This document shows positions 1-64,000 of a DNA stretch of 64,000 bases, piece by piece. Position 1 is the stretch's first letter. Every line of letters starts with the position of its first letter. The stretch is from Pseudooceanicola marinus (GTDB taxonomy: Bacteria > Pseudomonadota > Alphaproteobacteria > Rhodobacterales > Rhodobacteraceae), in assembly GCF_002786295.1 (NCBI RefSeq), contig NZ_PGTC01000010.1, positions 558,001 to 622,000 on the forward strand. The letters run 5' to 3'. A program made the translations under genes and the position numbers. The notes under the pieces were generated by a model. It did no database searches, was not told the origin of the DNA, and worked only from the letters and a program-made list of their open reading frames with translations.

Positions 1-581
1 CCCGCGGTCTGGCGGTCAGCACTTTTGACCGCGCCGAGGCCTTCCTGCAGGCTTTCGATCCCGCGCGCCCGGGCTGCCTGATCCTGGATTACGGGCTGCC
101 CGGCATGTCGGGGCTCGACCTGCAGGCGCAGGTGGTCGATCAGGGACACCCCCTGCCGATCATCTTCATCACCGGCCATGGCGGCGTGGGCGAGGCGGTG
201 CAGGCGATCCGCGGCGGGGCCATCGACTTTCTCGAAAAGCCCTTCCGTCAGGACCGTCTGATCGAACGGATTCAGGCCGCCCGCGGGGTCGCGGCCGAGA
301 TGGCTGCGGCCCGAGCCCAGCAATCCGAACTGACCGCGCGCCTGCGCCGCCTGACCCCCCGCGAGGCGGAGATCGTGCGGCACATGCTCGACACGCCGGC
401 CGAGATCTCCTCGAAGGAAGTCGGCCGGCATCTCGACATCTCGCCGCGCACCGTGGACCACCACCGCGCCCGGATCCTGGAAAAACTGGAAGTCGCCTCG
501 GTGATCGAGATCTTCGGCCTGGTGGCGGAACTGCCCCGCGACATGGTTGGCGACTTGCTGAGCAGCCTGATCGCGGAGTGA
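1..581 (+). CDS. FixJ/LuxR-type response regulator, 5' end cut off
   Basis: This is the C-terminal 192 residues of a two-component transcriptional regulator whose start lies before the window. The receiver part shows the phospho-acceptor Asp in LDYGLPGMSG (codon 87-89), the Thr in FITGHGG and the Lys in FLEKPF. The second half, from LTPREAEIV at about 351, is a LuxR/GerE helix-turn-helix with ISPRTVDHHRARILEKL as its recognition region. A receiver followed by a LuxR helix-turn-helix is the FixJ/TtrR layout, so the protein should bind DNA when phosphorylated. The partner kinase is probably upstream and is not visible. The gene converges on ilvC and shares the hairpin at 643-668. The target genes cannot be inferred. 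Confidence 0.9.
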   Translation, partial: RGLAVSTFDRAEAFLQAFDPARPGCLILDYGLPGMSGLDLQAQVVDQGHPLPIIFITGHGGVGEAVQAIRGGAIDFLEKPFRQDRLIERIQAARGVAAEMAAARAQQSELTARLRRLTPREAEIVRHMLDTPAEISSKEVGRHLDISPRTVDHHRARILEKLEVASVIEIFGLVAELPRDMVGDLLSSLIAE

Positions 582-642
582 GTTGCCCGGCAGGGGCGGC
601 CTGTCTCCCGGTGCCTCCGGCGAACGCCAGGGCACCAAAGGA

Positions 643-668
643 AAAGGCCCCGCATCTGCGGGGCCTTT
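643..668. terminator. Bidirectional terminator between the FixJ-like gene and ilvC
   Basis: A perfect 11-bp stem (643-653 with 658-668) closes a 4-base loop. The left arm starts with AAA and the right arm ends with TTT, so it can work in both directions between two convergent genes. Confidence 0.85.
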
Positions 669-698
669 CCGTTTCGTCCGATCTGGGCAGGGCCCGGA

Positions 699-1841
<1,143 letters not shown>

Positions 1842-1865
1842 TCAGAGTCTCCAGGTGAATAGATC

Positions 1866-2321
1866 ATGCTTGATGATGCCGACCGGCGTATCCTGCGCCA
1901 GATGCAGGCCGATCCCGGCGCTTCAAGCGCGCAGATCGCCGAGCGGGCCGGGCTGACCTCGGCCACCTGCTGGCGGCGGATCGAGAGGATGCAGGCGGCG
2001 GGCATCATCCGCGGCGTGCGCGCGGTGATCGACTGGCACGCCTTGGGCTATGAAGTCGAGGTGTCGCTGCGCATCATCCTGGACAAGAGCCAGCCGCGCG
2101 CCTTCGAGGATTTCGCCGATGCCGCCCGCAAGATCCCCGAGGTGCTGGAGATCCAGACCCTGCTGGGCCAGGTCGATGTGCGCATCGCCCTGATCGCCCG
2201 CGACCTGGCCCATTACCATGAGATCTACCGCTCGCGTATCCTGACCCTGCCGCATGTCACCGATATCGACGCGCTGATGCATGTGGCGCGGGTGAAATAC
2301 AACAACACGGTGCCCCTGTGA
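1866..2321 (+). CDS. Lrp/AsnC family transcriptional regulator
   Basis: This is a 151-residue feast/famine regulator. Residues 1-60 form the winged helix-turn-helix (LDDADRRILRQMQADPG, then SATCWRRIERMQAAGIIRG). The rest is the RAM/AsnC ligand-binding domain ending in MHVARVKYNNTVPL, close to the AVKTTTALPL ending of classical Lrp. Such proteins bind amino acids and act as dimers to octamers. The gene overlaps the next Lrp gene by 4 bases and diverges from ilvC, so control of branched-chain amino-acid synthesis is a reasonable inference. The effector is unknown. Confidence 0.93.
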   Translation: MLDDADRRILRQMQADPGASSAQIAERAGLTSATCWRRIERMQAAGIIRGVRAVIDWHALGYEVEVSLRIILDKSQPRAFEDFADAARKIPEVLEIQTLLGQVDVRIALIARDLAHYHEIYRSRILTLPHVTDIDALMHVARVKYNNTVPL

Positions 2322-2773
2322 TCGCCCTGGACGAAACCGACCGCGCCCTGCTGCGCGCCCTGGCCGAAGATGCCACGCAGGGCTCCGGCGCCCTTGGCCG
2401 CCGCCTCGGCCTGTCGCAACCCGCCACCTGGCGCCGCATCAAGCGGTTGGAAGAGGCCGGCGTCCTCGCCGGGCGCCGCCTCGATCTTGACCTGGGCGCG
2501 CTCGGCTTCGGCGTGACGGTCTTCCTCGGCATCAAGCTGGGCACCAAGGGCCGCGTCTCGCTGGAGGATTTCGAGCGCGCGGTCTCGGCGATCCCCGAGG
2601 TGCAGACGGTGGAACATATCCTGGGGGTCTACGACTACCGTCTGCGGGTCACAGCCCGCGACATCCCCGATTTCGAACGGGTCCTGCGCCGCCGCATCAT
2701 GACCCTGCCGGGCGTGGGCAGCGTGGATGCCAACGTCATGCTGTCCGAAGAACGCCTGCCTGGCCCGATCTAG
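2318..2773 (+). CDS. Second Lrp/AsnC family regulator
   Basis: This 151-residue protein starts with GTG inside the stop of the preceding Lrp gene (GTGA overlap), so the two are translationally coupled. It has the same build: helix-turn-helix in the first 60 residues (LSQPATWRRIKRLEEAGVL) and a C-terminal RAM domain ending NVMLSEERLPGPI. The two proteins are clearly divergent paralogues and could form hetero-oligomers, as some paired Lrp proteins do. That is inference. The effector is not evident. Confidence 0.9.
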   Translation: MIALDETDRALLRALAEDATQGSGALGRRLGLSQPATWRRIKRLEEAGVLAGRRLDLDLGALGFGVTVFLGIKLGTKGRVSLEDFERAVSAIPEVQTVEHILGVYDYRLRVTARDIPDFERVLRRRIMTLPGVGSVDANVMLSEERLPGPI

Positions 2774-2858
2774 GGCGGAGGGGCACCCTCGCACGCCATC
2801 CCACTCGTTCTATCCGATTGCCGGAAATACTCCGGGGTGAATGGCGCCTCAGGCGCTA

Positions 2859-2877
2859 GAGGGGCGGCGCCCCTTTA
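2859..2877 (+). terminator. Probable terminator of the lrp pair
   Basis: A short hairpin AGGGGC-GGC-GCCCCT (2860-2874) is followed by TTA. It lies after the Lrp pair and overlaps the end of the convergent monooxygenase gene. The stem is only 6 bp, so the call is tentative. Confidence 0.4.
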
Positions 2878-4074
2878 CCCTCGGGCGCCCAGACCCATCT
2901 GCATCAACACCTTGCGCACGGGTGCTGCGGAATAGAGCGCGTTCAGCCCGGCGGCGCGCAGGTCGCGCAGGGGCTGGGCCGAGATCTGGCTGGCGCGGTT
3001 CAGCGCGTCGATGCCGGCGGCGCGGATCTGCACCTCGCGGTGGCGGGCGCGGTGATAAGCCTCCATCATCTGCGCATCGCCCAGCCGGTCGGGGGCGGCC
3101 AGGATCAGCTCGCGCAGGGCGCGGAGGTCGCCCAGCGACATGTTCAGCCCCTGCGCCCCGATGGGCGGCACCACATGGGCGGCCTCGGCCATCAGGGCCA
3201 GGCGCTCGCCCGCCATGTGATCGGCCACCTGGGTGATGATCGGCCAGACAGACCGGCGGGTCAGCAGGCGCAGCTCTCCCAGGATGCCGACGCTGCGGCG
3301 GTTCATCTCCGCCTCGAACTCGGCGACCTCCATCGCCGCCAGGTCCTGCACCCGGGGGCCGTCCTCCATCCAGACCACGGCGGACGACGGGCGGCCGTCA
3401 TGATCGGGCAGGGGCACCAGAGTGAAGGGCCCGCCGGAACGGTGGATCTCGGTCGAGACGTTCTCATGCGGGATCGGATGCGACACCGAAAACGCCAGGG
3501 CCTTCTGCCCGTAGCGGCGGGTGGTGACGTTGATGCCCGCGGCCTGGCGCATGGGGGAATTGCGCCCGTCGGCGGCCAGCACCAGCTCGCAGCGCACGCG
3601 GCTGCCGTCGGTCAGCCCGACGCGCGCCTCGGCCTCGCGGGTGAAGAGGCTGCGGGTGCCGGTGCCGGGGCGGAACTCGACGTTGGGCAGATCCTCCAGC
3701 CGGGCCACCATCTCTCGGCGCAACAGCCAGTTGGGCAGGTTCCAACCAAAGGGCTTGTCCGAGATCTCGGTGCTGTCGAAGTCGCGCACCACGCGCGGCT
3801 CCGGCTCCGGCCCGCCGGCATCGACGATGCGCATGATGCGCAGGGGTGCCGCATGGGCGTCGAGACGGGCCCAGAGGCCTGCCTGCTCCAGCAGCTGCTG
3901 TGCCGGCTGCAGGAAGGCCGTGGTGCGCAGGTCGGCCCCTTCGGCCGCGCCGTCGGTGACCGGCGGCGTCGGGTCGAGACAGAGCACGCGGAACCCGTCC
4001 GCCCCCAGAACGGCCGCCGCGGACAGCCCCGCGACGCCCCCGCCCGAGATCACGATGTCGTATTGCGCGTCCAT
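2875..4074 (-). CDS. UbiH/UbiF/VisC family FAD-dependent monooxygenase
   Basis: The 399-residue product is a class A flavoprotein hydroxylase, probably one of the ring hydroxylases of ubiquinone synthesis. The N-terminus MDAQYDIVISGGGVAGLSAA is the Rossmann GxGxxG for FAD; LVLAADGRNS is the central DG motif; AEAAHVVPPIGAQGLNMSLGD replaces the usual GDAAH block, with Gly-Asp changed to Ala-Glu. The start at 4074 has AAGGAGG 7 bases upstream; an ATG 27 bases earlier is unlikely. Which ring position is hydroxylated cannot be read from the sequence. A small membrane-protein gene lies just upstream on the same strand. Confidence 0.88.
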   Translation of the reverse strand: MDAQYDIVISGGGVAGLSAAAVLGADGFRVLCLDPTPPVTDGAAEGADLRTTAFLQPAQQLLEQAGLWARLDAHAAPLRIMRIVDAGGPEPEPRVVRDFDSTEISDKPFGWNLPNWLLRREMVARLEDLPNVEFRPGTGTRSLFTREAEARVGLTDGSRVRCELVLAADGRNSPMRQAAGINVTTRRYGQKALAFSVSHPIPHENVSTEIHRSGGPFTLVPLPDHDGRPSSAVVWMEDGPRVQDLAAMEVAEFEAEMNRRSVGILGELRLLTRRSVWPIITQVADHMAGERLALMAEAAHVVPPIGAQGLNMSLGDLRALRELILAAPDRLGDAQMMEAYHRARHREVQIRAAGIDALNRASQISAQPLRDLRAAGLNALYSAAPVRKVLMQMGLGARG

Positions 4075-4120
4075 GTCCGGCCTCCTTCTGCCGTGGTTCA
4101 ACGGGCCCTCTACGCTATTC

Positions 4121-4357
4121 CTAGCCCCGCGTCAGCAGGATCAGGATCACGAACATCACCGGCACCGAGGCCAGGGCTGTCAGCCCGAGGGCCACAAGGC
4201 CCCAGGTTTTCACCGCCAGGATCAGGGCGGTCACGGCGATAAGGGCGGCATAGCCGATATTGCCACGGAAATCCCGCTCCAGATCGCGGATGATCCAGCC
4301 CAGCACGGGCACGAAATGGTAGGGTCGCCGGGGACCGGCGGCGCTGATGTCAGTCAT
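4121..4357 (-). CDS. Small membrane protein of unknown function
   Basis: The product has 78 residues. Residues about 33-53 (IGYAALIAVTALILAVKTWG) and 55-76 (ALGLTALASVPVMFVILILL) form two hydrophobic segments, preceded by a soluble stretch of about 30 residues. No known domain was recognised. It stands 46 bases upstream of the UbiH-like gene on the same strand and may be cotranscribed with it. Confidence 0.65.
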   Translation of the reverse strand: MTDISAAGPRRPYHFVPVLGWIIRDLERDFRGNIGYAALIAVTALILAVKTWGLVALGLTALASVPVMFVILILLTRG

Positions 4358-4429
4358 GGGTGTCCTCGCGTTTCCTGTCCCCTTCAGATGGGGGCAAAGG
4401 GCGCCGGAGGCAAAGCGACATCCTGCCGC

Positions 4430-5074
4430 TCATAGCAGGGATTTCAGGAACCCGCCCAGGTTGTCGGTATGGAAATGCACATGCTCGGCCTCGTGGGCCT
4501 CGGGGGCGACATGAACACAGCGCAGCCCCATGGCATGGGGCACGGCCAGGTTGCGCGGATCATCCTCGAACATGGCGCCGCGGGTCTGGTCGAATCCGTC
4601 GGTGCCGAAAACCGTGTCGAAGGCCGCGCGGTCGGGCTTCGGGTGGAAGCCCGCATGTTCCACCCCGTAGACCGCGTCAAACAGCCCCGACAGCCCGCGC
4701 GCTGCCAACACCCGTTCCGCATAGGGCGCGGTGCCGTTGGTGAAGACGATCTTGCGCCCCGGCAGGGCGCGGATGTGAGCGGCCAGCTCGGGGTCGTGCT
4801 CCAGGTGGTCCATGTTGATCTCGTGCACATGGGACAGGTAGGGGCCCGGGTCGACGTCATGCAGGCGCATCAGTCCGGCCAGCGTCGTGCCATGCTCGCG
4901 CCAGTAAAGGGCACGCAGCCGGTCGGCCTCGGCCCGGTCGACGCCAAGCGCCTCCATCACCCAGTTGGTCATCCGCACCTCGATCTGATCGAAGAGCCGC
5001 GCCTCGGGCGGGTAAAGGGTATTGTCCAGGTCGAAGACCCAGGTGGTGACGTGATCGAAGTGAGGCTTTGGCAT
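4430..5074 (-). CDS. Pyrimidine 5'-nucleotidase-type HAD hydrolase
   Basis: The 214-residue product is a HAD-superfamily phosphatase of the SDT1/PHM8-like group, which removes phosphate from pyrimidine nucleoside monophosphates. Motif I is VFDLDNTLYP with the two catalytic Asp; motif II is the Thr in KIVFTNGT; motif III is the Lys in FHPKPDRAAF; motif IV is AMFEDDPRNL. The cap is the alpha-helical C1 type between motifs I and II. It acts in the cytoplasm. The substrate is inferred from family resemblance. Confidence 0.85.
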   Translation of the reverse strand: MPKPHFDHVTTWVFDLDNTLYPPEARLFDQIEVRMTNWVMEALGVDRAEADRLRALYWREHGTTLAGLMRLHDVDPGPYLSHVHEINMDHLEHDPELAAHIRALPGRKIVFTNGTAPYAERVLAARGLSGLFDAVYGVEHAGFHPKPDRAAFDTVFGTDGFDQTRGAMFEDDPRNLAVPHAMGLRCVHVAPEAHEAEHVHFHTDNLGGFLKSLL

Positions 5075-5278
5075 GGCGCGACGCTACGCCCGGGCGCGAC
5101 GAAGCACAAGCGGCCCCGGGCGCGATGCGCGGCCCTTTGACGTCTTGGGTGGGGCCGCGTCAGGGGCGCAGCGGGTCGTCCCCGTTGCGGGCCTCGGGGG
5201 CTTTGTCGGGGCGCGATCCCTTGCACCTCCGCCCCGGCCTCGCCTAGGGTGTCGCGATGAGGAAAGGAGCCTGCCCCA

Positions 5279-5929
5279 ATGGCCACGAAACCCCCGCTGG
5301 GCGATGCCTATTCACTGATCCTGGAAGCCATTGACGTGGGCGTCTATCGCCCCGGTGACCGGCTGGTGGAAAGTGAACTGGCCGAGCGGTTCGGCGTCTC
5401 GCGCACGCCCATTCGCGAGGCCCTGCAGCGGCTGGAAACACAGCGCCTGCTGACCCGCGACGGGCGCTCGCTGATCGTGGCCTCGCTGGATCACAACCAG
5501 CTGGCCGAGCTTTACGTGGTGCGCGCCGAGCTGGAGGCGCTGGCCGCGGGGCTGGCGGCGCGCCATGCGACCGCCGAAGAGGTGCGGGTGTTGCAGGAAA
5601 TGGTCGCCCAGGACCGCCGACTGGCGGGCGACCCCACGGCGCTGGCGCGGGCCAACAAGCGGTTCCACCACCAGATCCACCTCGCCTCGCACAACCGGTT
5701 CCTGGTGCAGCAGCTGGACCTGGTGCATCGGTCCATGGCGCTATTGGCCACAACCTCGCTGGCGGCCGAGGGCCGGACCGAGGATGCGCTGAAGGAGCAT
5801 GAGGCCATCGTGCGTGCCATCGCGGCGCGGGACGAAGAGGCGGCCGCAGAGGCGCTGCGCACCCATATTTCCAAGGCCTTCGTCACCCGGCTGAAGCTGG
5901 ACGCGGAGCGTCACGAAGAGGGCATCTGA
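5279..5929 (+). CDS. GntR family regulator, FCD subgroup
   Basis: The 216-residue protein has an N-terminal winged helix-turn-helix (PGDRLVESELAERFGVSRTP and IREALQRLETQRLL, residues about 20-65) and an all-helical C-terminal FCD domain whose His/Asp residues usually bind a metal and an organic-acid ligand (RANKRFHHQIHLASHN). FCD regulators usually repress sugar-acid or amino-acid catabolic genes. AAAGGAGCC precedes the ATG. No obvious target gene is adjacent: the neighbours are a nucleotidase and a convergent glycosyltransferase whose end it overlaps by 19 bases. Confidence 0.9.
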   Translation: MATKPPLGDAYSLILEAIDVGVYRPGDRLVESELAERFGVSRTPIREALQRLETQRLLTRDGRSLIVASLDHNQLAELYVVRAELEALAAGLAARHATAEEVRVLQEMVAQDRRLAGDPTALARANKRFHHQIHLASHNRFLVQQLDLVHRSMALLATTSLAAEGRTEDALKEHEAIVRAIAARDEEAAAEALRTHISKAFVTRLKLDAERHEEGI

Positions 5930-7883
5930 CCGGCCGGCGGGCCTTGGTTCGCGTCTGGGGTCCGGGCAGCGGATGAGGCCGCGCCTGCCAGGGAATGACC
6001 GTGCTGGGTCTTGTCCCAGTAGAAGGGTTTCACCACCAGCTCGTAAAGCGCCTTGTAAACCGCCAGGCAGCCCAGCGGATAGTAGAAGTGCATCGTCGGG
6101 ACCCAAGGCCAGAGATGGCGATGCTCGGCGCGCCGCGTGGCGATCAGGCCGAAGGTGATGTTCTGCACCTCGGCGCAGAAGAACAGCACCGCGCAGGTCT
6201 TCAGCAGCGCCGGCGGCACCAGCGTCAGCAGCGGATGCGGCAGCCCGGCCAGCATCAGCCAGAAGGACCACAGAAGAGGCGCCAGCATGAACTGCGACAC
6301 CGCGGTGATGAAATGGGCGTGGAACCCGAGGCACCGCCAGGCCCCGAGGTCGCGGTAAAGGCGCGCGGGCCGGCGCAGGTGCACCAGGTAGGTCACGATA
6401 TACCCCTTCAGCCAGCGCGAGCGTTGCTTGACCCAGGGCAGGGGGTGGCAGGCGGCCTCTTCGCGGGTGGTGGTGTCCAGCAGCTCGGTCCGGAACCCAT
6501 GCCGGGCGATGCGGATGCCGAGGTCGGCGTCCTCGGTCACGTTATGGGCGTCCCAGCCGCCGAGGATTTCCAGCGCCGTGCGGCGCATGAACAGGGTCGT
6601 GCCGCCCAGGGGGATGGCAAAGCCCAGGCCGGCCATGCCGGGCAGCACCAGGCGGAACCAACTGTTGTATTCGATGGTGAAACAGCGGGCGAGCCAGTTC
6701 TGCCGCGGGTTGTAGTAGTCCAGCGCCCCCTGCAGGCAGACGACCTCCGCCGGGGCAGCGGCAAAGCGTGCGGCCACCTGGCGAAGTTGGTCGGGGTCCG
6801 GGGCGTCCTCGGCGTCATAGATGCCGATGATGTCGCCGCGGCAGAAATCCAAAGCGTAGTTCATCGCCCGGGGTTTCGTCTGCGGCGCCCCGGCTGGGAC
6901 GACGACGCAGCGGATCCAGGGCGGCAGGGTCAGATCGCGGATCGTGGTGCGGGTCACCTCGTCCGCCTCTTCCAGCACCAGGACCACGTCCAGGCGGTCG
7001 CGCGGGTAGTCCAGCCGATCCAGCCGTTTCAGCAGGGCGGCGGCGATGCGTCTTTCGCGAAAGAGCGGGACAAGGACCGATATCTCTGGCAGCTCCGCTT
7101 CTGGCGGGGGCAGGTCCGTTTGCGCCTCCGGCAGGGGCGCCTTTCGCCCCAGGTGGCGGAGGGCCGCGGCCCCTTTCAGGATCATCGCCAGCACCAGGGT
7201 CAGCACCGCCCAGCCTGTCAGAGCCAGAAGCACCGGGGCCGGATGCGCGATCAGCAGGGCGAGCCCCAGCAGGGCGAGGCCGAGCATCAGTCGCATCCGG
7301 CTGGCGGTCGCCGACCAGCCCCGGCAGCTCTCCGAGGGGGGAACACGGCAGGCCATCTTCCGTGTCAGCTCCGCCCGGCTGGCCTGGGCGACGGTCTGCT
7401 GAACCTCCTCGCGCCGCACGATCACCGGGCGCAGGCCAAGGCGCAGGTCGCGGCGCAGCCTGTAGGCGAGACTGGCCATCACCTCCGCGAAATGTTCGGG
7501 GCGGGCGGTGGCGCAGACCAGCACGTCGTCATGAAGGCGCCAGGGGACGATCTGGTGATGGAGGCAGAAGGCCGGGTCCAGCAGGGCCTGCAGCGCCGGG
7601 TCGGGCGGGGCCTCGGACAGTCCACCCGGTCGAGGCCATGCCGCTCGGCCATGAGATCCAGCAGGGTGCCTTCGTCGAGTTGGCCCGAGGCCCAGGCCGC
7701 CCGCAGTGTCGGATTGGGCGGCAGGGGGGGCTGTGCCGCGTCGCCCGAGAGAGGGGAGGGCAGGACAAAGGCCGTGCCGGCCTCCTGCAGGCCTCCGAAG
7801 GTGGGGTCGCGGAGTTCGTCGGACGCGACTGGGCCGGTCGGCACGGCGCATGTAGCCGAAAACTTCCGCGCGTTCGTTGCCAT
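5911..7883 (-). pseudogene. Processive family 2 glycosyltransferase, single-base frameshift near 7620
   Basis: Read as one gene this would encode about 657 residues. The N-terminal part begins MATNARKFSATCAVP and continues to MAERHGLDRVD, then the frame breaks; the next frame resumes at LSEAPPDPALQALLDP. Inserting one C after GTGGAC (plus-strand 7620/7621) restores a continuous protein. The first 190 residues resemble the MshEN/GspE N-terminal domain. Two membrane segments follow, then a GT2 catalytic domain with GIYDAEDAP, VTEDADLG and QRSRWLKG (D, D, D, QxxRW), as in cellulose-synthase-like enzymes, and more C-terminal membrane helices. It may be a real pseudogene, or an error in the sequence. 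The catalytic part alone remains open from about 7620 down. Confidence 0.75.
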
Positions 7884-8031
7884 GGACCGTCGACCTTCTG
7901 TCTGCTCCGCCCCCTGTCTCGCAAGACATCGTTAATTGGCCGTTAAAGCGAACTGAAGAGATGGTTAACGGGGGGCATCGGGGGCAGGTCCCCCGTCCCG
8001 CAAAAGCTGCACTGCGCCATGTCCGGCAAGC

Positions 8032-8064
8032 AAAGGGCGCCGCCGGTGTTTCCGGGGCGCCCCT
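8032..8064 (-). terminator. Terminator of carA
   Basis: A stem-loop pairs GGGCGCC (8035-8041) with GGCGCCC (8056-8062), with a further CCGG pairing inside. On the minus strand it is followed by TTTGCTT. It lies 30 bases after the carA stop. Confidence 0.65.
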
Positions 8065-8092
8065 AGGCATCTGTCATTCGCGATCAGGCGGC

Positions 8093-9262
<1,170 letters not shown>

Positions 9263-9505
9263 GGGCGACTCTCACGACTGGGGACAAATTGGCGCATAGC
9301 TATGAGCGGCACGGACAGAGGTCAAGACCCGTCGCGGCGCTGCGGGCCTTTGCGTCATGCCTAATTTGCAGGCCGGCCCTGCGGTGTGACCAGGCGCCGG
9401 GGCAGGGCGATTGACGCAGCGACGCCCCTGCGGTCCGGAACCTTGTGAGCGTAGGGCCGTTTCTATATGGTGGGCATCTGCAATCAACGCGAGGGTAGAA
9501 GCGAG

Positions 9506-9967
9506 ATGCAAGTGAGGGAACGGGTCAATACCGCCCTGAAACAGGCGATGAAGGACCGGGCCGGCGACAGGCTGTGCACCCTGCGGCTGATCAGCGCCGC
9601 CATCAAGGACCGGGACATCGCGACGCGCGGCGAAGGCAGTGAAGAGGGGGTCGGCGAAGACGAAGTGCTGGCAATCCTTGGAAAGATGGTCAAGCAGCGT
9701 CAGGAAAGCGCCCGCGTCTATGAGGAGGGCGGCCGCATCGATCTGGCCCAGCAGGAGCTGGAGGAGATCGAGGTGATCGAGGAGTTCCTGCCCCGCCGCC
9801 TGTCCGAGGACGAGGTGGAAAACGCCGTCGACGAGGCTGTCTCGGCCACCGGCGCCAACTCGATTCGCGACATGGGCCGGATCATGGGACACCTGAAGTC
9901 GCGCTACAGCGGCCAGATGGATTTTGGCTCGGTCGGTGCGAAGGTGAAGGCCCGTCTGGCCAGCTGA
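9506..9967 (+). CDS. GatB/YqeY domain protein
   Basis: The 153-residue protein is a stand-alone YqeY protein, related to the tRNA-binding tail domain of the GatB amidotransferase subunit. Typical segments are TLRLISAAIKDRDI, VLAILGKMVKQRQESARVY, EEIEVIEEFLPRRLSEDE and MGRIMGHLKSRY. The exact role is not settled in the family. The start at 9506 (MQVRERVN) is the family start; an upstream in-frame ATG at 9467 would add 13 atypical residues. It often lies next to carA and dnaG-rpoD, and it diverges from carA here. Confidence 0.9.
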   Translation: MQVRERVNTALKQAMKDRAGDRLCTLRLISAAIKDRDIATRGEGSEEGVGEDEVLAILGKMVKQRQESARVYEEGGRIDLAQQELEEIEVIEEFLPRRLSEDEVENAVDEAVSATGANSIRDMGRIMGHLKSRYSGQMDFGSVGAKVKARLAS

Positions 9968-9997
9968 CCGCGCCCTTCGGTGCATGAGAGATAGAGC

Positions 9998-10033
9998 AAG
10001 GGCCCGCGCCGCCTCCCGGCGCGGGCCCTTTGC
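9998..10033 (+). terminator. Terminator of yqeY
   Basis: A perfect 13-bp GC-rich stem (9998-10010 with 10018-10030) with a 7-base loop ends in CCCTTT. It lies about 30 bases after the yqeY stop. Confidence 0.85.
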
Positions 10034-10140
10034 ATGTCTGGCGGCCCGCCCGGGCCAGGGCTGGGCTGAGGGCGGCGGGGGCGGAACAGCGGCGCCCGGC
10101 GCGGCGTTTCCCTTCGAGACAGATCGGAAGGAGAGACCCG

Positions 10141-10323
10141 ATGAAAGCCCAATCGAAAAGCCAGCAGCGCGCCGCTGGCGCCGCCCTGTCCGCGAAGCGC
10201 GGCGAGAGCAAGGTGAAGGACCTGCAAGGCGCCTCGAAGGAGATGTACGACAGCATGACAGAGGCAGAGCTGGATGAGATGGCCTCGACCCCGCGCGAGG
10301 ACCTGCCCGAGGAGAAGGACTAG
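10141..10323 (+). CDS. DUF3008 family small protein
   Basis: This is a 60-residue basic-then-acidic protein beginning MKAQSKSQQRAAGAALSAKR and ending in an acidic tail with REDLPEEKD. The N-terminal SKSQQ-AAG-AL-AKRGE signature and the central KEMYDSMTEAEL are those of DUF3008, of unknown function. GGAAGGAGA stands before the ATG and fixes the start. Its TAG stop overlaps the stop of the convergent DUF2244 gene in the palindrome CTAG. Confidence 0.85.
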   Translation: MKAQSKSQQRAAGAALSAKRGESKVKDLQGASKEMYDSMTEAELDEMASTPREDLPEEKD

Positions 10324-10829
10324 AGGCGCGGCGCCCCGCCGTCCGGGCCGGCGGCGGCGCGCATCTCGCTGATGGCGGCCCGCAGCTCGGGGTAGAGGCG
10401 CTTGCGCTCCTCTTCCGACAGGAAGGCGCCGATCTCCACCTCGCGGCCATTGCCCGACAGGGTGACATAGTGCTTCACCGGGCCCGCGTCTTCGTGGGAG
10501 GTGACGCGCACCCAGTAGGGATTGCAGGCCCATTCCGCATGGGCGCCGCGGGGCCCATGGCGGGTCAGGCGGCAGCTGTCGGGGGTCAGCACCAGGTGTT
10601 CGGTGATCGCGCCATCGGCGTAGGACCGGCGCAGCCCCCACCACAATCCCCAGAGCGCCAGCATGGCAAAGGGCAGCAGACCCCAGAGGGCCAATGTGCC
10701 CAGGAAAGCCAGGATCGGCACGAGGACGAGGGTGAAGAACAGCAGGATCACCCCGGCGAAGCCGCGCGGTGACAGCGAGCGGTGCGGGCTGAGTTCCAGT
10801 TCGGTTTCCGTGGTCCAGCGGTAGGGCAT
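10320..10829 (-). CDS. DUF2244 family membrane protein
   Basis: The 169-residue protein starts MPYRWTTETELELSPHRSLS, the usual opening of DUF2244 proteins, followed by two membrane helices at about 31-70 (VILLFFTLVLVPILAFLG and LLPFAMLALWGLWWGLR) and a C-terminal soluble domain of about 90 residues. Family members are often found beside cytochrome oxidase genes in alphaproteobacteria, and ctaD lies just upstream on the same strand. A role in oxidase biogenesis is only an inference. The start at 10829 is preferred over an ATG 33 bases earlier because the family begins here. Confidence 0.8.
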   Translation of the reverse strand: MPYRWTTETELELSPHRSLSPRGFAGVILLFFTLVLVPILAFLGTLALWGLLPFAMLALWGLWWGLRRSYADGAITEHLVLTPDSCRLTRHGPRGAHAEWACNPYWVRVTSHEDAGPVKHYVTLSGNGREVEIGAFLSEEERKRLYPELRAAISEMRAAAGPDGGAPRL

Positions 10830-10878
10830 TGGCGGCTCCGCGCACAGGGGTCGTGACATCATCGGAAGGCTTGAAAGC

Positions 10879-10908
10879 AGAAGGGGCGCCCCGCCGGGCG
10901 CCCCTTCT
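10879..10908 (-). terminator. Terminator of ctaD
   Basis: A perfect 13-bp stem (10879-10891 with 10896-10908) with the loop CGCC lies 22 bases after the ctaD stop and separates it from the DUF2244 gene. Confidence 0.85.
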
Positions 10909-10929
10909 CGTTTCGGTCTCGCCCGCGGC

Positions 10930-12600
10930 TCAGTGCGCGTGGGCCTTGTCCCAGTCTTCCTGCTTCGGCAGCTGCTCGAAGGTGTGTTCGGGCGGCGGCG
11001 AGGGCAGGGTCCATTCCAGGGTGTCGGCGTATTCGTTCCAGTAGTTGTTCTGGGTCACCTTCGCGCCGCGGAACAGCGAGTAGAAGATGATCCCGAAGAA
11101 GAACAGGAAGGACGCGAAGGAGATGAAGGCGCCGATGGACGACCAGTAGTTCCAGACGGCGAAGCCTTCCGGGTAGTCGATGTAACGGCGCGGCATGCCC
11201 TGACGGCCCAGGAAGTGCTGCGGGAAGAAGGTCAGGTTGGCCCCGATGAACATCATCCAGAAGTGCAGCTTGCCAGCCCATTCGGGGTACTGGCGGCCGG
11301 TCATCTTGCCGAAGTAGAAGTAGATCCCGGCGAAGATGGCGAAGACGGCGCCCAGCGACATCACGTAGTGGAAGTGGGCCACGACGTAATAGGTGTCATG
11401 GAAGGCCCGGTCGACAGCCGCCTGCGACAGGACCACGCCGGTCACGCCGCCCACGGTGAACAGGAACAGGAAGCCGAAGGCCCAGAGCATCGGCGTCTTG
11501 AACTCGATCGAGCCCTGCCACATCGTCGCGATCCAGCTGAAGACCTTCACGCCCGTTGGCACCGCGATGACCATCGTCGCCAGCATGAAGTAGCTCTGCT
11601 GGGTCAGCGACAGGCCGACGGTGTACATGTGGTGCGCCCAGACGACGAAGCCCAGCACGCCGATGGCGATGATCGCCAGGACCATCGGCAGGTAGCCGAA
11701 GATCGGCTTGCGCGCGAAGGTCGAGATCACGTGGCTGATGATGCCGAAGCCGGGCAGCACGATGATGTAGACCTCCGGGTGGCCGAAGAACCACAGGATG
11801 TGCTGGTAGAGGATCGGGTCACCGCCGCCCGAGGGCTGGAAGAAGGTCGTGCCGAAGTTCCGGTCGGTCAGCAGCATGGTGATGGCGCCGGCCAGCACGG
11901 GCAGGGACAGCAGGATCAGCCAGGCGGTGACGAAGACCGACCAGGCGAACAGCGGCACCTTGAATAGGGTCATGCCGGGGGCACGCATGTTCAGGAAGGT
12001 GGTGATGATGTTGATCGCGCCGAGGATCGAGGAGGCACCGGACACGTGGACGGCGAAGATCGCCAGGTCCATCGAATAGCCGCCCTCGTTGGTCGACAGC
12101 GGCGGATACAGCACCCAGCCCACGCCGGAGCCGGCCTGGTCGTTGCCGCCCGGGGCCAGCAGCGAGGCGACGCCCAGGGCGACACCGGCCACGTACATCC
12201 AGAAGCTGAGGTTGTTCAGCCGCGGGAAGGCCATGTCCGGCGCGCCGATCTGCAGCGGCATGAAGTAGTTGCCAAAGCCGCCGAACAGCGCGGGGATGAC
12301 GACGAAGAACATCATCAGCACGCCGTGGTAGGTGATCATCACGTTCCACAGGTGGCCGTTCGGGGTACATTCCGCGGCCGACGGCCAGAAACGCGCGCCC
12401 TCCAGGCACATGAACTGCACGCCGGGGTGCATCAGCTCCATGCGCATGTAGACGGTGAACAGAACCGAGATCAGGCCGGCCACGGCGGCGACGACCAGGT
12501 AGAGAATCCCGATATCCTTGTGATTGGTGGACATGAACCAGCGAGTGAAGAACCCGCGGGTATCTTCATGCCCGTGGTCCTGGACGGCTGCGTCGGCCAT
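10930..12600 (-). CDS. ctaD: Cytochrome c oxidase subunit I (aa3 type)
   Basis: This is the 556-residue catalytic subunit of the haem-copper oxidase that reduces oxygen to water and pumps protons across the inner membrane. Visible ligands are the haem a His in [12 protein letters not shown], the CuB His with the cross-linked Tyr in [16 protein letters not shown], the His pair in [10 protein letters not shown], and the two haem His in [12 protein letters not shown]. Twelve membrane helices are expected. The start at 12600 has AGGAGG upstream; the open frame extends further but without that support. Subunits II and III are elsewhere. A perfect FNR-type site lies 109 bases upstream of the start codon. 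Confidence 0.97.
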
Positions 12601-12708
12601 ATCTTGCCTCCTCATCAGATTGGTCGCTACCGAGGAAGACGGACTCTCCCCTGGCTCGCAAATTAGAGGCTTTTTAGTCGCGCGCGCGTGATCGGACAAT
12701 GGGCCTGT

Positions 12709-12722
12709 TTGATGCAGATCAA
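12709..12722. promoter_or_regulatory. FNR/FnrL binding site upstream of ctaD
   Basis: The sequence TTGATGCAGATCAA matches the FNR consensus TTGAT-N4-ATCAA exactly on both halves. In Rhodobacter relatives, FnrL acts on oxidase genes in response to oxygen. Its place upstream of ctaD suggests oxygen control of the aa3 oxidase. Confidence 0.8.
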
Positions 12723-12848
12723 ATTTTTCGGCGCGGTGACGCGGGATGGCGTCGGATTCGGGCGCCTTTTCAGGGGGCTGGCGCGGCGGTCATGGCGCGT
12801 GGGCCGGGCGGGGCGCGGCGAGATGACGCGGGGCAGGGTGCAGATGCA

Positions 12849-12872
12849 AAGGCCCGCCGGAGGGCGGGCCTT
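12849..12872 (-). terminator. Terminator of the cytochrome c gene
   Basis: A 10-bp stem AAGGCCCGCC/GGCGGGCCTT (12849-12858 with 12863-12872) and a 4-base loop lie 28 bases after the stop of the cytochrome c gene. Confidence 0.75.
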
Positions 12873-12900
12873 CGAGGTCTTGCGTCGTGGTGGCGGAGGA

Positions 12901-13350
12901 TCAGTCCCCGGCCGCCTCGCCTTCTTCTTCGCCGCTGTCGTCCGAGAAGGTGGCCAGGTAGGCGGCCATGTCTTCCTGACCGCGCGTCAGCTTGAAGGTC
13001 ATCTTCGTGCGGGCGCCGCCGTCGTCCAGCTGCTCCTGCAGGAAGGCGCGCGGGTCGGTCATGTAGGTCTGGATGTTCTCCACGTCCCAGACGAGACCCT
13101 GCTCGCCCAGTTCGACGATCGAGTCGCCATAGCGGAAATCCTCGTAGGTGCCGGCGGTGCGGCCGATCACCCCATAGAGGTTCGGGCCGGTCTTGCCGCC
13201 CCTGACGATAACCTCGTCGTCAGATGCGATGGTGTGGCAGGCCTTGCACTTCCTGAACTCCTTTTCGCCGGCTGCCGCGTCGCCGACGTCGGCGAGGGCG
13301 GGGCTGGCGGTGACAAGAATGGCGGCTGCCGTCATCAAAAATCGGGTCAT
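12901..13350 (-). CDS. Periplasmic c-type cytochrome (c2/c550 class)
   Basis: The 149-residue precursor has a signal peptide ending at about TASPALA/DVGD (residue 20) and a single haem site CKACH with Cys35, Cys38 and His39. The likely axial Met is in RTKMTFKL near residue 128. The C-terminus is acidic (DDSGEEEGEAAGD). Soluble class I cytochromes of this type carry electrons from the bc1 complex to oxidases, which fits the neighbouring ctaD. GGAGGACAGAGC before the ATG at 13350 supports this start over one 36 bases earlier. Confidence 0.92.
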   Translation of the reverse strand: MTRFLMTAAAILVTASPALADVGDAAAGEKEFRKCKACHTIASDDEVIVRGGKTGPNLYGVIGRTAGTYEDFRYGDSIVELGEQGLVWDVENIQTYMTDPRAFLQEQLDDGGARTKMTFKLTRGQEDMAAYLATFSDDSGEEEGEAAGD

Positions 13351-13533
13351 GCTCTGTCCTCCGATCCGGGGTTGCTGCGTTCCCATCCTCCCTCTCTATG
13401 GCATCCGTCCCGGGGGCCACAGGGGAAAAAGATCGACGTATTGTCGCAGAAGGATTTTTCCAGTCACTTGGCCCGCTTGCGCCGGGATCTGCCGCGGGTT
13501 TCGGCAGCGGACGCCGGTGCGAGATGCGGTCGG

Positions 13534-14262
13534 TCAGGCCGGGGGCGGCGGAAATGCCTGGTCGAAGGTGGCCATCAGGGCGGCGTCCAGGTCCTCCATC
13601 GTCACCGGCAGCCCGAGGTCGACCAGGCTGGTCACCCCGTGGGTGGCGATGCCGCAGGGCACGATGCCGGTGAAATGCTCCAGCTCCGGCTCGACGTTGA
13701 TCGAGATGCCGTGGAAGCTGATCCAGCGGCGCAGGCGGATGCCGATGGCCGCGATCTTGTCCTCGCGCAGCGATCCGTCGGCCTGGGGCGCCTTTTCCGG
13801 GCGGGGCACCCATACGCCCACGCGGCCCTCACGGATCTCGCCGCGCACGCCGAACTCCGCCAGGGTGGCGATCACCCAGCCTTCCAGCGCCTTGACGAAG
13901 GCGCGGATGTCGCGGCCGCGCCGGTTCAGATCCAGCATGACGTAGACCACCCGCTGACCGGGGCCGTGATAGGTGTACTGCCCGCCGCGCCGCGCGTCGA
14001 AGACCGGGAACCGGTCGGGATCCACCAGGTCCTCGCGCCGGGCCGAGGTGCCGGCGGTGTAGAGCGGCGGGTGTTCCAGCAGCCAGATCGCCTCGGGCGC
14101 GCGCCCGTCGGCGATGGCGGCGGCGCGGGTTTCCATTTCGGTCAGGGCCGTTTCGTAGTCCACGAGCCCGGGCGAGATGATCCATTCGATCGGCTGGGCG
14201 CTCGGCCGTGCGCTCTGCGGATCGCTCGGATTGTCATGAATGCTGTCGTTATTCGGCGTCAA
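13534..14262 (-). CDS. lipB: Lipoyl(octanoyl) transferase
   Basis: LipB moves octanoate from acyl carrier protein to the lipoyl domains of 2-oxoacid dehydrogenases and the glycine cleavage H protein; LipA then inserts sulfur. The 242-residue product contains the family signature around [20 protein letters not shown], the catalytic Lys in [20 protein letters not shown] and the catalytic Cys in [15 protein letters not shown]. About 22 extra residues precede the conserved core, as in other alphaproteobacteria. It diverges from the peptidoglycan-binding protein gene. Confidence 0.95.
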
Positions 14263-14343
14263 AACGCTTCTCCAAACGGACGGGGCTGGTCTAACATGGA
14301 GTCAAGTTCTCGTGATTTGATTGCCATCTGGGGAGATTATTCC

Positions 14344-16002
14344 ATGTATTCCAAACTTATTCGCAGCACCATCGCTGCATCGCTACTGGCGACAGCACCT
14401 GTGGCGGCCATGGCCGACAACCTCGGCGCGGCCATCGTTGGCGGTATCATCGGGGGCGCCATCATGAACGGCGCCTCGCAGCAGCGCAAGAAGACGACAA
14501 CAACCTATTACGCGCCCTCGGCCACCCGCACCGCAAACCGCGAAACGCAGACGGCGCTGAACTACTTCGGGTTCAACGCCGGTACGCCGGACGGTGTGCT
14601 GGGCTCGCGCTCGCGCAGCGCGATCAGCCAGTACCAGGTTTACATGGGCTACCCCGCCACCGGCCGGCTGCAGCCGCATGAACGGGATGCGCTGGTGGCC
14701 TCCTACAATCGCGCCCTGATCGGGGGGCCGGACGTGACCCGGGCGCTGAACCGGTCGAAGGATGGCGTGCGCGGCCTGCTGGTGCTGTGGCGCGGCGGGG
14801 CCGGGAGTTCCGGCCATGGGGGCATGGGCTATGCCGGCCTGCCGATCGAGGTCTCCGACGCGGTCGACGAGATTGCCGAAAGCACCGAACCCTCGCCCGA
14901 GCAGTTGCTGCAGCGCGCGGGCTTCATTCAGACGGCGGACCTGAACGGCGACGGGCAGAACGACTACATTGTTGATACCGCCGTCACCGGCTCGACCTTC
15001 TGGTGCGGCGCCAGCCAGTGCACGACGATGCTCTTCGTCTCCACCTCCGACGGCTATCAGCGGCGGCAGTTCCAGTACCTGATGAATCCGCAGCGCACCA
15101 ACACCGTGCAGGTCAGCTACTTCCAGTGCGACCATACCGGCTGCCGGATGAATGACCCGCTGGCCGGTGGTGGCGCGACGCAGCAATTTGCCGCCGCGCC
15201 GGCCCCCGCACCGGTTGCCCCCGCGCCGCAGACGCAGATGGCCGTGGCCCCCGCGCCGGCCCCTGCACCTGCGGCGCCTGCCACCCTGCCGACCTTCGCC
15301 ATCCCCGTGCCCGCCCCGGCGCCCGCGCCCTCGCTTGCCAGTTACTGCGAGAAGGTCAGCCTGATGACCAGCTCCAACGGTGGTTATGTCACCGCCGCCA
15401 CAATGACCGACCCCAAGGTCGCCCTAGGAGAGCAGTTCTGCTACTCGCGCACCTACGCCAAGACCGCGGGCGAGCAGCTGATGCAGAAGGTGCCGGGCCT
15501 GACGCCGGCCGCCGCCGCCCAGCAATGCGCGGGCTTCGAGCCGGTGCTGGCCCCCTACGTGGGCAGCCTGACCACCACCCCGGCCAAGCAGGTTGTGGCG
15601 AATGTCGCGCAATACGCAGCCAATTCCGGCATGACGGCGGATCAACTGGCCACCACCGCCCGCATCTGCCTCTACTCGGGCTACAACGGCGACACGATGG
15701 GCGTGGCCCTTGGATCGGCGCTGCTGCTGACCGCGCTTGGCCAGGACGCCTACGCGGAACTGGTGGGGCATCACCTGAACGAGGGCTTCGGCACCACCGC
15801 GTCGCCCGTGGCGGCCGCCAACTGGTACCGCTTGGCGATCGAGGCGCAGGAAGCCGGCGCCCCCTCGGCCTTCGGCGACAGCCTGCCGGGCCGCGTCGAA
15901 CTGCTGCGCGCCGCGGCCCTGGGCGCTGCAAACCCGGCGCAGACGACCACCGCGCCGACCGTGGTGCCGACCGCGCTGCCCAGCTTCACCATCTCCGAAT
16001 GA
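14344..16002 (+). CDS. Secreted peptidoglycan-binding domain protein
   Basis: The 552-residue precursor begins with a Sec signal peptide (MYSKLIRSTIAASLLATAPV, cleavage near AMA/DN), followed by a glycine-rich hydrophobic segment (AAIVGGIIGGAIMNG). Residues about 60-115 form a PG_binding_1 domain (TQTALNYFGFNAGTPDGVLG, RSAISQYQVYMGYPATG). A segment with DLNGDGQNDYIVDT resembles a calcium-binding or FG-GAP-like repeat. A Pro/Ala-rich linker at about 280-330 leads to a helical C-terminal domain of about 200 residues containing tandem Cys. It should act in the periplasm at the cell wall. GGGGAG precedes the ATG at 14344. The open frame extends upstream, but that part overlaps lipB antisense and is not coding. 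Confidence 0.85.
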   Translation: MYSKLIRSTIAASLLATAPVAAMADNLGAAIVGGIIGGAIMNGASQQRKKTTTTYYAPSATRTANRETQTALNYFGFNAGTPDGVLGSRSRSAISQYQVYMGYPATGRLQPHERDALVASYNRALIGGPDVTRALNRSKDGVRGLLVLWRGGAGSSGHGGMGYAGLPIEVSDAVDEIAESTEPSPEQLLQRAGFIQTADLNGDGQNDYIVDTAVTGSTFWCGASQCTTMLFVSTSDGYQRRQFQYLMNPQRTNTVQVSYFQCDHTGCRMNDPLAGGGATQQFAAAPAPAPVAPAPQTQMAVAPAPAPAPAAPATLPTFAIPVPAPAPAPSLASYCEKVSLMTSSNGGYVTAATMTDPKVALGEQFCYSRTYAKTAGEQLMQKVPGLTPAAAAQQCAGFEPVLAPYVGSLTTTPAKQVVANVAQYAANSGMTADQLATTARICLYSGYNGDTMGVALGSALLLTALGQDAYAELVGHHLNEGFGTTASPVAAANWYRLAIEAQEAGAPSAFGDSLPGRVELLRAAALGAANPAQTTTAPTVVPTALPSFTISE

Positions 16003-16043
16003 TGCGGGCCGGGGCCACCGGCACGGTCATCACGCAAGATCAG

Positions 16044-16071
16044 AAGGGCCGTCCGCACCGGGCGGCCCTTT
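16044..16071 (+). terminator. Terminator of the peptidoglycan-binding protein gene
   Basis: An 11-bp stem with one G-U pair (16044-16054 with 16060-16070) and a 5-base loop ends in CCCTTT, 41 bases after the stop. Confidence 0.8.
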
Positions 16072-16226
16072 GACTTGGGCGCGCTACAGTACCGGAGCGC
16101 CCCGGCGGGGCAGGGCGCCCGCGAAGCCGCTGCAAGCGCCCATGCAAAAACCTTTTCGGCGCCCGAATTTTCCGCTTCACATCGCCGTCGCCGCTCGGTA
16201 TACGCCCGCTACCTACCGGATCACGT

Positions 16227-16313
16227 GCGGTCGTGGCGGAATTGGTAGACGCGCAGCGTTGAGGTCGCTGTGGGGTAACTCCCGTGGAAGTTCGAGTCTT
16301 CTCGACCGCACCA
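16227..16313 (+). tRNA. tRNA-Leu (anticodon GAG), CCA encoded
   Basis: The acceptor arms GCGGTCG and CGACCGC pair fully, with discriminator A and an encoded CCA. The anticodon loop TTGAGGT within CAGCG/CGCTG gives GAG, which reads CTC and CTT. The long variable arm and total length of 87 bases are those of a class II leucine tRNA. The T arm reads GTTCGAGTC. Confidence 0.97.
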
Positions 16314-16712
16314 TCCGGAAGCTGACCTGACGGTCACCCGGTCCCGCTCAGGGCCAATTTCCCCAGATTGCACAACACCGAGAGCTTCGCCGGAAGGCGG
16401 AAGCAGGCATCGGTGATCCGCGACCGCGGGTGATGCGCCTCGACCGTATGAGCGCCTAGTTCCCTTTGCCGAGCCTTTGCCCAAGTCCTGCGTCGGACAC
16501 GGCTATGTGCGCCCGCGCATATCCGGAATGCACCTTTGCGGCGCGCCGGGGGCTTGCGTCGCGGCAGGGGGCGGGACAGAAGGTTAGCGGTAGCAGTCTT
16601 CCCCGGCTGCCTCTTCAGAAAAGATCCGCGGGCCATGCTGCTGCCCTCCGACCCGCGACGGCGCGATCGGGAGGAGGCAACAGGGCCTGCCCCTGCTGCG
16701 AAAGGCCCCGCC
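16314..16712. other. Intergenic stretch without a recognised gene
   Basis: About 400 bases lie between tRNA-Leu and the MFS gene. Open frames cross it on both strands but none has a ribosome binding site, a family signature or good codon structure. It contains several GC-rich inverted segments near 16620-16700 that could fold in the MFS leader. I could not assign them to a riboswitch class. Confidence 0.5.
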
Positions 16713-17903
16713 ATGATCCGACAGGAGACGGCCGCCCATCCCATGCTGGTCACGCTGGCCCTTGCCCTTGGCGGCTTCGCCATCGGCGTGGCCGAGTTCG
16801 CCACCATGTCCATCCTGCCCTATTTCTCGGCCGAGTTCGGCGTCTCGGAAGCGGTGGCAGGCCATTCCATCGCCGCCTATGCCATCGGCGTCTGTGTCGG
16901 TGCCCCGCTGATCGCCTTGGGAGCCGCGCGCATGGCGCGGCGGTCGCTGCTGGTGCTTCTGATGGGGCTTTATGCCCTGGCCAACGGCTTGTCGGCCATT
17001 GCCCCCGACTGGACCCTGTTCATCGCCTCGCGCTTCGTCGCCGGTCTGCCGCATGGCGCCTTCTTCGGGGTCGCGGGCCTGATGGCCGCGTCGCTGGCGC
17101 CGCCCGAGCGGCGGGCGCGGGCCGTGGCCTCGGTGCTGACCGGCCTGACGGTGGCCAACGTGATCGGCGTGCCTTTGGCCAATGTCTTCGGCGCGCAACT
17201 TGGCTGGCGCTGGACCTTCGCCTTCGTGGTGCCGCTGGCGGCGGGCTGTGCGATCTTCGTCCGGCTGCTGGCGCCCCGGATCGAGGCCCTGGCCGATGCC
17301 AGCCCCCTGCGCGAGCTGTCGACGCTGAAAAGCCGCCAGGTCTGGCTGACCTTGTCGGTGGGGGCCATCGGCACGGGCGGCATGTTCTGCATCTACACCT
17401 ACCTCGCCTCCATCGTCATCGAATACGCGGGCGAGCCGGAAACCGTGGTGCCGGTACTGCTGATGATCTTCGGCATCGGCATGACCTGCGGCCAGTTCAT
17501 CTTCGGTTGGGCGGCCGACAAGTCGCAACTGGGCGCCGCCGCCGCCGCCCTGGCGTTGGCCTCGGTGATGATGATCGTCTTCTGGGCCGTGGCCGGCAAC
17601 GTCTGGCTGATCGCCCCGGTGCTGCTGATCCTGGGCTGTTCGGGCGGCCTCAGCTCCGTCCTGCAAGCGCGGCTGATGACGCTGGCCTCGGATGCGCCGA
17701 CCCTGTCGGCGGCGCTGAACCACTCGGCCTTCAACCTGGCCAATGCCATTGGGCCGGTGCTGGGTGGCATGGCGCTGGCGGCGGGCTATGGCTGGCCGTC
17801 GGTCGGCCTGGTGGGCGCCAGCCTGTCCGGCGCGGGCCTGCTGGTCCTCGCCATCACCGCCTGGGACGCGGCGCCCCGCCGGCGTGGCCTGGCGGCGGGC
17901 TGA
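16713..17903 (+). CDS. MFS transporter, AraJ/DHA1-like
   Basis: The 396-residue product is a 12-helix major facilitator. Its first helix begins MLVTLALALGGFAIGVAEFA and is followed by MSILPYFSAEFGVSEAVAGH, a pattern shared by AraJ, YdhP and chloramphenicol or arabinose efflux proteins. A basic cytoplasmic loop follows helix 2, and HGAFFGVAGLMAASL lies in helix 4-5. Such proteins export small molecules by proton antiport. The substrate is unknown. The start at 16713 has GAAAGG 8 bases upstream; the longer open frame is rich in Arg and does not look coding. Confidence 0.87.
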   Translation: MIRQETAAHPMLVTLALALGGFAIGVAEFATMSILPYFSAEFGVSEAVAGHSIAAYAIGVCVGAPLIALGAARMARRSLLVLLMGLYALANGLSAIAPDWTLFIASRFVAGLPHGAFFGVAGLMAASLAPPERRARAVASVLTGLTVANVIGVPLANVFGAQLGWRWTFAFVVPLAAGCAIFVRLLAPRIEALADASPLRELSTLKSRQVWLTLSVGAIGTGGMFCIYTYLASIVIEYAGEPETVVPVLLMIFGIGMTCGQFIFGWAADKSQLGAAAAALALASVMMIVFWAVAGNVWLIAPVLLILGCSGGLSSVLQARLMTLASDAPTLSAALNHSAFNLANAIGPVLGGMALAAGYGWPSVGLVGASLSGAGLLVLAITAWDAAPRRRGLAAG

Positions 17904-17987
17904 GGGCACTTCGGCTTGCAATCCGCGCCGGTTTCGCGATGGTCTGGCCCAAACCGGACAGACCCAGGAAAGCGGATTGCACGCCGA

Positions 17988-18887
17988 ATGACCCAGACGC
18001 CCTCTCAGCCCGACAGCCTCTCTGATGGCCCCGAAGCCGACATCCTGACCCCGATCCTCGACGTAGAGCGGATCGAGGATGACTATTATCGCGGTATCGC
18101 CACGCCCGGCGGACGCGGTCGCAGCTTCGGCGGGCAGGTGATCGCCCAGGCGCTGATGTCGGCCACCCGCACGGTGGAGGCGGGGCGCGCCAACCACTCG
18201 CTGCACGCCTATTTCCTGCGCCCCGGCAAGGCGGACGAACCCGTGCTTTACCGCGTGGCCCGCGACATGGACGGGCGCAGCTTCTCCAACCGCCGGGTGG
18301 TGGCGGTGCAGAACGGCAAGCCGATCCTGAACCTCACCGCCTCCTTCCAGGTGGAGAGCGAGGGACTGGCGCATGAGGATGCCTTCCCCGATGACATCCC
18401 CGATCCCGAGGAGCTGGAGAACGAGCTGCAGCTGGCCGAGCGTCATCCCGGTGCGGTAGCGCCAGAGGTGATGGAGTTCCTGCGCCTCAACCGCCCCGTT
18501 GAGGTGCGCCCCGTCGGCCCCACGCCGCCCTTCGACATGACGCCCCGCCGGGGCGTGCAGTACCGCTGGATGCGGACCCGTTTCCCGCTCTGCGACGACC
18601 CGATCATCCATCGCGCGGCGTTGGCCTATACCTCGGACCTGGGCCTGATCCAGGGCGCGCTGACGGCCCATGGCCGGGCCTGGCTGGACGAGGGGGCCAA
18701 GGTGGCCTCGCTGGATCACGCGCTTTGGATCCACGGCGATTTCCGCATGGACGACTGGCTGCTCTACTGCATCCAGAGCCCCTGGACCGGCAGCGCCCGG
18801 GGCATGGCGCTTGGCCAGGTCTATACCCGCGACCGGCGTCTGGTGGCCTCGGTCGCGCAGGAAGGGATGATGCGTTTCCCCGACTGA
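17988..18887 (+). CDS. tesB: Acyl-CoA thioesterase II
   Basis: TesB hydrolyses medium- and long-chain acyl-CoA to free fatty acid and CoA in the cytoplasm. The 299-residue protein has the double hot-dog fold: the first domain carries YYRGIATPGGRGRSFGGQVI and NHSLHAYFLRPGKADEPVLY, the second ALAYTSDLGLIQGALTAHG and SLDHALWIHGDFRMDDWLLY with the catalytic Asp/Thr/Gln region. Its length is about that of E. coli TesB. The start at 17988 leaves a short acidic leader; an ATG 72 bases earlier lies in poor sequence. Confidence 0.93.
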   Translation: MTQTPSQPDSLSDGPEADILTPILDVERIEDDYYRGIATPGGRGRSFGGQVIAQALMSATRTVEAGRANHSLHAYFLRPGKADEPVLYRVARDMDGRSFSNRRVVAVQNGKPILNLTASFQVESEGLAHEDAFPDDIPDPEELENELQLAERHPGAVAPEVMEFLRLNRPVEVRPVGPTPPFDMTPRRGVQYRWMRTRFPLCDDPIIHRAALAYTSDLGLIQGALTAHGRAWLDEGAKVASLDHALWIHGDFRMDDWLLYCIQSPWTGSARGMALGQVYTRDRRLVASVAQEGMMRFPD

Positions 18888-18915
18888 CCCAGGCGCCTGC
18901 GGGCCTTGGCGGGCC

Positions 18916-19614
18916 TCAGCCCAACAGGGGCAGGCGCCGCACCAGGTGGAAGCGACCTTCGTCATCCTCGCCGCAGAGGCTCAGGCTTTCGATGCGGAAG
19001 GGGACGGGCAGGACCGGCGCCAGCGCCGGGCGCAGCGCCTCCTCGACCCGGCCCGCATCGACGCCCGACAACTTGCCCGTCAGCGTCAGGTGAAAGCGGA
19101 ATTCCTCCATCACGTAGGGATAGCCCCATTGCTGCAACAGCGCCTCCTGCCGGGGGCTGAGGCCTGCCTTGCGGCGCTTGTCCAACTCGCTTTGCGGGGC
19201 GGGGGCGCGGAAGGCATCCAGCCCCTGCACGGTTTCCGAGGCCAGCGCGGTCAGGGCCGCGATCTGGCCCTTGTCGCCCTGCGGGGTCAGCGCCAGGAAG
19301 CTGCCCAGGCGGGTCAGCGCCAGGCCGTCCAGCGTCACCGGCTCCAGCCGGGTGGCGAGATGTTCGGCCGCGTGCTCCAGACCTTCGGCATCATGGCCCT
19401 CGGCCAGGCGGAAGGGCGGTTTCACGGTGCCGTGAAAGCCGTACTTGCGCGGCGTTGCCGTCAGCTCCGTCACCGGGCGGGGCAGGCCGGGCAGGTCGGG
19501 GTGGGCAACCTCCGCGCCGGTGGCGATGTCCCAGCCCAGCCAGGCGGCGCCGAAGTCGGCCAGGGGCCCGGGTTCGGGGGTGTAGTAGACGGCATATCGG
19601 GCGAAACGGGGCAT
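18916..19614 (-). CDS. DUF1045 family protein (2H phosphoesterase-like)
   Basis: The 232-residue protein belongs to DUF1045, members of which are found in phosphonate-degradation operons. Two His-containing motifs, YGFHGTVKPPF (about residue 58) and FRFHLTLTGKL (about 175), match the HxT/S pairs of the 2H phosphoesterase fold, so a cyclic-phosphate or phosphonate-ester substrate is possible. No phosphonate gene is near here, and the neighbour tesB is convergent. The specific reaction is unknown. Confidence 0.8.
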   Translation of the reverse strand: MPRFARYAVYYTPEPGPLADFGAAWLGWDIATGAEVAHPDLPGLPRPVTELTATPRKYGFHGTVKPPFRLAEGHDAEGLEHAAEHLATRLEPVTLDGLALTRLGSFLALTPQGDKGQIAALTALASETVQGLDAFRAPAPQSELDKRRKAGLSPRQEALLQQWGYPYVMEEFRFHLTLTGKLSGVDAGRVEEALRPALAPVLPVPFRIESLSLCGEDDEGRFHLVRRLPLLG

Positions 19615-19855
19615 CTGTCCTCTCCGGCTGTTCGGCCCGTGATAGCGCAGGTCGGGTGACGAGGAAATGACGCTTGCGCAGGGGGCTTAACACGCAACAA
19701 TCGGGACCTGCCCGCAGGGCGGCAAGGCGTTAAGGCTGAGCATGCATTTTCGGCGCCCGCCCTTGCAGCCGATCCGGACGATCACTAAGACTCTGTTAGG
19801 GTTCGGTCGATAGGGATCGAAACGACCGCAGAAGTGACTACAGGGCAGGGCACAG

Positions 19856-20488
19856 ATGAAAGATCCGGTTGAGTTTTACATGAACAATCTCGTGCCGATG
19901 GTGGTCGAACAGACCAGCCGCGGGGAACGGGCCTACGACATCTTCTCGCGCCTGCTGAAGGAGCGGATCATCTTCCTCTCCGGCCCGGTGCATGACGGCA
20001 TGTCCTCGCTGATCGTGGCGCAGCTGCTGCACCTCGAAGCCGAGAACCCGTCGAAGGAAATCTCGATGTATATCAACAGCCCGGGTGGTGTAGTCACCTC
20101 TGGTCTGTCGATCTACGACACGATGCAGTACATCAAGCCGAAGGTCTCGACCCTGGTCGTGGGCCAGGCGGCCTCCATGGGCTCGCTGCTGCTGGCCGGC
20201 GGCGAAGCGGGCATGCGCTTCGCGCTGCCCAACTCGGAAGTGATGGTGCACCAGCCCTCCGGTGGCTACCAGGGCCAGGCGACGGACATCCTGATCCACG
20301 CCCGCCACACCGAGCGGCTGAAGGAACGTCTGAACCGGATCTACGTGAAACACACCGGCCAGGACTACGAAACGGTTGTCGACGCGTTGGAGCGGGACAA
20401 CTTCATGAGCGCGCAGGAGGCCAAGGACTGGGGCCTCATCGACGAGATCGTCGAAAGCCGCGCCGGCAAGGAAGAGACTGCCGAGTAA
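19856..20488 (+). CDS. clpP: ATP-dependent Clp protease proteolytic subunit
   Basis: ClpP forms the 14-subunit serine protease chamber that degrades proteins unfolded by ClpX or ClpA. The 210-residue product has the catalytic Ser in [14 protein letters not shown], the His in [14 protein letters not shown] and the Asp in [13 protein letters not shown]. There is a short N-terminal propeptide-like region. The gene lies 167 bases upstream of clpX on the same strand, the common arrangement. Confidence 0.98.
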
Positions 20489-20655
20489 ATCGGCCTCGGC
20501 CCCGGCCTGCAACGCGGGACGGGGCGCGCGTTCAATTTCCGTGTTGTCGCTCCGCAGGTGACGTCCTAGTCTGGTTCAATCAGGACGGGCAGATCCGGCT
20601 GGAGGAGCAGTTCCGGTGAACGCATCAGGGCCCGAACGGGCGAAAGGTAAAGAGC

Positions 20656-21924
<1,269 letters not shown>

Positions 21925-21948
21925 TCCCGCCGCCCTTTCGCGAAGAGC

Positions 21949-21979
21949 AGGCCGGTCCCCCTGGGGCCGGCCTTTCTCT
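21949..21979 (+). terminator. Terminator of clpX
   Basis: The stem AGGCCGG-CCCC/GGGG-CCGGCCT has one bulged T and is followed by TTTCTCTTT, 25 bases after the clpX stop. Confidence 0.85.
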
Positions 21980-22085
21980 TTCCGCGCAATCGCCTCAGGC
22001 GACCTGCGCCCCCTCGCACAGGGCAGGGGCTTGAGCGTGGCCTCCGGTGATCCGAATGTCGCCGCGTCTCAACCAGGAGGTGGCG

Positions 22086-22448
22086 ATGACCATCAAGCGT
22101 ATTTTCTCCGGCGGCCCGTTCGAGGCCAAGATCGGCTATTGCCGCGCCACCGTGGGCGGCGGCTTCGTCCATGTGTCGGGCACCGTGGGGGCAGGGGACA
22201 CCGTCGTCGAACAGTGCCGCGCGGCGCTGGAGGTGATCGGCGGCGCCCTGGCCGAGGCCGGGGCCGGCTTCGCCGACGTGATGCGGGTGCACTACTACCT
22301 GCCCGACGCGGCGGAGTTCGAGGCCTGCTGGCCGGTCCTGACCGAGGTCTTCGGGGCGAATCCCCCGGCGGCGACCATGATCGAATGCAACCTGATCGAC
22401 CCGAAATACCGCATCGAGATCGAGGTCACGGCCCTGTTGCCTGCCTGA
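22086..22448 (+). CDS. Rid family protein (YjgF/YER057c/UK114), lacking the RidA arginine
   Basis: The 120-residue protein has the Rid fold: GGGFVHVSGTVG, VIGGALAEAGAGFADVMRVH and IECNLIDPKYRIEIEVTA. RidA enamine deaminases use an Arg near the segment PART; here the segment reads NPPAATMIEC and that Arg is absent. This places the protein in one of the Rid subgroups without 2-aminoacrylate deaminase activity. The function is therefore open. AGGAGG upstream fixes the start at 22086. Confidence 0.85.
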   Translation: MTIKRIFSGGPFEAKIGYCRATVGGGFVHVSGTVGAGDTVVEQCRAALEVIGGALAEAGAGFADVMRVHYYLPDAAEFEACWPVLTEVFGANPPAATMIECNLIDPKYRIEIEVTALLPA

Positions 22449-22565
22449 TCCAATCACGGCAAAGCGAACAATTTCAGGCGTTCCGTCCCCTCCGGGGCTG
22501 CGGGACGCACTGGACCTCGCCCGCGGAATGCGCCATATCGGTAGCAACACTGACCGGAGGCTTCG

Positions 22566-22949
22566 ATGGGCATTCTGAATTCGCTTCTGCGCGCCGTGAC
22601 CTGGTGGAACGGCTCCACCCTGAACACGTCGCTCTACACCAGCCGCAAGGGCAAGAAGGTCGGCGAAGACGATCAGGGCAATGTCTTCTACCAGACCGCT
22701 GACGGTAAACGCCGCTGGGTGATCTTCAACGGCGAGGCCGAGGCCAGCCGCATTTCCCCCGACTGGCATGGCTGGCTGCATCACACCTTTGACGAGATGC
22801 CCGCCTCGAAGCCGCTGGCACACAAGTCCTGGGAAAAGCCCCACCACGAGAACCTGACCGGCACCATGCTGGCCTATGCCCCCGCAGGCTCGATCCGTCG
22901 CCCGGAACCGGCCACCCGCGCGGACTACGAGGCCTGGAGCCCGGAATAA
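22566..22949 (+). CDS. NADH:ubiquinone oxidoreductase accessory subunit NDUFA12-like
   Basis: The 127-residue protein is the bacterial counterpart of the mitochondrial complex I subunit NDUFA12/B17.2, present in alphaproteobacterial complex I. Family features are [37 protein letters not shown] and [12 protein letters not shown]. It is a peripheral subunit on the cytoplasmic arm. It lies outside the main nuo operon, as is usual. Its presence supports an alphaproteobacterial origin. Confidence 0.92.
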
Positions 22950-23099
22950 GCCCGCGCTGCCCCTGCGCGGTGTCATCGTGACCGGTCCCGGAACGGGGCC
23001 GGACGGATCGGGGGGCAGCACGGCCGCTGCCCCGAGTATCGGGCCACGGCGGTCTGCCCAGGCCAGCCGGGCGCCACCACAACGGGAAGGCCCGCACCC

Positions 23100-23552
23100 A
23101 TGTCGAATAACAGGATCGAGATCGTCACCGGCGCGCTGGTGCTGCTGATCGCCGCCGCCTTCTTGGCCTATGGATCCCGTGTCGTGGACCTGGGCGGATC
23201 TGGCGGCGGGAGCTATCCTCTCAGCGCCTCCTTCCGCTCTGCCGAAGGGGTCAGCACCGGCACCGACGTGCGGCTGGCCGGCGTGCGCGTCGGCACTGTC
23301 ACCGGGCTGGAGCTGGATCCCGCCACCTTCCGCGCCAATGTCGGCTTCACCTTGCGCGAGGGCGTCGAAATCCCCGATGACAGCCAGGTGGCGATTTCGT
23401 CGGAGGGTCTTCTGGGCGGCAACTACGTCGAGATCCTGCCGGGCGGCTCGCCCTTCAACTATGCGGCTGGCGACGAGATTCTGGACACCCAGGGCTCGGT
23501 CAGCCTGATTTCCCTGTTGCTGCAATTCGTGGCCGGGGATTCGGAGGAATGA
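23100..23552 (+). CDS. mlaD: MlaD-type outer-membrane lipid transport protein
   Basis: The 150-residue protein has an N-terminal signal anchor (residues about 7-26, EIVTGALVLLIAAAFLAYG) and a single MCE domain (SASFRSAEGVSTGTDVRLAG, then ISSEGLLGGNYVEILPGG). MlaD hexamers sit on the inner-membrane MlaFE transporter and hold phospholipids moved between the membranes. The gene overlaps the DUF2155 gene by 4 bases (ATGA), so the two are translationally coupled. mlaE and mlaF are not in this window. Confidence 0.87.
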   Translation: MSNNRIEIVTGALVLLIAAAFLAYGSRVVDLGGSGGGSYPLSASFRSAEGVSTGTDVRLAGVRVGTVTGLELDPATFRANVGFTLREGVEIPDDSQVAISSEGLLGGNYVEILPGGSPFNYAAGDEILDTQGSVSLISLLLQFVAGDSEE

Positions 23553-24007
23553 TGCGACGCACCCTGTTTCTGTTGCCGCTGGCGATGATGCTGGCGGGCC
23601 CCCTGGCGGCACAGGAGGCCGTGGCCCCCGGCACCGGCGCCATGCTGCGCGGCCTGGACAAGATCAACGCCACCACCGAGGACCTGGAACTGTCCACCGG
23701 CGAGACCGGGCAGGTCGGCTCCCTGGAGGTGACGCTGCGCGACTGCCGCTACCCGGAAAACAACCCGGCGGGCGACGCCTTCGCCTTCCTCACCATCCGC
23801 GACATGCGGGCGGAGGAGGGCACCGGGCCGATCTTCGAGGGCTGGATGGTGGCTTCCTCCCCGGCGCTGAATGCGCTGGACCACTTCCGCTATGACATCT
23901 GGGTGCTGCATTGCGTCCTGCCGGCGGGCGTGGACACGACGCCCGATGCCGTGGTGCCGGAGGCCGAGCCCGCGCCCGAGCTGGACCCGGATCAGCCGGT
24001 CGACTGA
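23549..24007 (+). CDS. DUF2155 family periplasmic protein
   Basis: The 152-residue precursor has a signal peptide (MMRRTLFLLPLAMMLAGPLA, cleavage near AAQ). The mature part carries the DUF2155 signature ATTEDLELSTGETGQVGSL, DCRYPENNPAGDAFAFLTI and FEGWMVASSPALNALDH with two conserved Cys. It should be periplasmic. The ATGA overlap with mlaD suggests a cell-envelope role, but the function is not known. The acidic tail (AEPAPELDPDQPVD) is low complexity. Confidence 0.85.
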   Translation: MMRRTLFLLPLAMMLAGPLAAQEAVAPGTGAMLRGLDKINATTEDLELSTGETGQVGSLEVTLRDCRYPENNPAGDAFAFLTIRDMRAEEGTGPIFEGWMVASSPALNALDHFRYDIWVLHCVLPAGVDTTPDAVVPEAEPAPELDPDQPVD

Positions 24008-24024
24008 CTCGAGGCAGGGCGCGG

Positions 24025-24696
24025 TCAGCCGCGCTCTCGCGCGGTCCGGGCGTCGTGCCGGGCCAGCAGACCGTCGACATCCTGTGGCCCGACAGCGGCG
24101 AAATTCGCGTCCTGCAGCAGGGCGTCCGACAGGTGCGCATGATAGACCGCCCGGGGCACCTCGACGGCCCCCAGGGAGGCCAGGTGGTGCGTCAGGAACT
24201 GCGTGTCGAACAGGGAGTAGCCCGCCAGGTTCAGCCGGTCCACCAGCCAGGCCAGCGCGATCTTCGAGGCATCCGTGCGGCGGCTGAACATGCTCTCGCC
24301 GAAGAATGCCCCGCCCAGGGCGACGCCGTAGACGCCGCCGATCAGGGTGCCCTGTTCGTCCCGGACCTCGACCGAATGGGCCTGCCCACGGTCGAAGAGC
24401 GCCTCGTAGAGGCGGGCGATCTCGTCGTTGATCCATGTCTCTGCGCGGTCGGCGCAGCCGTCCAGAACGCCGGTGAAATCCCGGTCGAAACTGACGCTGT
24501 GATCGGGCCGACGCAGGGCGCGGCGCAACGAGCGGGAAATGTGGAAACTATCCAGCGGAAAGATCCCGCGCCGGCGCGGGTCGACCCAGAACAGCTCGGG
24601 GTCGTCACGGCCCTCCGCCATCGGGAAGATGCCGGACATATAGGCCTGAAGCAGAAGATCGGGGGTGATGCCGTCGTCTTCGCTGTCATCCCTCAT
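24025..24696 (-). CDS. aat: Leucyl/phenylalanyl-tRNA--protein transferase
   Basis: Aat adds Leu or Phe from aminoacyl-tRNA to the N-terminus of proteins that begin with Arg or Lys, marking them for ClpAPS degradation. The 223-residue protein contains DLLLQAYMSGIFPMAEGRDD, WVDPRRRGIFPLDSFHISRS, VYGVALGGAFFGESMFSR and FDTQFLTHHLASLGA, all typical of the family. It acts in the cytoplasm. It is convergent with the DUF2155 gene. Confidence 0.96.
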   Translation of the reverse strand: MRDDSEDDGITPDLLLQAYMSGIFPMAEGRDDPELFWVDPRRRGIFPLDSFHISRSLRRALRRPDHSVSFDRDFTGVLDGCADRAETWINDEIARLYEALFDRGQAHSVEVRDEQGTLIGGVYGVALGGAFFGESMFSRRTDASKIALAWLVDRLNLAGYSLFDTQFLTHHLASLGAVEVPRAVYHAHLSDALLQDANFAAVGPQDVDGLLARHDARTARERG

Positions 24697-24742
24697 CGGA
24701 AGAGACCTCCGTCGAAGCGCAGCGGCGCGGCGGGAAGGGGCA

Positions 24743-24779
24743 GGCAGAGCGAGGCAGGGGTCCCTGGCCCCGCTCTGCG
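24743..24779 (-). terminator. Possible terminator of accBC
   Basis: GCAGAGCG (24744-24751) pairs with CGCTCTGC (24771-24778), with further pairing inside the loop. It lies 20 bases after the accC stop. There is no clear U-run, so the call is tentative. Confidence 0.45.
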
Positions 24780-24798
24780 CCGATATGAAAGCCGGCGA

Positions 24799-26148
24799 TC
24801 AGGGCTTGAAGGTCCTCTCAAGCCAGTCTTCCAGCCAGTGGATGTTGTAGTTGCCGGTCAGGATCTCTTCCTCGCCCAGCAACATCTCGAACAGCGGCAC
24901 GGTGTTTTCCACGCCATCCACGATCAGCTCTCCCAGGGCCCGGTCGAGACGCGCCAGCGCCTCGCGCCGGTCGCGGCCATGGACGATCAGCTTGCCGATC
25001 AGGCTGTCGTAGTAGGGCGGGATCGAGTAGCCGTCGTAAAGCGCGCTGTCCATCCGCACGCCCAGGCCGCCGGGGGCGTGGTAGGCGGTGATCTTGCCGG
25101 GGCGCGGTGCGAAGGCCGGCACGGTTTCGGCGTTGATGCGCACCTCGATGGCATGGCCGTTGATCTGCAGGTCATCCTGACCGAACGACAGCGGCAGCCC
25201 TTCGGCCACGCGGATCTGTTCGCGCACCAGGTCGACGCCGAAGATCGCCTCGGTCACCGGGTGTTCCACCTGCAGGCGGGTGTTCATCTCGATGAAGTAG
25301 AACTCGCCGTTCTCGTACAGGAACTCGATCGTGCCGGCGCCGGCATAGTTGATCTCGGCCACAGCGTCGGCACAGATCTTGCCGATGCGGGCGCGCTCTT
25401 CCTCGGTGATGCAGGGGCCGGGAGCCTCTTCCAGCACCTTCTGGTGACGCCGCTGCAGCGAACAGTCACGCTCGCCCAGGTGGACCGCCTGGCCCTTACC
25501 GTCACCGAAGATCTGGATCTCGATGTGGCGCGGGGTGGTCAGGTACTTCTCGATGTAGACTTCATCGTTGCCGAAGGCGGCCTTGGCCTCGGACCGGGCG
25601 GAGTAGAAGGCGTTCTCCATCTCCTTGGCGTTATGCGCGACCTTCATGCCGCGCCCGCCGCCGCCGGCGGTGGCCTTGATGATGACCGGGTAGCCCATTT
25701 CGCCGCCCAGTCTCTGCGCCTCCTCCAAAGAGGCCACCCCACCGTCGGACCCGGGCACGCAGGGCACGCCCAGTTTCTTCATCGTGTCCTTGGCGGTGAT
25801 CTTGTCGCCCATCACCCGGATGTGCTCGGCGCGGGGGCCGATGAAGGTCAGGCCGTGGTCCTCGACGATCTGCACGAAGGCGGCGTTTTCCGACAGGAAA
25901 CCGTAGCCTGGGTGGATCGCCTGGGCGCCGGTCACTTCGGCGGCGGCGATGATCGCGGGGATCGACAGATAGCTTTCGGTCGAGGAGGGCGGGCCGATGC
26001 AGACGCTTTCATCGGCCATGCGGACATGCATCGCGTCGGCGTCGGCGGTGGAATGCACGGCGACGGACTTGATGCCCATCTCGCGCGCGGCACGGATCAC
26101 GCGAAGGGCGATCTCGCCGCGGTTGGCGATCAGGATCTTGTCGAACAT
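24799..26148 (-). CDS. accC: Acetyl-CoA carboxylase biotin carboxylase subunit
   Basis: AccC carboxylates the biotin on AccB with ATP and bicarbonate, the first half of malonyl-CoA synthesis. The 449-residue protein starts [20 protein letters not shown], has the ATP-grasp glycine-rich loop [13 protein letters not shown], the [18 protein letters not shown] block and [16 protein letters not shown] with catalytic Glu and Arg. The start at 26148 (MFDKIL) is the family start. The gene follows accB by 8 bases and is in one operon with it. Confidence 0.98.
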
Positions 26149-26156
26149 GGTTCGCC

Positions 26157-26657
26157 TCACTCGATGATCATCAGCGGGGCACCGTATTCGACGGCGGCCT
26201 TATCCTCGACCAGGATGCGCTTGACGGTGCCGGCGCGCGGCGCGGGGATGTGGTTCATGGTCTTCATGGCCTCGACGATCAGCAGCGTGTCACCTTCGGA
26301 CACCTGGTCACCGACCTTGACGAAGGCCGGCGCGCCGGGCTCGGCCTGCATGTAGATCGTGCCCACCATGGGCGAGGTCACGGCGCCGGGATGATCGGCG
26401 GGATCTTCCGACGCGGCAGGGGCCGCAGCGGCGGGCGCTGCAGGGGCGGCCGGGGCGGGTGCGGCGGCAGGCGCCGGGGCCGGCGCGGCATAGCTGATCG
26501 GGGCCGGGGCTTCGCCCTTGCGGCTCACCCGGACGTTCAGCTGATCGTCCTTGCCATATTCGCGCTTCACTTCCAGCTCGGTCAGGTCGTTCTCGCGCAG
26601 CAGTTCTGCCAGAGCCTGAATGAAGGCCACGTCTGCGTCATGCGTCTTTTCGGTCAT
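26157..26657 (-). CDS. accB: Acetyl-CoA carboxylase biotin carboxyl carrier protein
   Basis: The 166-residue protein carries biotin between the two half-reactions of acetyl-CoA carboxylase. The biotin-accepting Lys is in [10 protein letters not shown]. The N-terminal domain is joined to the biotinyl domain by a long Ala/Pro linker (residues about 55-90). A GAGGG motif upstream supports the start at 26657 over an ATG 15 bases earlier. It lies directly upstream of accC. Confidence 0.97.
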
Positions 26658-26795
26658 TGCACCCTCGGTCACATCTACCTGCTTCCATCGCCGGAAGCCC
26701 TATGATTGCAACCTCTATAGAGAAAGCCGGGGGGAGAGAAAAGCCGTGGAACGCACGTGAGGCGCAGCCGGCAAACCACGTCCTGCAAACGGCAG

Positions 26796-26817
26796 AAGCC
26801 GCCCCGGGGGGCGGCTT
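26796..26817 (-). terminator. Probable terminator of the PRC-barrel gene
   Basis: AAGCCGCCC (26796-26804) pairs with GGGCGGCTT (26809-26817) around a 4-base loop, between the PRC-barrel gene stop and accB. The U-run on the minus strand is weak. Confidence 0.5.
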
Positions 26818-26863
26818 CGCCTGGCCTGTGGCCAGTCATGATCGCATCAGGATCCGGTCAGGA

Positions 26864-27502
26864 TCAGGAGCCGCCCAGCATCACCGGTTCGTCATCGCTG
26901 ACCTCTTCGGCGCTCTCCGGATCGAACTCGGCCATCGATTCCAGCTGTTCCTTGGTATAGCCCTCGGCTTTCAGCATCTCGATTTCGCCCTCGGCGGAGG
27001 TGGTGGTGCTCAGATCGCTCAGCGGCAGGGCGACGTCATGTTCGCCAAGACCCAGGAAGCCACCGATGCCGACCACGGCCATCTCTTCACCGTTCACCAG
27101 CACGACGTTGTCGACCTCGCCGATCACTTCGCCGTTGTCGCCGGCGACTTCATAGCCCACCAGGGTGCTGGCGGTCAGGGTCTCCGGGGTCATGTCGTCC
27201 ATCGTCTCGTCGACATTCTCGGCCACGTCGTTGGCCGTTTCGCTGATCGCTTCGCCAGCGTCGTTGGCGGTGTCGCTGATGTAGTCGCCGGTTTCCTCGG
27301 CGGTATCGGCGATGTCGTCACCCATCGGTTCGCCGTCGTTGTCCAGATCGACCGCGGTATCGCTTTCGGTCTGCACTTCGGCACTGTCATCGGTGATGGC
27401 GACGGAGCTGTCGGTGTCGTTCTCCATCTGGGCGAAGGCGGGGGTGGCGGCGGCGATGGCAATGGCTGCGGCACCGGTCATCAGGGTCTTGATCGAAGTC
27501 AT
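26864..27502 (-). CDS. Secreted PRC-barrel domain protein
   Basis: The 212-residue precursor has a signal peptide (MTSIKTLMTGAAAIAIAAAT, cleavage near AFA/QM). The mature protein starts with about 85 very acidic residues with repeated IADTAEE, ISDTAND and ISETAND units, and continues with a PRC-barrel domain (STLVGYEVAGDNGEVIGEVD, VVGIGGFLGLGEHDVALPL). PRC-barrel proteins of this type are frequent in alphaproteobacteria and often stress-induced, but the function is unknown. AGAGGAGAT before 27502 fixes the start. Confidence 0.85.
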   Translation of the reverse strand: MTSIKTLMTGAAAIAIAAATPAFAQMENDTDSSVAITDDSAEVQTESDTAVDLDNDGEPMGDDIADTAEETGDYISDTANDAGEAISETANDVAENVDETMDDMTPETLTASTLVGYEVAGDNGEVIGEVDNVVLVNGEEMAVVGIGGFLGLGEHDVALPLSDLSTTTSAEGEIEMLKAEGYTKEQLESMAEFDPESAEEVSDDEPVMLGGS

Positions 27503-27630
27503 GTCGGATCTCCTCTTGCGACGTCTCAATTCCTGCCGACACAACCGGCATCCTCCCCCTTCAGTTCCGGGAAAAGTTTCGGGAACTTTTTGAAGGGCTC
27601 AGGCATTGAAGAGGCCGCCTGAAAACGCGA

Positions 27631-27665
27631 AAGGCCCCGCGGCAGGTGCCGCAGGGCCTTGTTTT
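27631..27665 (-). terminator. Terminator of acs
   Basis: A 14-bp stem with one mismatch (27631-27644 with 27647-27660) lies 18 bases after the acs stop; it is flanked by T-rich sequence on the plus side and TTTCGCGTTTTC on the minus strand. Confidence 0.7.
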
Positions 27666-27682
27666 CAAAGGGGTTGGACGGA

Positions 27683-29635
27683 TCAGCCGCGGTGCATCCG
27701 GTTTTCGATCAGCTCGTCCACCACCGACGGGTCGGCCAGCGTCGAGGTGTCGCCAAGCGCGCCATAGTCGTTCTCGGCGATCTTGCGCAGGATCCTGCGC
27801 ATGATCTTCCCCGAACGCGTCTTCGGCAGGCCGGGCGCCCACTGGATCAGGTCGGGCTTGGCAATCGGGCCGATCTCGGTCCGCACCCACTGTTCCAGTT
27901 CCTTGCGCAGCCCGTCCGAAGGCTCCTGATCGTTCATCAGGGTGACATAGGCGTAGATGCCCTGGCCCTTCATATCATGCGGGTAGCCCACCACGGCGGC
28001 TTCGGCGACCTTGGCATGCGCCACAAGGGCCGACTCGACTTCCGCCGTGCCCATGCGGTGGCCCGAGACGTTGATCACGTCATCGACCCGGCCGGTGATC
28101 CAGAAATAGCCATCCTCGTCGCGGCGGCAGCCGTCGCCCGCAAAGTAGTAGCCCTTGTAGTCGGAGAAATAGGTCTTTTCGAACCGTTCATGATCGCCCC
28201 AGACGGTGCGCATCTGGCCGGGCCAGCTGTCGGCGATGGCCAGCACGCCCTCGCACTTGGTCTCTTCGATGATCGTGCCGGCGGTCGGGTCCAGCACCAC
28301 GGGCTGCACGCCGAAGAAGGGTGTGGTGGCCGAGCCGGGCTTGGTGGGCGTCGCGCCGGGCAGGGGGGTGATCATGTGGCCGCCGGTTTCCGTCTGCCAC
28401 CAGGTGTCGACGATGGGCAGCTTCCCCTTGCCGATCTTGTCGTTGTACCAGTTCCAGGCCTCTGGGTTGATCGGCTCGCCCACGGTGCCCAGCACCTTGA
28501 GGTCCGAAAGGTCGATGCCTTCGACGAATTTGTCGCCCTGGCCCATCAGGGCGCGGATGGCGGTGGGCGCGGTGTAGAACTGGTTGACCTTGTGCTTTTC
28601 GCAGACCTGCCAGAAGCGGCTGGCGTCAGGGTAGGTGGGCACGCCTTCGAACATCAGCGTTGTGCCGCCGTTGGCCAGCGGGCCGTAGACGATATAGGTG
28701 TGGCCCGTCACCCAGCCCACATCGGCCGAGCACCAGTAGACGTCGCCGTCATGGTAGTCGAAGGTCAGCTGCTGGGTCATCGCGGCATAAAGCAGATAGC
28801 CGGCGGAGCTGTGCACCACCCCCTTGGGCCGCCCGGTGGAGCCGGAGGTGTAGAGGATGAACAGCGGGTCCTCGGCGCCCATGGGCCGCACGGGGCAGTC
28901 TGGGGCGACCTGTTCCATCATCGCCTTCACGTCGACGTCGCGGTCCTGGATCCAGGTGGTCTGATCGCCGGTGTGTTTCACCACCAGGCAACGCACCTTG
29001 TCGGAACAGTGCAGCAGGGCGGCATCGGCGTTGGATTTCAGTGGCGTACGGCGCCCGCCGCGCGGGGCGGTGTCGGCGGTGACCACGACCTTGGCCTGGC
29101 AGTCGTTGATCCGGTTGGCCAGCGCGTCAGGCGAGAAGCCGGCGAAGACCACGGAATGGATGGCGCCGATCCGGGCACAGGCCAACATGGCGATGGCGGC
29201 CTCGGGGATCATCGGCAGATAGATGACGACACGGTCGCCGCGCATCACGCCCTGGGCCAGTAGCACGTTGGCAAAGCGGCAGACCTTTTCATGCAGCTCG
29301 GCATAGGTGATGTGCTGCGCCGGATCCTCGGGGTTGTCGGGCTCGAAGATGATCGCGGTCTGGTCGGCGCGCGCGGGCAGGTGGCGGTCAATGCAGTTGT
29401 GGGCGACGTTCATCACCCCGTCCTCGAACCACTTGATGCTGACCTGGCCCAGCGTGAAATCCGTGTCCTTCACAGTGGAAAACGGCTCGATCCAGTCCAG
29501 CCGTTCGCGGGCTTCCTTGCCCCAGAAGGCCTTGGGGTCCTCGATCGAGGCCTTGTACATCGCGGCGTATCTGTCCGCGTCCACATGGGCGTTCGCCACG
29601 AAGTCGGCGGATGGCGGGTAAGTCGTGTTGGTCAT
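27683..29635 (-). CDS. acs: Acetyl-CoA synthetase (AMP-forming)
   Basis: Acs activates acetate to acetyl-CoA through acetyl-adenylate. The 650-residue product is full length. The ATP-binding loop is [14 protein letters not shown], the acyl pocket region is [14 protein letters not shown], and the catalytic Lys is in TRSGKIMRR near the C-terminus; that Lys is the usual acetylation site for control. The start is ATG at 29635, though a GTG one codon earlier is possible. It is followed upstream by a complete ABC transporter and a ScfR-type regulator, pointing to short-chain acid use. Confidence 0.97.
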
Positions 29636-29732
29636 CACGGGCTCCTCATCGCGTGATTAATCGCGGGTCGTTCTAGGCCCCGCGCCGGGGCCGGTTCAAG
29701 CCGGCCCCGGTCAGGACTGTCTCACAAACGAG

Positions 29733-30488
29733 TCAGATCGCAAGGTATTCGGCGCGCAATTCCTCGTTGCCCAGCACTTCGGCGGCCGAGCCGTCGAAGA
29801 CGATGGAGCCGGTGTCGAGGATCACCGCCCTGTCCGCCAGCTCCAGCGCGCGCACCGCGTTCTGCTCCACTAGGATGGTGGTAATGCCCTGTTCCTTGAT
29901 GATGCGCAGGGTCTTTTCGATCTCGTCCACGATCACGGGGGCCAGCCCTTCGTAGGGTTCGTCCAGCAGCAACACCTTGATGTCGCGCGCCAGGGCCCGG
30001 GCGATGGACAGCATCTGCTGTTCGCCGCCCGAGAGCGTCACGCCCTCCTGCTTGCGGCGTTCGCCCAGGCGCGGGAAAAGCTGGTAGAGACGGTCCACGG
30101 ACCAGCCGATGGGGGGCGCGATCTGCGCCAGCTGGATGTTTTCCTCCACCGTCAGGCCGGGGATGATGCAGCGATCTTCGGGCACCAGCCCGATGCCGGC
30201 CTGCGCCGCCTCGTGGCTGGCCATGCGGTGCAGCGGCTGGTGATCCAGCCAGATCTCCCCATGCGTGACCTGGGGGCTGTTCATCCGCGCGATGGACCGC
30301 AGGGTCGAGGTTTTGCCGGCGCCGTTGCGGCCCAGCAGGGCCAGGATCTCGCCCTCGTGCACGTTGAAGCTGATGTTCTGCACGATGTAGCTTTCGCCGT
30401 AATAGCTTTCCATGTTCCAGACGGAGAGGAAGGCTGGGGCGGTCTCGGCGTAGTTCTTGCCCTTCGAGAAGTCGGGTTTGACGTTCAT
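29733..30488 (-). CDS. LivF-like ABC transporter ATP-binding protein
   Basis: This 251-residue ATPase belongs to the branched-chain amino acid/urea (HAAT) class. It shows Walker A LLGRNGAGKTSTLR, signature LSGGEQQMLSIARALA and Walker B VLLLDEPYEGLAP. About 25 residues precede the ATPase core, more than in E. coli LivF. AAAGGA lies before the ATG. It is the last gene of a binding protein-LivH-LivM-LivG-LivF set. The HAAT class also takes up short-chain acids and amides, so the substrate is open, and acs next door suggests a carboxylate. Confidence 0.92.
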   Translation of the reverse strand: MNVKPDFSKGKNYAETAPAFLSVWNMESYYGESYIVQNISFNVHEGEILALLGRNGAGKTSTLRSIARMNSPQVTHGEIWLDHQPLHRMASHEAAQAGIGLVPEDRCIIPGLTVEENIQLAQIAPPIGWSVDRLYQLFPRLGERRKQEGVTLSGGEQQMLSIARALARDIKVLLLDEPYEGLAPVIVDEIEKTLRIIKEQGITTILVEQNAVRALELADRAVILDTGSIVFDGSAAEVLGNEELRAEYLAI

Positions 30489-30590
30489 GTTCTATCCTTT
30501 CTCACTCATCTTGTCCGAAAACCGGATCCCGTTCGCGGCTCTCTCGAACCGTTGGCGGTCGCCGCTCACTCGGGATGAGTGACGAACTCC

Positions 30591-31352
30591 TTAGGCCGCA
30601 GCCGCTTCGCCAAGGTAGGCTTCGCGCACCTTGGGATGGCCCTTGATGTTTTCCGGCACGTCCTCGACCAGCGGCGTGCCCTGGGCCAGCACGGTGATCC
30701 GCTCGGCCAGGCTGAAGACCACGTGCATGTCGTGCTCGATGATGACGATGGTGATGTCGCGCTTCTGCTTGATCTCCTTCAGCAGGTCGATCGTGTTGTT
30801 GGTGTCCGCCCGCGCCATGCCGGCGGTCGGTTCATCCAGCAGCAGAAGGCGCGGTTCCTGCGCCAGGCACATGGCGATCTCCAGCCGGCGCTTGTCGCCG
30901 CGCGACATGGAGGCCGAATGCATGTGCCGTTTCTCGGCCAGGTTCATGTCTTCCATCATCGCTTCGGCGCGCTCGCGGATCTCGGTATCGCTTTCGACGG
31001 AGCGGATCCCATTCAGCTTGAACGCGCCGTCCCGCATGGCGAAGCAGGGGATCATCATGTTCTCCATCACCGTCAGGTCGCCGAAGATCTCCGGCGTCTG
31101 GAAGACGCGGGAAATGCCCATCTGGTTGATCTCGTAGGGCGTGCGGCCCAGCACCGACTGGCCGTCGAACATGACCGATCCGGTGTCGGGGATCAGCTTT
31201 CCCACCAGGCAGTTCAGCAGCGTGGACTTGCCGGCCCCGTTGGGCCCGATGATGGCGTGAACGGTGTTCTCCTTCACGCTGAGGTTCACATCACCGAGGG
31301 CCTGGAGGCCGCCGAAACGTTTGCCGACATTCTTGACGTCTAGAATACCCAT
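30591..31352 (-). CDS. LivG-like ABC transporter ATP-binding protein
   Basis: This 253-residue ATPase starts MGILDVKNVGKRFGGLQALG with Walker A GPNGAGKSTLLNCL, a variant signature MSRGDKRRLEIAMCLAQ where LSGGQ is replaced by MSRGD, and Walker B LLLLDEPTAGMARAD. It includes the FGG motif and the long insertion after Walker A typical of LivG. GAGG upstream supports the start at 31352. It lies 10 bases after livM. Confidence 0.92.
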   Translation of the reverse strand: MGILDVKNVGKRFGGLQALGDVNLSVKENTVHAIIGPNGAGKSTLLNCLVGKLIPDTGSVMFDGQSVLGRTPYEINQMGISRVFQTPEIFGDLTVMENMMIPCFAMRDGAFKLNGIRSVESDTEIRERAEAMMEDMNLAEKRHMHSASMSRGDKRRLEIAMCLAQEPRLLLLDEPTAGMARADTNNTIDLLKEIKQKRDITIVIIEHDMHVVFSLAERITVLAQGTPLVEDVPENIKGHPKVREAYLGEAAAA

Positions 31353-31362
31353 GTTTCGTTCC

Positions 31363-32562
31363 TCACTCGGCCGGGGTGGATTGGGTGGCGGTCTTCTTCT
31401 CGGCGTCCTTGCGGCGCAGGAGACGGCCCAGACGCTGCCCCCCTTCCACCAGGCCACCGGGCAGGAAGGTCACCACCAGCATGAACAGCAGGCCCAAGGT
31501 CAGGTGCCAGCCGGAGCCGACGAAATGCTCCAGCACCCAGACCACGGCGTTCTCGATCCCGTCGGGCAGGGCGTGGAACCAGCTGTGAAGGACCTGCTCG
31601 TTGATCTTCGAAAAGATGTTCTCGAAGTACTTGATGAAGCCCGCGCCCAGAACCGGGCCGATCAGGGTGCCGGCACCGCCCAGAATGGTCATCAGCACGA
31701 CCTCGCCCGAGGCGGTCCACTGCATCCGTTCCGCGCCCGCCAGCGGGTCCATCGAGGCCATGAGACCGCCGGCGAGACCGGCATACATGCCGGAGATGAC
31801 GAAGGCCGCCAGGGTGTAGGGCTTGGTATTCAGGCCGGTGTAGTTCATCCGCTGCTGGTTCGATTTCACCGCCCGCAGCATCATCCCGAAGGGCGAGCGG
31901 AAGATGCGGATGGCCAGGTAGAAGGCCAGCAGCAGCATGATGGCGCACATGTAGTAGCCGTTGTTGAACTGGAAGGACCAGCCGCCGACGTTCATCACCT
32001 CGGTCGCGCGCATCTCGATCCCGAAGAAGTTGGTGACGGGGATCGAGCCGGTGGCCGTGGCGGTCTCGCCCAGGATGCGCGGGTCGTCCAGGGTCAGTTG
32101 CAGGCCGGTTTCGCCGTTGGTGATCGGCGTCAGCACCGAATAGGCGAGGCGGAAGGACATCTCCGCAAAGGCCAGCGTCAGGATGGAGAAGTAGATCCCC
32201 GTGCGCCGCAGCGAGATATAGCCGATCAGCATCGCGAAGAGGCCCGACACGATGACGCTGAGGATGATCGCCGGGACGATGTTCATCGACAGCAGCTTGA
32301 ACATCCAGACGGCCGAATAGCTGCCCACACCCAGGAAGGCCGCATGGCCGAAGCTGAGGTAGCCGGTCAGCCCGAAGAGGATGTTGAAGCCGATGGCGAA
32401 GATCCCGAAGATCACGAAGCGCTGCATCAGGTCCGGATAGCCCGCGTTGAACTGCGCCATGGCGCTGTCGGCGGGGAAGGGGTTCAGGATGAAGGGGGCG
32501 AACACCACCAGGGCGGCGACGATCAGCAGCAGGGTGAAGTCTTTCTTGTTCAGTCCCAGCAT
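31363..32562 (-). CDS. LivM-like ABC transporter permease
   Basis: The 399-residue inner-membrane permease has about ten hydrophobic segments and the HAAT permease signature ([40 protein letters not shown]). The N-terminal [20 protein letters not shown] forms the first helix. A periplasmic loop of about 90 residues lies in the middle. It pairs with the LivH-like permease encoded 4 bases upstream. Confidence 0.92.
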
Positions 32563-32566
32563 GGGC

Positions 32567-33598
32567 TCAGTCCTCCATCACGCCGCGGCGACCCAGAAGG
32601 CCCCGGGGGCGGGCAAGCAGAATGACGATGGCGGCAACGTAGATGACGATCTGGTCGATACCGGGGATGATCGACTTGATCTCGTTCATCGAGGCGAAGC
32701 TTTCGAGAATGCCCAGCAGGAAGCCCGCGGCGACGGCGCCGGGCAGGGACCCCATGCCGCCCACCACGACGACGACGAAGGACAGCACGAGGAAATCCAT
32801 GCCCATGTGGTAATTGGGCGAGTTGATCGGCGCGTACATCACCCCTGCAAGCCCCGCGACGGCGGCGGCGAGGCCGAACATGATGGTGAATCGCTTGTCG
32901 ATGTTGATGCCCAAGAGGCCCACGGTCTCGCGGTCCGCCATGCCGGCGCGCACGACCATGCCGAAGGTGGTGAACTGCAGGAAGGCGAAGACGCCGCCGA
33001 TGATGACCGCCGCGAAGGCAAAGTAGATCATCCGCCAGTAGGGATAGATGATGGTGTTGGGGTCAAAGCCCATCATGGCGCCGAAGTCGAAGGAGCCCTT
33101 GAAGGCGTCGGGCGCGGGCGTCTGGATCGGGTTGGCGCCGTAGTAGTGCTTGATCAGCTCCTGCAGCACGATGGCCAGGCCGAAGGTCACCAGGATCTGG
33201 TCGGCATGGGGGCGGCGGTAGAAATGCTTGATCAGCCCGCGTTCCATGATGAAGCCGACGGCGATCATGATCGGGATCGAAAACAGGATCGCCAGGGGCA
33301 CCGACCAGTCGATGATGGCATGGCCGAGGTCCGGTCCGAACCATCCCTCGATGTAGGGCGTCTTCACTTTCAGCGGGTTGCCCAGGAAGTCGGTGCGGGT
33401 CGGATCGACGGTTTCGAAAGACAGGTTCAGCAGCTTGTTCAGCGACACGGCACAGAAGGCGCCGATCATGAACAGAGCGCCATGGGCGAAGTTGACCACG
33501 CCGAGCGTGCCGAAGATCAGGGTCAGGCCGAGGGCGATCAGTGCATAGGCACTGCCCTTGTCCAGCCCGTTCAGGATTTGGAGGATGATGGCGTCCAT
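32567..33598 (-). CDS. LivH-like ABC transporter permease
   Basis: The 343-residue permease begins [20 protein letters not shown] and carries [20 protein letters not shown] and [20 protein letters not shown], both LivH hallmarks. It is longer than E. coli LivH because of an insertion of about 50 residues after the second helix. The start at 33598 is the family start; an in-frame ATG 72 bases upstream is not convincing. Confidence 0.92.
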
Positions 33599-33658
33599 GG
33601 CTCTACCTTGGCTCTGTCGGCACGCCCCGTGCCGGGCGGCCGTGCGGAAGTAGGGGGA

Positions 33659-33688
33659 GAGGGGCCGCACCGGTCAGGCGCGGCCCTC
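33659..33688 (-). promoter_or_regulatory. Intercistronic stem-loop between binding-protein and permease genes
   Basis: GAGGGGCCGC (33659-33668) pairs with GCGGCCCTC (33680-33688) with one bulge. Such hairpins between a binding-protein gene and its permease genes often attenuate or stabilise mRNA so that more binding protein is made. This role is inferred from position. Confidence 0.45.
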
Positions 33689-33780
33689 GGAAACGGGACG
33701 GGAAGCGGGGACAGGTGGTGCGTCCTGCCCCCGCCCGTCGCGAGGAGGGCTTCCCCCCGCGACCCCGTGCCCCGCAGGCG

Positions 33781-35121
33781 TCAGGCGCCGGCGTTGCAGG
33801 ACCCGAGCGCGCCGCCCGAGAACATCGGGTGATCCGGCGCGTAGGTGACCTGATCGACGGGCGTGACCTCGACCACTTCCAGAAGGTCGAACTCGGAGGT
33901 CGGGTTGTCCTTCCCCTTCACCACGAGCACGTCCTTGAAGCACTGGTGGTCGTCGGCACGATACAGCGTCTTGCCGTTGCCCAGCCCGTCGAACTCGTAG
34001 CCCTCCAGGGCCTCGGCCACGGCGCAGGGGTTGAAGGAACCGGCGCGGGCCACGGCATCCGCATAGAGCAGGGTTTGCACGTAGCAGGTGTGCGCGGCCT
34101 GGGACGGCGGGAAGCCGTACTTGGTGCCGAAGCTCTTGACGAAGGCCTGGGAGCCCGCGTCCTGCAGCGACCAGTGCCAGTTGGTGGAGCCAAAGATGCC
34201 TTTCACGTTCTCGCCGGCCCCGCGCGCCATCAGGCGCGAGTAGAGCGGCACGACGATCTCGAACTGCTTGCCGTTGACCATCTTCTCGCGCAGGCCGAAC
34301 TGCACGGCATTGGTCAGCGAGTTGACCATGTTGCCGCCGTAGTGGTTCAGGATCAGCACGTCGGCGTCCGTTTGCAGGATCGGCGTGATGTAGGAGGAGA
34401 AGTCGGTCGCCGCCAGCGGGGTGCGGACGGTGTTGACGGTTTCCCAGCCCAGGGACTCGGTCGCCGCCTTGATCGATTCCTCCTGGGTCCAGCCCCAGGT
34501 GTAGTCGGCGGTCAGGTGATAGGCCTTGCGATCTGTCCCGTACTGCGAGGCCAGCACCGGGGCGAGGGCCGCGCCGGACATGTAGGCGTTGAAGAAGTGA
34601 CGGAAGCCGTTGGCCTTCTTGTCCTTGCCGGTGGTGTCGTTGGAGTGGGTCAGGCCGGCCATGAAGATCACGCCCGCTTCCTGGCAGAGACCCTGCACGG
34701 CGACGGCCACGCCGGAGGACGAACCGCCGGAGATCATCACCGCGCCGTCCTTCTCGATCATCGACTTGGCCGAGGCACGGGCCGCGTCCGACTTGGTCTG
34801 GGTGTCGCCGGTCACGTATTCGACCTTCTTGCCCAGGATGCCGTTGCCCTCCAGCACCTGCGAGCTGAAGGTCTGCATCATGCCGCCGTCGCCTTCACCG
34901 TTCAGGTGCTCGACCGCCAGCTGAAAGGCGCGCAGTTCGTCGGCGCCTTCGTCCGCATAGGGGCCCGATTGGGGCACGTTGAAACCCAGGGTGACGGTGC
35001 CGCCCGTGGGTTCGTTGGTGAAGGCGCTTGCGCCCGAGGTGAAGATGGTCGGCAGAGCAAGACCGGCGCCAGTTACGGCACCGGTTTTCAATAGCCCGCG
35101 ACGGGTCAGAAAGTTCGTCAT
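33781..35121 (-). CDS. LivK-like periplasmic substrate-binding protein
   Basis: The 446-residue precursor has a twin-arginine-like signal (TRRGLLKTGAVTGAGLALPT, cleavage near ASA/FT) and a type I periplasmic binding fold (VTLGFNVPQSGPYADEGADE; VMISGGSSSGVAVAVQGLCQ; YHLTADYTWGWTQEESIKAA). This is the urea/short-chain amide subgroup of Leu/Ile/Val binding proteins by general look. It captures the ligand for the LivFGMH transporter encoded downstream. The ligand is not certain. Acetate or another short carboxylate is suggested by the neighbouring acs and ScfR-type regulator. Confidence 0.9.
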   Translation of the reverse strand: MTNFLTRRGLLKTGAVTGAGLALPTIFTSGASAFTNEPTGGTVTLGFNVPQSGPYADEGADELRAFQLAVEHLNGEGDGGMMQTFSSQVLEGNGILGKKVEYVTGDTQTKSDAARASAKSMIEKDGAVMISGGSSSGVAVAVQGLCQEAGVIFMAGLTHSNDTTGKDKKANGFRHFFNAYMSGAALAPVLASQYGTDRKAYHLTADYTWGWTQEESIKAATESLGWETVNTVRTPLAATDFSSYITPILQTDADVLILNHYGGNMVNSLTNAVQFGLREKMVNGKQFEIVVPLYSRLMARGAGENVKGIFGSTNWHWSLQDAGSQAFVKSFGTKYGFPPSQAAHTCYVQTLLYADAVARAGSFNPCAVAEALEGYEFDGLGNGKTLYRADDHQCFKDVLVVKGKDNPTSEFDLLEVVEVTPVDQVTYAPDHPMFSGGALGSCNAGA

Positions 35122-35199
35122 GGATTCCTCCCTAGATCAGGTGCGCCCGGACCTCCTCCGCCCGGCCACTTCATCACGATCGGGTTCAATACCCGAGCG

Positions 35200-35219
35200 C
35201 ATGATGCAAAAGGATCATG
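35200..35219. promoter_or_regulatory. Inverted repeat in the binding-protein gene leader
   Basis: CATGAT (35200-35205) and ATCATG (35214-35219) flank GCAAAAGG, forming a 6-8-6 inverted repeat 79 bases upstream of the binding-protein start. It could be an operator for the divergent regulator. A hairpin CGGGT-TCAAT-ACCCG (35181-35195) lies between it and the gene. Confidence 0.35.
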
Positions 35220-35270
35220 GCAGAGGAGTGGAAAAGCGATCAACAACCCACTTTCATTGCTTGATTTTTT

Positions 35271-35314
35271 TGTAAATTAATCGACTATACGTGCGCGAGT
35301 TGTGTAAATTAATC
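35271..35314. promoter_or_regulatory. Direct repeat, likely operator of the ScfR-type regulator
   Basis: The 12-mer TGTAAATTAATC occurs at 35271-35282 and 35303-35314, 32 bases apart, close to three helical turns. The first copy sits in TTTGTAAA, which resembles the TTTGCAAA half-sites reported for PccR/RamB-type regulators. The A+T-rich stretch lies between the binding-protein gene and the regulator gene. Confidence 0.5.
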
Positions 35315-35357
35315 AATGTTGCGCCGCAGAATATGGTTGAAAGAACAGGGAAAATTG

Positions 35358-36698
35358 ATGGCTGAACGTGGCAGAGGCGGATCGCTGACCGGCACGCGGA
35401 TTCGCGAAAGGCGCAATCTGGTGGGCATGCGGCAGGCGGAACTGGCCCGGCGGGCAGGCATCTCGGCCTCCTATCTCAACCTGATCGAGCACAATCGGCG
35501 CAGAATCGGCGGGAAGTTGCTGCTGTCGCTGGCCGAGGCGCTGGGGGTCGAGCCCTCCGCCCTGTCGGAGGGCGCGGAGGCCGCGCTTCTGGCTCAGCTG
35601 CGCCAGGCCGCCGCCGACCGGCCTGAGGCCGGGGCTGACCTGGAACGGATCGAGGAATTCGTCGGCCGTTTCCCGGGCTGGGCACAGTTGGTGGCGCAGC
35701 AGGGCCAGCGCCTGGGGGCCCTGCAGCAGGCGGTGGAGGCGCTGACCGATCGCCTGACCCATGACCCCCACCTGGCCGCCTCCCTGCACGAGGTGCTGTC
35801 GACCGTCACGGCGATCCATGCCTCGGCCGAGATCCTGGTGGCGGAGAAGGAGCTGGAGCCCGAATGGCGGGACCGCTTCAACCGCAACATCCGCGAGGAG
35901 AGCGCCCGCCTGGCCGAGGGCGCACGGCGTCTGGTCGAGGAACTGGACGAGGGCGAGACCAGCGAGGCGGCCATCGCCTCGCCCCAGGACCAGGTCGAGG
36001 GGTTCCTCAGCGATCACGGGTTCCACTTCCCCGCGCTGGAAGGGGGCGCCGAGGACGGTGCGGTGGAGGCGTTGCTGTCGGCGGCCGCCGAACGTCTTGG
36101 GTCGGGCGCCGCCCGGCTGATGGCGCGGCGGGTGCTGGACCGCTACGCACGCGAAGCGGCGGCGCTGCCGGTTTCGGCGGTGATCGAGGCCCTGCCGGAG
36201 GGCGTGGTGCTGGACCCGGCGGCCCTGGGGGCGCATTTCGGCGTCGATGCCGGGCGGATGATGCGCCGACTGGCGACGCTGCCTGCCGACCGGCTGGCCG
36301 AGAAGGGGCAGGCGCCCCTGGGGCTGGTGGCCTGCGACGCCTCGGGCACGCTGACCTTCCGCAAGCCGCTGGACCGCTTCCCGCTGCCACGCTTCGGCGC
36401 GGCCTGTCCGCTTTGGCCGCTCTTCCAGGCGCTGAGCCGGCCGATGATGCCGATTGCCGGGAAGATCCGCCTGGCGGGCCGGTCGGAGGGGGTCTTCGTC
36501 ACCCATGCCATCGCCCAGCCCGTGGGCGCCCCCGTGGCCAACCGCGATCCTACCTTCGAGGCGCATATGCTGATCCAGCCGGGGCGCGCCGAGGACCCTG
36601 CGGACCTGCCGCGCGTCGGGGTGACCTGTCGGATCTGCCCGAAAGCGGATTGCCGAGGGCGTCGCGAACCCTCCATCATGGCGGAAAGCGGGGGCTGA
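35358..36698 (+). CDS. ScfR-type (RamB/PccR-like) short-chain acyl-CoA metabolism regulator
   Basis: The 446-residue protein has an XRE helix-turn-helix at residues about 12-70 (RIRERRNLVGMRQAELARRA; ISASYLNLIEHNRRRIGG) and a C-terminal DUF2083 domain ending in the Cys-rich signature CRICPKADCRGRREPSI. This is the layout of the ScfR family, including RamB and PccR, which control acetate, glyoxylate-cycle or propionate genes, probably by sensing acyl-CoA. AGGG precedes the ATG at 35358; an earlier in-frame ATG at 35316 overlaps the repeat operator. It diverges from the transporter-acs cluster, its likely target. Confidence 0.9.
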   Translation: MAERGRGGSLTGTRIRERRNLVGMRQAELARRAGISASYLNLIEHNRRRIGGKLLLSLAEALGVEPSALSEGAEAALLAQLRQAAADRPEAGADLERIEEFVGRFPGWAQLVAQQGQRLGALQQAVEALTDRLTHDPHLAASLHEVLSTVTAIHASAEILVAEKELEPEWRDRFNRNIREESARLAEGARRLVEELDEGETSEAAIASPQDQVEGFLSDHGFHFPALEGGAEDGAVEALLSAAAERLGSGAARLMARRVLDRYAREAAALPVSAVIEALPEGVVLDPAALGAHFGVDAGRMMRRLATLPADRLAEKGQAPLGLVACDASGTLTFRKPLDRFPLPRFGAACPLWPLFQALSRPMMPIAGKIRLAGRSEGVFVTHAIAQPVGAPVANRDPTFEAHMLIQPGRAEDPADLPRVGVTCRICPKADCRGRREPSIMAESGG

Positions 36699-36806
36699 GG
36701 CTTTTTGGCGTCACTGATTCCGGTTGCGCGCGAGAAGGCGCTTTCAACGCGTCCGTGAAGACTGCTAGAACTTTCCGGCATTGCTCTGCTGGGAGGGGAG
36801 GACCGA

Positions 36807-37178
36807 ATGAGCAAGTCCGTACTCGTCGTCGAGGACGAGCCAAACATCATCGAGGCGATTTCCTTCATCCTGTCGCGGGACGGCTGGCACGTGTCCAGCC
36901 ACTCCAACGGCGTGGATGCGGTGGAGGTGATCCGTGCGCGGGCGCCCGATCTGGTGATCCTCGACGTGATGCTGCCCGGCCGCTCCGGATACGACATCCT
37001 GCGCGAGCTGCGCGCGGGAGACGGCGCCGGGGCCAGCCTGCCAGTTCTGATGCTGACCGCCCGTGGCCAAACCAAGGATCGCGCCCTGGCCGAGGAAATC
37101 GGCGCCAGCCGCTTCATGTCGAAACCCTTCTCCAACGCCGAGGTGCTGGAGGCGGTGAACGCGCTGGTCGCGCCGTGA
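36807..37178 (+). CDS. Receiver-only (CheY-like) response regulator
   Basis: The 123-residue protein is a single receiver domain. Acidic residues are in VVEDEPN, the phospho-acceptor is Asp53 in LVILDVMLPG, the Thr is in LMLTARG and the conserved Lys is Lys106 in FMSKPF. There is no output domain, so it must act by protein contact or as a phosphate relay. It stands just upstream of a small membrane protein gene and a hybrid symporter-histidine kinase gene on the same strand, and probably is phosphorylated by that kinase. Confidence 0.93.
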   Translation: MSKSVLVVEDEPNIIEAISFILSRDGWHVSSHSNGVDAVEVIRARAPDLVILDVMLPGRSGYDILRELRAGDGAGASLPVLMLTARGQTKDRALAEEIGASRFMSKPFSNAEVLEAVNALVAP

Positions 37179-37213
37179 TGCGCTGCCTCGAAGGTCCGGG
37201 GGACTAGACGCCG

Positions 37214-37702
37214 ATGAGCCCGCCGCCGGTCCGCCCCGTTTTCCTCGAACGCCAGAGCTACCGTCAGCGCCGGCTGATCGACGCGGCACGGTTGCTGCCG
37301 ATCCTGGGGGTGCTGTTGCTGGCGGTGCCGCTCCTGTGGCCGGAGGGCAATGAGTTCGAACTGGGAGAAGGCAGCGCGGGGCAGGGCCTGCCGGTGTCGC
37401 GGGCGATGATCTACATCTTTTCCGTCTGGGCCGGGCTGGCCATCGCCTCGGCCCTGCTGGTCTGGCGCCTGTCGGTCGAGGAGGTCGAGCGGCTGGACAG
37501 TGGCGGGGCGGGGGGCGCACGCGGTGCCGCACCCGACCTGCCGGCCGCGTTTGTCCTGCGCCCCCGGGGGGCGGGTCCCACGGCTGCGGGCCCGGACCTC
37601 GGCCGTGAGGATCCGGTCGCCGATGACATGGACGCCGATGGTATAAGCATCGAGAACCCGGGCGCAGAGGGTGGGGATGGCGCCGGCGGGGGCCGGGACT
37701 GA
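37214..37702 (+). CDS. Small two-helix membrane protein in a two-component operon
   Basis: The 162-residue product has two hydrophobic segments at about 27-43 (LLPILGVLLLAVPLLWP) and 64-84 (AMIYIFSVWAGLAIASALLVW), separated by a short loop, and an unordered Gly/Asp/Ala-rich C-terminal half. No known domain was recognised. It lies 35 bases after the receiver gene and its stop overlaps the start of the kinase gene (TGATG), so the three are coupled. A role in the signalling set is inferred from this only. Confidence 0.75.
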   Translation: MSPPPVRPVFLERQSYRQRRLIDAARLLPILGVLLLAVPLLWPEGNEFELGEGSAGQGLPVSRAMIYIFSVWAGLAIASALLVWRLSVEEVERLDSGGAGGARGAAPDLPAAFVLRPRGAGPTAAGPDLGREDPVADDMDADGISIENPGAEGGDGAGGGRD

Positions 37703-40392
37703 TGGCCTCGCTCAACCTGCTGATCGCGGTCTGCATGGCCTATGGCGCGGCGCTGTTCCTGGTGGCCTTCGGTGCCGAACGCGCGGCCCTGCGCGGGCGT
37801 TCGGGCTGGTTGCGTTCGCCCATCGTCTACACCCTGTCTCTGTCGATCTACTGCACCGCCTGGACCTTCTACGGGGCCGTCGGCTTCGCCGCGCGGTCGG
37901 GGCTGGAATACATGACGATCTACATCGGCCCGTCATTGGTGATGATCGGTTGGTTCTGGGGGCTGCGCAAGATCGTGCGGATCGGGCGCAGCCAGCGCAT
38001 CACCTCGGTCGCCGACCTCATCTCGTCGCGCTACGGCAAGTCGAACCTGCTGGCCGTCGCCGTGACCCTGATCGCGGTCGTGGGCACCACGCCCTACATC
38101 GCCCTGCAATTGCAATCCGTGACGCAGAGCTTCGCCGTCTTCGCCGCCGCTGATCCCACGGCGCGCATGGGTGCTGAAAGTCAGACCACCGCGCTTTGGG
38201 TCGCCGCCGGGCTGGCGGCCTTCACCGTGCTTTTCGGCACCCGCAACCTGGATGCCAACGAACGCCACCACGGCGTCGTCATGGCCATCGCGGTGGAGGC
38301 GGTGGTGAAGCTTTGCGCGCTGCTGGCCGTGGGCATCTACGTGGTCTGGGGCCTGGGTGGTGGTTTGGGGGAGACGCTCGCACGGATCGATGCCTCGGCC
38401 CGGCTGGGGGAATGGCATATCGCCAACGGCCGCTGGTCGGGGCTGATCTTCCTCGCGGGCGCGGCCTTCCTGACCCTGCCGCGGATGTTCCAGGTGCTGG
38501 TGGTGGAAAACGAGGATGAACGCCATCTGCGCACCGCCTCCTGGGCCTTTCCCGGCTATGTCATGCTGATGAGCCTTTTCGTCATGCCGATTGCCGTGGC
38601 CGGCCTGTCGACGCTGCCGCGCGGCTCGAACCCCGACATGTTCGTCCTCACTCTGCCGCTGAGCCAGGGGCAGACCGGGCTGGCGGTCTTTTCCTTCATC
38701 GGGGGTTTCAGTTCCGCCACCTCGATGGTGATCGTGGCCGCCATTGCCCTGTCGACCATGGTGTCGAACCACATTGTCATGCCGATCTGGCTGAAGCTGC
38801 AGCCGGGCAAGGGGGCGATGGTTTCGGGCGACGTGCGCCACGTGGTGATCCTGGCGCGGCGGCTGTCGATCGTCGGCGTGCTCTTCCTCGGCTATCTCTA
38901 CTACCACCTGTCGGGCGGGGGCGCGGCGCTGGCGGCCATCGGCCTGATCTCCTTTTCGGGGGTGGCACAGTTCCTGCCGCCGCTTCTGGGCGGGATCTTT
39001 TGGCGCGGCGGCGCGCGGTCGGGCGCCCTGGCCGGGCTGGGCGCGGGCTTTGCCATCTGGCTGTGGTGCCTTTTCCTGCCGTCCTTCGGCGAAGGCGTGG
39101 TGATCCCGGCGGAGGTCATGCGGCACGGGCCCTGGGGCCTCAGCTGGCTGCGGCCCTATGCGCTTTTCGGGATCGAGGGGCTGGATCCGCTGGTGCACGG
39201 GGTCCTGTGGTCGATGCTGATCAACTCCGGCCTCTTCGCCGGGATCTCTCTGCTGTCCTTTCCCAGCCCGATGGAGCGCCTGCAGGGGGCACAGTTCGTC
39301 AACATCTTCCAGCATTCCGCCAGCCCCCGCGGCTGGGAAGGCGGCACGGCGCAAAGCGAGGATCTGATGGTCATGGCGCAGCGCCTGCTGGGGGCGCGCG
39401 AGGCGCAGAAGCTGTTCCAGCGGGAGGCGGAACGCCAGGGCGTGCAGGGCTACCTGCCCGAACCCACGGGGGAGTTCCTCCAGGTGCTGGAACGCGAGCT
39501 GTCGGGCAGCGTGGGCGCGGCCACGGCGCACGCCATGGTGGGTCAGATCGTCGGCCGCGCCGCCGTGTCGGTCGAGGACCTGATGGCTGTGGCCGATGAG
39601 ACGGCGCAGATCATGGAATACTCCAGCCAGCTGGAAGCCAAGTCGGCCGAACTGGCCCGCACCGCCCGGCAGCTGCGGCTGGCGAACGAGAAGCTGACCC
39701 AGCTGTCGGTGCAGAAGGACGCCTTCCTCAGCCAGATCAGCCACGAGTTGCGCACGCCCATGACCTCGATCCGGTCCTTTTCCGAGATCCTGCGCGATGC
39801 CCCGGACCTGTCCGGCGAGGCGAAATCGAAATATGCCCAGATCATCCATGACGAGGCGAAGCGCCTGACCCGCCTGCTGGACGATCTGCTGGACCTGTCG
39901 GTCCTGGAAAACGGCCAGGTGACCCTGAACCAGAGCCGGGTGCGTCTGGGCGACGTGCTGGACCACGCGGTGCATGCCACCGGTGCCGAAGATGGCCGGC
40001 TGTCCCTGCGCCGCACCCCGGCGCAGGAGGACATCTGGATCGACACCGATGGCGACCGTCTGGCGCAGGTCTTCATCAACCTGATCGCCAATGCGCGGAA
40101 GTACTGCGATGCCGAGGCACCGGTGCTGCGCATCTCCGTGCGCCGGGCCGAGGGGCAGCTGATCGTGGATTTCATCGACAACGGGTCGGGCGTCGAGACG
40201 TCGCAACAGGCCATGATCTTCGAGAAATTCGCCCGCATCGGCGATCAGAAGGCCGGTGGCGCGGGCCTTGGCCTGGCCATCTGCCGGGAGATCATGCTGC
40301 GCCTGGGCGGTGCCATCTCCTACCTGCCGGGGCAGGGGGGCGCGGCCTTCCGCGTCGTGCTGCCACCGCCGGAGGCACTGGCGGCGCAATAA
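37702..40392 (+). CDS. Sodium/solute symporter-histidine kinase fusion (CbrA/CrbS-type)
   Basis: The 896-residue protein starts with an SLC5-type transporter domain of about 13 helices (residues 1-500; GYVMLMSLFVMPIAVAG, FSFIGGFSSATSMVIVAAIA), followed by a STAC-like linker (about 540-640) and a coiled stretch. A kinase core follows: phospho-His681 in SQISHELRTPMTSIRS, N box FINLIANARKYC, and G boxes DFIDNGSGV and GAGLGLAICREI. No receiver is fused. CbrA and CrbS are known proteins of this design; CrbS controls acs in Vibrio and Pseudomonas. With acs 8 kb away, acetate sensing is a plausible inference. Confidence 0.93.
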   Translation: MASLNLLIAVCMAYGAALFLVAFGAERAALRGRSGWLRSPIVYTLSLSIYCTAWTFYGAVGFAARSGLEYMTIYIGPSLVMIGWFWGLRKIVRIGRSQRITSVADLISSRYGKSNLLAVAVTLIAVVGTTPYIALQLQSVTQSFAVFAAADPTARMGAESQTTALWVAAGLAAFTVLFGTRNLDANERHHGVVMAIAVEAVVKLCALLAVGIYVVWGLGGGLGETLARIDASARLGEWHIANGRWSGLIFLAGAAFLTLPRMFQVLVVENEDERHLRTASWAFPGYVMLMSLFVMPIAVAGLSTLPRGSNPDMFVLTLPLSQGQTGLAVFSFIGGFSSATSMVIVAAIALSTMVSNHIVMPIWLKLQPGKGAMVSGDVRHVVILARRLSIVGVLFLGYLYYHLSGGGAALAAIGLISFSGVAQFLPPLLGGIFWRGGARSGALAGLGAGFAIWLWCLFLPSFGEGVVIPAEVMRHGPWGLSWLRPYALFGIEGLDPLVHGVLWSMLINSGLFAGISLLSFPSPMERLQGAQFVNIFQHSASPRGWEGGTAQSEDLMVMAQRLLGAREAQKLFQREAERQGVQGYLPEPTGEFLQVLERELSGSVGAATAHAMVGQIVGRAAVSVEDLMAVADETAQIMEYSSQLEAKSAELARTARQLRLANEKLTQLSVQKDAFLSQISHELRTPMTSIRSFSEILRDAPDLSGEAKSKYAQIIHDEAKRLTRLLDDLLDLSVLENGQVTLNQSRVRLGDVLDHAVHATGAEDGRLSLRRTPAQEDIWIDTDGDRLAQVFINLIANARKYCDAEAPVLRISVRRAEGQLIVDFIDNGSGVETSQQAMIFEKFARIGDQKAGGAGLGLAICREIMLRLGGAISYLPGQGGAAFRVVLPPPEALAAQ

Positions 40393-40451
40393 GGCCGGGC
40401 TAAAGCGAATGGTAACCATCTGACGCCTACAACCAGCGGGGAAACCCGCGA

Positions 40452-41720
40452 ATGGCGGTGGCGAAAGACATGGCATCAACTGCATCCAATGCGGTGCTGC
40501 GCAAAAAGGCGTCAGCGGCGCGAGAGACCTACCAGGCCCGGGCGATGTCGCCCGAGAAGGCCTTGCGGCTGTCGCTTGCCAAGAGCGCGGACGAGCTTTT
40601 GGACATGTCGCTGGTCGTGCTGTCGTGCCAGTACGACTACCTCTCGGCGGATGATCTGACCGGGCATCTGGCCGATGACGGGCTGCTGGTGCTGCTGGAT
40701 GGCGCCGGGCGGGTGACCGGGGCGATGATGCTGGATCTGATGGCGGCTTCCGCCCTGGTGGAGCAGAGCACCATGGGCCGCGTTTCCCCGTTGGAGCCGG
40801 AGCCGCGCGCGACCACCACCACGGATGCCGCCCTGATCGGGCCGATCCTCGACGATGTCTTCCTGCGCCTGGCGATGATGCTGGAAGGGGACCCGGCGGC
40901 GGACTGGATGGCCGGGTACAGCTTCGGCGTCCGGTTGGAAAACGTGCGGCTGATGAGCCTGGCGCTGGATGCCCCGGATTTTCACGTCTTCCGTCTGCAT
41001 GCCGAATTCGGCGGCACCCGGCAGGGGCACATGCTCTTCGCGCTGCCCGATCGCCGCCACCTGCCCGCGATCGAGCAGGAGGGCGAGGCGGCCGGCGACG
41101 CCGGACCCACCGTGGGCGAAGCGGTCATGTCGGCGCCCGCCACCATCGACGCGGTCCTGCACCGCACCACGATGCCCTTTGCCCGCGTCAGCGCGCTGAA
41201 GGTGGGGGACCTGATCGAGATTCCCCGCGCGGCCCTGACCCAGACCCGGCTGGAAACCCGCGGCGAGACCGGTCGCGCGGCTTGCCTCGGCAAGGTTCGG
41301 CTGGGCCAGATGGGCGGCTTTCGTGCCGTGCGGCTGACCATGGCGGAGCTGGCCGAGGCGCAGGGCGGCGGTGGCGCGGGCCAGGCCGGCCTGCCTGCTC
41401 CGGATGGCGGCAGAGCGGCGGGCTCGGCGATGGACGGTGGGGAGATGGGTTTCGCCGGCGCTGACATGGCGGAGGCGTCGCCCGCACCGATGGATCTCGA
41501 CGCGATGGCGTTCGATGCGGCGGAGATCGGTGGGGTCGACAGCGAGGACGTCGGGGGCCTCCCACCCCTTGCCGATCTGCCATCCTCCGATGGCGGGGGA
41601 GAGGCGGATTTCCCCGCGCTCGACGATCTGCCCGATCTGTCGGACCTGCCGGAGTTGGAGGCAGGAGACGACGATTTCCCGGCCATGCCCCTGGCAGATC
41701 TGCCCGACCCGGAGGAATAA
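40452..41720 (+). CDS. FliM/FliN-like protein with SpoA domain
   Basis: The 422-residue protein has a FliM-like N-terminal and middle part (residues about 25-210, with FLRLAMMLEGDPAADWMAGY) and a SpoA (FliN/FliM C-terminal) domain at about 230-300 (RVSALKVGDLIEIPRAALTQ; AACLGKVRLGQMGGFRAVRL). The last 110 residues are low-complexity and acidic with repeated DLP units. FliM and FliN form the flagellar switch C-ring. No other flagellar gene is in the window, so a switch role, or a divergent adaptor role, cannot be decided. An alternative ATG lies 18 bases downstream. Confidence 0.75.
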   Translation: MAVAKDMASTASNAVLRKKASAARETYQARAMSPEKALRLSLAKSADELLDMSLVVLSCQYDYLSADDLTGHLADDGLLVLLDGAGRVTGAMMLDLMAASALVEQSTMGRVSPLEPEPRATTTTDAALIGPILDDVFLRLAMMLEGDPAADWMAGYSFGVRLENVRLMSLALDAPDFHVFRLHAEFGGTRQGHMLFALPDRRHLPAIEQEGEAAGDAGPTVGEAVMSAPATIDAVLHRTTMPFARVSALKVGDLIEIPRAALTQTRLETRGETGRAACLGKVRLGQMGGFRAVRLTMAELAEAQGGGGAGQAGLPAPDGGRAAGSAMDGGEMGFAGADMAEASPAPMDLDAMAFDAAEIGGVDSEDVGGLPPLADLPSSDGGGEADFPALDDLPDLSDLPELEAGDDDFPAMPLADLPDPEE

Positions 41721-41756
41721 GACGCCGCGGCAGGCTCCGGACGATCCCGCGCCGTG

Positions 41757-41808
41757 GGCTGCTCTTCGCCCCTTTCGGCAAGGCGAAAGGCCTCTGGCGC
41801 GAAGAGCC
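41757..41808 (+). terminator. Nested hairpins after the FliM/FliN-like gene
   Basis: An outer stem CTCTTCGC (41762-41769) pairs with GCGAAGAG (41799-41806); an inner stem CCTTTCG (41771-41777) pairs with CGAAAGG (41784-41790). It may terminate transcription or be part of an RNA element. There is no U-run. Confidence 0.45.
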
Positions 41809-41959
41809 GGAGACCGTCGGAACAGCATGAAAAAAGCGGCCGCGAGGGGCGCTGTCACGTCATGGGCGTTGAGGGGAGGGCAGAGGAGGGCGCCCGGCGA
41901 GCGCCTGGTGGCCGCGAGGGCCGGGGTGCGGCCCGGTGACCGGGCCCGCGCCTGTCGGT

Positions 41960-42382
41960 TCAGCCCATCTGTTCGAGGCGGGGGCGCAGGTTCGACAGGT
42001 CGTAACCTGCGCGGGCGGTGGTCGCGAGGATCTCCTCGGTGCCAAGCGCGCCGCTCATCGCCTGGCCCAGCGACCAGATCACCGAACAGCGGGTGCCCGA
42101 GGCGCAGTAGGCCAGCACCGGGCCATCGGCCTCGATCAACTCCATCTGCCGCGCGATATTCTCGGGCGTCATGGTGTCATGGGTCAGGGGCAGCACGGCA
42201 AAGTCGATGCCGGCGGCCTCGGCGGCCTTGGCCATGGTGTCGGCTTGAAGAGCCGGAGGCACCTCGGCGTCGGGGCGATTGCAGATGACCCGGGTGAACC
42301 CGGCATCCCGGATGGCCGTGAGGTCTTCCGGTTCGATCTGCGGGGAGACGGAATACTGCGGGGTGATTTGACGAATGTTCAT
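41960..42382 (-). CDS. TIGR01244/DUF442 family phosphatase-like protein
   Basis: The 140-residue protein belongs to the beta-lactamase-hydrolase-like protein phosphatase (BLH) family. It has the CX5R active-site loop CASGTRCS and the N-terminal block YSVSPQIEPEDLTAIRDAGF, VICNRPDAEVP and PLTHDTMTPENIARQ. The fold is that of dual-specificity phosphatases. Some members act in sulfur metabolism as part of Blh fusions. No sulfur gene is near here, so the substrate is unknown. Confidence 0.85.
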   Translation of the reverse strand: MNIRQITPQYSVSPQIEPEDLTAIRDAGFTRVICNRPDAEVPPALQADTMAKAAEAAGIDFAVLPLTHDTMTPENIARQMELIEADGPVLAYCASGTRCSVIWSLGQAMSGALGTEEILATTARAGYDLSNLRPRLEQMG

Positions 42383-42621
42383 ATCCCATCAATAGGAGCG
42401 GCCCCGACGCCTGTCCAGATGCGGGGCGACCGGCGGGGTGGGGCCTCGCGACCTTCTGCCGCGTCGGTGATCATTTCCTTTGGGCGCGGGGCGTCGCTTT
42501 CGCTATAGTTGTATCAGGTCCCGTCGGAGGAGCGGCGGCCCCATTTCATCGAAAAGTACCGGGAAGCTGGCCGCAGGATGCTGCGGCGCAGAGGCTTCCC
42601 CCCACACCCGGAGGAGCCATC

Positions 42622-42846
42622 ATGAACCCTGTCGCGCTTGACGAGTTGCAGCGGAAATTCGCGAATGTGTCGGAGCTGATTTCCGGAACACGGCCGGGTA
42701 GCCGGCATCATCACCTGCCCGAATTGCATGACCTGATCGGGAATTACACCCGCCGCGGCCTGATGGTGCCAGCCCCCCTGCGGCAGCTGCAGGAAGACCT
42801 GACCAACGAGGCCATCGAATCCCGCTTTGACAACATGCCGGTCTGA
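42622..42846 (+). CDS. Small conserved hypothetical protein
   Basis: The 74-residue product begins MNPVALDELQRKFANVSELI and ends ESRFDNMPV, with a His cluster (GSRHHHLPELHDLIG) in the middle. It is hydrophilic and helical, without a signal or membrane segment. GGAGGAGCC stands before the ATG. I did not recognise a domain. It may be a small regulatory or stress protein. Confidence 0.65.
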   Translation: MNPVALDELQRKFANVSELISGTRPGSRHHHLPELHDLIGNYTRRGLMVPAPLRQLQEDLTNEAIESRFDNMPV

Positions 42847-42979
42847 GATCGGAGGCGGACGGCCCTCCGTCCGCGCTGCGGCGCCCGGGATGCGGCGCCG
42901 CGGCATCGATTTCCGAGACGCCCGTGTCGAATCGCACGAGAGCGAACGACCCAGTGACCCGGGCCACGCAGGCCGTCGG

Positions 42980-43195
42980 TCAGCCCAGCCAGATCCCCAG
43001 GATCACCAGCATCAGCCCGAAGACAGACAGCAGCAATCCGCCCATGTTCATCGGCATGGCGCGGCGGATCACCTCGCGCAGTTCGGCGTCTTCCAGCCCG
43101 GCCGAGCGACCGCGCGCCACCTTGATGATCGACCAGACCAGCAGCACCAGGCCAACCAGCGACACCGCTGCGCCCCCCCAGATCATCACGTCCAT
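42980..43195 (-). CDS. Small membrane protein of unknown function
   Basis: The 71-residue protein has two membrane helices, MIWGGAAVSLVGLVLLVWSI (4-23) and MNMGGLLLSVFGLMLVILGI (49-68), joined by a charged loop rich in Arg and Glu. It resembles small integral proteins of Rhodobacterales. The function is unknown. Confidence 0.7.
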   Translation of the reverse strand: MDVMIWGGAAVSLVGLVLLVWSIIKVARGRSAGLEDAELREVIRRAMPMNMGGLLLSVFGLMLVILGIWLG

Positions 43196-43362
43196 CGACT
43201 TCTCCGCCTATCGCTTGTCACATCTGCGTTTCGCGCGTAGCGGAGCGGGACCGCCGTTGCAAGCGCGGGGGCGGAATGGACCCTTGCGGCGGGGCGCCCG
43301 CGCCGCTAGCAAAGGAAGCTGCCCGAGCAGGGGACCGCGCATAAAAACAGGAGGCGACAGCC

Positions 43363-43629
43363 ATGATGGACGATGAAGACGTCAAGTCCGACAACTACCG
43401 TGTGACCGCAGGCGAGCTGCGCCAGTTCATCGAACGCTTCGAGCGCCTCGACGCGGAAAAGAAGGACCTGGCGGACCAGCAGAAAGAGGTCATGGCAGAG
43501 GCCAAGGGCCGCGGCTATGACGTGAAGGTCCTGCGCAAGCTGATCGCCCTGCGCAAGCGCGAGCCCGATGACATCGCCGAGGAAGAGGCGGTTCTGGAAA
43601 TGTACAAGGAAGCGCTCGGCATGCACTGA
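43363..43629 (+). CDS. gapR: GapR-type nucleoid-associated protein (DUF2312)
   Basis: The 88-residue protein matches DUF2312/GapR: RVTAGELRQFIERFERLDAE, KDLADQQKEVMAEAKGRGYD and VKVLRKLIALRKREPDDIAE. GapR of Caulobacter binds overtwisted A+T-rich DNA in front of RNA polymerase and replication forks and stimulates topoisomerases. It forms coiled-coil tetramers. AGGAGG precedes the first of two ATG codons. The protein is widespread and essential-like in alphaproteobacteria. Confidence 0.93.
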   Translation: MMDDEDVKSDNYRVTAGELRQFIERFERLDAEKKDLADQQKEVMAEAKGRGYDVKVLRKLIALRKREPDDIAEEEAVLEMYKEALGMH

Positions 43630-43750
43630 GCGCCTCGGGCCGGGCGGGGCATCCCCCCGCTGGCCTTCGCGGTGCGCGCGCTTTGCGCTCCGCCCTCGGG
43701 CCGGACCGTCAGCGTACATGCGGGGCCCGGCACGCGACCTGCCGCGTCAC

Positions 43751-44626
43751 CTATGGCGTGATGAAGGTCACTCCGGGAAGGCGTTCGATCTCGTAGACGT
43801 CTTCTTCGTAAAGCTCCGTCAGCATGTCGATCATCAGCTCGTCCCAGTCGGGGCCGGTCAGCTCTTCCTCCAGCGCGTCGTCCAGGGCGAACTTGTCGAG
43901 GAAGACGGTGGCGGCGCGGCGGCGCTGGCTTTCGCTCATCCCAGGATGAGCGGCCAGGTAGGCCTCGAAGCGGCGCATGCCCTCGGGCGACATGATGTCG
44001 GTCAGCATGTCAAACTCGCCGTCCAGCCGGTGCTCCGGTGACAGCCCCGCCAGTTCACGCATGACCTCGCCCCAGATCAGGGGCGTATCCTCGTGGCACC
44101 AGCAGGTGATCTTCATGTCCGGCACGGTCTCGCGGATGCGCCCGATCAGCTCCGACCAGCGCAGCGCCAGAGGATCGGTGCCGCCCATGAACTGGTCGAA
44201 GCTTTGCTGCGGGGAGATGTTGAAGACGTCCGGCAGGTAGGTCGCCGGGTTGCGCACCGCCAGGAACAGCTCTTGCCGGTCGCCGGCGAAGAACTCGCGG
44301 AAATCGGCCAGCTTGGTCTCCGCGTGGGGATAGAACTGGTCGTCCGCCACCGCCAGCTTGGGCACGCAGAAGAAGTTTTCGTTCGACAGTACCAGCCGCT
44401 CGGGCGTCTCGTGATCCAGCGTCTGCGTGAGGAAACGATCACGCGCGCCGGCCTCGGGTGGACGCGAGGACAATTCGTGGATGGCATCGCGCAGCGCGCG
44501 GCGATAGCGCGACGGCCCGGGGACGGCGATGCCGTCGTCATGCAGGCGGTCGCGGTTCTTCAGCAGGCAGCGGATCAGCCGGTCTTCGTCCGTGGTGTGC
44601 ACCCCGGCGTGGAGAACAACCTGCAT
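43751..44626 (-). CDS. Conserved hypothetical protein, sulfotransferase-like
   Basis: The 291-residue protein starts MQVVLHAGVHTTDEDRLIRC, reminiscent of the HxGxHKT phosphate-binding opening of bacterial sulfotransferase-like proteins but without the Lys-Thr-Gly-Thr. Later it has LVLSNENFFC and LAVRNPATYLPDVFN, which recall the R-x-P 3'-phosphate segment. The second half is acidic. No signal or membrane segment is seen. The function is unknown. GAGGTGAG lies before the ATG at 44626. Confidence 0.65.
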   Translation of the reverse strand: MQVVLHAGVHTTDEDRLIRCLLKNRDRLHDDGIAVPGPSRYRRALRDAIHELSSRPPEAGARDRFLTQTLDHETPERLVLSNENFFCVPKLAVADDQFYPHAETKLADFREFFAGDRQELFLAVRNPATYLPDVFNISPQQSFDQFMGGTDPLALRWSELIGRIRETVPDMKITCWCHEDTPLIWGEVMRELAGLSPEHRLDGEFDMLTDIMSPEGMRRFEAYLAAHPGMSESQRRRAATVFLDKFALDDALEEELTGPDWDELMIDMLTELYEEDVYEIERLPGVTFITP

Positions 44627-44718
44627 CACCTCACCTCACCTGCCGTCACGTTCTGCGGTCGGTTTTCTATATACGCTCACATCTGGACAGGCAAAGCGGT
44701 TTCGGGCAACCAGACCTC

Positions 44719-46386
44719 ATGCCGCAAGACCACGCCCAGATCCCCCGGACCGCATCGTCGCGCCCCACGCGGCGCCTTCCCTCGCCCTGGTCGGTGGGGG
44801 CGGCGCTGATCGCGGCGCTGGTGCTCTTCCCGATCCTGTCGGTGATCTGGACCGCGCTCTGGCCCGAGGCGAACATCTGGCCGCATCTGGTGGCGACGAC
44901 CCTGCCGCGCTACCTGGGCAATTCGCTGATCCTGATGGGGGCCGTGGGGGCGCTGACCGGCGCCGTGGGCACCGGGGCGGCCTGGCTGGTGACGCGTTAT
45001 CGCTTCCCCGGCCATCGCTGGCTGGAATACCTGTTGCTGCTGCCCATGGCGATCCCGGCCTATGTGGGCGCCTATGCGCTGGTCGATTTCCTGGAATACG
45101 CGGGACCGGTGCAGACCGGGCTGCGCAGCCTCTTCGGCTGGACCTCCTCACGCGAATACTGGTTCCCTGAAATCCGCTCGATCGGGGCGGCGATCGTGGT
45201 GCTGACGGCTTCGCTTTATCCTTACGTCTACCTGCTGTCGCGCGCGGCCTTCCGCGAACAGTCCGGCGGCGCCGAAGAGGTGGCCATGTCGCTGGGGCGC
45301 GGCCCCATTCGGCGGTTCCTGACCGTGGGTCTGCCTCTGGCGCGGCCCGCCATCGCCGCCTCGGTCGCCATCGTGATGATGGAGACGGTGAATGATTTCG
45401 GCACCGTCGACTATTTCGCCGTGCAGACCCTGACCACGGGCATCTTCTCGGTCTGGCTGCAAAGCTACAACGCCGGCGGCGCCGCGCAAATCGCCTGCGT
45501 GATCCTTGGTCTCGTGGTCTTTCTGGTGCTGCTGGAGAAAAGTTCGCGCCGCCGCCTGCGCTACTACAACCTGTCCAGCCGTCACCGGCCCGTGGTGCCG
45601 GTGCACCTGCGCGGCCTGGCCGGCTGGGCCGCCACGCTGGCCTGTGCGCTGCCCTTCGCCCTGGGGTTCGTCCTGCCGGGGGCCGTCATCACCAGTCACG
45701 CCTGGAACGAGGTCGGGGCCTGGACCGACCCGGGCCTGCTGACTGCGCTGCGCCATACGCTGACGGTCTGCGCGCTGGCAGCCCTGGTAACGGTCGCCGC
45801 GGCGGTCTTCCTGGTCTACGGGGTGCGTCTGTCGGGCGCTGCGCTGCCGCGCCTGCTGATGCCGGTGACAACCATCGGGTACGCGGCCCCCGGCGCGGTG
45901 CTGGCCGTGGGTATCCTGATCCCGCTGGCCGGCATCGACCATCGTCTGGCCGACGGTATCAGCGCGCTGACCGGGTATGACCCTGGCCTCCTGCTGACCG
46001 GTACGGGCTTTGCCCTGGTCCTGGCCTACTCGGTGCGCTTCTTCGCCATCGCCCAGGGGGCGGCCGACAGCGCCATGGGTCGCATCCCGCCCTCGCTGCC
46101 CATGGCGGCGCGGTCTCTGGGTCGCAACCGTGCGGCGGTGTTGCGCGAGGTGCATTTCCCGCTGATCCGGGGCTCCCTGGCCTCGGCCCTGTTGCTGGTC
46201 TTCGTGGACAGCGTGAAGGAATTGCCAGCGACGCTTCTGCTCAGACCCTTCAATTACGACACCCTGGCGACGCGGGTGCATGAGAAGGCCAGCCTGGAGC
46301 AGTTGGGGGAGGCGGCCCCGGCGGCCCTGGTGGTGATCGCGGTGGGCCTCTGCGCCGTGGCGCTTCTCGCCCGTGCCAATCGCTGA
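44719..46386 (+). CDS. Fbp/Sfu-type iron ABC transporter permease
   Basis: The 555-residue protein is a double permease, about 12 helices in two homologous halves, of the FbpB/SfuB ferric-iron type. Each half carries the EAA-type cytoplasmic loop: GAEEVAMSLGRGPIRRFLTV and PMAARSLGRNRAAVLREVHF, contact points for the ATPase. The start at 44719 (MPQDHAQIPRT) gives a normal N-terminus; the open frame upstream overlaps the divergent gene. No binding-protein or ATPase gene is in the window, which is unusual; downstream is the tRNA-Thr integration site. Confidence 0.9.
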   Translation: MPQDHAQIPRTASSRPTRRLPSPWSVGAALIAALVLFPILSVIWTALWPEANIWPHLVATTLPRYLGNSLILMGAVGALTGAVGTGAAWLVTRYRFPGHRWLEYLLLLPMAIPAYVGAYALVDFLEYAGPVQTGLRSLFGWTSSREYWFPEIRSIGAAIVVLTASLYPYVYLLSRAAFREQSGGAEEVAMSLGRGPIRRFLTVGLPLARPAIAASVAIVMMETVNDFGTVDYFAVQTLTTGIFSVWLQSYNAGGAAQIACVILGLVVFLVLLEKSSRRRLRYYNLSSRHRPVVPVHLRGLAGWAATLACALPFALGFVLPGAVITSHAWNEVGAWTDPGLLTALRHTLTVCALAALVTVAAAVFLVYGVRLSGAALPRLLMPVTTIGYAAPGAVLAVGILIPLAGIDHRLADGISALTGYDPGLLLTGTGFALVLAYSVRFFAIAQGAADSAMGRIPPSLPMAARSLGRNRAAVLREVHFPLIRGSLASALLLVFVDSVKELPATLLLRPFNYDTLATRVHEKASLEQLGEAAPAALVVIAVGLCAVALLARANR

Positions 46387-46442
46387 CCCTGTGGCGCAAC
46401 CCTCTTGAACGGCGCGGGCGATCCGCGTAAACGGCCTGTGAT

Positions 46443-46518
46443 GCCCCTATAGCTCAGCTGGTAGAGCAACTGATTTGTAATCAGTAGGTCCGCGGTTCGA
46501 GTCCGTGTGGGGGCACCA
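46443..46518 (+). tRNA. tRNA-Thr (anticodon TGT), CCA encoded
   Basis: The acceptor arm GCCCCTA pairs with TGGGGGC with one G-U pair; the discriminator is A and CCA is encoded. The anticodon stem ACTGA/TCAGT encloses TTTGTAA, giving TGT for codon ACA. The T arm is CGCGG-TTCGAGT-CCGTG. It marks the left border of the foreign region and is a plausible phage attachment site. Confidence 0.97.
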
Positions 46519-46888
46519 CTTCCTTCCAGCCTAGTTGATTTGAAACGATAAAATCCAGGATTTGTCCCACGGATTTTGAGCGTGGGACACTTTGGGGAAG
46601 CCGCGATGCTTGTGGTAGAGATTCTGCAGTCAGTCCTCTGAGTTGTCAGGTTGGTGTTAGCTCATGCTGGCGCTGAACGGCTTCTGGGGCTTGGAGCAAT
46701 CTTCCCTACAGGCTTAAGGATCGGTCTGCGCGATTGACGACGACACAGGCCTTCCCTATCCCTGCTTTATGGAGAAAATCGAGATTTCGTGTGGCAAGCC
46801 CAATGGGCGAACAGACAATTATTTTCCGATACCTTGAGAAGTATTTCGGGAGGGCAGATGAGAGACCAAAATCAGGCTGCGAAATGCG
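46519..46888. other. Junction between tRNA-Thr and the low-GC cassette
   Basis: This 370-base stretch has no gene. It starts after the tRNA 3' end, where an attL site would lie, contains the inverted repeat at 46563-46589 and then shifts to lower GC. No ribosome binding site or family match is visible in its short open frames. Confidence 0.6.
46563..46589. repeat. Inverted repeat downstream of tRNA-Thr
   Basis: TGTCCCACG (46563-46571) and CGTGGGACA (46581-46589) form a perfect 9-bp stem around a 9-base loop, followed by CTTT. It may be the tRNA terminator or a recombination-related site left by integration. Confidence 0.6.
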
Positions 46889-49009
46889 ATGCTGAGTGAT
46901 GTTCGGTTGCTGGAGGCTGCGGACGCACTAATCGATCGTCTGGATGATATTGTTGCCATTGCAGATGGTTACAAGATGGAGATTGGTTTTTGGCCAAGGC
47001 GCGGGTTGGAGGATGCTATTTGGCGTGGCAGACTGATTGCGGCCTATCGCGAAGGTGAAAATGGAAACGCTGTACTGGGGTTTGTTGTTTTTGGTGGTGT
47101 ATTTCCAAATGGCAGAGTGCAGGCAGTTGCGGTGCATCCAGACTATTTGCGACAGGGTGTTGCCCAGTATCTGATTGATGCGGTTATATCTAGGTTCGAA
47201 ATGGAGGGCTTCCTGACAGTCTCTGCTAAGCCGGCCAGAGACCTCGAAGTTGCTCAAAGTTTTTATCAGAAAAATGGGTTTCTCACGGTTAGGTCTAAGG
47301 CCGGTGGGGCGTCTCGAAAGAGAGAGATCGTTGTTCGTGAGCGAGCGCTGAAGAGTCCTAGCTTGCTTCCAATTGCGTCTGCAAATGGAAGGCGGATTGG
47401 ATTTCCCGTTCCGGATGACCGCTCGAAGTTATGGGTTATCGATCTAAATGTTTTTCTTGATCTCTTGAAGGATGGAAGGGCGAACTATGAAATCGCCGTT
47501 GGACTTTTTCGATCTGCGCTTCAAGGACGTGTTAGAATTGCGGTTACCTCTGAGTTCACGAAGGAGATGACTAGGGTGCCTCGGGTTGGGGGAGGTGACC
47601 CGCTTTTAAAGCTCGCCGAAGCATTGCCTCGCGTTCGTAGAAAGGGCAACGCGGAGGTCGAGAGATTGTCTATGGATATTCATTCATTGATTTTTGAGAA
47701 GAACAAGCCGTCACAAGCCGGTTCGGCCCAAGCGCTAAGTGATTGCATGCATCTTGCCGAATCGATCACTGCAAATGCCTCTGCATTTGTGACAAGCGAT
47801 GGTGTTCTCCTCAGGAATAGGCGCGCGATTAGAGAGGCTTGGAGGTTGGAGGTGGTCGCCCTAGAGGACTTCTGTGAAGCGCTTTCTTCCATCGACAAGG
47901 TGCCGATGATCAACGCTGCTCGAGGAGAAGGCTTTCGGGTTTGTTCCGTAGATGCAGCCCGCGCGCGCGGTGTTATATTAAAGCTCAAGCGTGGCGCCGC
48001 TAATGGTTTTCTTTTTGGTGATCCCCAAAAGCTGGAGGCGGCCCAGTTCATTGCTGCTTACGACAGTAATGACCGAGAGGTAGCGTTGCTCGCGTCCTGG
48101 ACGCCATCTGAGTTTGGGCAAGAATATGAGATCTCAATCTTTGTCGATCAGTCTAGCCCCCGGGCTGATGTTATCGCGGACACTATGCTTGGATATCAAG
48201 TTGATACTATCGGGCGGTGTGGTGTGAGCTTGATAAAGTTGGACGATGTTCCAGGGCAGTTGTCCGTGCGCAAGGTCGCGCAGCAGAGAGGTTTCGTGCT
48301 AAGCGATACTGGTCGGGAGCTGAGGAAAGCTGCTTTAGGCGCCCCTGTTACACCCAATAGCTTCGAGACTCTGTGGGATAAACTCGGAATAATTGTTGGG
48401 CGAGATAATTTCGGCTCGGTCCCGTCAACTTTTTCCGGTCTTGAAGAGCTTTTCTCATATAGTATTTCGGATTTTTTGGATATTGAAAACCTGCTTGGTC
48501 CGACTTTAATTGTTCCGTCTTCTCGTGAGGTTTGTATTCAGCCGATAGCCAGGCCTTATGCAGATGAGCTTTTGGGTACTTCCGAGCAGGCTTCTTTCCT
48601 AGAGCAGCGAGAGGGTGCATTTCGGTCGCAGAAGGTGTACGTTAGCAGCGGGCGAAGCAGAAATTTCTTCAAGGAGAACCAGGTCGTAATGTTTTATGAA
48701 TCGGTTCGTACCGGAGGGCGTGGCGCGGTAATCGCTGCGGCGCGAGTTGATAATGTTGTGACACAGAGGAAGGTTAAAATAGATCCTGGGTCAATGAGCA
48801 GGACGGTTTTGGAGAATGTCGAAAGGTTCTCTTCTAGTGACGAGGTTACTTTGACGAGCTTTAGTTCTATTTTGCGTTTTCCTCAGCCCGTGGGACTCCT
48901 CGCGCTTAAACGTGTTGGGGCTGCAGGAACTCAGAACCTACAAACGACTACCAAGATTTCGACGGCTGTTGCTCAGACCGTTTTTGATTTGGGCTGGTCA
49001 AATGGATAA
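46889..49009 (+). CDS. GNAT acetyltransferase-PIN nuclease fusion protein
   Basis: The 706-residue protein has an N-terminal GNAT domain (1-150; VQAVAVHPDYLRQGVAQYLI with the acetyl-CoA loop RQGVA; AQSFYQKNGF). A PIN-like nuclease domain follows (about 180-330), with all four acidic residues: Asp185 in WVIDLNVFLDLL, Glu222 in VTSEFTKEM, Asp285 in ALSDCMHLAE and Asp304 in VTSDGVLL. Residues 395-480 look like a degenerate second GNAT fold (KVAQQRGFVLSD). The end (about 545-700) resembles a PUA/ASCH-like RNA-binding domain (NFFKENQVVMFYESVRTGGR). GC is clearly lower than in neighbours. It overlaps the ASCH gene by 8 bases. A toxin-antitoxin or phage-defence role is inferred. Confidence 0.8.
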   Translation: MLSDVRLLEAADALIDRLDDIVAIADGYKMEIGFWPRRGLEDAIWRGRLIAAYREGENGNAVLGFVVFGGVFPNGRVQAVAVHPDYLRQGVAQYLIDAVISRFEMEGFLTVSAKPARDLEVAQSFYQKNGFLTVRSKAGGASRKREIVVRERALKSPSLLPIASANGRRIGFPVPDDRSKLWVIDLNVFLDLLKDGRANYEIAVGLFRSALQGRVRIAVTSEFTKEMTRVPRVGGGDPLLKLAEALPRVRRKGNAEVERLSMDIHSLIFEKNKPSQAGSAQALSDCMHLAESITANASAFVTSDGVLLRNRRAIREAWRLEVVALEDFCEALSSIDKVPMINAARGEGFRVCSVDAARARGVILKLKRGAANGFLFGDPQKLEAAQFIAAYDSNDREVALLASWTPSEFGQEYEISIFVDQSSPRADVIADTMLGYQVDTIGRCGVSLIKLDDVPGQLSVRKVAQQRGFVLSDTGRELRKAALGAPVTPNSFETLWDKLGIIVGRDNFGSVPSTFSGLEELFSYSISDFLDIENLLGPTLIVPSSREVCIQPIARPYADELLGTSEQASFLEQREGAFRSQKVYVSSGRSRNFFKENQVVMFYESVRTGGRGAVIAAARVDNVVTQRKVKIDPGSMSRTVLENVERFSSSDEVTLTSFSSILRFPQPVGLLALKRVGAAGTQNLQTTTKISTAVAQTVFDLGWSNG

Positions 49010-49436
49010 AGAGCCGCATGCAATGATTTCGATTCACTCGGACTATGCGAAGAGTATTGTTCGAGGTGTGAAAACTGTTGAGTTGCGGCGGAGGTTTATG
49101 GCTCTCCCGAATGGTTCCAGGCTTTGGATATACTCGACTTTGCCGGTCGGTGCGCTTGTCGCGACTGCTGTGGTAGCGGGGATTGACTGTGATAAGCCAG
49201 AAAATCTGTGGAATAGGTATCAATCCGAAGCCGCCGTTTCCAAGCAGGCTTTCTTTGACTATTTCCTGGGTTGTAAAAGGGGGGCTGCGATACGATTGAC
49301 TGATGTTGAAGAGATTTGTCCTGTTCCTTTAAGCCGCATCCGAAGCATTCGCGGAGTCAACCACATTCCTCAGGTGGCAACGAGGCTCTCTTCTTTGGAA
49401 GCCAGACGGTTTGAGGAGATTGGGTGTGGCTTATAA
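49002..49436 (+). CDS. ASCH domain protein
   Basis: The 144-residue protein has the ASCH (PUA-like) fold: AMISIHSDYAKSIVRGVKTV with the conserved K-x-x-E-L-R core (KTVELRRRF), GSRLWIYSTLPVGALVATAV and the closing RIRSIRGVNHIPQ. ASCH domains are thought to bind RNA and occur in several toxin-antitoxin and RNA-modification contexts. The start at 49002 lies inside the end of the GNAT-PIN gene, so translation is coupled. Its GC content and codon use match that partner, pointing to transfer as a pair. Confidence 0.87.
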   Translation: MDKEPHAMISIHSDYAKSIVRGVKTVELRRRFMALPNGSRLWIYSTLPVGALVATAVVAGIDCDKPENLWNRYQSEAAVSKQAFFDYFLGCKRGAAIRLTDVEEICPVPLSRIRSIRGVNHIPQVATRLSSLEARRFEEIGCGL

Positions 49437-49544
49437 CGGTTGCCTGTGTTGCTGGAGGGCCGTTGCCTCCTCTAACCGTAGCGAAGCGTCGTCGCGTTTC
49501 GTTCAATTTCTTACTGTTTTTTAGCTATATGGTGGCCATTTTCT

Positions 49545-50624
49545 TCACAACGAAAACCCCTTGATCGCCTCCATCGCTGCCGAGGCCATGCGTCTCCGGT
49601 CTGCGCGGTGCGTATAGATGGCCGAGGTCGCCGGCTGCGTGTGCGCCATCACCGCCATGATCTGGTGCTGGGTGGCCCCGGCTTCTGCCAGGATCTCGCC
49701 CATGGCCTTGCGTAGCCCGTGCTGGCTTCGGTTCTCCAGGCCGGCGGCCTTGACCCACCTGCGGACCCGCTCGTGAAGGGCGGCGGTTGAGCGGTAGGCG
49801 CGACCGTGTTCGCTGAGGATATAGGCTGGGCCTTCTGTGTCGGTCGCGCGTAGCTCGGCCAGGAGCTGGGGGGCGATCGGGACGGAAACGAAGGCAGAGC
49901 CCTTCTTCTGGGGTTGCCAGTCTAGGAAGACCACCCCGTCGCGTATGACCTCATGTTGACGGCCGAGGGTGCGCGCGTCGGAGATCCTGCAGGCGGTGAA
50001 CATGGCCAGGAAGAGCCACCGGCGCGCCGTGGTGCCTTCGGGGTGGGCGTCAAGGAAGGCGCGCACATCGCTGCTGCTCCAGGGCACGGCGCCGCCACGG
50101 CTACGGTGGACGCGGGCGATGCCCGCGCAGGGGTTTCGGGTGGCGCGGCCGCGCGTGATGGCCCATTTGTAGGCGGCGCTCAGCGCCTTGCGCGAGTTGT
50201 CCGCCTGGGCCGTGGCCTCGCCCCACTGGTCGATGATGTGGTGGATCCCGGCGGGCGGCAGGTCATGGTGCAGATCGCCCATGCGTTCGCCTTCCGGGTC
50301 CTTCATCTCGCAAACCTTACCGAAGAGGCTGCGGCGCTGCTTCAGGGTCATGGAGGAGGCGTTGCCGGCCTGCACCTGCGCGTCCAGCCAGATCAGGTAG
50401 TCGCGCACCAGCTCGTCCAGGGAGTGGCGCGCGACCGGCTTCAGCGGCGTCTGCTCGACGGTCTGGCCGGCCCGGGCGGCATAATAGTGTTCGGTGAAGG
50501 CCGGGTCGTCAGGCCCCACCGGGATGCGTATCCGCTTCCTGGGGTTGCCCTCGACCCGGACCCGATGGCGTAGCTCGCCCGATTTCATCCGTTCCGGCAC
50601 ATAGCCGGGAAACTTCACTTTCAT
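49545..50624 (-). CDS. int: Tyrosine-type phage integrase
   Basis: The 359-residue recombinase carries Arg213 in FTACRISDARTL, His302 and Arg305 in QHGLRKAMG, His328 in VMAHTQP and the nucleophile Tyr337 in SAIYTHR. The N-terminal SAM-like core-binding domain covers about 65-165. It integrates the prophage by site-specific recombination, probably at tRNA-Thr to its left, though this is inferred. The ATG at 50624 overlaps the stop of the upstream mini-gene (TGATG). Confidence 0.95.
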   Translation of the reverse strand: MKVKFPGYVPERMKSGELRHRVRVEGNPRKRIRIPVGPDDPAFTEHYYAARAGQTVEQTPLKPVARHSLDELVRDYLIWLDAQVQAGNASSMTLKQRRSLFGKVCEMKDPEGERMGDLHHDLPPAGIHHIIDQWGEATAQADNSRKALSAAYKWAITRGRATRNPCAGIARVHRSRGGAVPWSSSDVRAFLDAHPEGTTARRWLFLAMFTACRISDARTLGRQHEVIRDGVVFLDWQPQKKGSAFVSVPIAPQLLAELRATDTEGPAYILSEHGRAYRSTAALHERVRRWVKAAGLENRSQHGLRKAMGEILAEAGATQHQIMAVMAHTQPATSAIYTHRADRRRMASAAMEAIKGFSL

Positions 50625-50818
50625 CACTGGGCCCGTGTCTGACCGAATTTCCTCGGCTCACCTTGCGCGACCGGCGCCGGCCGGTCACGGGGCTGGAGGG
50701 TTTCGACGGAGAAGCTGCCGTCGGCGGCAACCTGGACGGCGCCAGGCTGAAGGCCCCGCGCGAGCATCGCGTCGAGGACGTTCTTCACGGCAGCGGCGGA
50801 GGGTTTCGCGCGGGCCAT
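50624..50818 (-). CDS. Small phage protein upstream of integrase
   Basis: The 64-residue basic protein begins MARAKPSAAAVKNVLDAMLA and ends RKFGQTRAQ. It has an N-terminal helix and a short beta-type segment (AVQVAADGSFSVETL). Its position just before int, with overlapping stop and start, is that of many excisionase or Int-accessory proteins, but no Xis motif is evident. Confidence 0.65.
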   Translation of the reverse strand: MARAKPSAAAVKNVLDAMLARGLQPGAVQVAADGSFSVETLQPRDRPAPVAQGEPRKFGQTRAQ

Positions 50819-50820
50819 TC

Positions 50821-52620
50821 TCAGCTCTCCTTCGTGGTCTGGCGCATCTCTTCGGGCAGCCAGACGTCGATAGCCTTCACCTGATCACGCGATAGGCCGA
50901 GGGCTTCCTGCACGCTGGCGTCGTTGAACAGCCCCTCCAATTCCTTCGCGCGGTCTGCCTTCTTCAGGTCGGTGAAGCGTTTCAGCTCTTCGCCCTCGGC
51001 GCCGGTCAGCTCTGCCCAGATCGCCACCTGCATGTCAGGCCGGACCCGGCCGAAGTAGTTGGCGGCGTCGGGCGTCCAGATTTTGCGGATCAGATGCTGC
51101 GCGTTTACGTGGGCGGCGAGGGCAGCGGGGAAGGCGGAATTGGTCACACCGTGCGCGGTGCGGGCGAGGCCGCGGGCCAACACCTGGTTGCGGTGCTTCT
51201 TTCCCTGCTCGCGGAAGGCGGTGAAAGCGTCCCAGGTGCCGGCGGCTCTGTGGTCGACGCTAGGGGGCGGCAGGCGCGCATCCAGGTGGAAGCCGCTGTC
51301 GCGCTCAGGCTGGATCACAGGGGCGGCCAGGGTGACGCCGAGGCCGCCGGCATAGGAGGGCAGGTTGGTCTCCATCTGCCAGGCCAGCATGTCCAGCAGG
51401 AGTTCGGTCTGGTCGATCAGTGCGACCTGCAGGGCGGCGTGGGCGATGCGGCGCAGGTCGTCCTGGGCGTTCTGGGGTAGGGCGGGTTTCGTGGTACTGC
51501 TGCCCTCGGCGCCGGCATTGCTGGACCGCTTGCGGGCTTTCTGCGCGAAGGCGCGCTCCACAACCAGTTCACCGGCCAGGTTCACGTAGGTGATGATGCC
51601 AGCGCCTTCGCGTTGCTCCTCGGTGAAGTCGCCGACCTGACGGGCGGTCAGCGCCTCGATCTGCTGACGGTCTTCCTCGCTGCGGTCCTTCCAGGGCATG
51701 GCCTCCAGGCGCTCCAGTTCGGCGGCATCGCCTTCGGGCAGTTCGACGCTGGGCGCGGTGATGCGGTCGAACTTCTCGGTCAGGCTCCAGGGGGTATAGG
51801 GCTCGGGGCTGGGTTCCGCCCAGCTCCAGCCCCCCTCGGCGCGAAGGCGCTCGGTCTCGGCGATCAGTTTCTCCGTCCACAGCTCATCCAGCAGGGCTGC
51901 ATCCTCCAGAAAGGCGTCCTCGGTGAAGAGGTCGCGGGAGATCCGGCCGCCGCTCGCCTCGTAGTCGGCCAGGCCGAGGAAGACAGCGCGGCGGTCGCTG
52001 GCCGGAACGGCGGCCGAGGTCAGCTCAGCGCGGATCTGCGCGGCGGAAAGGTGGCGGGCGGCTGCGGTCTCGGCCAGGGCGGTCTGGCGTTCGGGATTTT
52101 CGGTCAGGCACAGGGCCTCGGCGGCCGATAGACCGATGCGGTCGGCGGCCAGCAGGTCCAGGACCTCGGCGGGCAGCCCGGCCAGCTTCAGCCGCTGGCG
52201 GACGTGACGCTCGGTCTTGGCGAAGGCGCGGGCGATGCTCTCGACCGGGACACCATGGGCGGCTTGCTGGCCATAGGCGCGGATCTCCTCGGCCGGGTGC
52301 AGGGCGGCGTGGGTGACGTTCTCGGCCAGAGCCCAGGCGCGGGCAGTGGTCTCATTCGGGGCGATTTGCACCGGGATCAGCGGCATCTCGGCGCCCTCGG
52401 AGGCCAGCAGCTTCAGCCCGCGCAGCCGGCGCCCGCCCGCGACAATGCCGATGCGCCCGTCCTCCTCGATGCCGCAGAGGTTCTGCAGCAGCCCGGCCGA
52501 GGCCAGCGATTGCGCCATGGCCCTGATGTCCTCGTCCGGGACGCTCTGCCGGGGGTTCAGGGGGTGCAGGTACAGCTGCTGGAGCGGCACCATGCGGATG
52601 GTCTGGGACTGATCGGTCAT
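50821..52620 (-). CDS. ParB-like nuclease domain protein
   Basis: The 599-residue phage-borne protein has an N-terminal ParB/Spo0J/RepB domain (residues about 8-100; PLNPRQSVPDEDIRAMAQSL, VAGGRRLRGLKLLAS with Gly in place of the usual Glu of GERR). A helix-turn-helix follows (IARAFAKTERHVRQRLKLAG). The remaining 400 residues are a helical phage-specific extension. Such proteins are common in Rhodobacterales prophages and plasmids and may take part in partition or regulation. It ends 2 bases before the 64-residue gene. Confidence 0.9.
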   Translation of the reverse strand: MTDQSQTIRMVPLQQLYLHPLNPRQSVPDEDIRAMAQSLASAGLLQNLCGIEEDGRIGIVAGGRRLRGLKLLASEGAEMPLIPVQIAPNETTARAWALAENVTHAALHPAEEIRAYGQQAAHGVPVESIARAFAKTERHVRQRLKLAGLPAEVLDLLAADRIGLSAAEALCLTENPERQTALAETAAARHLSAAQIRAELTSAAVPASDRRAVFLGLADYEASGGRISRDLFTEDAFLEDAALLDELWTEKLIAETERLRAEGGWSWAEPSPEPYTPWSLTEKFDRITAPSVELPEGDAAELERLEAMPWKDRSEEDRQQIEALTARQVGDFTEEQREGAGIITYVNLAGELVVERAFAQKARKRSSNAGAEGSSTTKPALPQNAQDDLRRIAHAALQVALIDQTELLLDMLAWQMETNLPSYAGGLGVTLAAPVIQPERDSGFHLDARLPPPSVDHRAAGTWDAFTAFREQGKKHRNQVLARGLARTAHGVTNSAFPAALAAHVNAQHLIRKIWTPDAANYFGRVRPDMQVAIWAELTGAEGEELKRFTDLKKADRAKELEGLFNDASVQEALGLSRDQVKAIDVWLPEEMRQTTKES

Positions 52621-52760
52621 TTCTGGGTCTCTTGCTGAGGGATCGCGGCCGGGGGCGCGAAGGGGGCGCCGGCCAGCCAGGCGAGCGAGGCCGTGGCCAG
52701 CGTCCAGCCGGTGGCGACGGCGGCGAGGAAGGGCAAGCTGCCGAGGCTGAGCGCGCTCAT
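52617..52760 (-). CDS. 47-residue hydrophobic phage mini-protein
   Basis: This short gene reads MSALSLGSLPFLAAVATGWT and ends PQQETQK; residues about 5-32 form one membrane segment. Its ATG overlaps the upstream gene's stop (ATGA) and its TGA overlaps the ParB-like start (ATGA), so it is translationally coupled on both sides. That strict spacing supports it as a real gene despite its size. The function is unknown; an inner-membrane phage accessory protein is possible. Confidence 0.65.
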   Translation of the reverse strand: MSALSLGSLPFLAAVATGWTLATASLAWLAGAPFAPPAAIPQQETQK

Positions 52761-52969
52761 GCGCCGCCCCTCCGCTCGATGATTTCGCGGACCTTCAGGC
52801 GGGTGCGCCCGGTGATCTCGATGACCTGGGCCATGTCAGAGCTGGCCGGGCGGGTCAGGTGCTGCGGGGCGAGCCGGGCCAGCCGGTCAGGTGCGATCGG
52901 TTTGCCTTGCGCGGCCTTCCGCGCGGCCCAGTCGGCCGCGATCCGTGCGCTTTGAGCAGGGGTAAGCAT
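52757..52969 (-). CDS. Small phage DNA-binding-like protein, first gene of the int operon
   Basis: The 70-residue basic protein begins MLTPAQSARIAADWAARKAA and ends KVREIIERRGGA. It is helical and Arg/Lys-rich. GGAGGCAAG lies before the ATG, which stands just downstream of the first operator (53007-53021). It starts a five-gene leftward operon ending in int. The function is unknown. Confidence 0.7.
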   Translation of the reverse strand: MLTPAQSARIAADWAARKAAQGKPIAPDRLARLAPQHLTRPASSDMAQVIEITGRTRLKVREIIERRGGA

Positions 52970-53006
52970 GTCTTGCCTCCATCGGGTTGATGGGGGTGGA
53001 CCATAC

Positions 53007-53021
53007 TACGCAAAATGCGTA
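53007..53021. promoter_or_regulatory. Phage operator 1 (perfect inverted repeat)
   Basis: TACGCA-AAA-TGCGTA is a perfect inverted repeat. On the minus strand it lies between a possible -35 TTGCGA and a -10 TATGGT in front of the leftward operon, so a bound repressor would block that promoter. Confidence 0.7.
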
Positions 53022-53036
53022 TCGCAAGATGTAAAC

Positions 53037-53051
53037 TTCGCAATGTGCGTA
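53037..53051. promoter_or_regulatory. Phage operator 2
   Basis: TTCGCA-ATG-TGCGTA matches operator 1 at 11 of 12 half-site positions and is centred 30 bases from it, about three helical turns. Confidence 0.6.
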
Positions 53052-53133
53052 TTTTACCCTTCGGTCATCAGCTTTGGCTTGCGGAACGTAAGGGGAACAT
53101 TCTAGACGTGTAGAGGAAGGGAGACACAAGGCC

Positions 53134-53304
53134 ATGGACGATTCGCTGCGCTTGGAGTTGCTTAAACTTGCGCGAAAGCGGTCCGGGCTGTCTTTGGATT
53201 TGTGGGAAGAGCTGACCGAGGGTCTGGATCAGAGATCCTTGGAGATCCTGGTCGGGAGATCGTCTGTCTTTCCGAAGTACAGAAACTCAAGCGGCAAGCT
53301 ATAG
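53134..53304 (+). CDS. Doubtful 56-residue open frame
   Basis: An ATG preceded by AGGAAGGGAG opens a 56-residue frame starting MDDSLRLELLKLARKRSGLS. It overlaps the end of the repressor gene in antisense by 76 bases and has no recognisable domain. The good ribosome binding site is the only support. Confidence 0.25.
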   Translation: MDDSLRLELLKLARKRSGLSLDLWEELTEGLDQRSLEILVGRSSVFPKYRNSSGKL

Positions 53305-53498
53305 GTTTTGCGAAGTTTCTTTGCGCTCTGCAGAGATAGGTCCCGCGTACCGTTCTCGAAGGGGCCATAGGTCTGCATCGTGATGCCGGCGCGTTCGGCG
53401 AACTCTTTTTTTCCAAGGCCCAAAACCTCACGAACGCGCTTCAGGCGCGCGGCGACAGCTTCTCTCTTGTCTTCGAGTTCTTCAAGCATGACTGGCAT
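53229..53498 (-). CDS. XRE-family phage repressor (CI-like, short)
   Basis: The 89-residue protein consists almost entirely of an XRE helix-turn-helix (RLKRVREVLGLGKKEFAERA; GITMQTYGPFENGTRDLSL). It has no C-terminal LexA-like protease, so induction cannot depend on self-cleavage. It lies between two pairs of related operators and is divergent from a Cro-like gene, the arrangement of a lambdoid immunity region. GAGGG before 53498 supports that start; the frame extends 33 bases further upstream. Confidence 0.85.
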   Translation of the reverse strand: MPVMLEELEDKREAVAARLKRVREVLGLGKKEFAERAGITMQTYGPFENGTRDLSLQSAKKLRKTYSLPLEFLYFGKTDDLPTRISKDL

Positions 53499-53524
53499 TC
53501 TACTAGCCCTCATGTTGGCCGCAC

Positions 53525-53539
53525 TGAGCAATTTGCGTA
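53525..53539. promoter_or_regulatory. Phage operator 3
   Basis: TGAGCA-ATT-TGCGTA keeps the right half-site TGCGTA with a degenerate left half. It lies between the divergent repressor and Cro-like genes. Confidence 0.5.
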
Positions 53540-53548
53540 TTTATAAAC

Positions 53549-53563
53549 TCCGCGTATTGCGTA
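53549..53563. promoter_or_regulatory. Phage operator 4
   Basis: TCCGCG-TAT-TGCGTA has the same right half-site, 24 bases from operator 3. A TATAAA stretch at 53542-53547 lies between the two and could serve as a -10 element. Confidence 0.5.
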
Positions 53564-53577
53564 GTAGTATCGCGCCT

Positions 53578-53835
53578 ATGGCTAGGCACTTTGTGACAGT
53601 TCTGGACTTCGTGACCTTCGTTGGTCGAGCCCGCTTTGAGCGCGAGCTCGGGCACTCCCAACAGGTCATCAGCCGGGCCGTCTCGACCAACCGGATGCCT
53701 GCGCACTGGTATTTTGCCTGCCGCGACTGGTGTCGCGAGATGGGCATCACGGTGCCGGAACACCTGTTCCGTCAGTGCCAGAGGCCCAACAGGGCGAACA
53801 GTAAGCGGAATGCGAATTTTGGTGATGCGGCATGA
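53578..53835 (+). CDS. Cro-like small DNA-binding protein
   Basis: The 85-residue basic protein begins MARHFVTVLDFVTFVGRARF and has a compact helix-turn-helix (ELGHSQQVISRAVSTNRMPA), like YdaS/Cro-type proteins. It is divergent from the repressor and starts the rightward early operon. There is no clear ribosome binding site, so the message may be leaderless. A role in the lytic switch is inferred from its place. Confidence 0.7.
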   Translation: MARHFVTVLDFVTFVGRARFERELGHSQQVISRAVSTNRMPAHWYFACRDWCREMGITVPEHLFRQCQRPNRANSKRNANFGDAA

Positions 53836-53937
53836 CACGATCTGACAGGCTCTTCGGCGGCTTCTTCCATCCGGTGACGTGCATTCTTCGCCCGGTCAGC
53901 GGTTCCGCACCAGCTAAACGGGCAGGGGTCCATTCAC

Positions 53938-54396
53938 ATGCGTAATCACCCCTATGGAACGATCCAGGAGGCGGTTCAGTCGAGCTACCGCGCCTCGGGC
54001 CATACCAATGAGGAAATCGCCGAGCTGCTCGGGGTCCGGGGATCAACGATTTCCTACGGCGCCGAAATGAGCGAGGCGCGGCCGGGCGGGCTCGGGGTGA
54101 ACTACCTCCACCGTCTCGGCCGAATGCGCCCCGAGGCGGCCGTGCCGATCGCCCAGCACTTCGCGCGCCTGGGGGCCGGTGTGTTCCAGCCGGTGCAGCT
54201 GCCGGCCGGGGTGACCAGCCTTTTCGCCCATTGCGGCACCGTCGCGAAGGAATGCGGCGAGGCCCAGGCGGCGGCCCTGCGCGCGGCCGAGATGGCCAGC
54301 GCGGATGCCTGCGAGGCCGCAGAGCGCGAGATCGCCGAGGCGGTCGAGGCGCTGCTGCGCGCCCGGGCCATGATCCGTGATCAGGGGGCCGCATGA
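53938..54396 (+). CDS. Phage early protein with helix-turn-helix (CII-like position)
   Basis: The 152-residue protein has a helix-turn-helix near the N-terminus (HTNEEIAELLGVRGSTISYG) and an Ala/Glu-rich helical second half (AAEREIAEAVEALLRARAMI). Its place after the Cro-like gene is that of CII-type activators, but no family was recognised. Its stop overlaps the next start (ATGA). Confidence 0.7.
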   Translation: MRNHPYGTIQEAVQSSYRASGHTNEEIAELLGVRGSTISYGAEMSEARPGGLGVNYLHRLGRMRPEAAVPIAQHFARLGAGVFQPVQLPAGVTSLFAHCGTVAKECGEAQAAALRAAEMASADACEAAEREIAEAVEALLRARAMIRDQGAA

Positions 54397-54704
54397 CCCG
54401 TTTCAACAGCTCTCCCCGTCCCGATCCGCAGGTCTGTGCGGCGGGACCGACTGGTGCGGGGGGATCATGTCCCTCGGTCCCTCCGCGCCCCTTTTCCCGG
54501 GAGAGCCGGGAAGATCCGACCGCGATTGAGAACGTGCACACGCTCTGCCGGCGCCTCGGGCGCGGGCACTGCGCCTGTGCCGCCCATGGCCGCGAGGCCT
54601 GCAGGGATCTGACTGCGCTCCTGGCGCGCTTCGGCTCGGTCGAGGCCGCGCAGGAAGCGGAACTGCAACGACTGGAGAGACTGGCCCGCAACGCGCGGAC
54701 CTGA
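54393..54704 (+). CDS. Phage hypothetical protein, Cys-rich
   Basis: The 103-residue product has an unordered Pro/Ser-rich first half and a helical second half with several Cys and His (LCRRLGRGHCACAAHGREAC), which could bind a metal. It is coupled to the preceding gene by an ATGA overlap. No known domain is recognised. Confidence 0.6.
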   Translation: MTRFNSSPRPDPQVCAAGPTGAGGSCPSVPPRPFSRESREDPTAIENVHTLCRRLGRGHCACAAHGREACRDLTALLARFGSVEAAQEAELQRLERLARNART

Positions 54705-54746
54705 CGAGACCCCGGGCCAACCGGGACAGACCTGGAGGACAGGAGC

Positions 54747-54821
54747 ATGACGAAGACACCCAGCCGAGGTCGGAGGTTCCGGCCACGGGCTGACACCCTG
54801 CACCCTGGGAGGGCGCGATGA
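54747..54821 (+). CDS. Possible 24-residue leader peptide
   Basis: GGAGGACAGGAG precedes an ATG that opens a 24-codon frame starting MTKTPSRGRRFRPRAD and ending RAR. Its TGA overlaps the ATG of the replication gene (ATGA). It may serve as a coupling leader for that gene. The peptide itself may have no function. Confidence 0.4.
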   Translation: MTKTPSRGRRFRPRADTLHPGRAR

Positions 54822-55522
54822 GCCACAAGGCGACCAACTGGCTTTCCGGCATTCCGGCGAAGGAGTTGAGCAGCAGCGAGTTCCGCGTGCTGTTCTTCCT
54901 CTGCGACTGTCACAATCCCTCGCAGGGGTGTTTCCCGACGCAGGCCTACCTGATCGACGTCTGCGGTATTTCCAATGGGACGCTGAACAACGCGCTGAAT
55001 GGGCTGGAGGCCAAGGGGCTGATCGCCCGCCACCAGGAGCGTGACGGCCGCACCCGGCGTCAGAAACCGACCCGCTATGTCCTGGCCTTCGAGATGGGCG
55101 AGGGCGGCAAGCCGGCTCCGGGGGCTGGAGGCGGACCAGGTGGCAAACCGTCTCCGAAATCTGGAGGCGGGACGGGCAGAAAGCCGTCTCCGAAAACTGG
55201 AGCCGGAAAACAGGCTGCCCCGTCTCCAGCTTCTGGAGGCGGAGCCGTCTCCAATTTGAGGGGCGACCCGTCTCCAATTTCAGGGGGGAGCCGTCTCCAG
55301 CCCACTGGAGAGGTAACCTGTAAAGAACCTGTAATTAACCAGCGCGGGGCGCGCGGCGGGTCGAAAAATCCGCTCGTCGTGGCCGAGGCCGAGAGGGCGA
55401 TCCGGGGCTTTCGGGAGGGGCGGCAGGACGCGCTCCGGGAGCTGAAACCCTGGGTGCAGGATCACATCCGAAACGCGGACCTCCTGACGCCGGACGAGCG
55501 TCAGCGGTCGGGACTTTTCTGA
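54818..55522 (+). CDS. Phage replication initiator-like protein with embedded iterons
   Basis: The 234-residue protein has an N-terminal winged helix (residues about 10-85; ELSSSEFRVLFFLCDCHNPS, QAYLIDVCGISNGTLNNALN, GLEAKGLIARHQ), as in lambda O-type and plasmid helix-turn-helix initiators. The centre is low complexity with 12-residue repeats such as GGKPSPKSGGGT, encoded by 23-bp DNA iterons. The C-terminal part (LVVAEAERAIRGFREGRQDA) is helical. By analogy with lambda O, the N-terminal domain would bind the iterons and open the origin for a helicase. No helicase loader gene was recognised nearby. Confidence 0.75.
   Translation: MSHKATNWLSGIPAKELSSSEFRVLFFLCDCHNPSQGCFPTQAYLIDVCGISNGTLNNALNGLEAKGLIARHQERDGRTRRQKPTRYVLAFEMGEGGKPAPGAGGGPGGKPSPKSGGGTGRKPSPKTGAGKQAAPSPASGGGAVSNLRGDPSPISGGSRLQPTGEVTCKEPVINQRGARGGSKNPLVVAEAERAIRGFREGRQDALRELKPWVQDHIRNADLLTPDERQRSGLF
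55112..55313 (+). repeat. Seven 23-bp iterons, putative phage replication origin
   Basis: Copies start at 55112, 55148, 55184, 55220, 55245, 55268 and 55291. The motif is CCGTCTCC-N6/7-CTGGAGGCGG or close to it, itself a partial inverted repeat; the first copy has CCGGCTCC. The first four lie 36 bases apart, in frame; the last three are back to back at 23 bases and are read in different frames. This suggests the DNA, not the protein, is conserved. Confidence 0.75.
55314..55340. other. A+T-rich stretch next to the iterons (possible unwinding element)
   Basis: Directly after the iterons lies an A+T-rich segment with AACCTGTAA twice (55315-55323 and 55326-55334, 11 bases apart). In iteron origins such a stretch is where the helix opens. 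It stands out in this GC-rich phage. Confidence 0.5.
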
Positions 55523-55535
55523 GAGAGGAATGGCA

Positions 55536-55850
55536 ATGAGCAGCGAAGTGACGAACCAGACCGTGTCTTTCATCGGGGATCTGCCGGAGGATCCCGATCA
55601 CATCCCCCTGGCTCCGCCCTGTGGCTTCATCTGGATGCTGGGTAGCACGTTGTGCGGGACCGGGGAGGCCTTTGGCACCACCGATGTACGGGTCAGCTAC
55701 AAGGGCCGGACGATGGATTTCGTAATGACCTCTGCGGATGTGCTGTGCCTGCAGCAGCTCGTCGAAGAGGCCCTGCAGGCGATGCGCGACAGCGGGGCCG
55801 ACGACCTCGCTCCGGCGTTCCGCGAAAGGAGCGATGGCCATGCGGAGTGA
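55536..55850 (+). CDS. Phage hypothetical protein
   Basis: The 104-residue protein begins MSSEVTNQTVSFIGDLPEDP and has a helical C-terminal part (LCLQQLVEEALQAMRDSG). An ATG 6 bases earlier leaves no room for the ribosome binding site AGAGG, so the ATG at 55536 is preferred. No domain is recognised. It overlaps the next gene by 17 bases. Confidence 0.65.
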   Translation: MSSEVTNQTVSFIGDLPEDPDHIPLAPPCGFIWMLGSTLCGTGEAFGTTDVRVSYKGRTMDFVMTSADVLCLQQLVEEALQAMRDSGADDLAPAFRERSDGHAE

Positions 55851-56436
55851 TGCTGAAGGTTTCGAGACCAAGCGTGACCGGGTGCGGCGTTTGCTGCTCG
55901 ATCCGTTGGACGGCCTCGGCTTCCGCTTCCAGCGGGGTACCGATCCCGAAGAGGCGCGCAAGCGACTCGACCGGCTGGCCGATGATCTGTCCTACATGAG
56001 CGATGAGAACCTGCGGCGCCTCTTCGAGGCAATGCGCACCAAGGGTGAGGGCAAGGCGCGGGACTTCTGGCCCAGCCATGCCGCCTTCATCGCCTTGGCG
56101 CAGATCGCCCAGCCTCGACCGCTGGAGGAGATGCCCGGCTTGGCGTCCTGGTTCGGCAGTGCTGCCGGGCGGGCGGCCCTGGCCGAGGGGCGGCTGGTCG
56201 AAGAATACCGCTGGTGGTTGTCGAAGCACCGCCCGCCGATGAACCCCCAAGAGCGTCGGTTGATCGCGGACCGGGCCGGCGCGGCCCAGTCGAAGGCCGA
56301 CCGGCTGCGCGAACGGCTGGGGCTGAACCTGCCGGTGGATGCCAGCGACCGCGAGTGGCTGCATGCCTTCGACGCCCACGAAGCGGCGGCGCGGGCCCTG
56401 GTGCGGGCCGGGACCACGAAAGGGGTAGCGGCATGA
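55834..56436 (+). CDS. Phage early protein of unknown function
   Basis: The 200-residue protein is helical and rich in Arg and Glu (DRVRRLLLDPLDGLGFRFQR; ARKRLDRLADDLSYMSDENL; ADRLRERLGLNLPVDASD). AAAGGAG precedes the start. Its position after the initiator gene would suit a replication accessory protein such as a helicase loader, but no Walker motif is present. The stop overlaps the next start (ATGA). Confidence 0.65.
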   Translation: MAMRSDAEGFETKRDRVRRLLLDPLDGLGFRFQRGTDPEEARKRLDRLADDLSYMSDENLRRLFEAMRTKGEGKARDFWPSHAAFIALAQIAQPRPLEEMPGLASWFGSAAGRAALAEGRLVEEYRWWLSKHRPPMNPQERRLIADRAGAAQSKADRLRERLGLNLPVDASDREWLHAFDAHEAAARALVRAGTTKGVAA

Positions 56437-57086
56437 CCATGATGATGCGGATGACGCCGGCCCGGGCTGTCGGGCTGAAGGAGGTTTCGATCCTGGAGCT
56501 GCTGCACTGGGCCTTCCAGCGCGAGAAGATCTCGATCGAGTTCGACGACCTGCGCGCCGCGATGCCGGGCCAGCTGCCGGGCTTCGGGATGGAGTGGGTG
56601 ATGATCGAGCGCGCCCGGCTCGGGTGCCGTGTCGATGGAGGAGGGCGGTCTGATCCGCATCCCGACGCCGAAGCGGTGGCCGATGCCCTGGCGCAGCTGC
56701 CGGAGGGCGTGGGTGGTCGCCGCATGGCTCTGACCATCGCAGAACTGGCCCGAGCCGGTCAGCTCCACGGCTGGGGCTCCGGCCAGGCGCCGCAGGTGCA
56801 GCCGCGCGGCTGGCGTCAGACGAAGCACGGCCTCTTCGCCGAGACGGAAAGCTGTGGAGTGGTGCGGTATCGCAGTCGCGGTAAGGCCCGCGAGGTTGAA
56901 ACGCGCTGGTGCCCGATCAGGATCGAGAACCATCCGCGGGAAGAGGCCCGGGCGCGGCGGGCCTATCTGCTGTGGTGGGGTGCTCTGAGGGAGCTGCGGG
57001 ATACGTTCCGGCTATATGGCGGGCTGACACGGCATCAGGTTTCAGAGCAGATGCCGACCATGAAGCCATGGATCCGCAATAGCTAA
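56433..57086 (+). CDS. Phage hypothetical protein
   Basis: The 217-residue product begins MTMMMRMTPARAVGLKEVSI and ends TMKPWIRNS. A region SILELLHWAFQREKISIEFD resembles a short helical DNA-binding element; the C-terminal third has LLWWGALRELRDTFRLYGGL. It is the last gene of the coupled early operon. The function is unknown; phage antitermination-like proteins often lie at this place. Confidence 0.65.
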   Translation: MTMMMRMTPARAVGLKEVSILELLHWAFQREKISIEFDDLRAAMPGQLPGFGMEWVMIERARLGCRVDGGGRSDPHPDAEAVADALAQLPEGVGGRRMALTIAELARAGQLHGWGSGQAPQVQPRGWRQTKHGLFAETESCGVVRYRSRGKAREVETRWCPIRIENHPREEARARRAYLLWWGALRELRDTFRLYGGLTRHQVSEQMPTMKPWIRNS

Positions 57087-57230
57087 TCTATTGGCAATGC
57101 GACCCGGGAATGACCTTGATTTAGGGAGCAGCTTTTTCGTCACACTGGCCAATTTACTTGAGCGTATAGTTTACCTGATGCGCGGAAACACGCTTCTGTG
57201 ATCGTGTGAATACAAATTAAGGGACACTAA

Positions 57231-57563
57231 ATGCGTTTTCTCATTCTCGCGCCTCTGGCGGTTCTTGCGGTTGCGGCGTGTGCAAAAAAGCCTGACCAGA
57301 TTGCTGCCGTAGAGCTGCCGGACGATACCTACCGCGCCGCCTCGTGCCGCTCCTTGGCTGCTGAAAAGCTCAAGATTTCTCAGGAACTTGCCAACCTTTC
57401 GGCAAAGCAGCAAACCGCTGCGAACGGTGACGCTTGGGGCGTTTTCCTTCTCGGTCTTCCGGTTTCTTCGATGTCGGGTAACGACCAGGAGACGATGATC
57501 GCGGTGGCAAAAGGCAAGATCCAGTCCATCGAACGGACCCAGACGGCCAAGGGCTGCGCCTGA
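57231..57563 (+). CDS. Phage-borne lipoprotein (moron candidate)
   Basis: The 110-residue precursor has a lipoprotein signal (MRFLILAPLAVLAVAACAKK) with lipobox VAAC and Cys17 as the lipidated residue. The mature part is a helical hairpin (SCRSLAAEKLKISQELANLS; VAKGKIQSIERTQTAKGC). It has its own upstream A+T-rich region, a good AAGGGA site and a strong terminator after it, the pattern of morons expressed in the lysogen. It may act at the cell surface. Function is unknown. Confidence 0.75.
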   Translation: MRFLILAPLAVLAVAACAKKPDQIAAVELPDDTYRAASCRSLAAEKLKISQELANLSAKQQTAANGDAWGVFLLGLPVSSMSGNDQETMIAVAKGKIQSIERTQTAKGCA

Positions 57564-57648
57564 CCTAAGTTTGTCGAGTCGATCGCGTCTCGCAAATTAT
57601 TATTGACGAGTTGGTTAGCCTATTGCATCAATGCAGCCGACCTCATTG

Positions 57649-57687
57649 CGCCCGGAGCTGATTGCCAGCTGCCGGGCGTTTTCATTT
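57649..57687 (+). terminator. Strong terminator after the lipoprotein gene
   Basis: CGCCCGG-AGCTG (57649-57660) pairs with CAGCT and CCGGGCG (57666-57678) with one bulged G, followed by TTTTCATTT. It separates the moron gene from the packaging genes. Confidence 0.85.
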
Positions 57688-57706
57688 CCCGACATCAAGG
57701 ATCACC

Positions 57707-58084
57707 ATGCCGCGCAAGATCTGCGTCGCCTTCGGCTGCGAAGAGTTGGCCGGCGCCGGGCTTTCCCATTGCCCTGAGCATGAAGAGATCCGGCAGGCGA
57801 AGATCGCGGCGCGAAAGGCCGAGGCCCAGCAAGGCGCGGAGGCGCAGGCGAACCGTCGGCTTTATCGCTCGGCCGCCTGGCAGCGCGCGGCGAAGGGGTT
57901 CCTGGCCAAACACCCGGTCTGCGCCCATTGCGCGGAGCTGGGGCTGGTGGTGCCGGCGTCGGAGGTCGACCACATCGACCCGCACCTCGGTGACCGGGCA
58001 AAGTTCTGGGAGCGGGCCAATTGGCAGCCGCTCTGCAAGCCCTGCCATTCGCGGAAGACGGCGAAGGAAGTCTTCCATCGCTGA
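57707..58084 (+). CDS. HNH endonuclease of the phage packaging module
   Basis: The 125-residue protein carries a zinc-binding Cys cluster at the N-terminus (CVAFGCEELAGAGLSHC) and an HNH core: CAHCAELGL, SEVDHIDPHLGD and PLCKPCHSRKT. In HK97-like phages such a small HNH protein, encoded next to the terminase, is needed with terminase to cut DNA at cos. AAGGATCACC stands before the ATG. The gene lies 109 bases before the terminase small subunit. Confidence 0.93.
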   Translation: MPRKICVAFGCEELAGAGLSHCPEHEEIRQAKIAARKAEAQQGAEAQANRRLYRSAAWQRAAKGFLAKHPVCAHCAELGLVVPASEVDHIDPHLGDRAKFWERANWQPLCKPCHSRKTAKEVFHR

Positions 58085-58193
58085 CCCCGGGGGTACCTCC
58101 AAAATCTGGCGCAACTGCTCCTGACCGGTGAGGGGACCGACGCTTTCGCACGCGCGTAATTGAGAAAAAAAGCCCACTTGAAAGGAGGGTAGG

Positions 58194-58637
58194 ATGAAAG
58201 GAAAGAAGCCAGCCCTCGACAATGTGGTGCCCATGAAGGGCGACAGCTACCGCCCGACGCCGCCGGCGCCGGAGTGGTTCCCGCATCCCGAGGCGGTAGA
58301 GGCCTGGGAGCACCTGGCGCCGGTGCTGATCGCCAAGAACCGCCTGGAGCCGCACCACGAAGATCTCTTCGCGGCCTATTGCGTCGCGGTCGGGGATTTC
58401 GTCCGCTTCAGCGGCGAGCTGGCGGTTCTGGGGAATTACTACGAGGTGAAGACCCGCAACGGCCTGCAGGAGAAGAAACGGGCCGCCTGGGGTCAGCGGC
58501 AGGACGCGCTGGCCACCATGCAGCGGATCGGTGCGCTTTACGGCATGTCGCCGGTAGACGAGGCGCGCCTCGGCAATGGCGGCCAGGGGTCCTTCCTGGA
58601 GGAACTGGAAAAGGCGATGCGCGGTGGTGCATCCTGA
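58194..58637 (+). CDS. Phage terminase small subunit (P27-like)
   Basis: The 147-residue protein has the P27 family layout: HPEAVEAWEHLAPVLIAKNR, LEPHHEDLFAAYCVAVGDFV and NPDxxR-like GLQEKKRAAWGQRQDALATM. It recognises the packaging site and delivers DNA to the large subunit. AAAGGAGGG is upstream of the ATG. Its end overlaps the start of the large subunit gene. Confidence 0.93.
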   Translation: MKGKKPALDNVVPMKGDSYRPTPPAPEWFPHPEAVEAWEHLAPVLIAKNRLEPHHEDLFAAYCVAVGDFVRFSGELAVLGNYYEVKTRNGLQEKKRAAWGQRQDALATMQRIGALYGMSPVDEARLGNGGQGSFLEELEKAMRGGAS

Positions 58638-60291
58638 GGATCACCCGGTCTCGGTCTATGCCCGCGACGTGGTCGAGGGGCGGATCGTGGCGGGCGAGCT
58701 GGTCACCATGGCCTGCGCCCGGCATCTCTCGGACCTGGAAACAGGCGCAGAGCGGGGGCTCCACTTCGACCCCGAGGGTGCAGACCGGATCCTGAATTTC
58801 GCGAAGATCCTGCGGCACACCGAGGGGGCCTTGGCGGGCAAGTCCTTCGAGCTGCAGCCCTGGCAGGTTTTCCGCATGGGCTCGGTCTTCGGCTGGAAGC
58901 GGGCGGACGGGCTGCGCCGGTTCCGCAACACCTATCACCAGGTGGGCAAGAAGAACGGCAAGACGACCGACACGGCGGTCCCGATGCTCTTCTCGCAGCT
59001 GCTGGACGGCGAGGCGGCGCCGCAAGCCTACTGCGCGGCGACGACGCGCGACCAGGCGGGGCTGCTGTTCCGGGGCATCAAGCGGATGATCAAGCATTCG
59101 CCGGTGCTGAGCCGGGGCATGGATGTCTACCGGACCCAGATTGAGAACCCGCACACGGACGGGCTGATCGCCTGCCTGTCGCGGGACGGAAACAGCTCGG
59201 ACGGGATCAACCCGCACTTCCTGGCGCGGGACGAGATGCACCGCTGGACCGACCGCGAGTTGGCCGAGACGATCACGGAATCCATGATCGCCCGCAGCCA
59301 GCCCATCGACTGGGTGATTACCACGGCCGGCCACGATCGGGCCTCGCTCTGCGGCGAGCTGCGGGACTACGCTGAGAGCGTTCTGCGCGGCGATGTCCAA
59401 GATGACCGCTTCTTCGCCTATGTGGCCGAGCCGCCCGTGGACTGCGACCCGATGGACCCGAGGAGCTGGGCCATGGGCAATCCGAACCTGGACGTTTCAA
59501 AGCCGCGGGCCGAGATCGAGGCTGCGGCGAAGCTGGCGCAGATCATCGCGGCGAAGATGCCGAACTTCCGGCGGTTTCACCTGAACCTCTGGACCGAGGG
59601 CGCCGAGACCTGGATCGCCCGGGACGTCTGGGACCAGGGAGCGGCCGCCGCGCCGCAGGACATCACCGCCTTCAAGGGGCGCCGCGCCTGGGTCGGGCTG
59701 GACCTGTCGAACAAGGTCGACACCACGGCCCTCGTGGTCGCGATCCCCGAAGGCGAGCAGATCCACGTCTTCGCCTATACCTTCCTGCCGGAGGGGCCGC
59801 GGGGTTTCATCCACCGCGCCCAGACGGAGAAGCGCGAATATGTCGGCTGGCAGCAGGCCGGCTGGCTGGAGATCTGCAAGGGCGGTTCGGTCGATGAGGA
59901 AGAGATCCGGGCGCGGCTGCACTGGCTGCGCCGGCATCTCGATATCCAGGAGGTCGCCTATGACCCCTGGGGCATGAAGTACCTGGCCGAGCGGCTGGAA
60001 AAGGACGGCTTCCCGATGGTCGAGCACCGCCAGGGCTTCGCCAGCATGTCCAACCCGATGAAGCGGGTGGAGGAGCTGGTTGCGCAGAACCGGATCCGCC
60101 ATGGCGGCAACCCGGTTCTGGCCTGGCAGGTCGGCAACGTGCACCGCGACGAAGACGCCTCGGAGAATGTGAAGCCGAACAAGAGGAAGAGCACCGGGCG
60201 GATCGACGCGGCGGTGGCGATGATCATGGCGGTCGGCCGGGCGGTGGCCGGCAAGGGCAAGACGAAACACCGGGAGATCGAGGTCATATGA
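58624..60291 (+). CDS. Phage terminase large subunit
   Basis: The 555-residue motor has an ATPase domain with Walker A GKKNGKTTD (about 108-116) and Walker B FLARDEMHRW, and a RNase H-like nuclease domain beginning VGLDLSNKVDTTALVVAI with the metal-binding Asp. It packages DNA into the prohead and cuts concatemers. A GTG start at 58624 is chosen, overlapping the small subunit stop; an ATG at 58576 would add residues with no family match. Its stop overlaps the portal gene start (ATGA). Confidence 0.95.
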   Translation: MVHPEDHPVSVYARDVVEGRIVAGELVTMACARHLSDLETGAERGLHFDPEGADRILNFAKILRHTEGALAGKSFELQPWQVFRMGSVFGWKRADGLRRFRNTYHQVGKKNGKTTDTAVPMLFSQLLDGEAAPQAYCAATTRDQAGLLFRGIKRMIKHSPVLSRGMDVYRTQIENPHTDGLIACLSRDGNSSDGINPHFLARDEMHRWTDRELAETITESMIARSQPIDWVITTAGHDRASLCGELRDYAESVLRGDVQDDRFFAYVAEPPVDCDPMDPRSWAMGNPNLDVSKPRAEIEAAAKLAQIIAAKMPNFRRFHLNLWTEGAETWIARDVWDQGAAAAPQDITAFKGRRAWVGLDLSNKVDTTALVVAIPEGEQIHVFAYTFLPEGPRGFIHRAQTEKREYVGWQQAGWLEICKGGSVDEEEIRARLHWLRRHLDIQEVAYDPWGMKYLAERLEKDGFPMVEHRQGFASMSNPMKRVEELVAQNRIRHGGNPVLAWQVGNVHRDEDASENVKPNKRKSTGRIDAAVAMIMAVGRAVAGKGKTKHREIEVI

Positions 60292-61574
60292 GCATCTTCT
60301 CAACCCTGATGCGCGGATCCCGCGCCGCGCCGGTCCCGGCCGTGCCCCGGGCCGAACCGCCTGTCACCACTGGCGCCCAGGCCGTCAGCGGCACCGCGCA
60401 ACCGGAGCCTTGGTTGCAGGACATCGGCTTTTCCGGCGGCGGCAGCCGCGTCGCCTCGCTGCCCCGGGTCACCCCGGTCATCGCGCAGCGCCATGCGACC
60501 GTCACGGCCTGCTGCACGATCATCGCCGGTGACCTGGCGAAGCTGCCCCTGCAGGTCTGGCAGCGGGACGCCCAAGGGCGCGAGGTGCGCGTGCGCGACC
60601 ACGCCGCCGGCTACCTGCTGAACGTCGAGGCCTCGGCGGGCGTGACCGCGATGGTGACCCGCTTCGCCATGGCCTACGCCTTCGCCCTGCGCGGCACCGC
60701 CTACGCCTATGCGCCTCGCGACGGGGCGGGCGAGCTGACGATGATCGACTGGGTGCATCCCGATCACTGCAGCGTCCTGCGCAACGGCCGGGCGCGGTTC
60801 TACGACTTCGACGACGGGGAGGGGATCCGCCGCCGGGCGCCGGGCCGGGCGATGGTTCACCTGCGCTATATGTCCGAGGATGGCTGGACCGGCCGCAGCC
60901 CGATCGCGGTGGCGGCCGAGAGCTTCGGGATCGCCCTGGCCGGACAGGAAGCGGCGGCGCGGTCTGCCTCGGGCACCTCGATGAAGGCCTTCGCCAAGAC
61001 CCACGCCTTCGACGCGGATGAAGAAAACTACCAGCGCCAGAAGGAGCGACTGCGCCGGGCGCTGCGGGATGAGGGCGACAACGGCATCCCGGTGATCGGC
61101 CCGGATGATGACATCAATCGCCTGGATCTCTCGGCCGCCGATCAGCAGCTGCTGGAAAGCCGCAAGTTCGACCGCGAACAGATCGCCGCGACCTACCGGA
61201 TGCCGCCCTCGAAACTCCAGATGCTGGAGTTCGGGGTGAAGGCCAACGGCCAGCAGCAGGCCATCGACTACCGCTCCGACTGCCTCAGTCACTGGGGCGG
61301 GTTCATCGAAACCCAGCTGGCCCTGGGCCTGCTGACCGAGGCCGAGAGGCGCGAGGGCCTGTTCCTGCGCCACAACTTCGACGCGCTGCTGCGGGCGACG
61401 ACGAAGGAGCGGTACGACGCGCTGAACAAGGCCGTGGGCGGCCCCTGGATGTCGCTGAACGAGGCCCGCCGCGAGGAAGGGCTGAGCGACGTTGACGGCG
61501 GTGACGCGATCTACCCGCCGCCGAACATGACCCGGGACGAGAGCCCGACCGAGGACAAGGAGACCGAGGAATGA
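60288..61574 (+). CDS. HK97-family portal protein
   Basis: The 428-residue protein forms the dodecameric ring at the head vertex for DNA passage and tail joining. Typical HK97 portal segments are AQRHATVTACCTIIAGDLAK, MTRFAMAYAFALRGTAYAYA-type core and REQIAATYRMPPSKLQMLEF. ATGA overlaps link it to the terminase and protease genes. Confidence 0.95.
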   Translation: MSIFSTLMRGSRAAPVPAVPRAEPPVTTGAQAVSGTAQPEPWLQDIGFSGGGSRVASLPRVTPVIAQRHATVTACCTIIAGDLAKLPLQVWQRDAQGREVRVRDHAAGYLLNVEASAGVTAMVTRFAMAYAFALRGTAYAYAPRDGAGELTMIDWVHPDHCSVLRNGRARFYDFDDGEGIRRRAPGRAMVHLRYMSEDGWTGRSPIAVAAESFGIALAGQEAAARSASGTSMKAFAKTHAFDADEENYQRQKERLRRALRDEGDNGIPVIGPDDDINRLDLSAADQQLLESRKFDREQIAATYRMPPSKLQMLEFGVKANGQQQAIDYRSDCLSHWGGFIETQLALGLLTEAERREGLFLRHNFDALLRATTKERYDALNKAVGGPWMSLNEARREEGLSDVDGGDAIYPPPNMTRDESPTEDKETEE

Positions 61575-62482
61575 CCCGACCGACCCTGCGCGCCCTGCTG
61601 GGCGGCACCGTCATGGCGCTGCATGAACCGGCGGCCCGTGCACTGCTGGAACAGCCAATGCCCGACGCGACCGCGCCCGGCGAGGTCGCCGCCGCAGTCG
61701 CCGAGCGCTTCGCGGTGGAGCGCAGCGTGGCCGTGGTACCCGTGCGCGGCGTGCTGACGCCCAACTCGGCCATTCTCGAACGCTGGTTCGGCTGGGCCAC
61801 TTATCGCGGGTTGATCGAGACCTGCGAGCAGCTCGCCAGCGATGAGGCGGTCTCGGCCGTGGTGCTGGAGCTGGATACGCCCGGCGGCGCGGTGCGGGGC
61901 TGTGCCGGCGCTGCCGCCGCCATCGCCGAGCTGAACAAAGTGAAGCCGGTCCATGCGCTGGTTGACCCGCTGGCCGCCAGCGCCGGCTACTGGCTCGCCA
62001 GCCAGGCGCGCGAGATCTCGGTGGCCCCCGGCGCCGAGTTGGGCAGCATCGGGGCCGGGCTGATGACCGGGGCCTATGTGCAGCCGGGCGCCTCGACGGG
62101 CCTGCAACTCTTCGAGTTCACCTCGCCCCATGCCCGGGCCAAGTGGCCGGACCCTTCGACCGAGGAGGGCAAGGCGGAGCTCGAACGCAGCCTGGCCGAG
62201 GCGGAGGCACGTTTCCATGAGGCTGCGGCCGCGGGGCGCGGCATGACGGCGGAGGACCTGCGCAGCCGGGCCAGTGTGACAGATGATCCGCGCGACGGCG
62301 GGGCGGTTTTCGATGGGGCCGGCGCGATCTCGCGCGGGCTGGCCGACCAGATCGAGAGCCGGCGCGCCTTCTATACCCGCATTCTCGGATCCTATGCCCC
62401 GGCGCCGCGCAAGAGCCGCAGCGCCGGACCCCGGGCTGTCTCGGCCCGGGCGGCCGCCGCCCTGGCTCTCGCCCGAACCTGA
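61571..62482 (+). CDS. S49-type capsid maturation protease
   Basis: The 303-residue protein has a SppA/ClpP-like fold: VVLELDTPGGAVRGCAGAA, then the catalytic Ser137 in VDPLAASAGYWLAS and GAELGSIGAGLMTGAYV. Such proteases in HK97-like phages cut the scaffold domain from the major capsid protein. The Ala/Arg-rich C-terminal tail may be a scaffold-like extension. It lies directly before the major capsid gene. Confidence 0.92.
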   Translation: MTRPTLRALLGGTVMALHEPAARALLEQPMPDATAPGEVAAAVAERFAVERSVAVVPVRGVLTPNSAILERWFGWATYRGLIETCEQLASDEAVSAVVLELDTPGGAVRGCAGAAAAIAELNKVKPVHALVDPLAASAGYWLASQAREISVAPGAELGSIGAGLMTGAYVQPGASTGLQLFEFTSPHARAKWPDPSTEEGKAELERSLAEAEARFHEAAAAGRGMTAEDLRSRASVTDDPRDGGAVFDGAGAISRGLADQIESRRAFYTRILGSYAPAPRKSRSAGPRAVSARAAAALALART

Positions 62483-62575
62483 CCCGACCGACAGACGACC
62501 TCAAGACACCCTGCCGCAGAACGCGGACGGGGCTGAACCGCTGCGCGCGTGCAGCATTTCCCAAGGAGAACCCTG

Positions 62576-63895
62576 ATGAACCTCGACGACCTGCGCCGCG
62601 CCCGAAAGGCCGCGGCTGACAAGATGAAAGCCTCGGCCGACAAGCTGGCGGAGCTGGAAGCGGCAGAGGCCCCGGATGAGGCCGCCATGGCCACGGCCCA
62701 GGCGGAGTTCGATGCGGCGGACACCGAGTTCCAGGCCGCTGACCGCAAGGTGAAACGCGCCGAGGGCGTCGAAGCGGCCCAGGCCGCCGCTGCAACCGGC
62801 GACACCACCACCCCCGCAGCCCCCGCCGCAACCGTGCCCGCGCAGCCCGCGAATCCCGATCATCAGGGGCTTGAGGTCGGCTTCATGGCGCTGGCGCTTG
62901 CCGCCAACCGCGGCGACCGGGAACGCGCCTCCGCCATGCTGGAGAGCGAGGGCCATTCGGGCATCGGCGCCGCGCTGAACTCCACCTCGGAGACCGCCGG
63001 CGGCGTCCTGGTGCCGCGCCCCCTGGCGTCCCAGATGATCGAACTGTTGCGCCCCCGCGTGGTTGTGCGCAAGGCCGGGGCGCGCACCGTGCCGATGTCG
63101 GCCGGCGAGCTGCGCCATGCCAAGCAGACCGGCGGGGCGACCGCCAGCTATGGCGGCGAGATCGACCCGATCGAGGAGAGCGAACCCTCCTTCGACAAGG
63201 TCGACCGCAGCCTGAAGAAACTCAGCTCGCTGGTGCCTGTCTCCAACACGCTGCTGACGCGGGCCACCGTGGGCGGCGCCCAGATGATCCGCGACGACAT
63301 GCTGAAGGTCATGGCGTTGCGCGAAGACCTGGCCTTCCTGCGCAATGACGGCTCGGGCGTGCTGCCCAAGGGCATGCGCTACTGGGCGCTCGGCGCACAC
63401 TGGGATGCAGGCCCCGTCGCCGCGACGGCGCTGGCGGCCGATACCGCCCTGCGCCGCTGCGTCTCGCTGGTCGAGGATGCCAATGTCTCGATGATGAAGC
63501 CGGGCTGGATCATGCGCGCCAGCGCCAAGGCCTGGGTGGCCAGCCTGCGCGACGCCAACGGCAATCCGCTCTTCCCCGAGGTCGAACGGGCCGGCACGCT
63601 GAAGGGTTACCCGATCCACACGACCTCGCAGGTGCCCAACAACCTCGGCGCCGGCAGCAACGAGACCGAGATCTATTTCGCCGACTTCGCGGAAATGATG
63701 ATCGGGGAGGGTGGTGACCTGCGCATCGCACAGTCGACCGAGGCGGCCTTCGTGGACAGCAGCGGCGACACCCAGTCGGCCTTCCAGCGCGACATGACCC
63801 TGTTCCGGGCCATCGCCGAGCACGACTTCGCCCCCGAGCATGACGAGGCCATCGCCGGCTTCAACGCGGCGGACTGGTCGCTGCAGGCGGCCTGA
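62576..63895 (+). CDS. Phage major capsid protein (HK97 type)
   Basis: The 439-residue protein has an N-terminal coiled-coil delta (scaffold) domain at residues 2-75 (MNLDDLRRARKAAADKMKAS), an Ala/Pro linker, and the HK97 fold from about residue 110 (LNSTSETAGGVLVPRPLASQ; VRKAGARTVPMSAGEL; YPIHTTSQVPNNLGA). The delta domain is expected to be cleaved by the upstream protease near residue 105. AAGGAG before the ATG at 62576 sets the start; an earlier ATG is 27 bases upstream. Confidence 0.95.
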   Translation: MNLDDLRRARKAAADKMKASADKLAELEAAEAPDEAAMATAQAEFDAADTEFQAADRKVKRAEGVEAAQAAAATGDTTTPAAPAATVPAQPANPDHQGLEVGFMALALAANRGDRERASAMLESEGHSGIGAALNSTSETAGGVLVPRPLASQMIELLRPRVVVRKAGARTVPMSAGELRHAKQTGGATASYGGEIDPIEESEPSFDKVDRSLKKLSSLVPVSNTLLTRATVGGAQMIRDDMLKVMALREDLAFLRNDGSGVLPKGMRYWALGAHWDAGPVAATALAADTALRRCVSLVEDANVSMMKPGWIMRASAKAWVASLRDANGNPLFPEVERAGTLKGYPIHTTSQVPNNLGAGSNETEIYFADFAEMMIGEGGDLRIAQSTEAAFVDSSGDTQSAFQRDMTLFRAIAEHDFAPEHDEAIAGFNAADWSLQAA

Positions 63896-63905
63896 TCCGT
63901 CCACC

Positions 63906-63937
63906 CCGCGCCGGGATGATCCCGGCGCGGTCCCTTT
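63906..63937 (+). terminator. Hairpin after the major capsid gene
   Basis: A perfect 11-bp stem (63906-63916 with 63920-63930) with a 3-base loop is followed by TCCCTTTCCC. Partial terminators after the capsid gene are common and raise capsid over downstream proteins. Confidence 0.7.
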
Positions 63938-63961
63938 CCCTTCCGATCTGGAGATCCCGAC

Positions 63962-64000
63962 ATGATGATGACCCCGGTGACGTTCAAAAAGCATTCCGGC
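63962..64000 (+). CDS. Start of a phage gene cut by the window end
   Basis: The first 13 codons read MMMTPVTFKKHSG and are preceded by GGAGATCCCGAC. In HK97-like modules a small head-completion or head-tail joining protein gene follows the capsid gene, which would fit. Too little is visible for a family assignment. Confidence 0.6.
   Translation, partial: MMMTPVTFKKHSG

What the first reader, a model, noticed from the sequence alone, without database searches (positions are those of the whole stretch)
55112..55340. Iteron-type replication origin embedded in a phage initiator gene
Seven 23-bp copies of CCGTCTCC-N-CTGGAGGCGG lie inside one gene whose product has an N-terminal winged helix. The first four copies are 36 bases apart and in frame, but the last three are contiguous 23-mers, so the same DNA is read as PSP, AVS and SRL in three reading frames. 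That argues for selection on DNA, not protein. An A+T-rich stretch with a doubled AACCTGTAA follows at once. The layout mirrors the lambda origin inside gene O; no sequence similarity is claimed.
Basis: partly seen in the sequence, partly recalled or inferred. Interest (0 to 1): 0.82.

Follow-up and report, generated by a model that had tools for sequence, protein, structure and literature searches.

The report
Phage replication origin inside its initiator gene
A phage carries what looks like its DNA replication start site inside the gene for the protein that should bind it, and across many related phages certain amino acids of that protein change together with particular bases of the site, so recognition rules can be read from the genomes.

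Summary
ORF 54818-55522 encodes a PF13730 winged-helix phage initiator; seven CCGTCTCC-type sites sit in the DNA for its disordered linker. Correction: the first four are 23-bp dyads; the last three are head-to-tail half-sites at 23-bp steps, read in frames 1, 0, 2.

In 94 distinct family genes a triple 8-mer repeat at lag 23 occurs in 65 and at almost no other lag; synonymous shuffles reach it in at most 2 of 200 for 67 of 94. The downstream AACCWGTAA motif is DNA-constrained too: motif valines are GTA in 97.4% of 234, against 8.5% elsewhere.

New here is a recognition code in 131 distinct initiators: residue 53 Arg with half-site base 5 = G (93/93), non-Arg with C (38/38); wing residue 82 Gln with base 3 = G (100/100), Arg with A (22/22); residue 58 Arg with base 8 = T (11/13, weaker on other tests). 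So the initiator's own winged helix very probably binds these sites.

Origins inside initiator genes are known (lambda O, pSK41 Rep); lambda's iterons also lie in several frames. Binding and replication were not tested. New variant of a known kind.

The parts
54818..55522 (+). Initiator gene, 234 aa: N-terminal winged helix, disordered linker, C-terminal helical domain
   Evidence: PF13730 E 1.7e-11; phrog_270, 1032, 345 and others; AF2 model confident at both ends, below pLDDT 50 over most of 104-177
54863..55087 (+). Winged-helix domain (about residues 16-90); recognition helix = residues 53-65, codons 54974-55012
54974..54976 (+). Codon 53 (Asn), partner of half-site base 5
54989..54991 (+). 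Codon 58 (Asn), proposed partner of half-site base 8 (weaker)
55061..55063 (+). Codon 82 (Gln, wing), partner of half-site base 3
55112..55134 (+). Dyad site 1 (CCGGCTCC variant), frame 0
55148..55170 (+). Dyad site 2, frame 0
55184..55206 (+). Dyad site 3, frame 0
55220..55242 (+). Dyad site 4, frame 0
55245..55267 (+). Core half-site repeat 1, frame 1 (AVS)
55268..55290 (+). Core half-site repeat 2, frame 0 (PSP)
55291..55313 (+). Core half-site repeat 3, frame 2 (SRL)
55315..55323 (+). AACCTGTAA motif 1, in the locally A+T-rich stretch (proposed unwinding region)
55326..55334 (+). AACCTGTAA motif 2
55370..55510 (+). C-terminal helical domain (residues 185-231), proposed replisome-recruiting part
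   Evidence: AF2 helices 185-199, 204-207, 211-219, 225-231, block-mean pLDDT 88-97; role inferred
55834..56436 (+). Next-but-one gene, 200 aa, with homologues shortly downstream of the initiator in L036, L039, L046 and L049; candidate partner of unknown function
   Evidence: alignment, 42-82% identity; no Pfam match above cut-off and no PHROG family; no confident match among viral models

Best explanation
This is the phage's replication origin, embedded in the gene of its own initiator. The winged helix made from the 5' part of the gene binds CCGTCTCC half-sites lying in the DNA that encodes the protein's own disordered linker. Recognition-helix residue 53 reads base 5 of the half-site, wing residue 82 reads base 3, and residue 58 probably takes part in reading base 8. 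Two kinds of site are present: dyads upstream, suited to a symmetric dimer, and a fixed core of three head-to-tail half-sites at 23-bp steps, suited to a cooperative row of protomers. The core runs straight into an A+T-rich stretch with repeated AACCWGTAA, where the strands would open and host helicase and primase would be recruited through the C-terminal domain. The linker tolerates many peptides, so the DNA could be read in all three frames, and protein and site evolve as one unit. Shown by sequence: the anatomy, DNA-level selection in three frames, residue-base covariation. Inferred: binding, dimer and row, unwinding, helicase recruitment, origin activity.
For: Initiator profiles. Lag-23 triple in 65 of 94 distinct family genes, none at lags 13-22 or 25-35; synonymous shuffles reach it in at most 2/200 for 67 of 94. 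Last three sites at 23, 23 bp and frames 1, 0, 2 in 99 of 131. A DNA pattern search of IMG/VR, with no protein in the query, gave 116 loci, 84 with the site inside an ORF that matches this family's winged-helix profile. Residue-base counts: 53/base 5 93/93 and 38/38; 82/base 3 100/100 (Gln) and 22/22 (Arg), Lys mixed 3:2; 58/base 8 11/13 and 118/118. Base changes fall on the same branch as residue changes 6/6 (53), 8/8 (82) and 5/8 (58). Columns 53 and 82 are the best of all N-terminal columns for bases 5 and 3; with helix and wing removed from the tree the coincidences are 6/6 (53), 5/7 (82) and 8/9 (58). In half-sites not used for labelling, residue 53 predicts base 5 in 361 of 376; six unlabelled genes with canonical sites fit base 5 by majority, including the isolated phage RcOceanus. 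Val codon GTA 97.4% of 234 against 8.5% of 2759. AF2: residue 53 starts the recognition helix, 82 lies in the wing hairpin, the linker is disordered.
Against: No binding or replication data. No direct similarity to lambda O (hhalign probability 0.4%). No recognisable helicase loader beside the gene. The core copies lack right arms. The residue 58-base 8 link is weak: two Arg exceptions of 13; 5 of 8 changes on the same branch, where column 54 has 6 of 8; and in held-out half-sites Arg58 goes with T in only 5 of 12. Base 3 is looser in held-out half-sites (Arg82 with A 38 of 56; Gln82 with G 276 of 302). Residue 53 aligns with a SlyA position that is not among the base contacts named in the passage seen. 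One unlabelled gene (L217, Asn53) has a single site of the other class. No DnaA box near the array. GC skew shows no switch at the array. Fold matches to solved initiators are weak (none at E 0.001 or less).
Confidence: 0.85

Rival explanations
1. The array is an operator: the initiator binds inside its own gene mainly to repress or time early transcription, and the origin is elsewhere.
For: Covariation speaks for recognition, not for replication; the upstream dyads resemble dimer operators; the winged helix is closest in the PDB to MarR-type regulators.
Against: The sites lie about 290-500 bp inside the gene, not at its promoter; the fixed core runs into a DNA-constrained A+T-rich element; the family is profiled as replication initiators; in-gene sites are the known origin layout of lambda O and pSK41 Rep.
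Confidence: 0.1
2. The array is a partition (centromere-like) site for the prophage's ParB-like protein (50821-52620, minus strand).
For: ParB-domain gene in the same prophage; clustered palindromes suit ParB.
Against: The half-site follows residues of the initiator's own winged helix across the family. Whether relatives carry a ParB gene was not tested.
Confidence: 0.02
3. Protein-level repeat: a low-complexity linker (GGKPSP) that expanded by slippage; DNA similarity is a by-product.
For: Copies 1-4 are in frame at 36 bp and read as a similar peptide.
Against: The 23-bp step is not a multiple of three and the copies give AVS, PSP and SRL; synonymous shuffles destroy the repeat; the linker has low pLDDT.
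Confidence: 0.01
4. RNA-level element: palindromes act as hairpins in the early transcript.
For: The stretch folds better than shuffles (z -4.2).
Against: Core copies 1 and 2 have no right arm; mismatches in dyad arms show no excess of sense G-U over A-C (64 against 85 of 365); covariation is with a DNA-binding helix and wing.
Confidence: 0.02

Closest known systems
Lambdoid phage origin in gene O (lambda; Stx phages)
   Same: Several initiator-binding repeats in the middle of the initiator gene, flanked by an A+T-rich tract (record features; passages of PMC7466680). Lambda's four annotated iterons also start in different codon positions: frames 0, 2, 2, 1, at 20, 24 and 23 bp steps.
   Different: No detectable similarity between this family's profile and lambda O. 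Here: dyads plus a core triple of half-sites at exact 23-bp steps, and a second conserved motif AACCWGTAA; no P-like gene recognised.
RepA_N plasmid initiators (pSK41, pSK1) and the chimeric pPR9 Rep
   Same: Origin boxes centrally within rep, in DNA that encodes a linker whose deletion still allows rescue of replication; winged-helix N-terminus; C-terminal domain contacting primase. pPR9 Rep has a pfam13730 N-terminus, the same Pfam family as here, and its rep region supports replication (passages of PMC5703833). Foldseek lists chains described as 'N-terminal domain of DNA binding protein', 'initiator' and 'Rep-DNA complex' (4pql, 4pt7, 5kbj) at E 0.03-0.05, weak; that these are RepA_N proteins is recalled.
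   Different: No RepA_N domain found; phage of Rhodobacteraceae, not a Gram-positive plasmid.
Other PF13730 genes in Pseudomonadota
   Same: In-gene direct repeats beyond codon-shuffle expectation (0 of 40) in 9 of 29 genes examined; two of the nine (L357, L358) are this family's own.
   Different: The other seven have steps of 14, 21, 22, 44 or 45 bp; some may be recent slippage, and none was analysed further.
MarR/SlyA winged-helix regulators
   Same: Best PDB sequence hits (PA3341, SlyA). In SlyA, Ser62, Val64 and Arg65 contact bases (passage of PMC4737184); by the alignment these fall at residues 55, 57 and 58 here, assuming a chain-numbering offset of 3. In SCO3205 wing Arg98 enters the minor groove and contacts A3 of its operator (passage of PMC3737563), comparable to wing residue 82, though the two numberings were not aligned.
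   Different: Transcription regulators; residue 53 aligns with a SlyA position not named as a base contact in that passage.

Membership tests
Phage/plasmid origin embedded in its initiator gene | Repeats inside the initiator ORF, between DNA-binding and C-terminal domains | tested here: met
   Repeats encode linker residues 99-165; domains at about 1-97 and 185-231
Phage/plasmid origin embedded in its initiator gene | Selection on the DNA and not only on the protein | tested here: met
Phage/plasmid origin embedded in its initiator gene | A+T-rich stretch beside the repeats | tested here: met
   A+T 0.50-0.60 at 20-55 nt past the start of the last half-site, gene mean 0.38, n = 174; in the window 0.58 in the 24 nt from 55322
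Phage/plasmid origin embedded in its initiator gene | The encoded protein recognises the repeats | tested here: inconclusive
   Strong covariation; binding itself cannot be tested with these tools
Phage/plasmid origin embedded in its initiator gene | Supports autonomous replication | not testable with these tools
   needs a mini-replicon test
Lambda O family | Sequence homology to lambda O | tested here: not met
   hhalign probability 0.4%; PHROG clusters named O-like do match, so distant kinship stays open
Lambda O family | Adjacent P-type helicase loader | tested here: inconclusive
   Window neighbours have no known family; the conserved 200-aa one has no confident fold match among viral models
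RepA_N | RepA_N domain | tested here: not met
   Pfam scan to E 1 lists HTH_36 and other HTH families, no RepA_N
PF13730 (HTH_36) phage initiators | HTH_36 domain above cut-off with phage replication-initiator profiles | tested here: met
   44.2 bits, cut-off 25
DnaA-dependent iteron origin | DnaA boxes beside the iterons | tested here: not met
   No TTATNCACA with up to 1 mismatch between 49549 and 57205

The most novel reading that the evidence does not exclude
A family-wide two-tier origin with a readable recognition code: upstream dyads bind initiator dimers, an invariant 23-bp, three-frame row of half-sites binds a head-to-tail row of protomers that pushes open an A+T-rich element whose AACCWGTAA repeats are a second recognition element independent of the half-site class. 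Because protein and sites are in one gene, phages switch replicon specificity by concerted change of a few residues and the matching bases in the copies, giving a large natural series of mutually orthogonal replicons.
Probability: 0.4. Interest if true: 0.78.

Novelty: new variant of a known kind. Interest (0 to 1): 0.64.

Why it matters
It gives testable, residue-level rules for how a phage initiator finds its origin, from natural variation alone, and shows how a gene can carry a binding-site array in three reading frames because the encoded linker is free. How initiator and origin specificity change together without losing replication becomes directly testable with existing natural pairs, including two initiators of this one genome (Asn53 with CCGTCTCC here; Arg53 with CCGTGTCC at L002).

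Tried and rejected
A first, motif-free shuffle test (most frequent 8-mer anywhere in a stretch of about 300 nt) was too weak: 13 of 94 genes with 0 of 100 shuffles, 41 of 94 with at most 5. It was replaced by a fixed-geometry test whose 23-bp lag came from the window; other lags served as control. The palindrome-only count was weak gene by gene (10 of 94 at 2/200 or fewer; 131 against 48 summed).

Its constraint within initiators rests on the codon test.

Wider search: 1 of 190 genomes of the class (our own) matched the first 95 residues, against 37 of 295 of the family, own included. Relatives in genome contigs are mostly Rhodobacteraceae as I read the titles; the 15 phage records have Rhodobacter, Rhizobium and Roseibium hosts and one faecal sample (3 of the 15 were fetched). 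An orientation mistake spoiled; it was redone.

Selection of rows: 221 profile hits gave 192 distinct genes, 155 distinct N-termini, 131 with a canonical labelled half-site. The 24 dropped rows: 10 belong to a CCGGAC class with a different helix (Asp-Glu/Val-Arg); six have canonical sites that fit the code at base 5 by majority (L060 four for and two or more against; L241 and L077 with stray sites of the other kind; L009 with one copy each of two variants; L113 and L148 without exceptions); L217 has a single site against; seven have none or a single one. The loci (84 with initiators) came in by a DNA pattern that fixed base 3 = G and base 4 = T but left base 5 free; this inflates G at base 3, but the pattern does not look at residue 82.

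A first reading of the RcOceanus spacing as 27 bp was wrong; it is 24 bp.

Literature: nine searches; their listings showed no description of this array or of initiator-iteron residue-base covariation of this kind. Most subscription journals are not held. Seen as passages only: PMC3737563, PMC4737184, PMC5703833, PMC7466680, PMC8263062, PMC8224337; all others as search listings.

Full report
What was claimed and what is there. The sequence bears this out. The gene is 54818-55522 (+), 234 aa. Four sites at 55112, 55148, 55184 and 55220 are 36 bp apart and in frame; three at 55245, 55268 and 55291 follow at 25, 23 and 23 bp steps, in frames 1, 0 and 2. The first four are imperfect 23-bp dyads (7 of 8 arm positions each); the last three keep only the left 8-mer (3, 4 and 3 of 8). 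Two AACCTGTAA follow at 55315 and 55326. In the 4.5-Mb genome the dyad pattern, with up to one mismatch, is found in this array only.

Context. The window holds a prophage: integrase 49545-50627 (-), ParB-like 50821-52620 (-), a repressor-like HTH 53229-53531 (-), then early genes including the initiator, and terminase small subunit 58194-58637; the HNH, large-terminase, portal and capsid genes around and after it are my reading of the translations. The protein hits PF13730 (E 1.7e-11) and PHROG replication-initiation families (best E 2.8e-14). AlphaFold gives a winged helix with recognition helix 53-65 and wing strands 69-72 and 86-89, a linker mostly below pLDDT 50 (residues 104-177), and a confident C-terminal helical domain 185-231. 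The repeats are in the DNA of the linker.

Relatives. Matches came from 37 of 295 genomes of the host family, own included, 54 viral loci, 23 genome contigs and 15 phage records, of which Rhodobacter phage RcOceanus, Labrenzia phage vB_LagS-V1 and Rhizobium phage vB_RleM_PPF1 were fetched. The fetched loci gave 94 distinct genes, the window's own included.

DNA-level selection. Among these, a triple 8-mer repeat at lag 23 (7 or more of 8 positions) occurs in 65 genes; at lags 13-22 and 25-35 in none, at 24 in two, at 12 and 36 in seven each. With each protein fixed and synonymous codons permuted, the observed triple is reached in at most 2 of 200 shuffles in 67 of 94 genes. An exact 8-mer pair at lag 23 is in 84 of 94. 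In the larger labelled set the last three sites have steps 23, 23 and frames 1, 0, 2 in 99 of 131; in three genes the last step is 24 and the frames are 1, 0, 0: the half-site stays while its peptide changes (L037 and L042 have this layout).

Search by DNA alone. The palindrome CCGTSTCC-N7-GGASACGG, sought in 2.9 million viral contigs, gave 116 loci; in 84 the site is inside an ORF that matches this family's winged-helix profile. The other 32 were not examined further.

A second constrained element. AACC-N-GTAA occurs downstream in 79 of 94 genes, 26 with more than one, steps 12 or 11 bp, 92 occurrences in one frame and 16 in another. In four genes (L008, L070, L073, L075) all copies are in the other frame; in L070 and L075 they read as TSKGTSNGTGN or TSKRTSNRTGN and not NPVREPV. 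Val codons in [EN]PV are GTA in 97.4% of 234, against 8.5% of 2759 elsewhere in the same genes; Pro is CCT or CCA in 92% against 28%. A (T/G/A)AACC starts exactly 21 nt after the start of the last half-site in 77 of 111 genes, 22 nt in 16, 23 nt (as in the window) in 6; local A+T peaks there at 0.50-0.60, gene mean 0.38. What binds it is unknown. Seven A+T-rich relatives without recognisable iterons keep one copy.

Recognition code. From all loci I collected 192 distinct initiators; 131 of 155 distinct N-termini had a canonical labelled half-site CC(3)(4)(5)T(7)(8), taken from the array alone. Residue 53 Arg goes with base 5 = G in 93 of 93; Asn, Ile, Val, Leu or Ser with C in 38 of 38. Wing residue 82 Gln goes with base 3 = G in 100 of 100, Arg with A in 22 of 22, Lys with both (3 G, 2 A), Val, Ala or His with G in 4 of 4. 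Residue 58 Arg goes with base 8 = T in 11 of 13, others with C in 118 of 118. On a tree built without columns 53, 54, 58 and 82, base changes coincide with residue changes in 6 of 6 (base 5), 8 of 8 (base 3; 7 of 8 with residues in two groups) and 5 of 8 (base 8). Among all columns, 53 and 82 are the best for bases 5 and 3 (next best 3 of 6 and 4 of 8); for base 8, column 54 has 6 of 8 with tip concordance 0.87 and column 58 has 5 of 8 with 0.985. On a tree without helix and wing the coincidences are 6/6 (53), 5/7 (82) and 8/9 (58). In half-sites not used for the labels, residue 53 predicts base 5 in 361 of 376; residue 82 is looser (Gln-G 276 of 302, Arg-A 38 of 56); residue 58 does poorly (Arg-T 5 of 12, non-Arg-C 358 of 364). 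So 53 and 82 are firm and 58 tentative. Six unlabelled genes with canonical sites fit base 5 by majority, among them RcOceanus (Val53, CCGACTCC); one (L217) has a single site against. Because the core copies are in three frames, a peptide-level link between base and residue is unlikely. In MarR-type complexes SlyA Arg65 (aligned to residue 58) and a wing arginine of SCO3205 contact bases; residue 53 aligns with a SlyA position not named as a contact in the passage seen (numbering offset inferred). The CCGGAC class (10 rows) has a different helix and was not decoded.

Two kinds of site. In 111 genes with a core triple, 175 upstream copies (none in 7 genes, one in 42, two in 56, three or four in 6) have right arms matching 7.36 of 8 on average (95% with 6 or more), but core copies 1 and 2 match 2.5 and 3.0 (background 2.3) and copy 3 4.6. 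Core copy 2 is usually in the same reading frame as upstream dyads, so coding does not readily explain the missing arm. I infer dimer binding upstream and a head-to-tail row in the core.

How it compares. Origins inside initiator genes are established: lambda O (PMC7466680 passages) and pSK41 Rep, whose origin encodes a linker that is not needed; pPR9 Rep even has a pfam13730 N-terminus and supports replication (PMC5703833 passages). Lambda's iterons also lie in three codon phases, so the three-frame argument is not unique. The family's profile shows no similarity to lambda O and no RepA_N domain was found. Other PF13730 genes in Pseudomonadota can carry in-gene repeats (9 of 29 with 0 of 40 shuffles, two of them from this family). 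Hence: it works like an embedded origin of the lambda or pSK41 type; it is a member of the PF13730 phage-initiator kind; it is not shown to be a lambda O homologue.

Limits. Nothing here measures binding or replication. Operator function remains possible beside or instead of origin function. GC skew shows no switch at the array; A-T skew changes sign near 54 kb, where gene direction changes too. No DnaA box is near. The palindromes make the RNA fold better than shuffles (z -4.2), but arm mismatches do not favour sense G-U over A-C (64 against 85 of 365). Confidence was lowered from 0.86 to 0.85 on rechecking, for the poor held-out result of residue 58.

Noticed in passing
L002 (same genome, contig C29:261455-262078, minus): A second initiator of the family in the same genome has Arg53 and CCGTGTCC sites, so one cell carries two different predicted origin specificities; whether L002 lies in an intact prophage was not checked.
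   Followed up: partly
window 55315-55334 and relatives: AACCWGTAA repeats with near-fixed GTA valine codons; one copy kept in seven relatives that lack recognisable iterons. Binding partner unknown.
   Followed up: partly
window 50821-52620 (-): ParB-like gene (phrog_7783) inside the prophage, between integrase and repressor.
   Followed up: no
window 55834-56436 and L036, L039, L046, L049: Conserved 200-aa helical protein shortly downstream of the initiator without known family; possible replication partner.
   Followed up: partly
L054, L059, L112, L114 downstream of the initiator: In these relatives the next gene resembles a NusG-type antiterminator (my reading of the translations; annotated as such in L114).
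   Followed up: no
L113 (Rhodobacter phage RcOceanus) 4001-4972; also L037, L042: In L113 the last two half-sites are 24 bp apart, a multiple of three; L037 and L042 also have one 24-bp step, so a few relatives relax the 23-bp rule.
   Followed up: partly
L040: The array stops after the first core copy and the reading frame runs on into sequence unlike the other relatives.
   Followed up: no
L067, L114, L118, L135, L161, L162, L191, L221, L231, L235: A diverged class with Asp-Glu/Val-Arg helix and CCGGAC-type repeats, still at 23-bp steps.
   Followed up: partly
L120, L124, L164, L165 and similar: Genes with FTGSFTGSF repeats give the reverse complement of AACCWGTAA repeats by coincidence.
   Followed up: yes
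window about 54000: A-T skew changes sign where gene direction changes.
   Followed up: no
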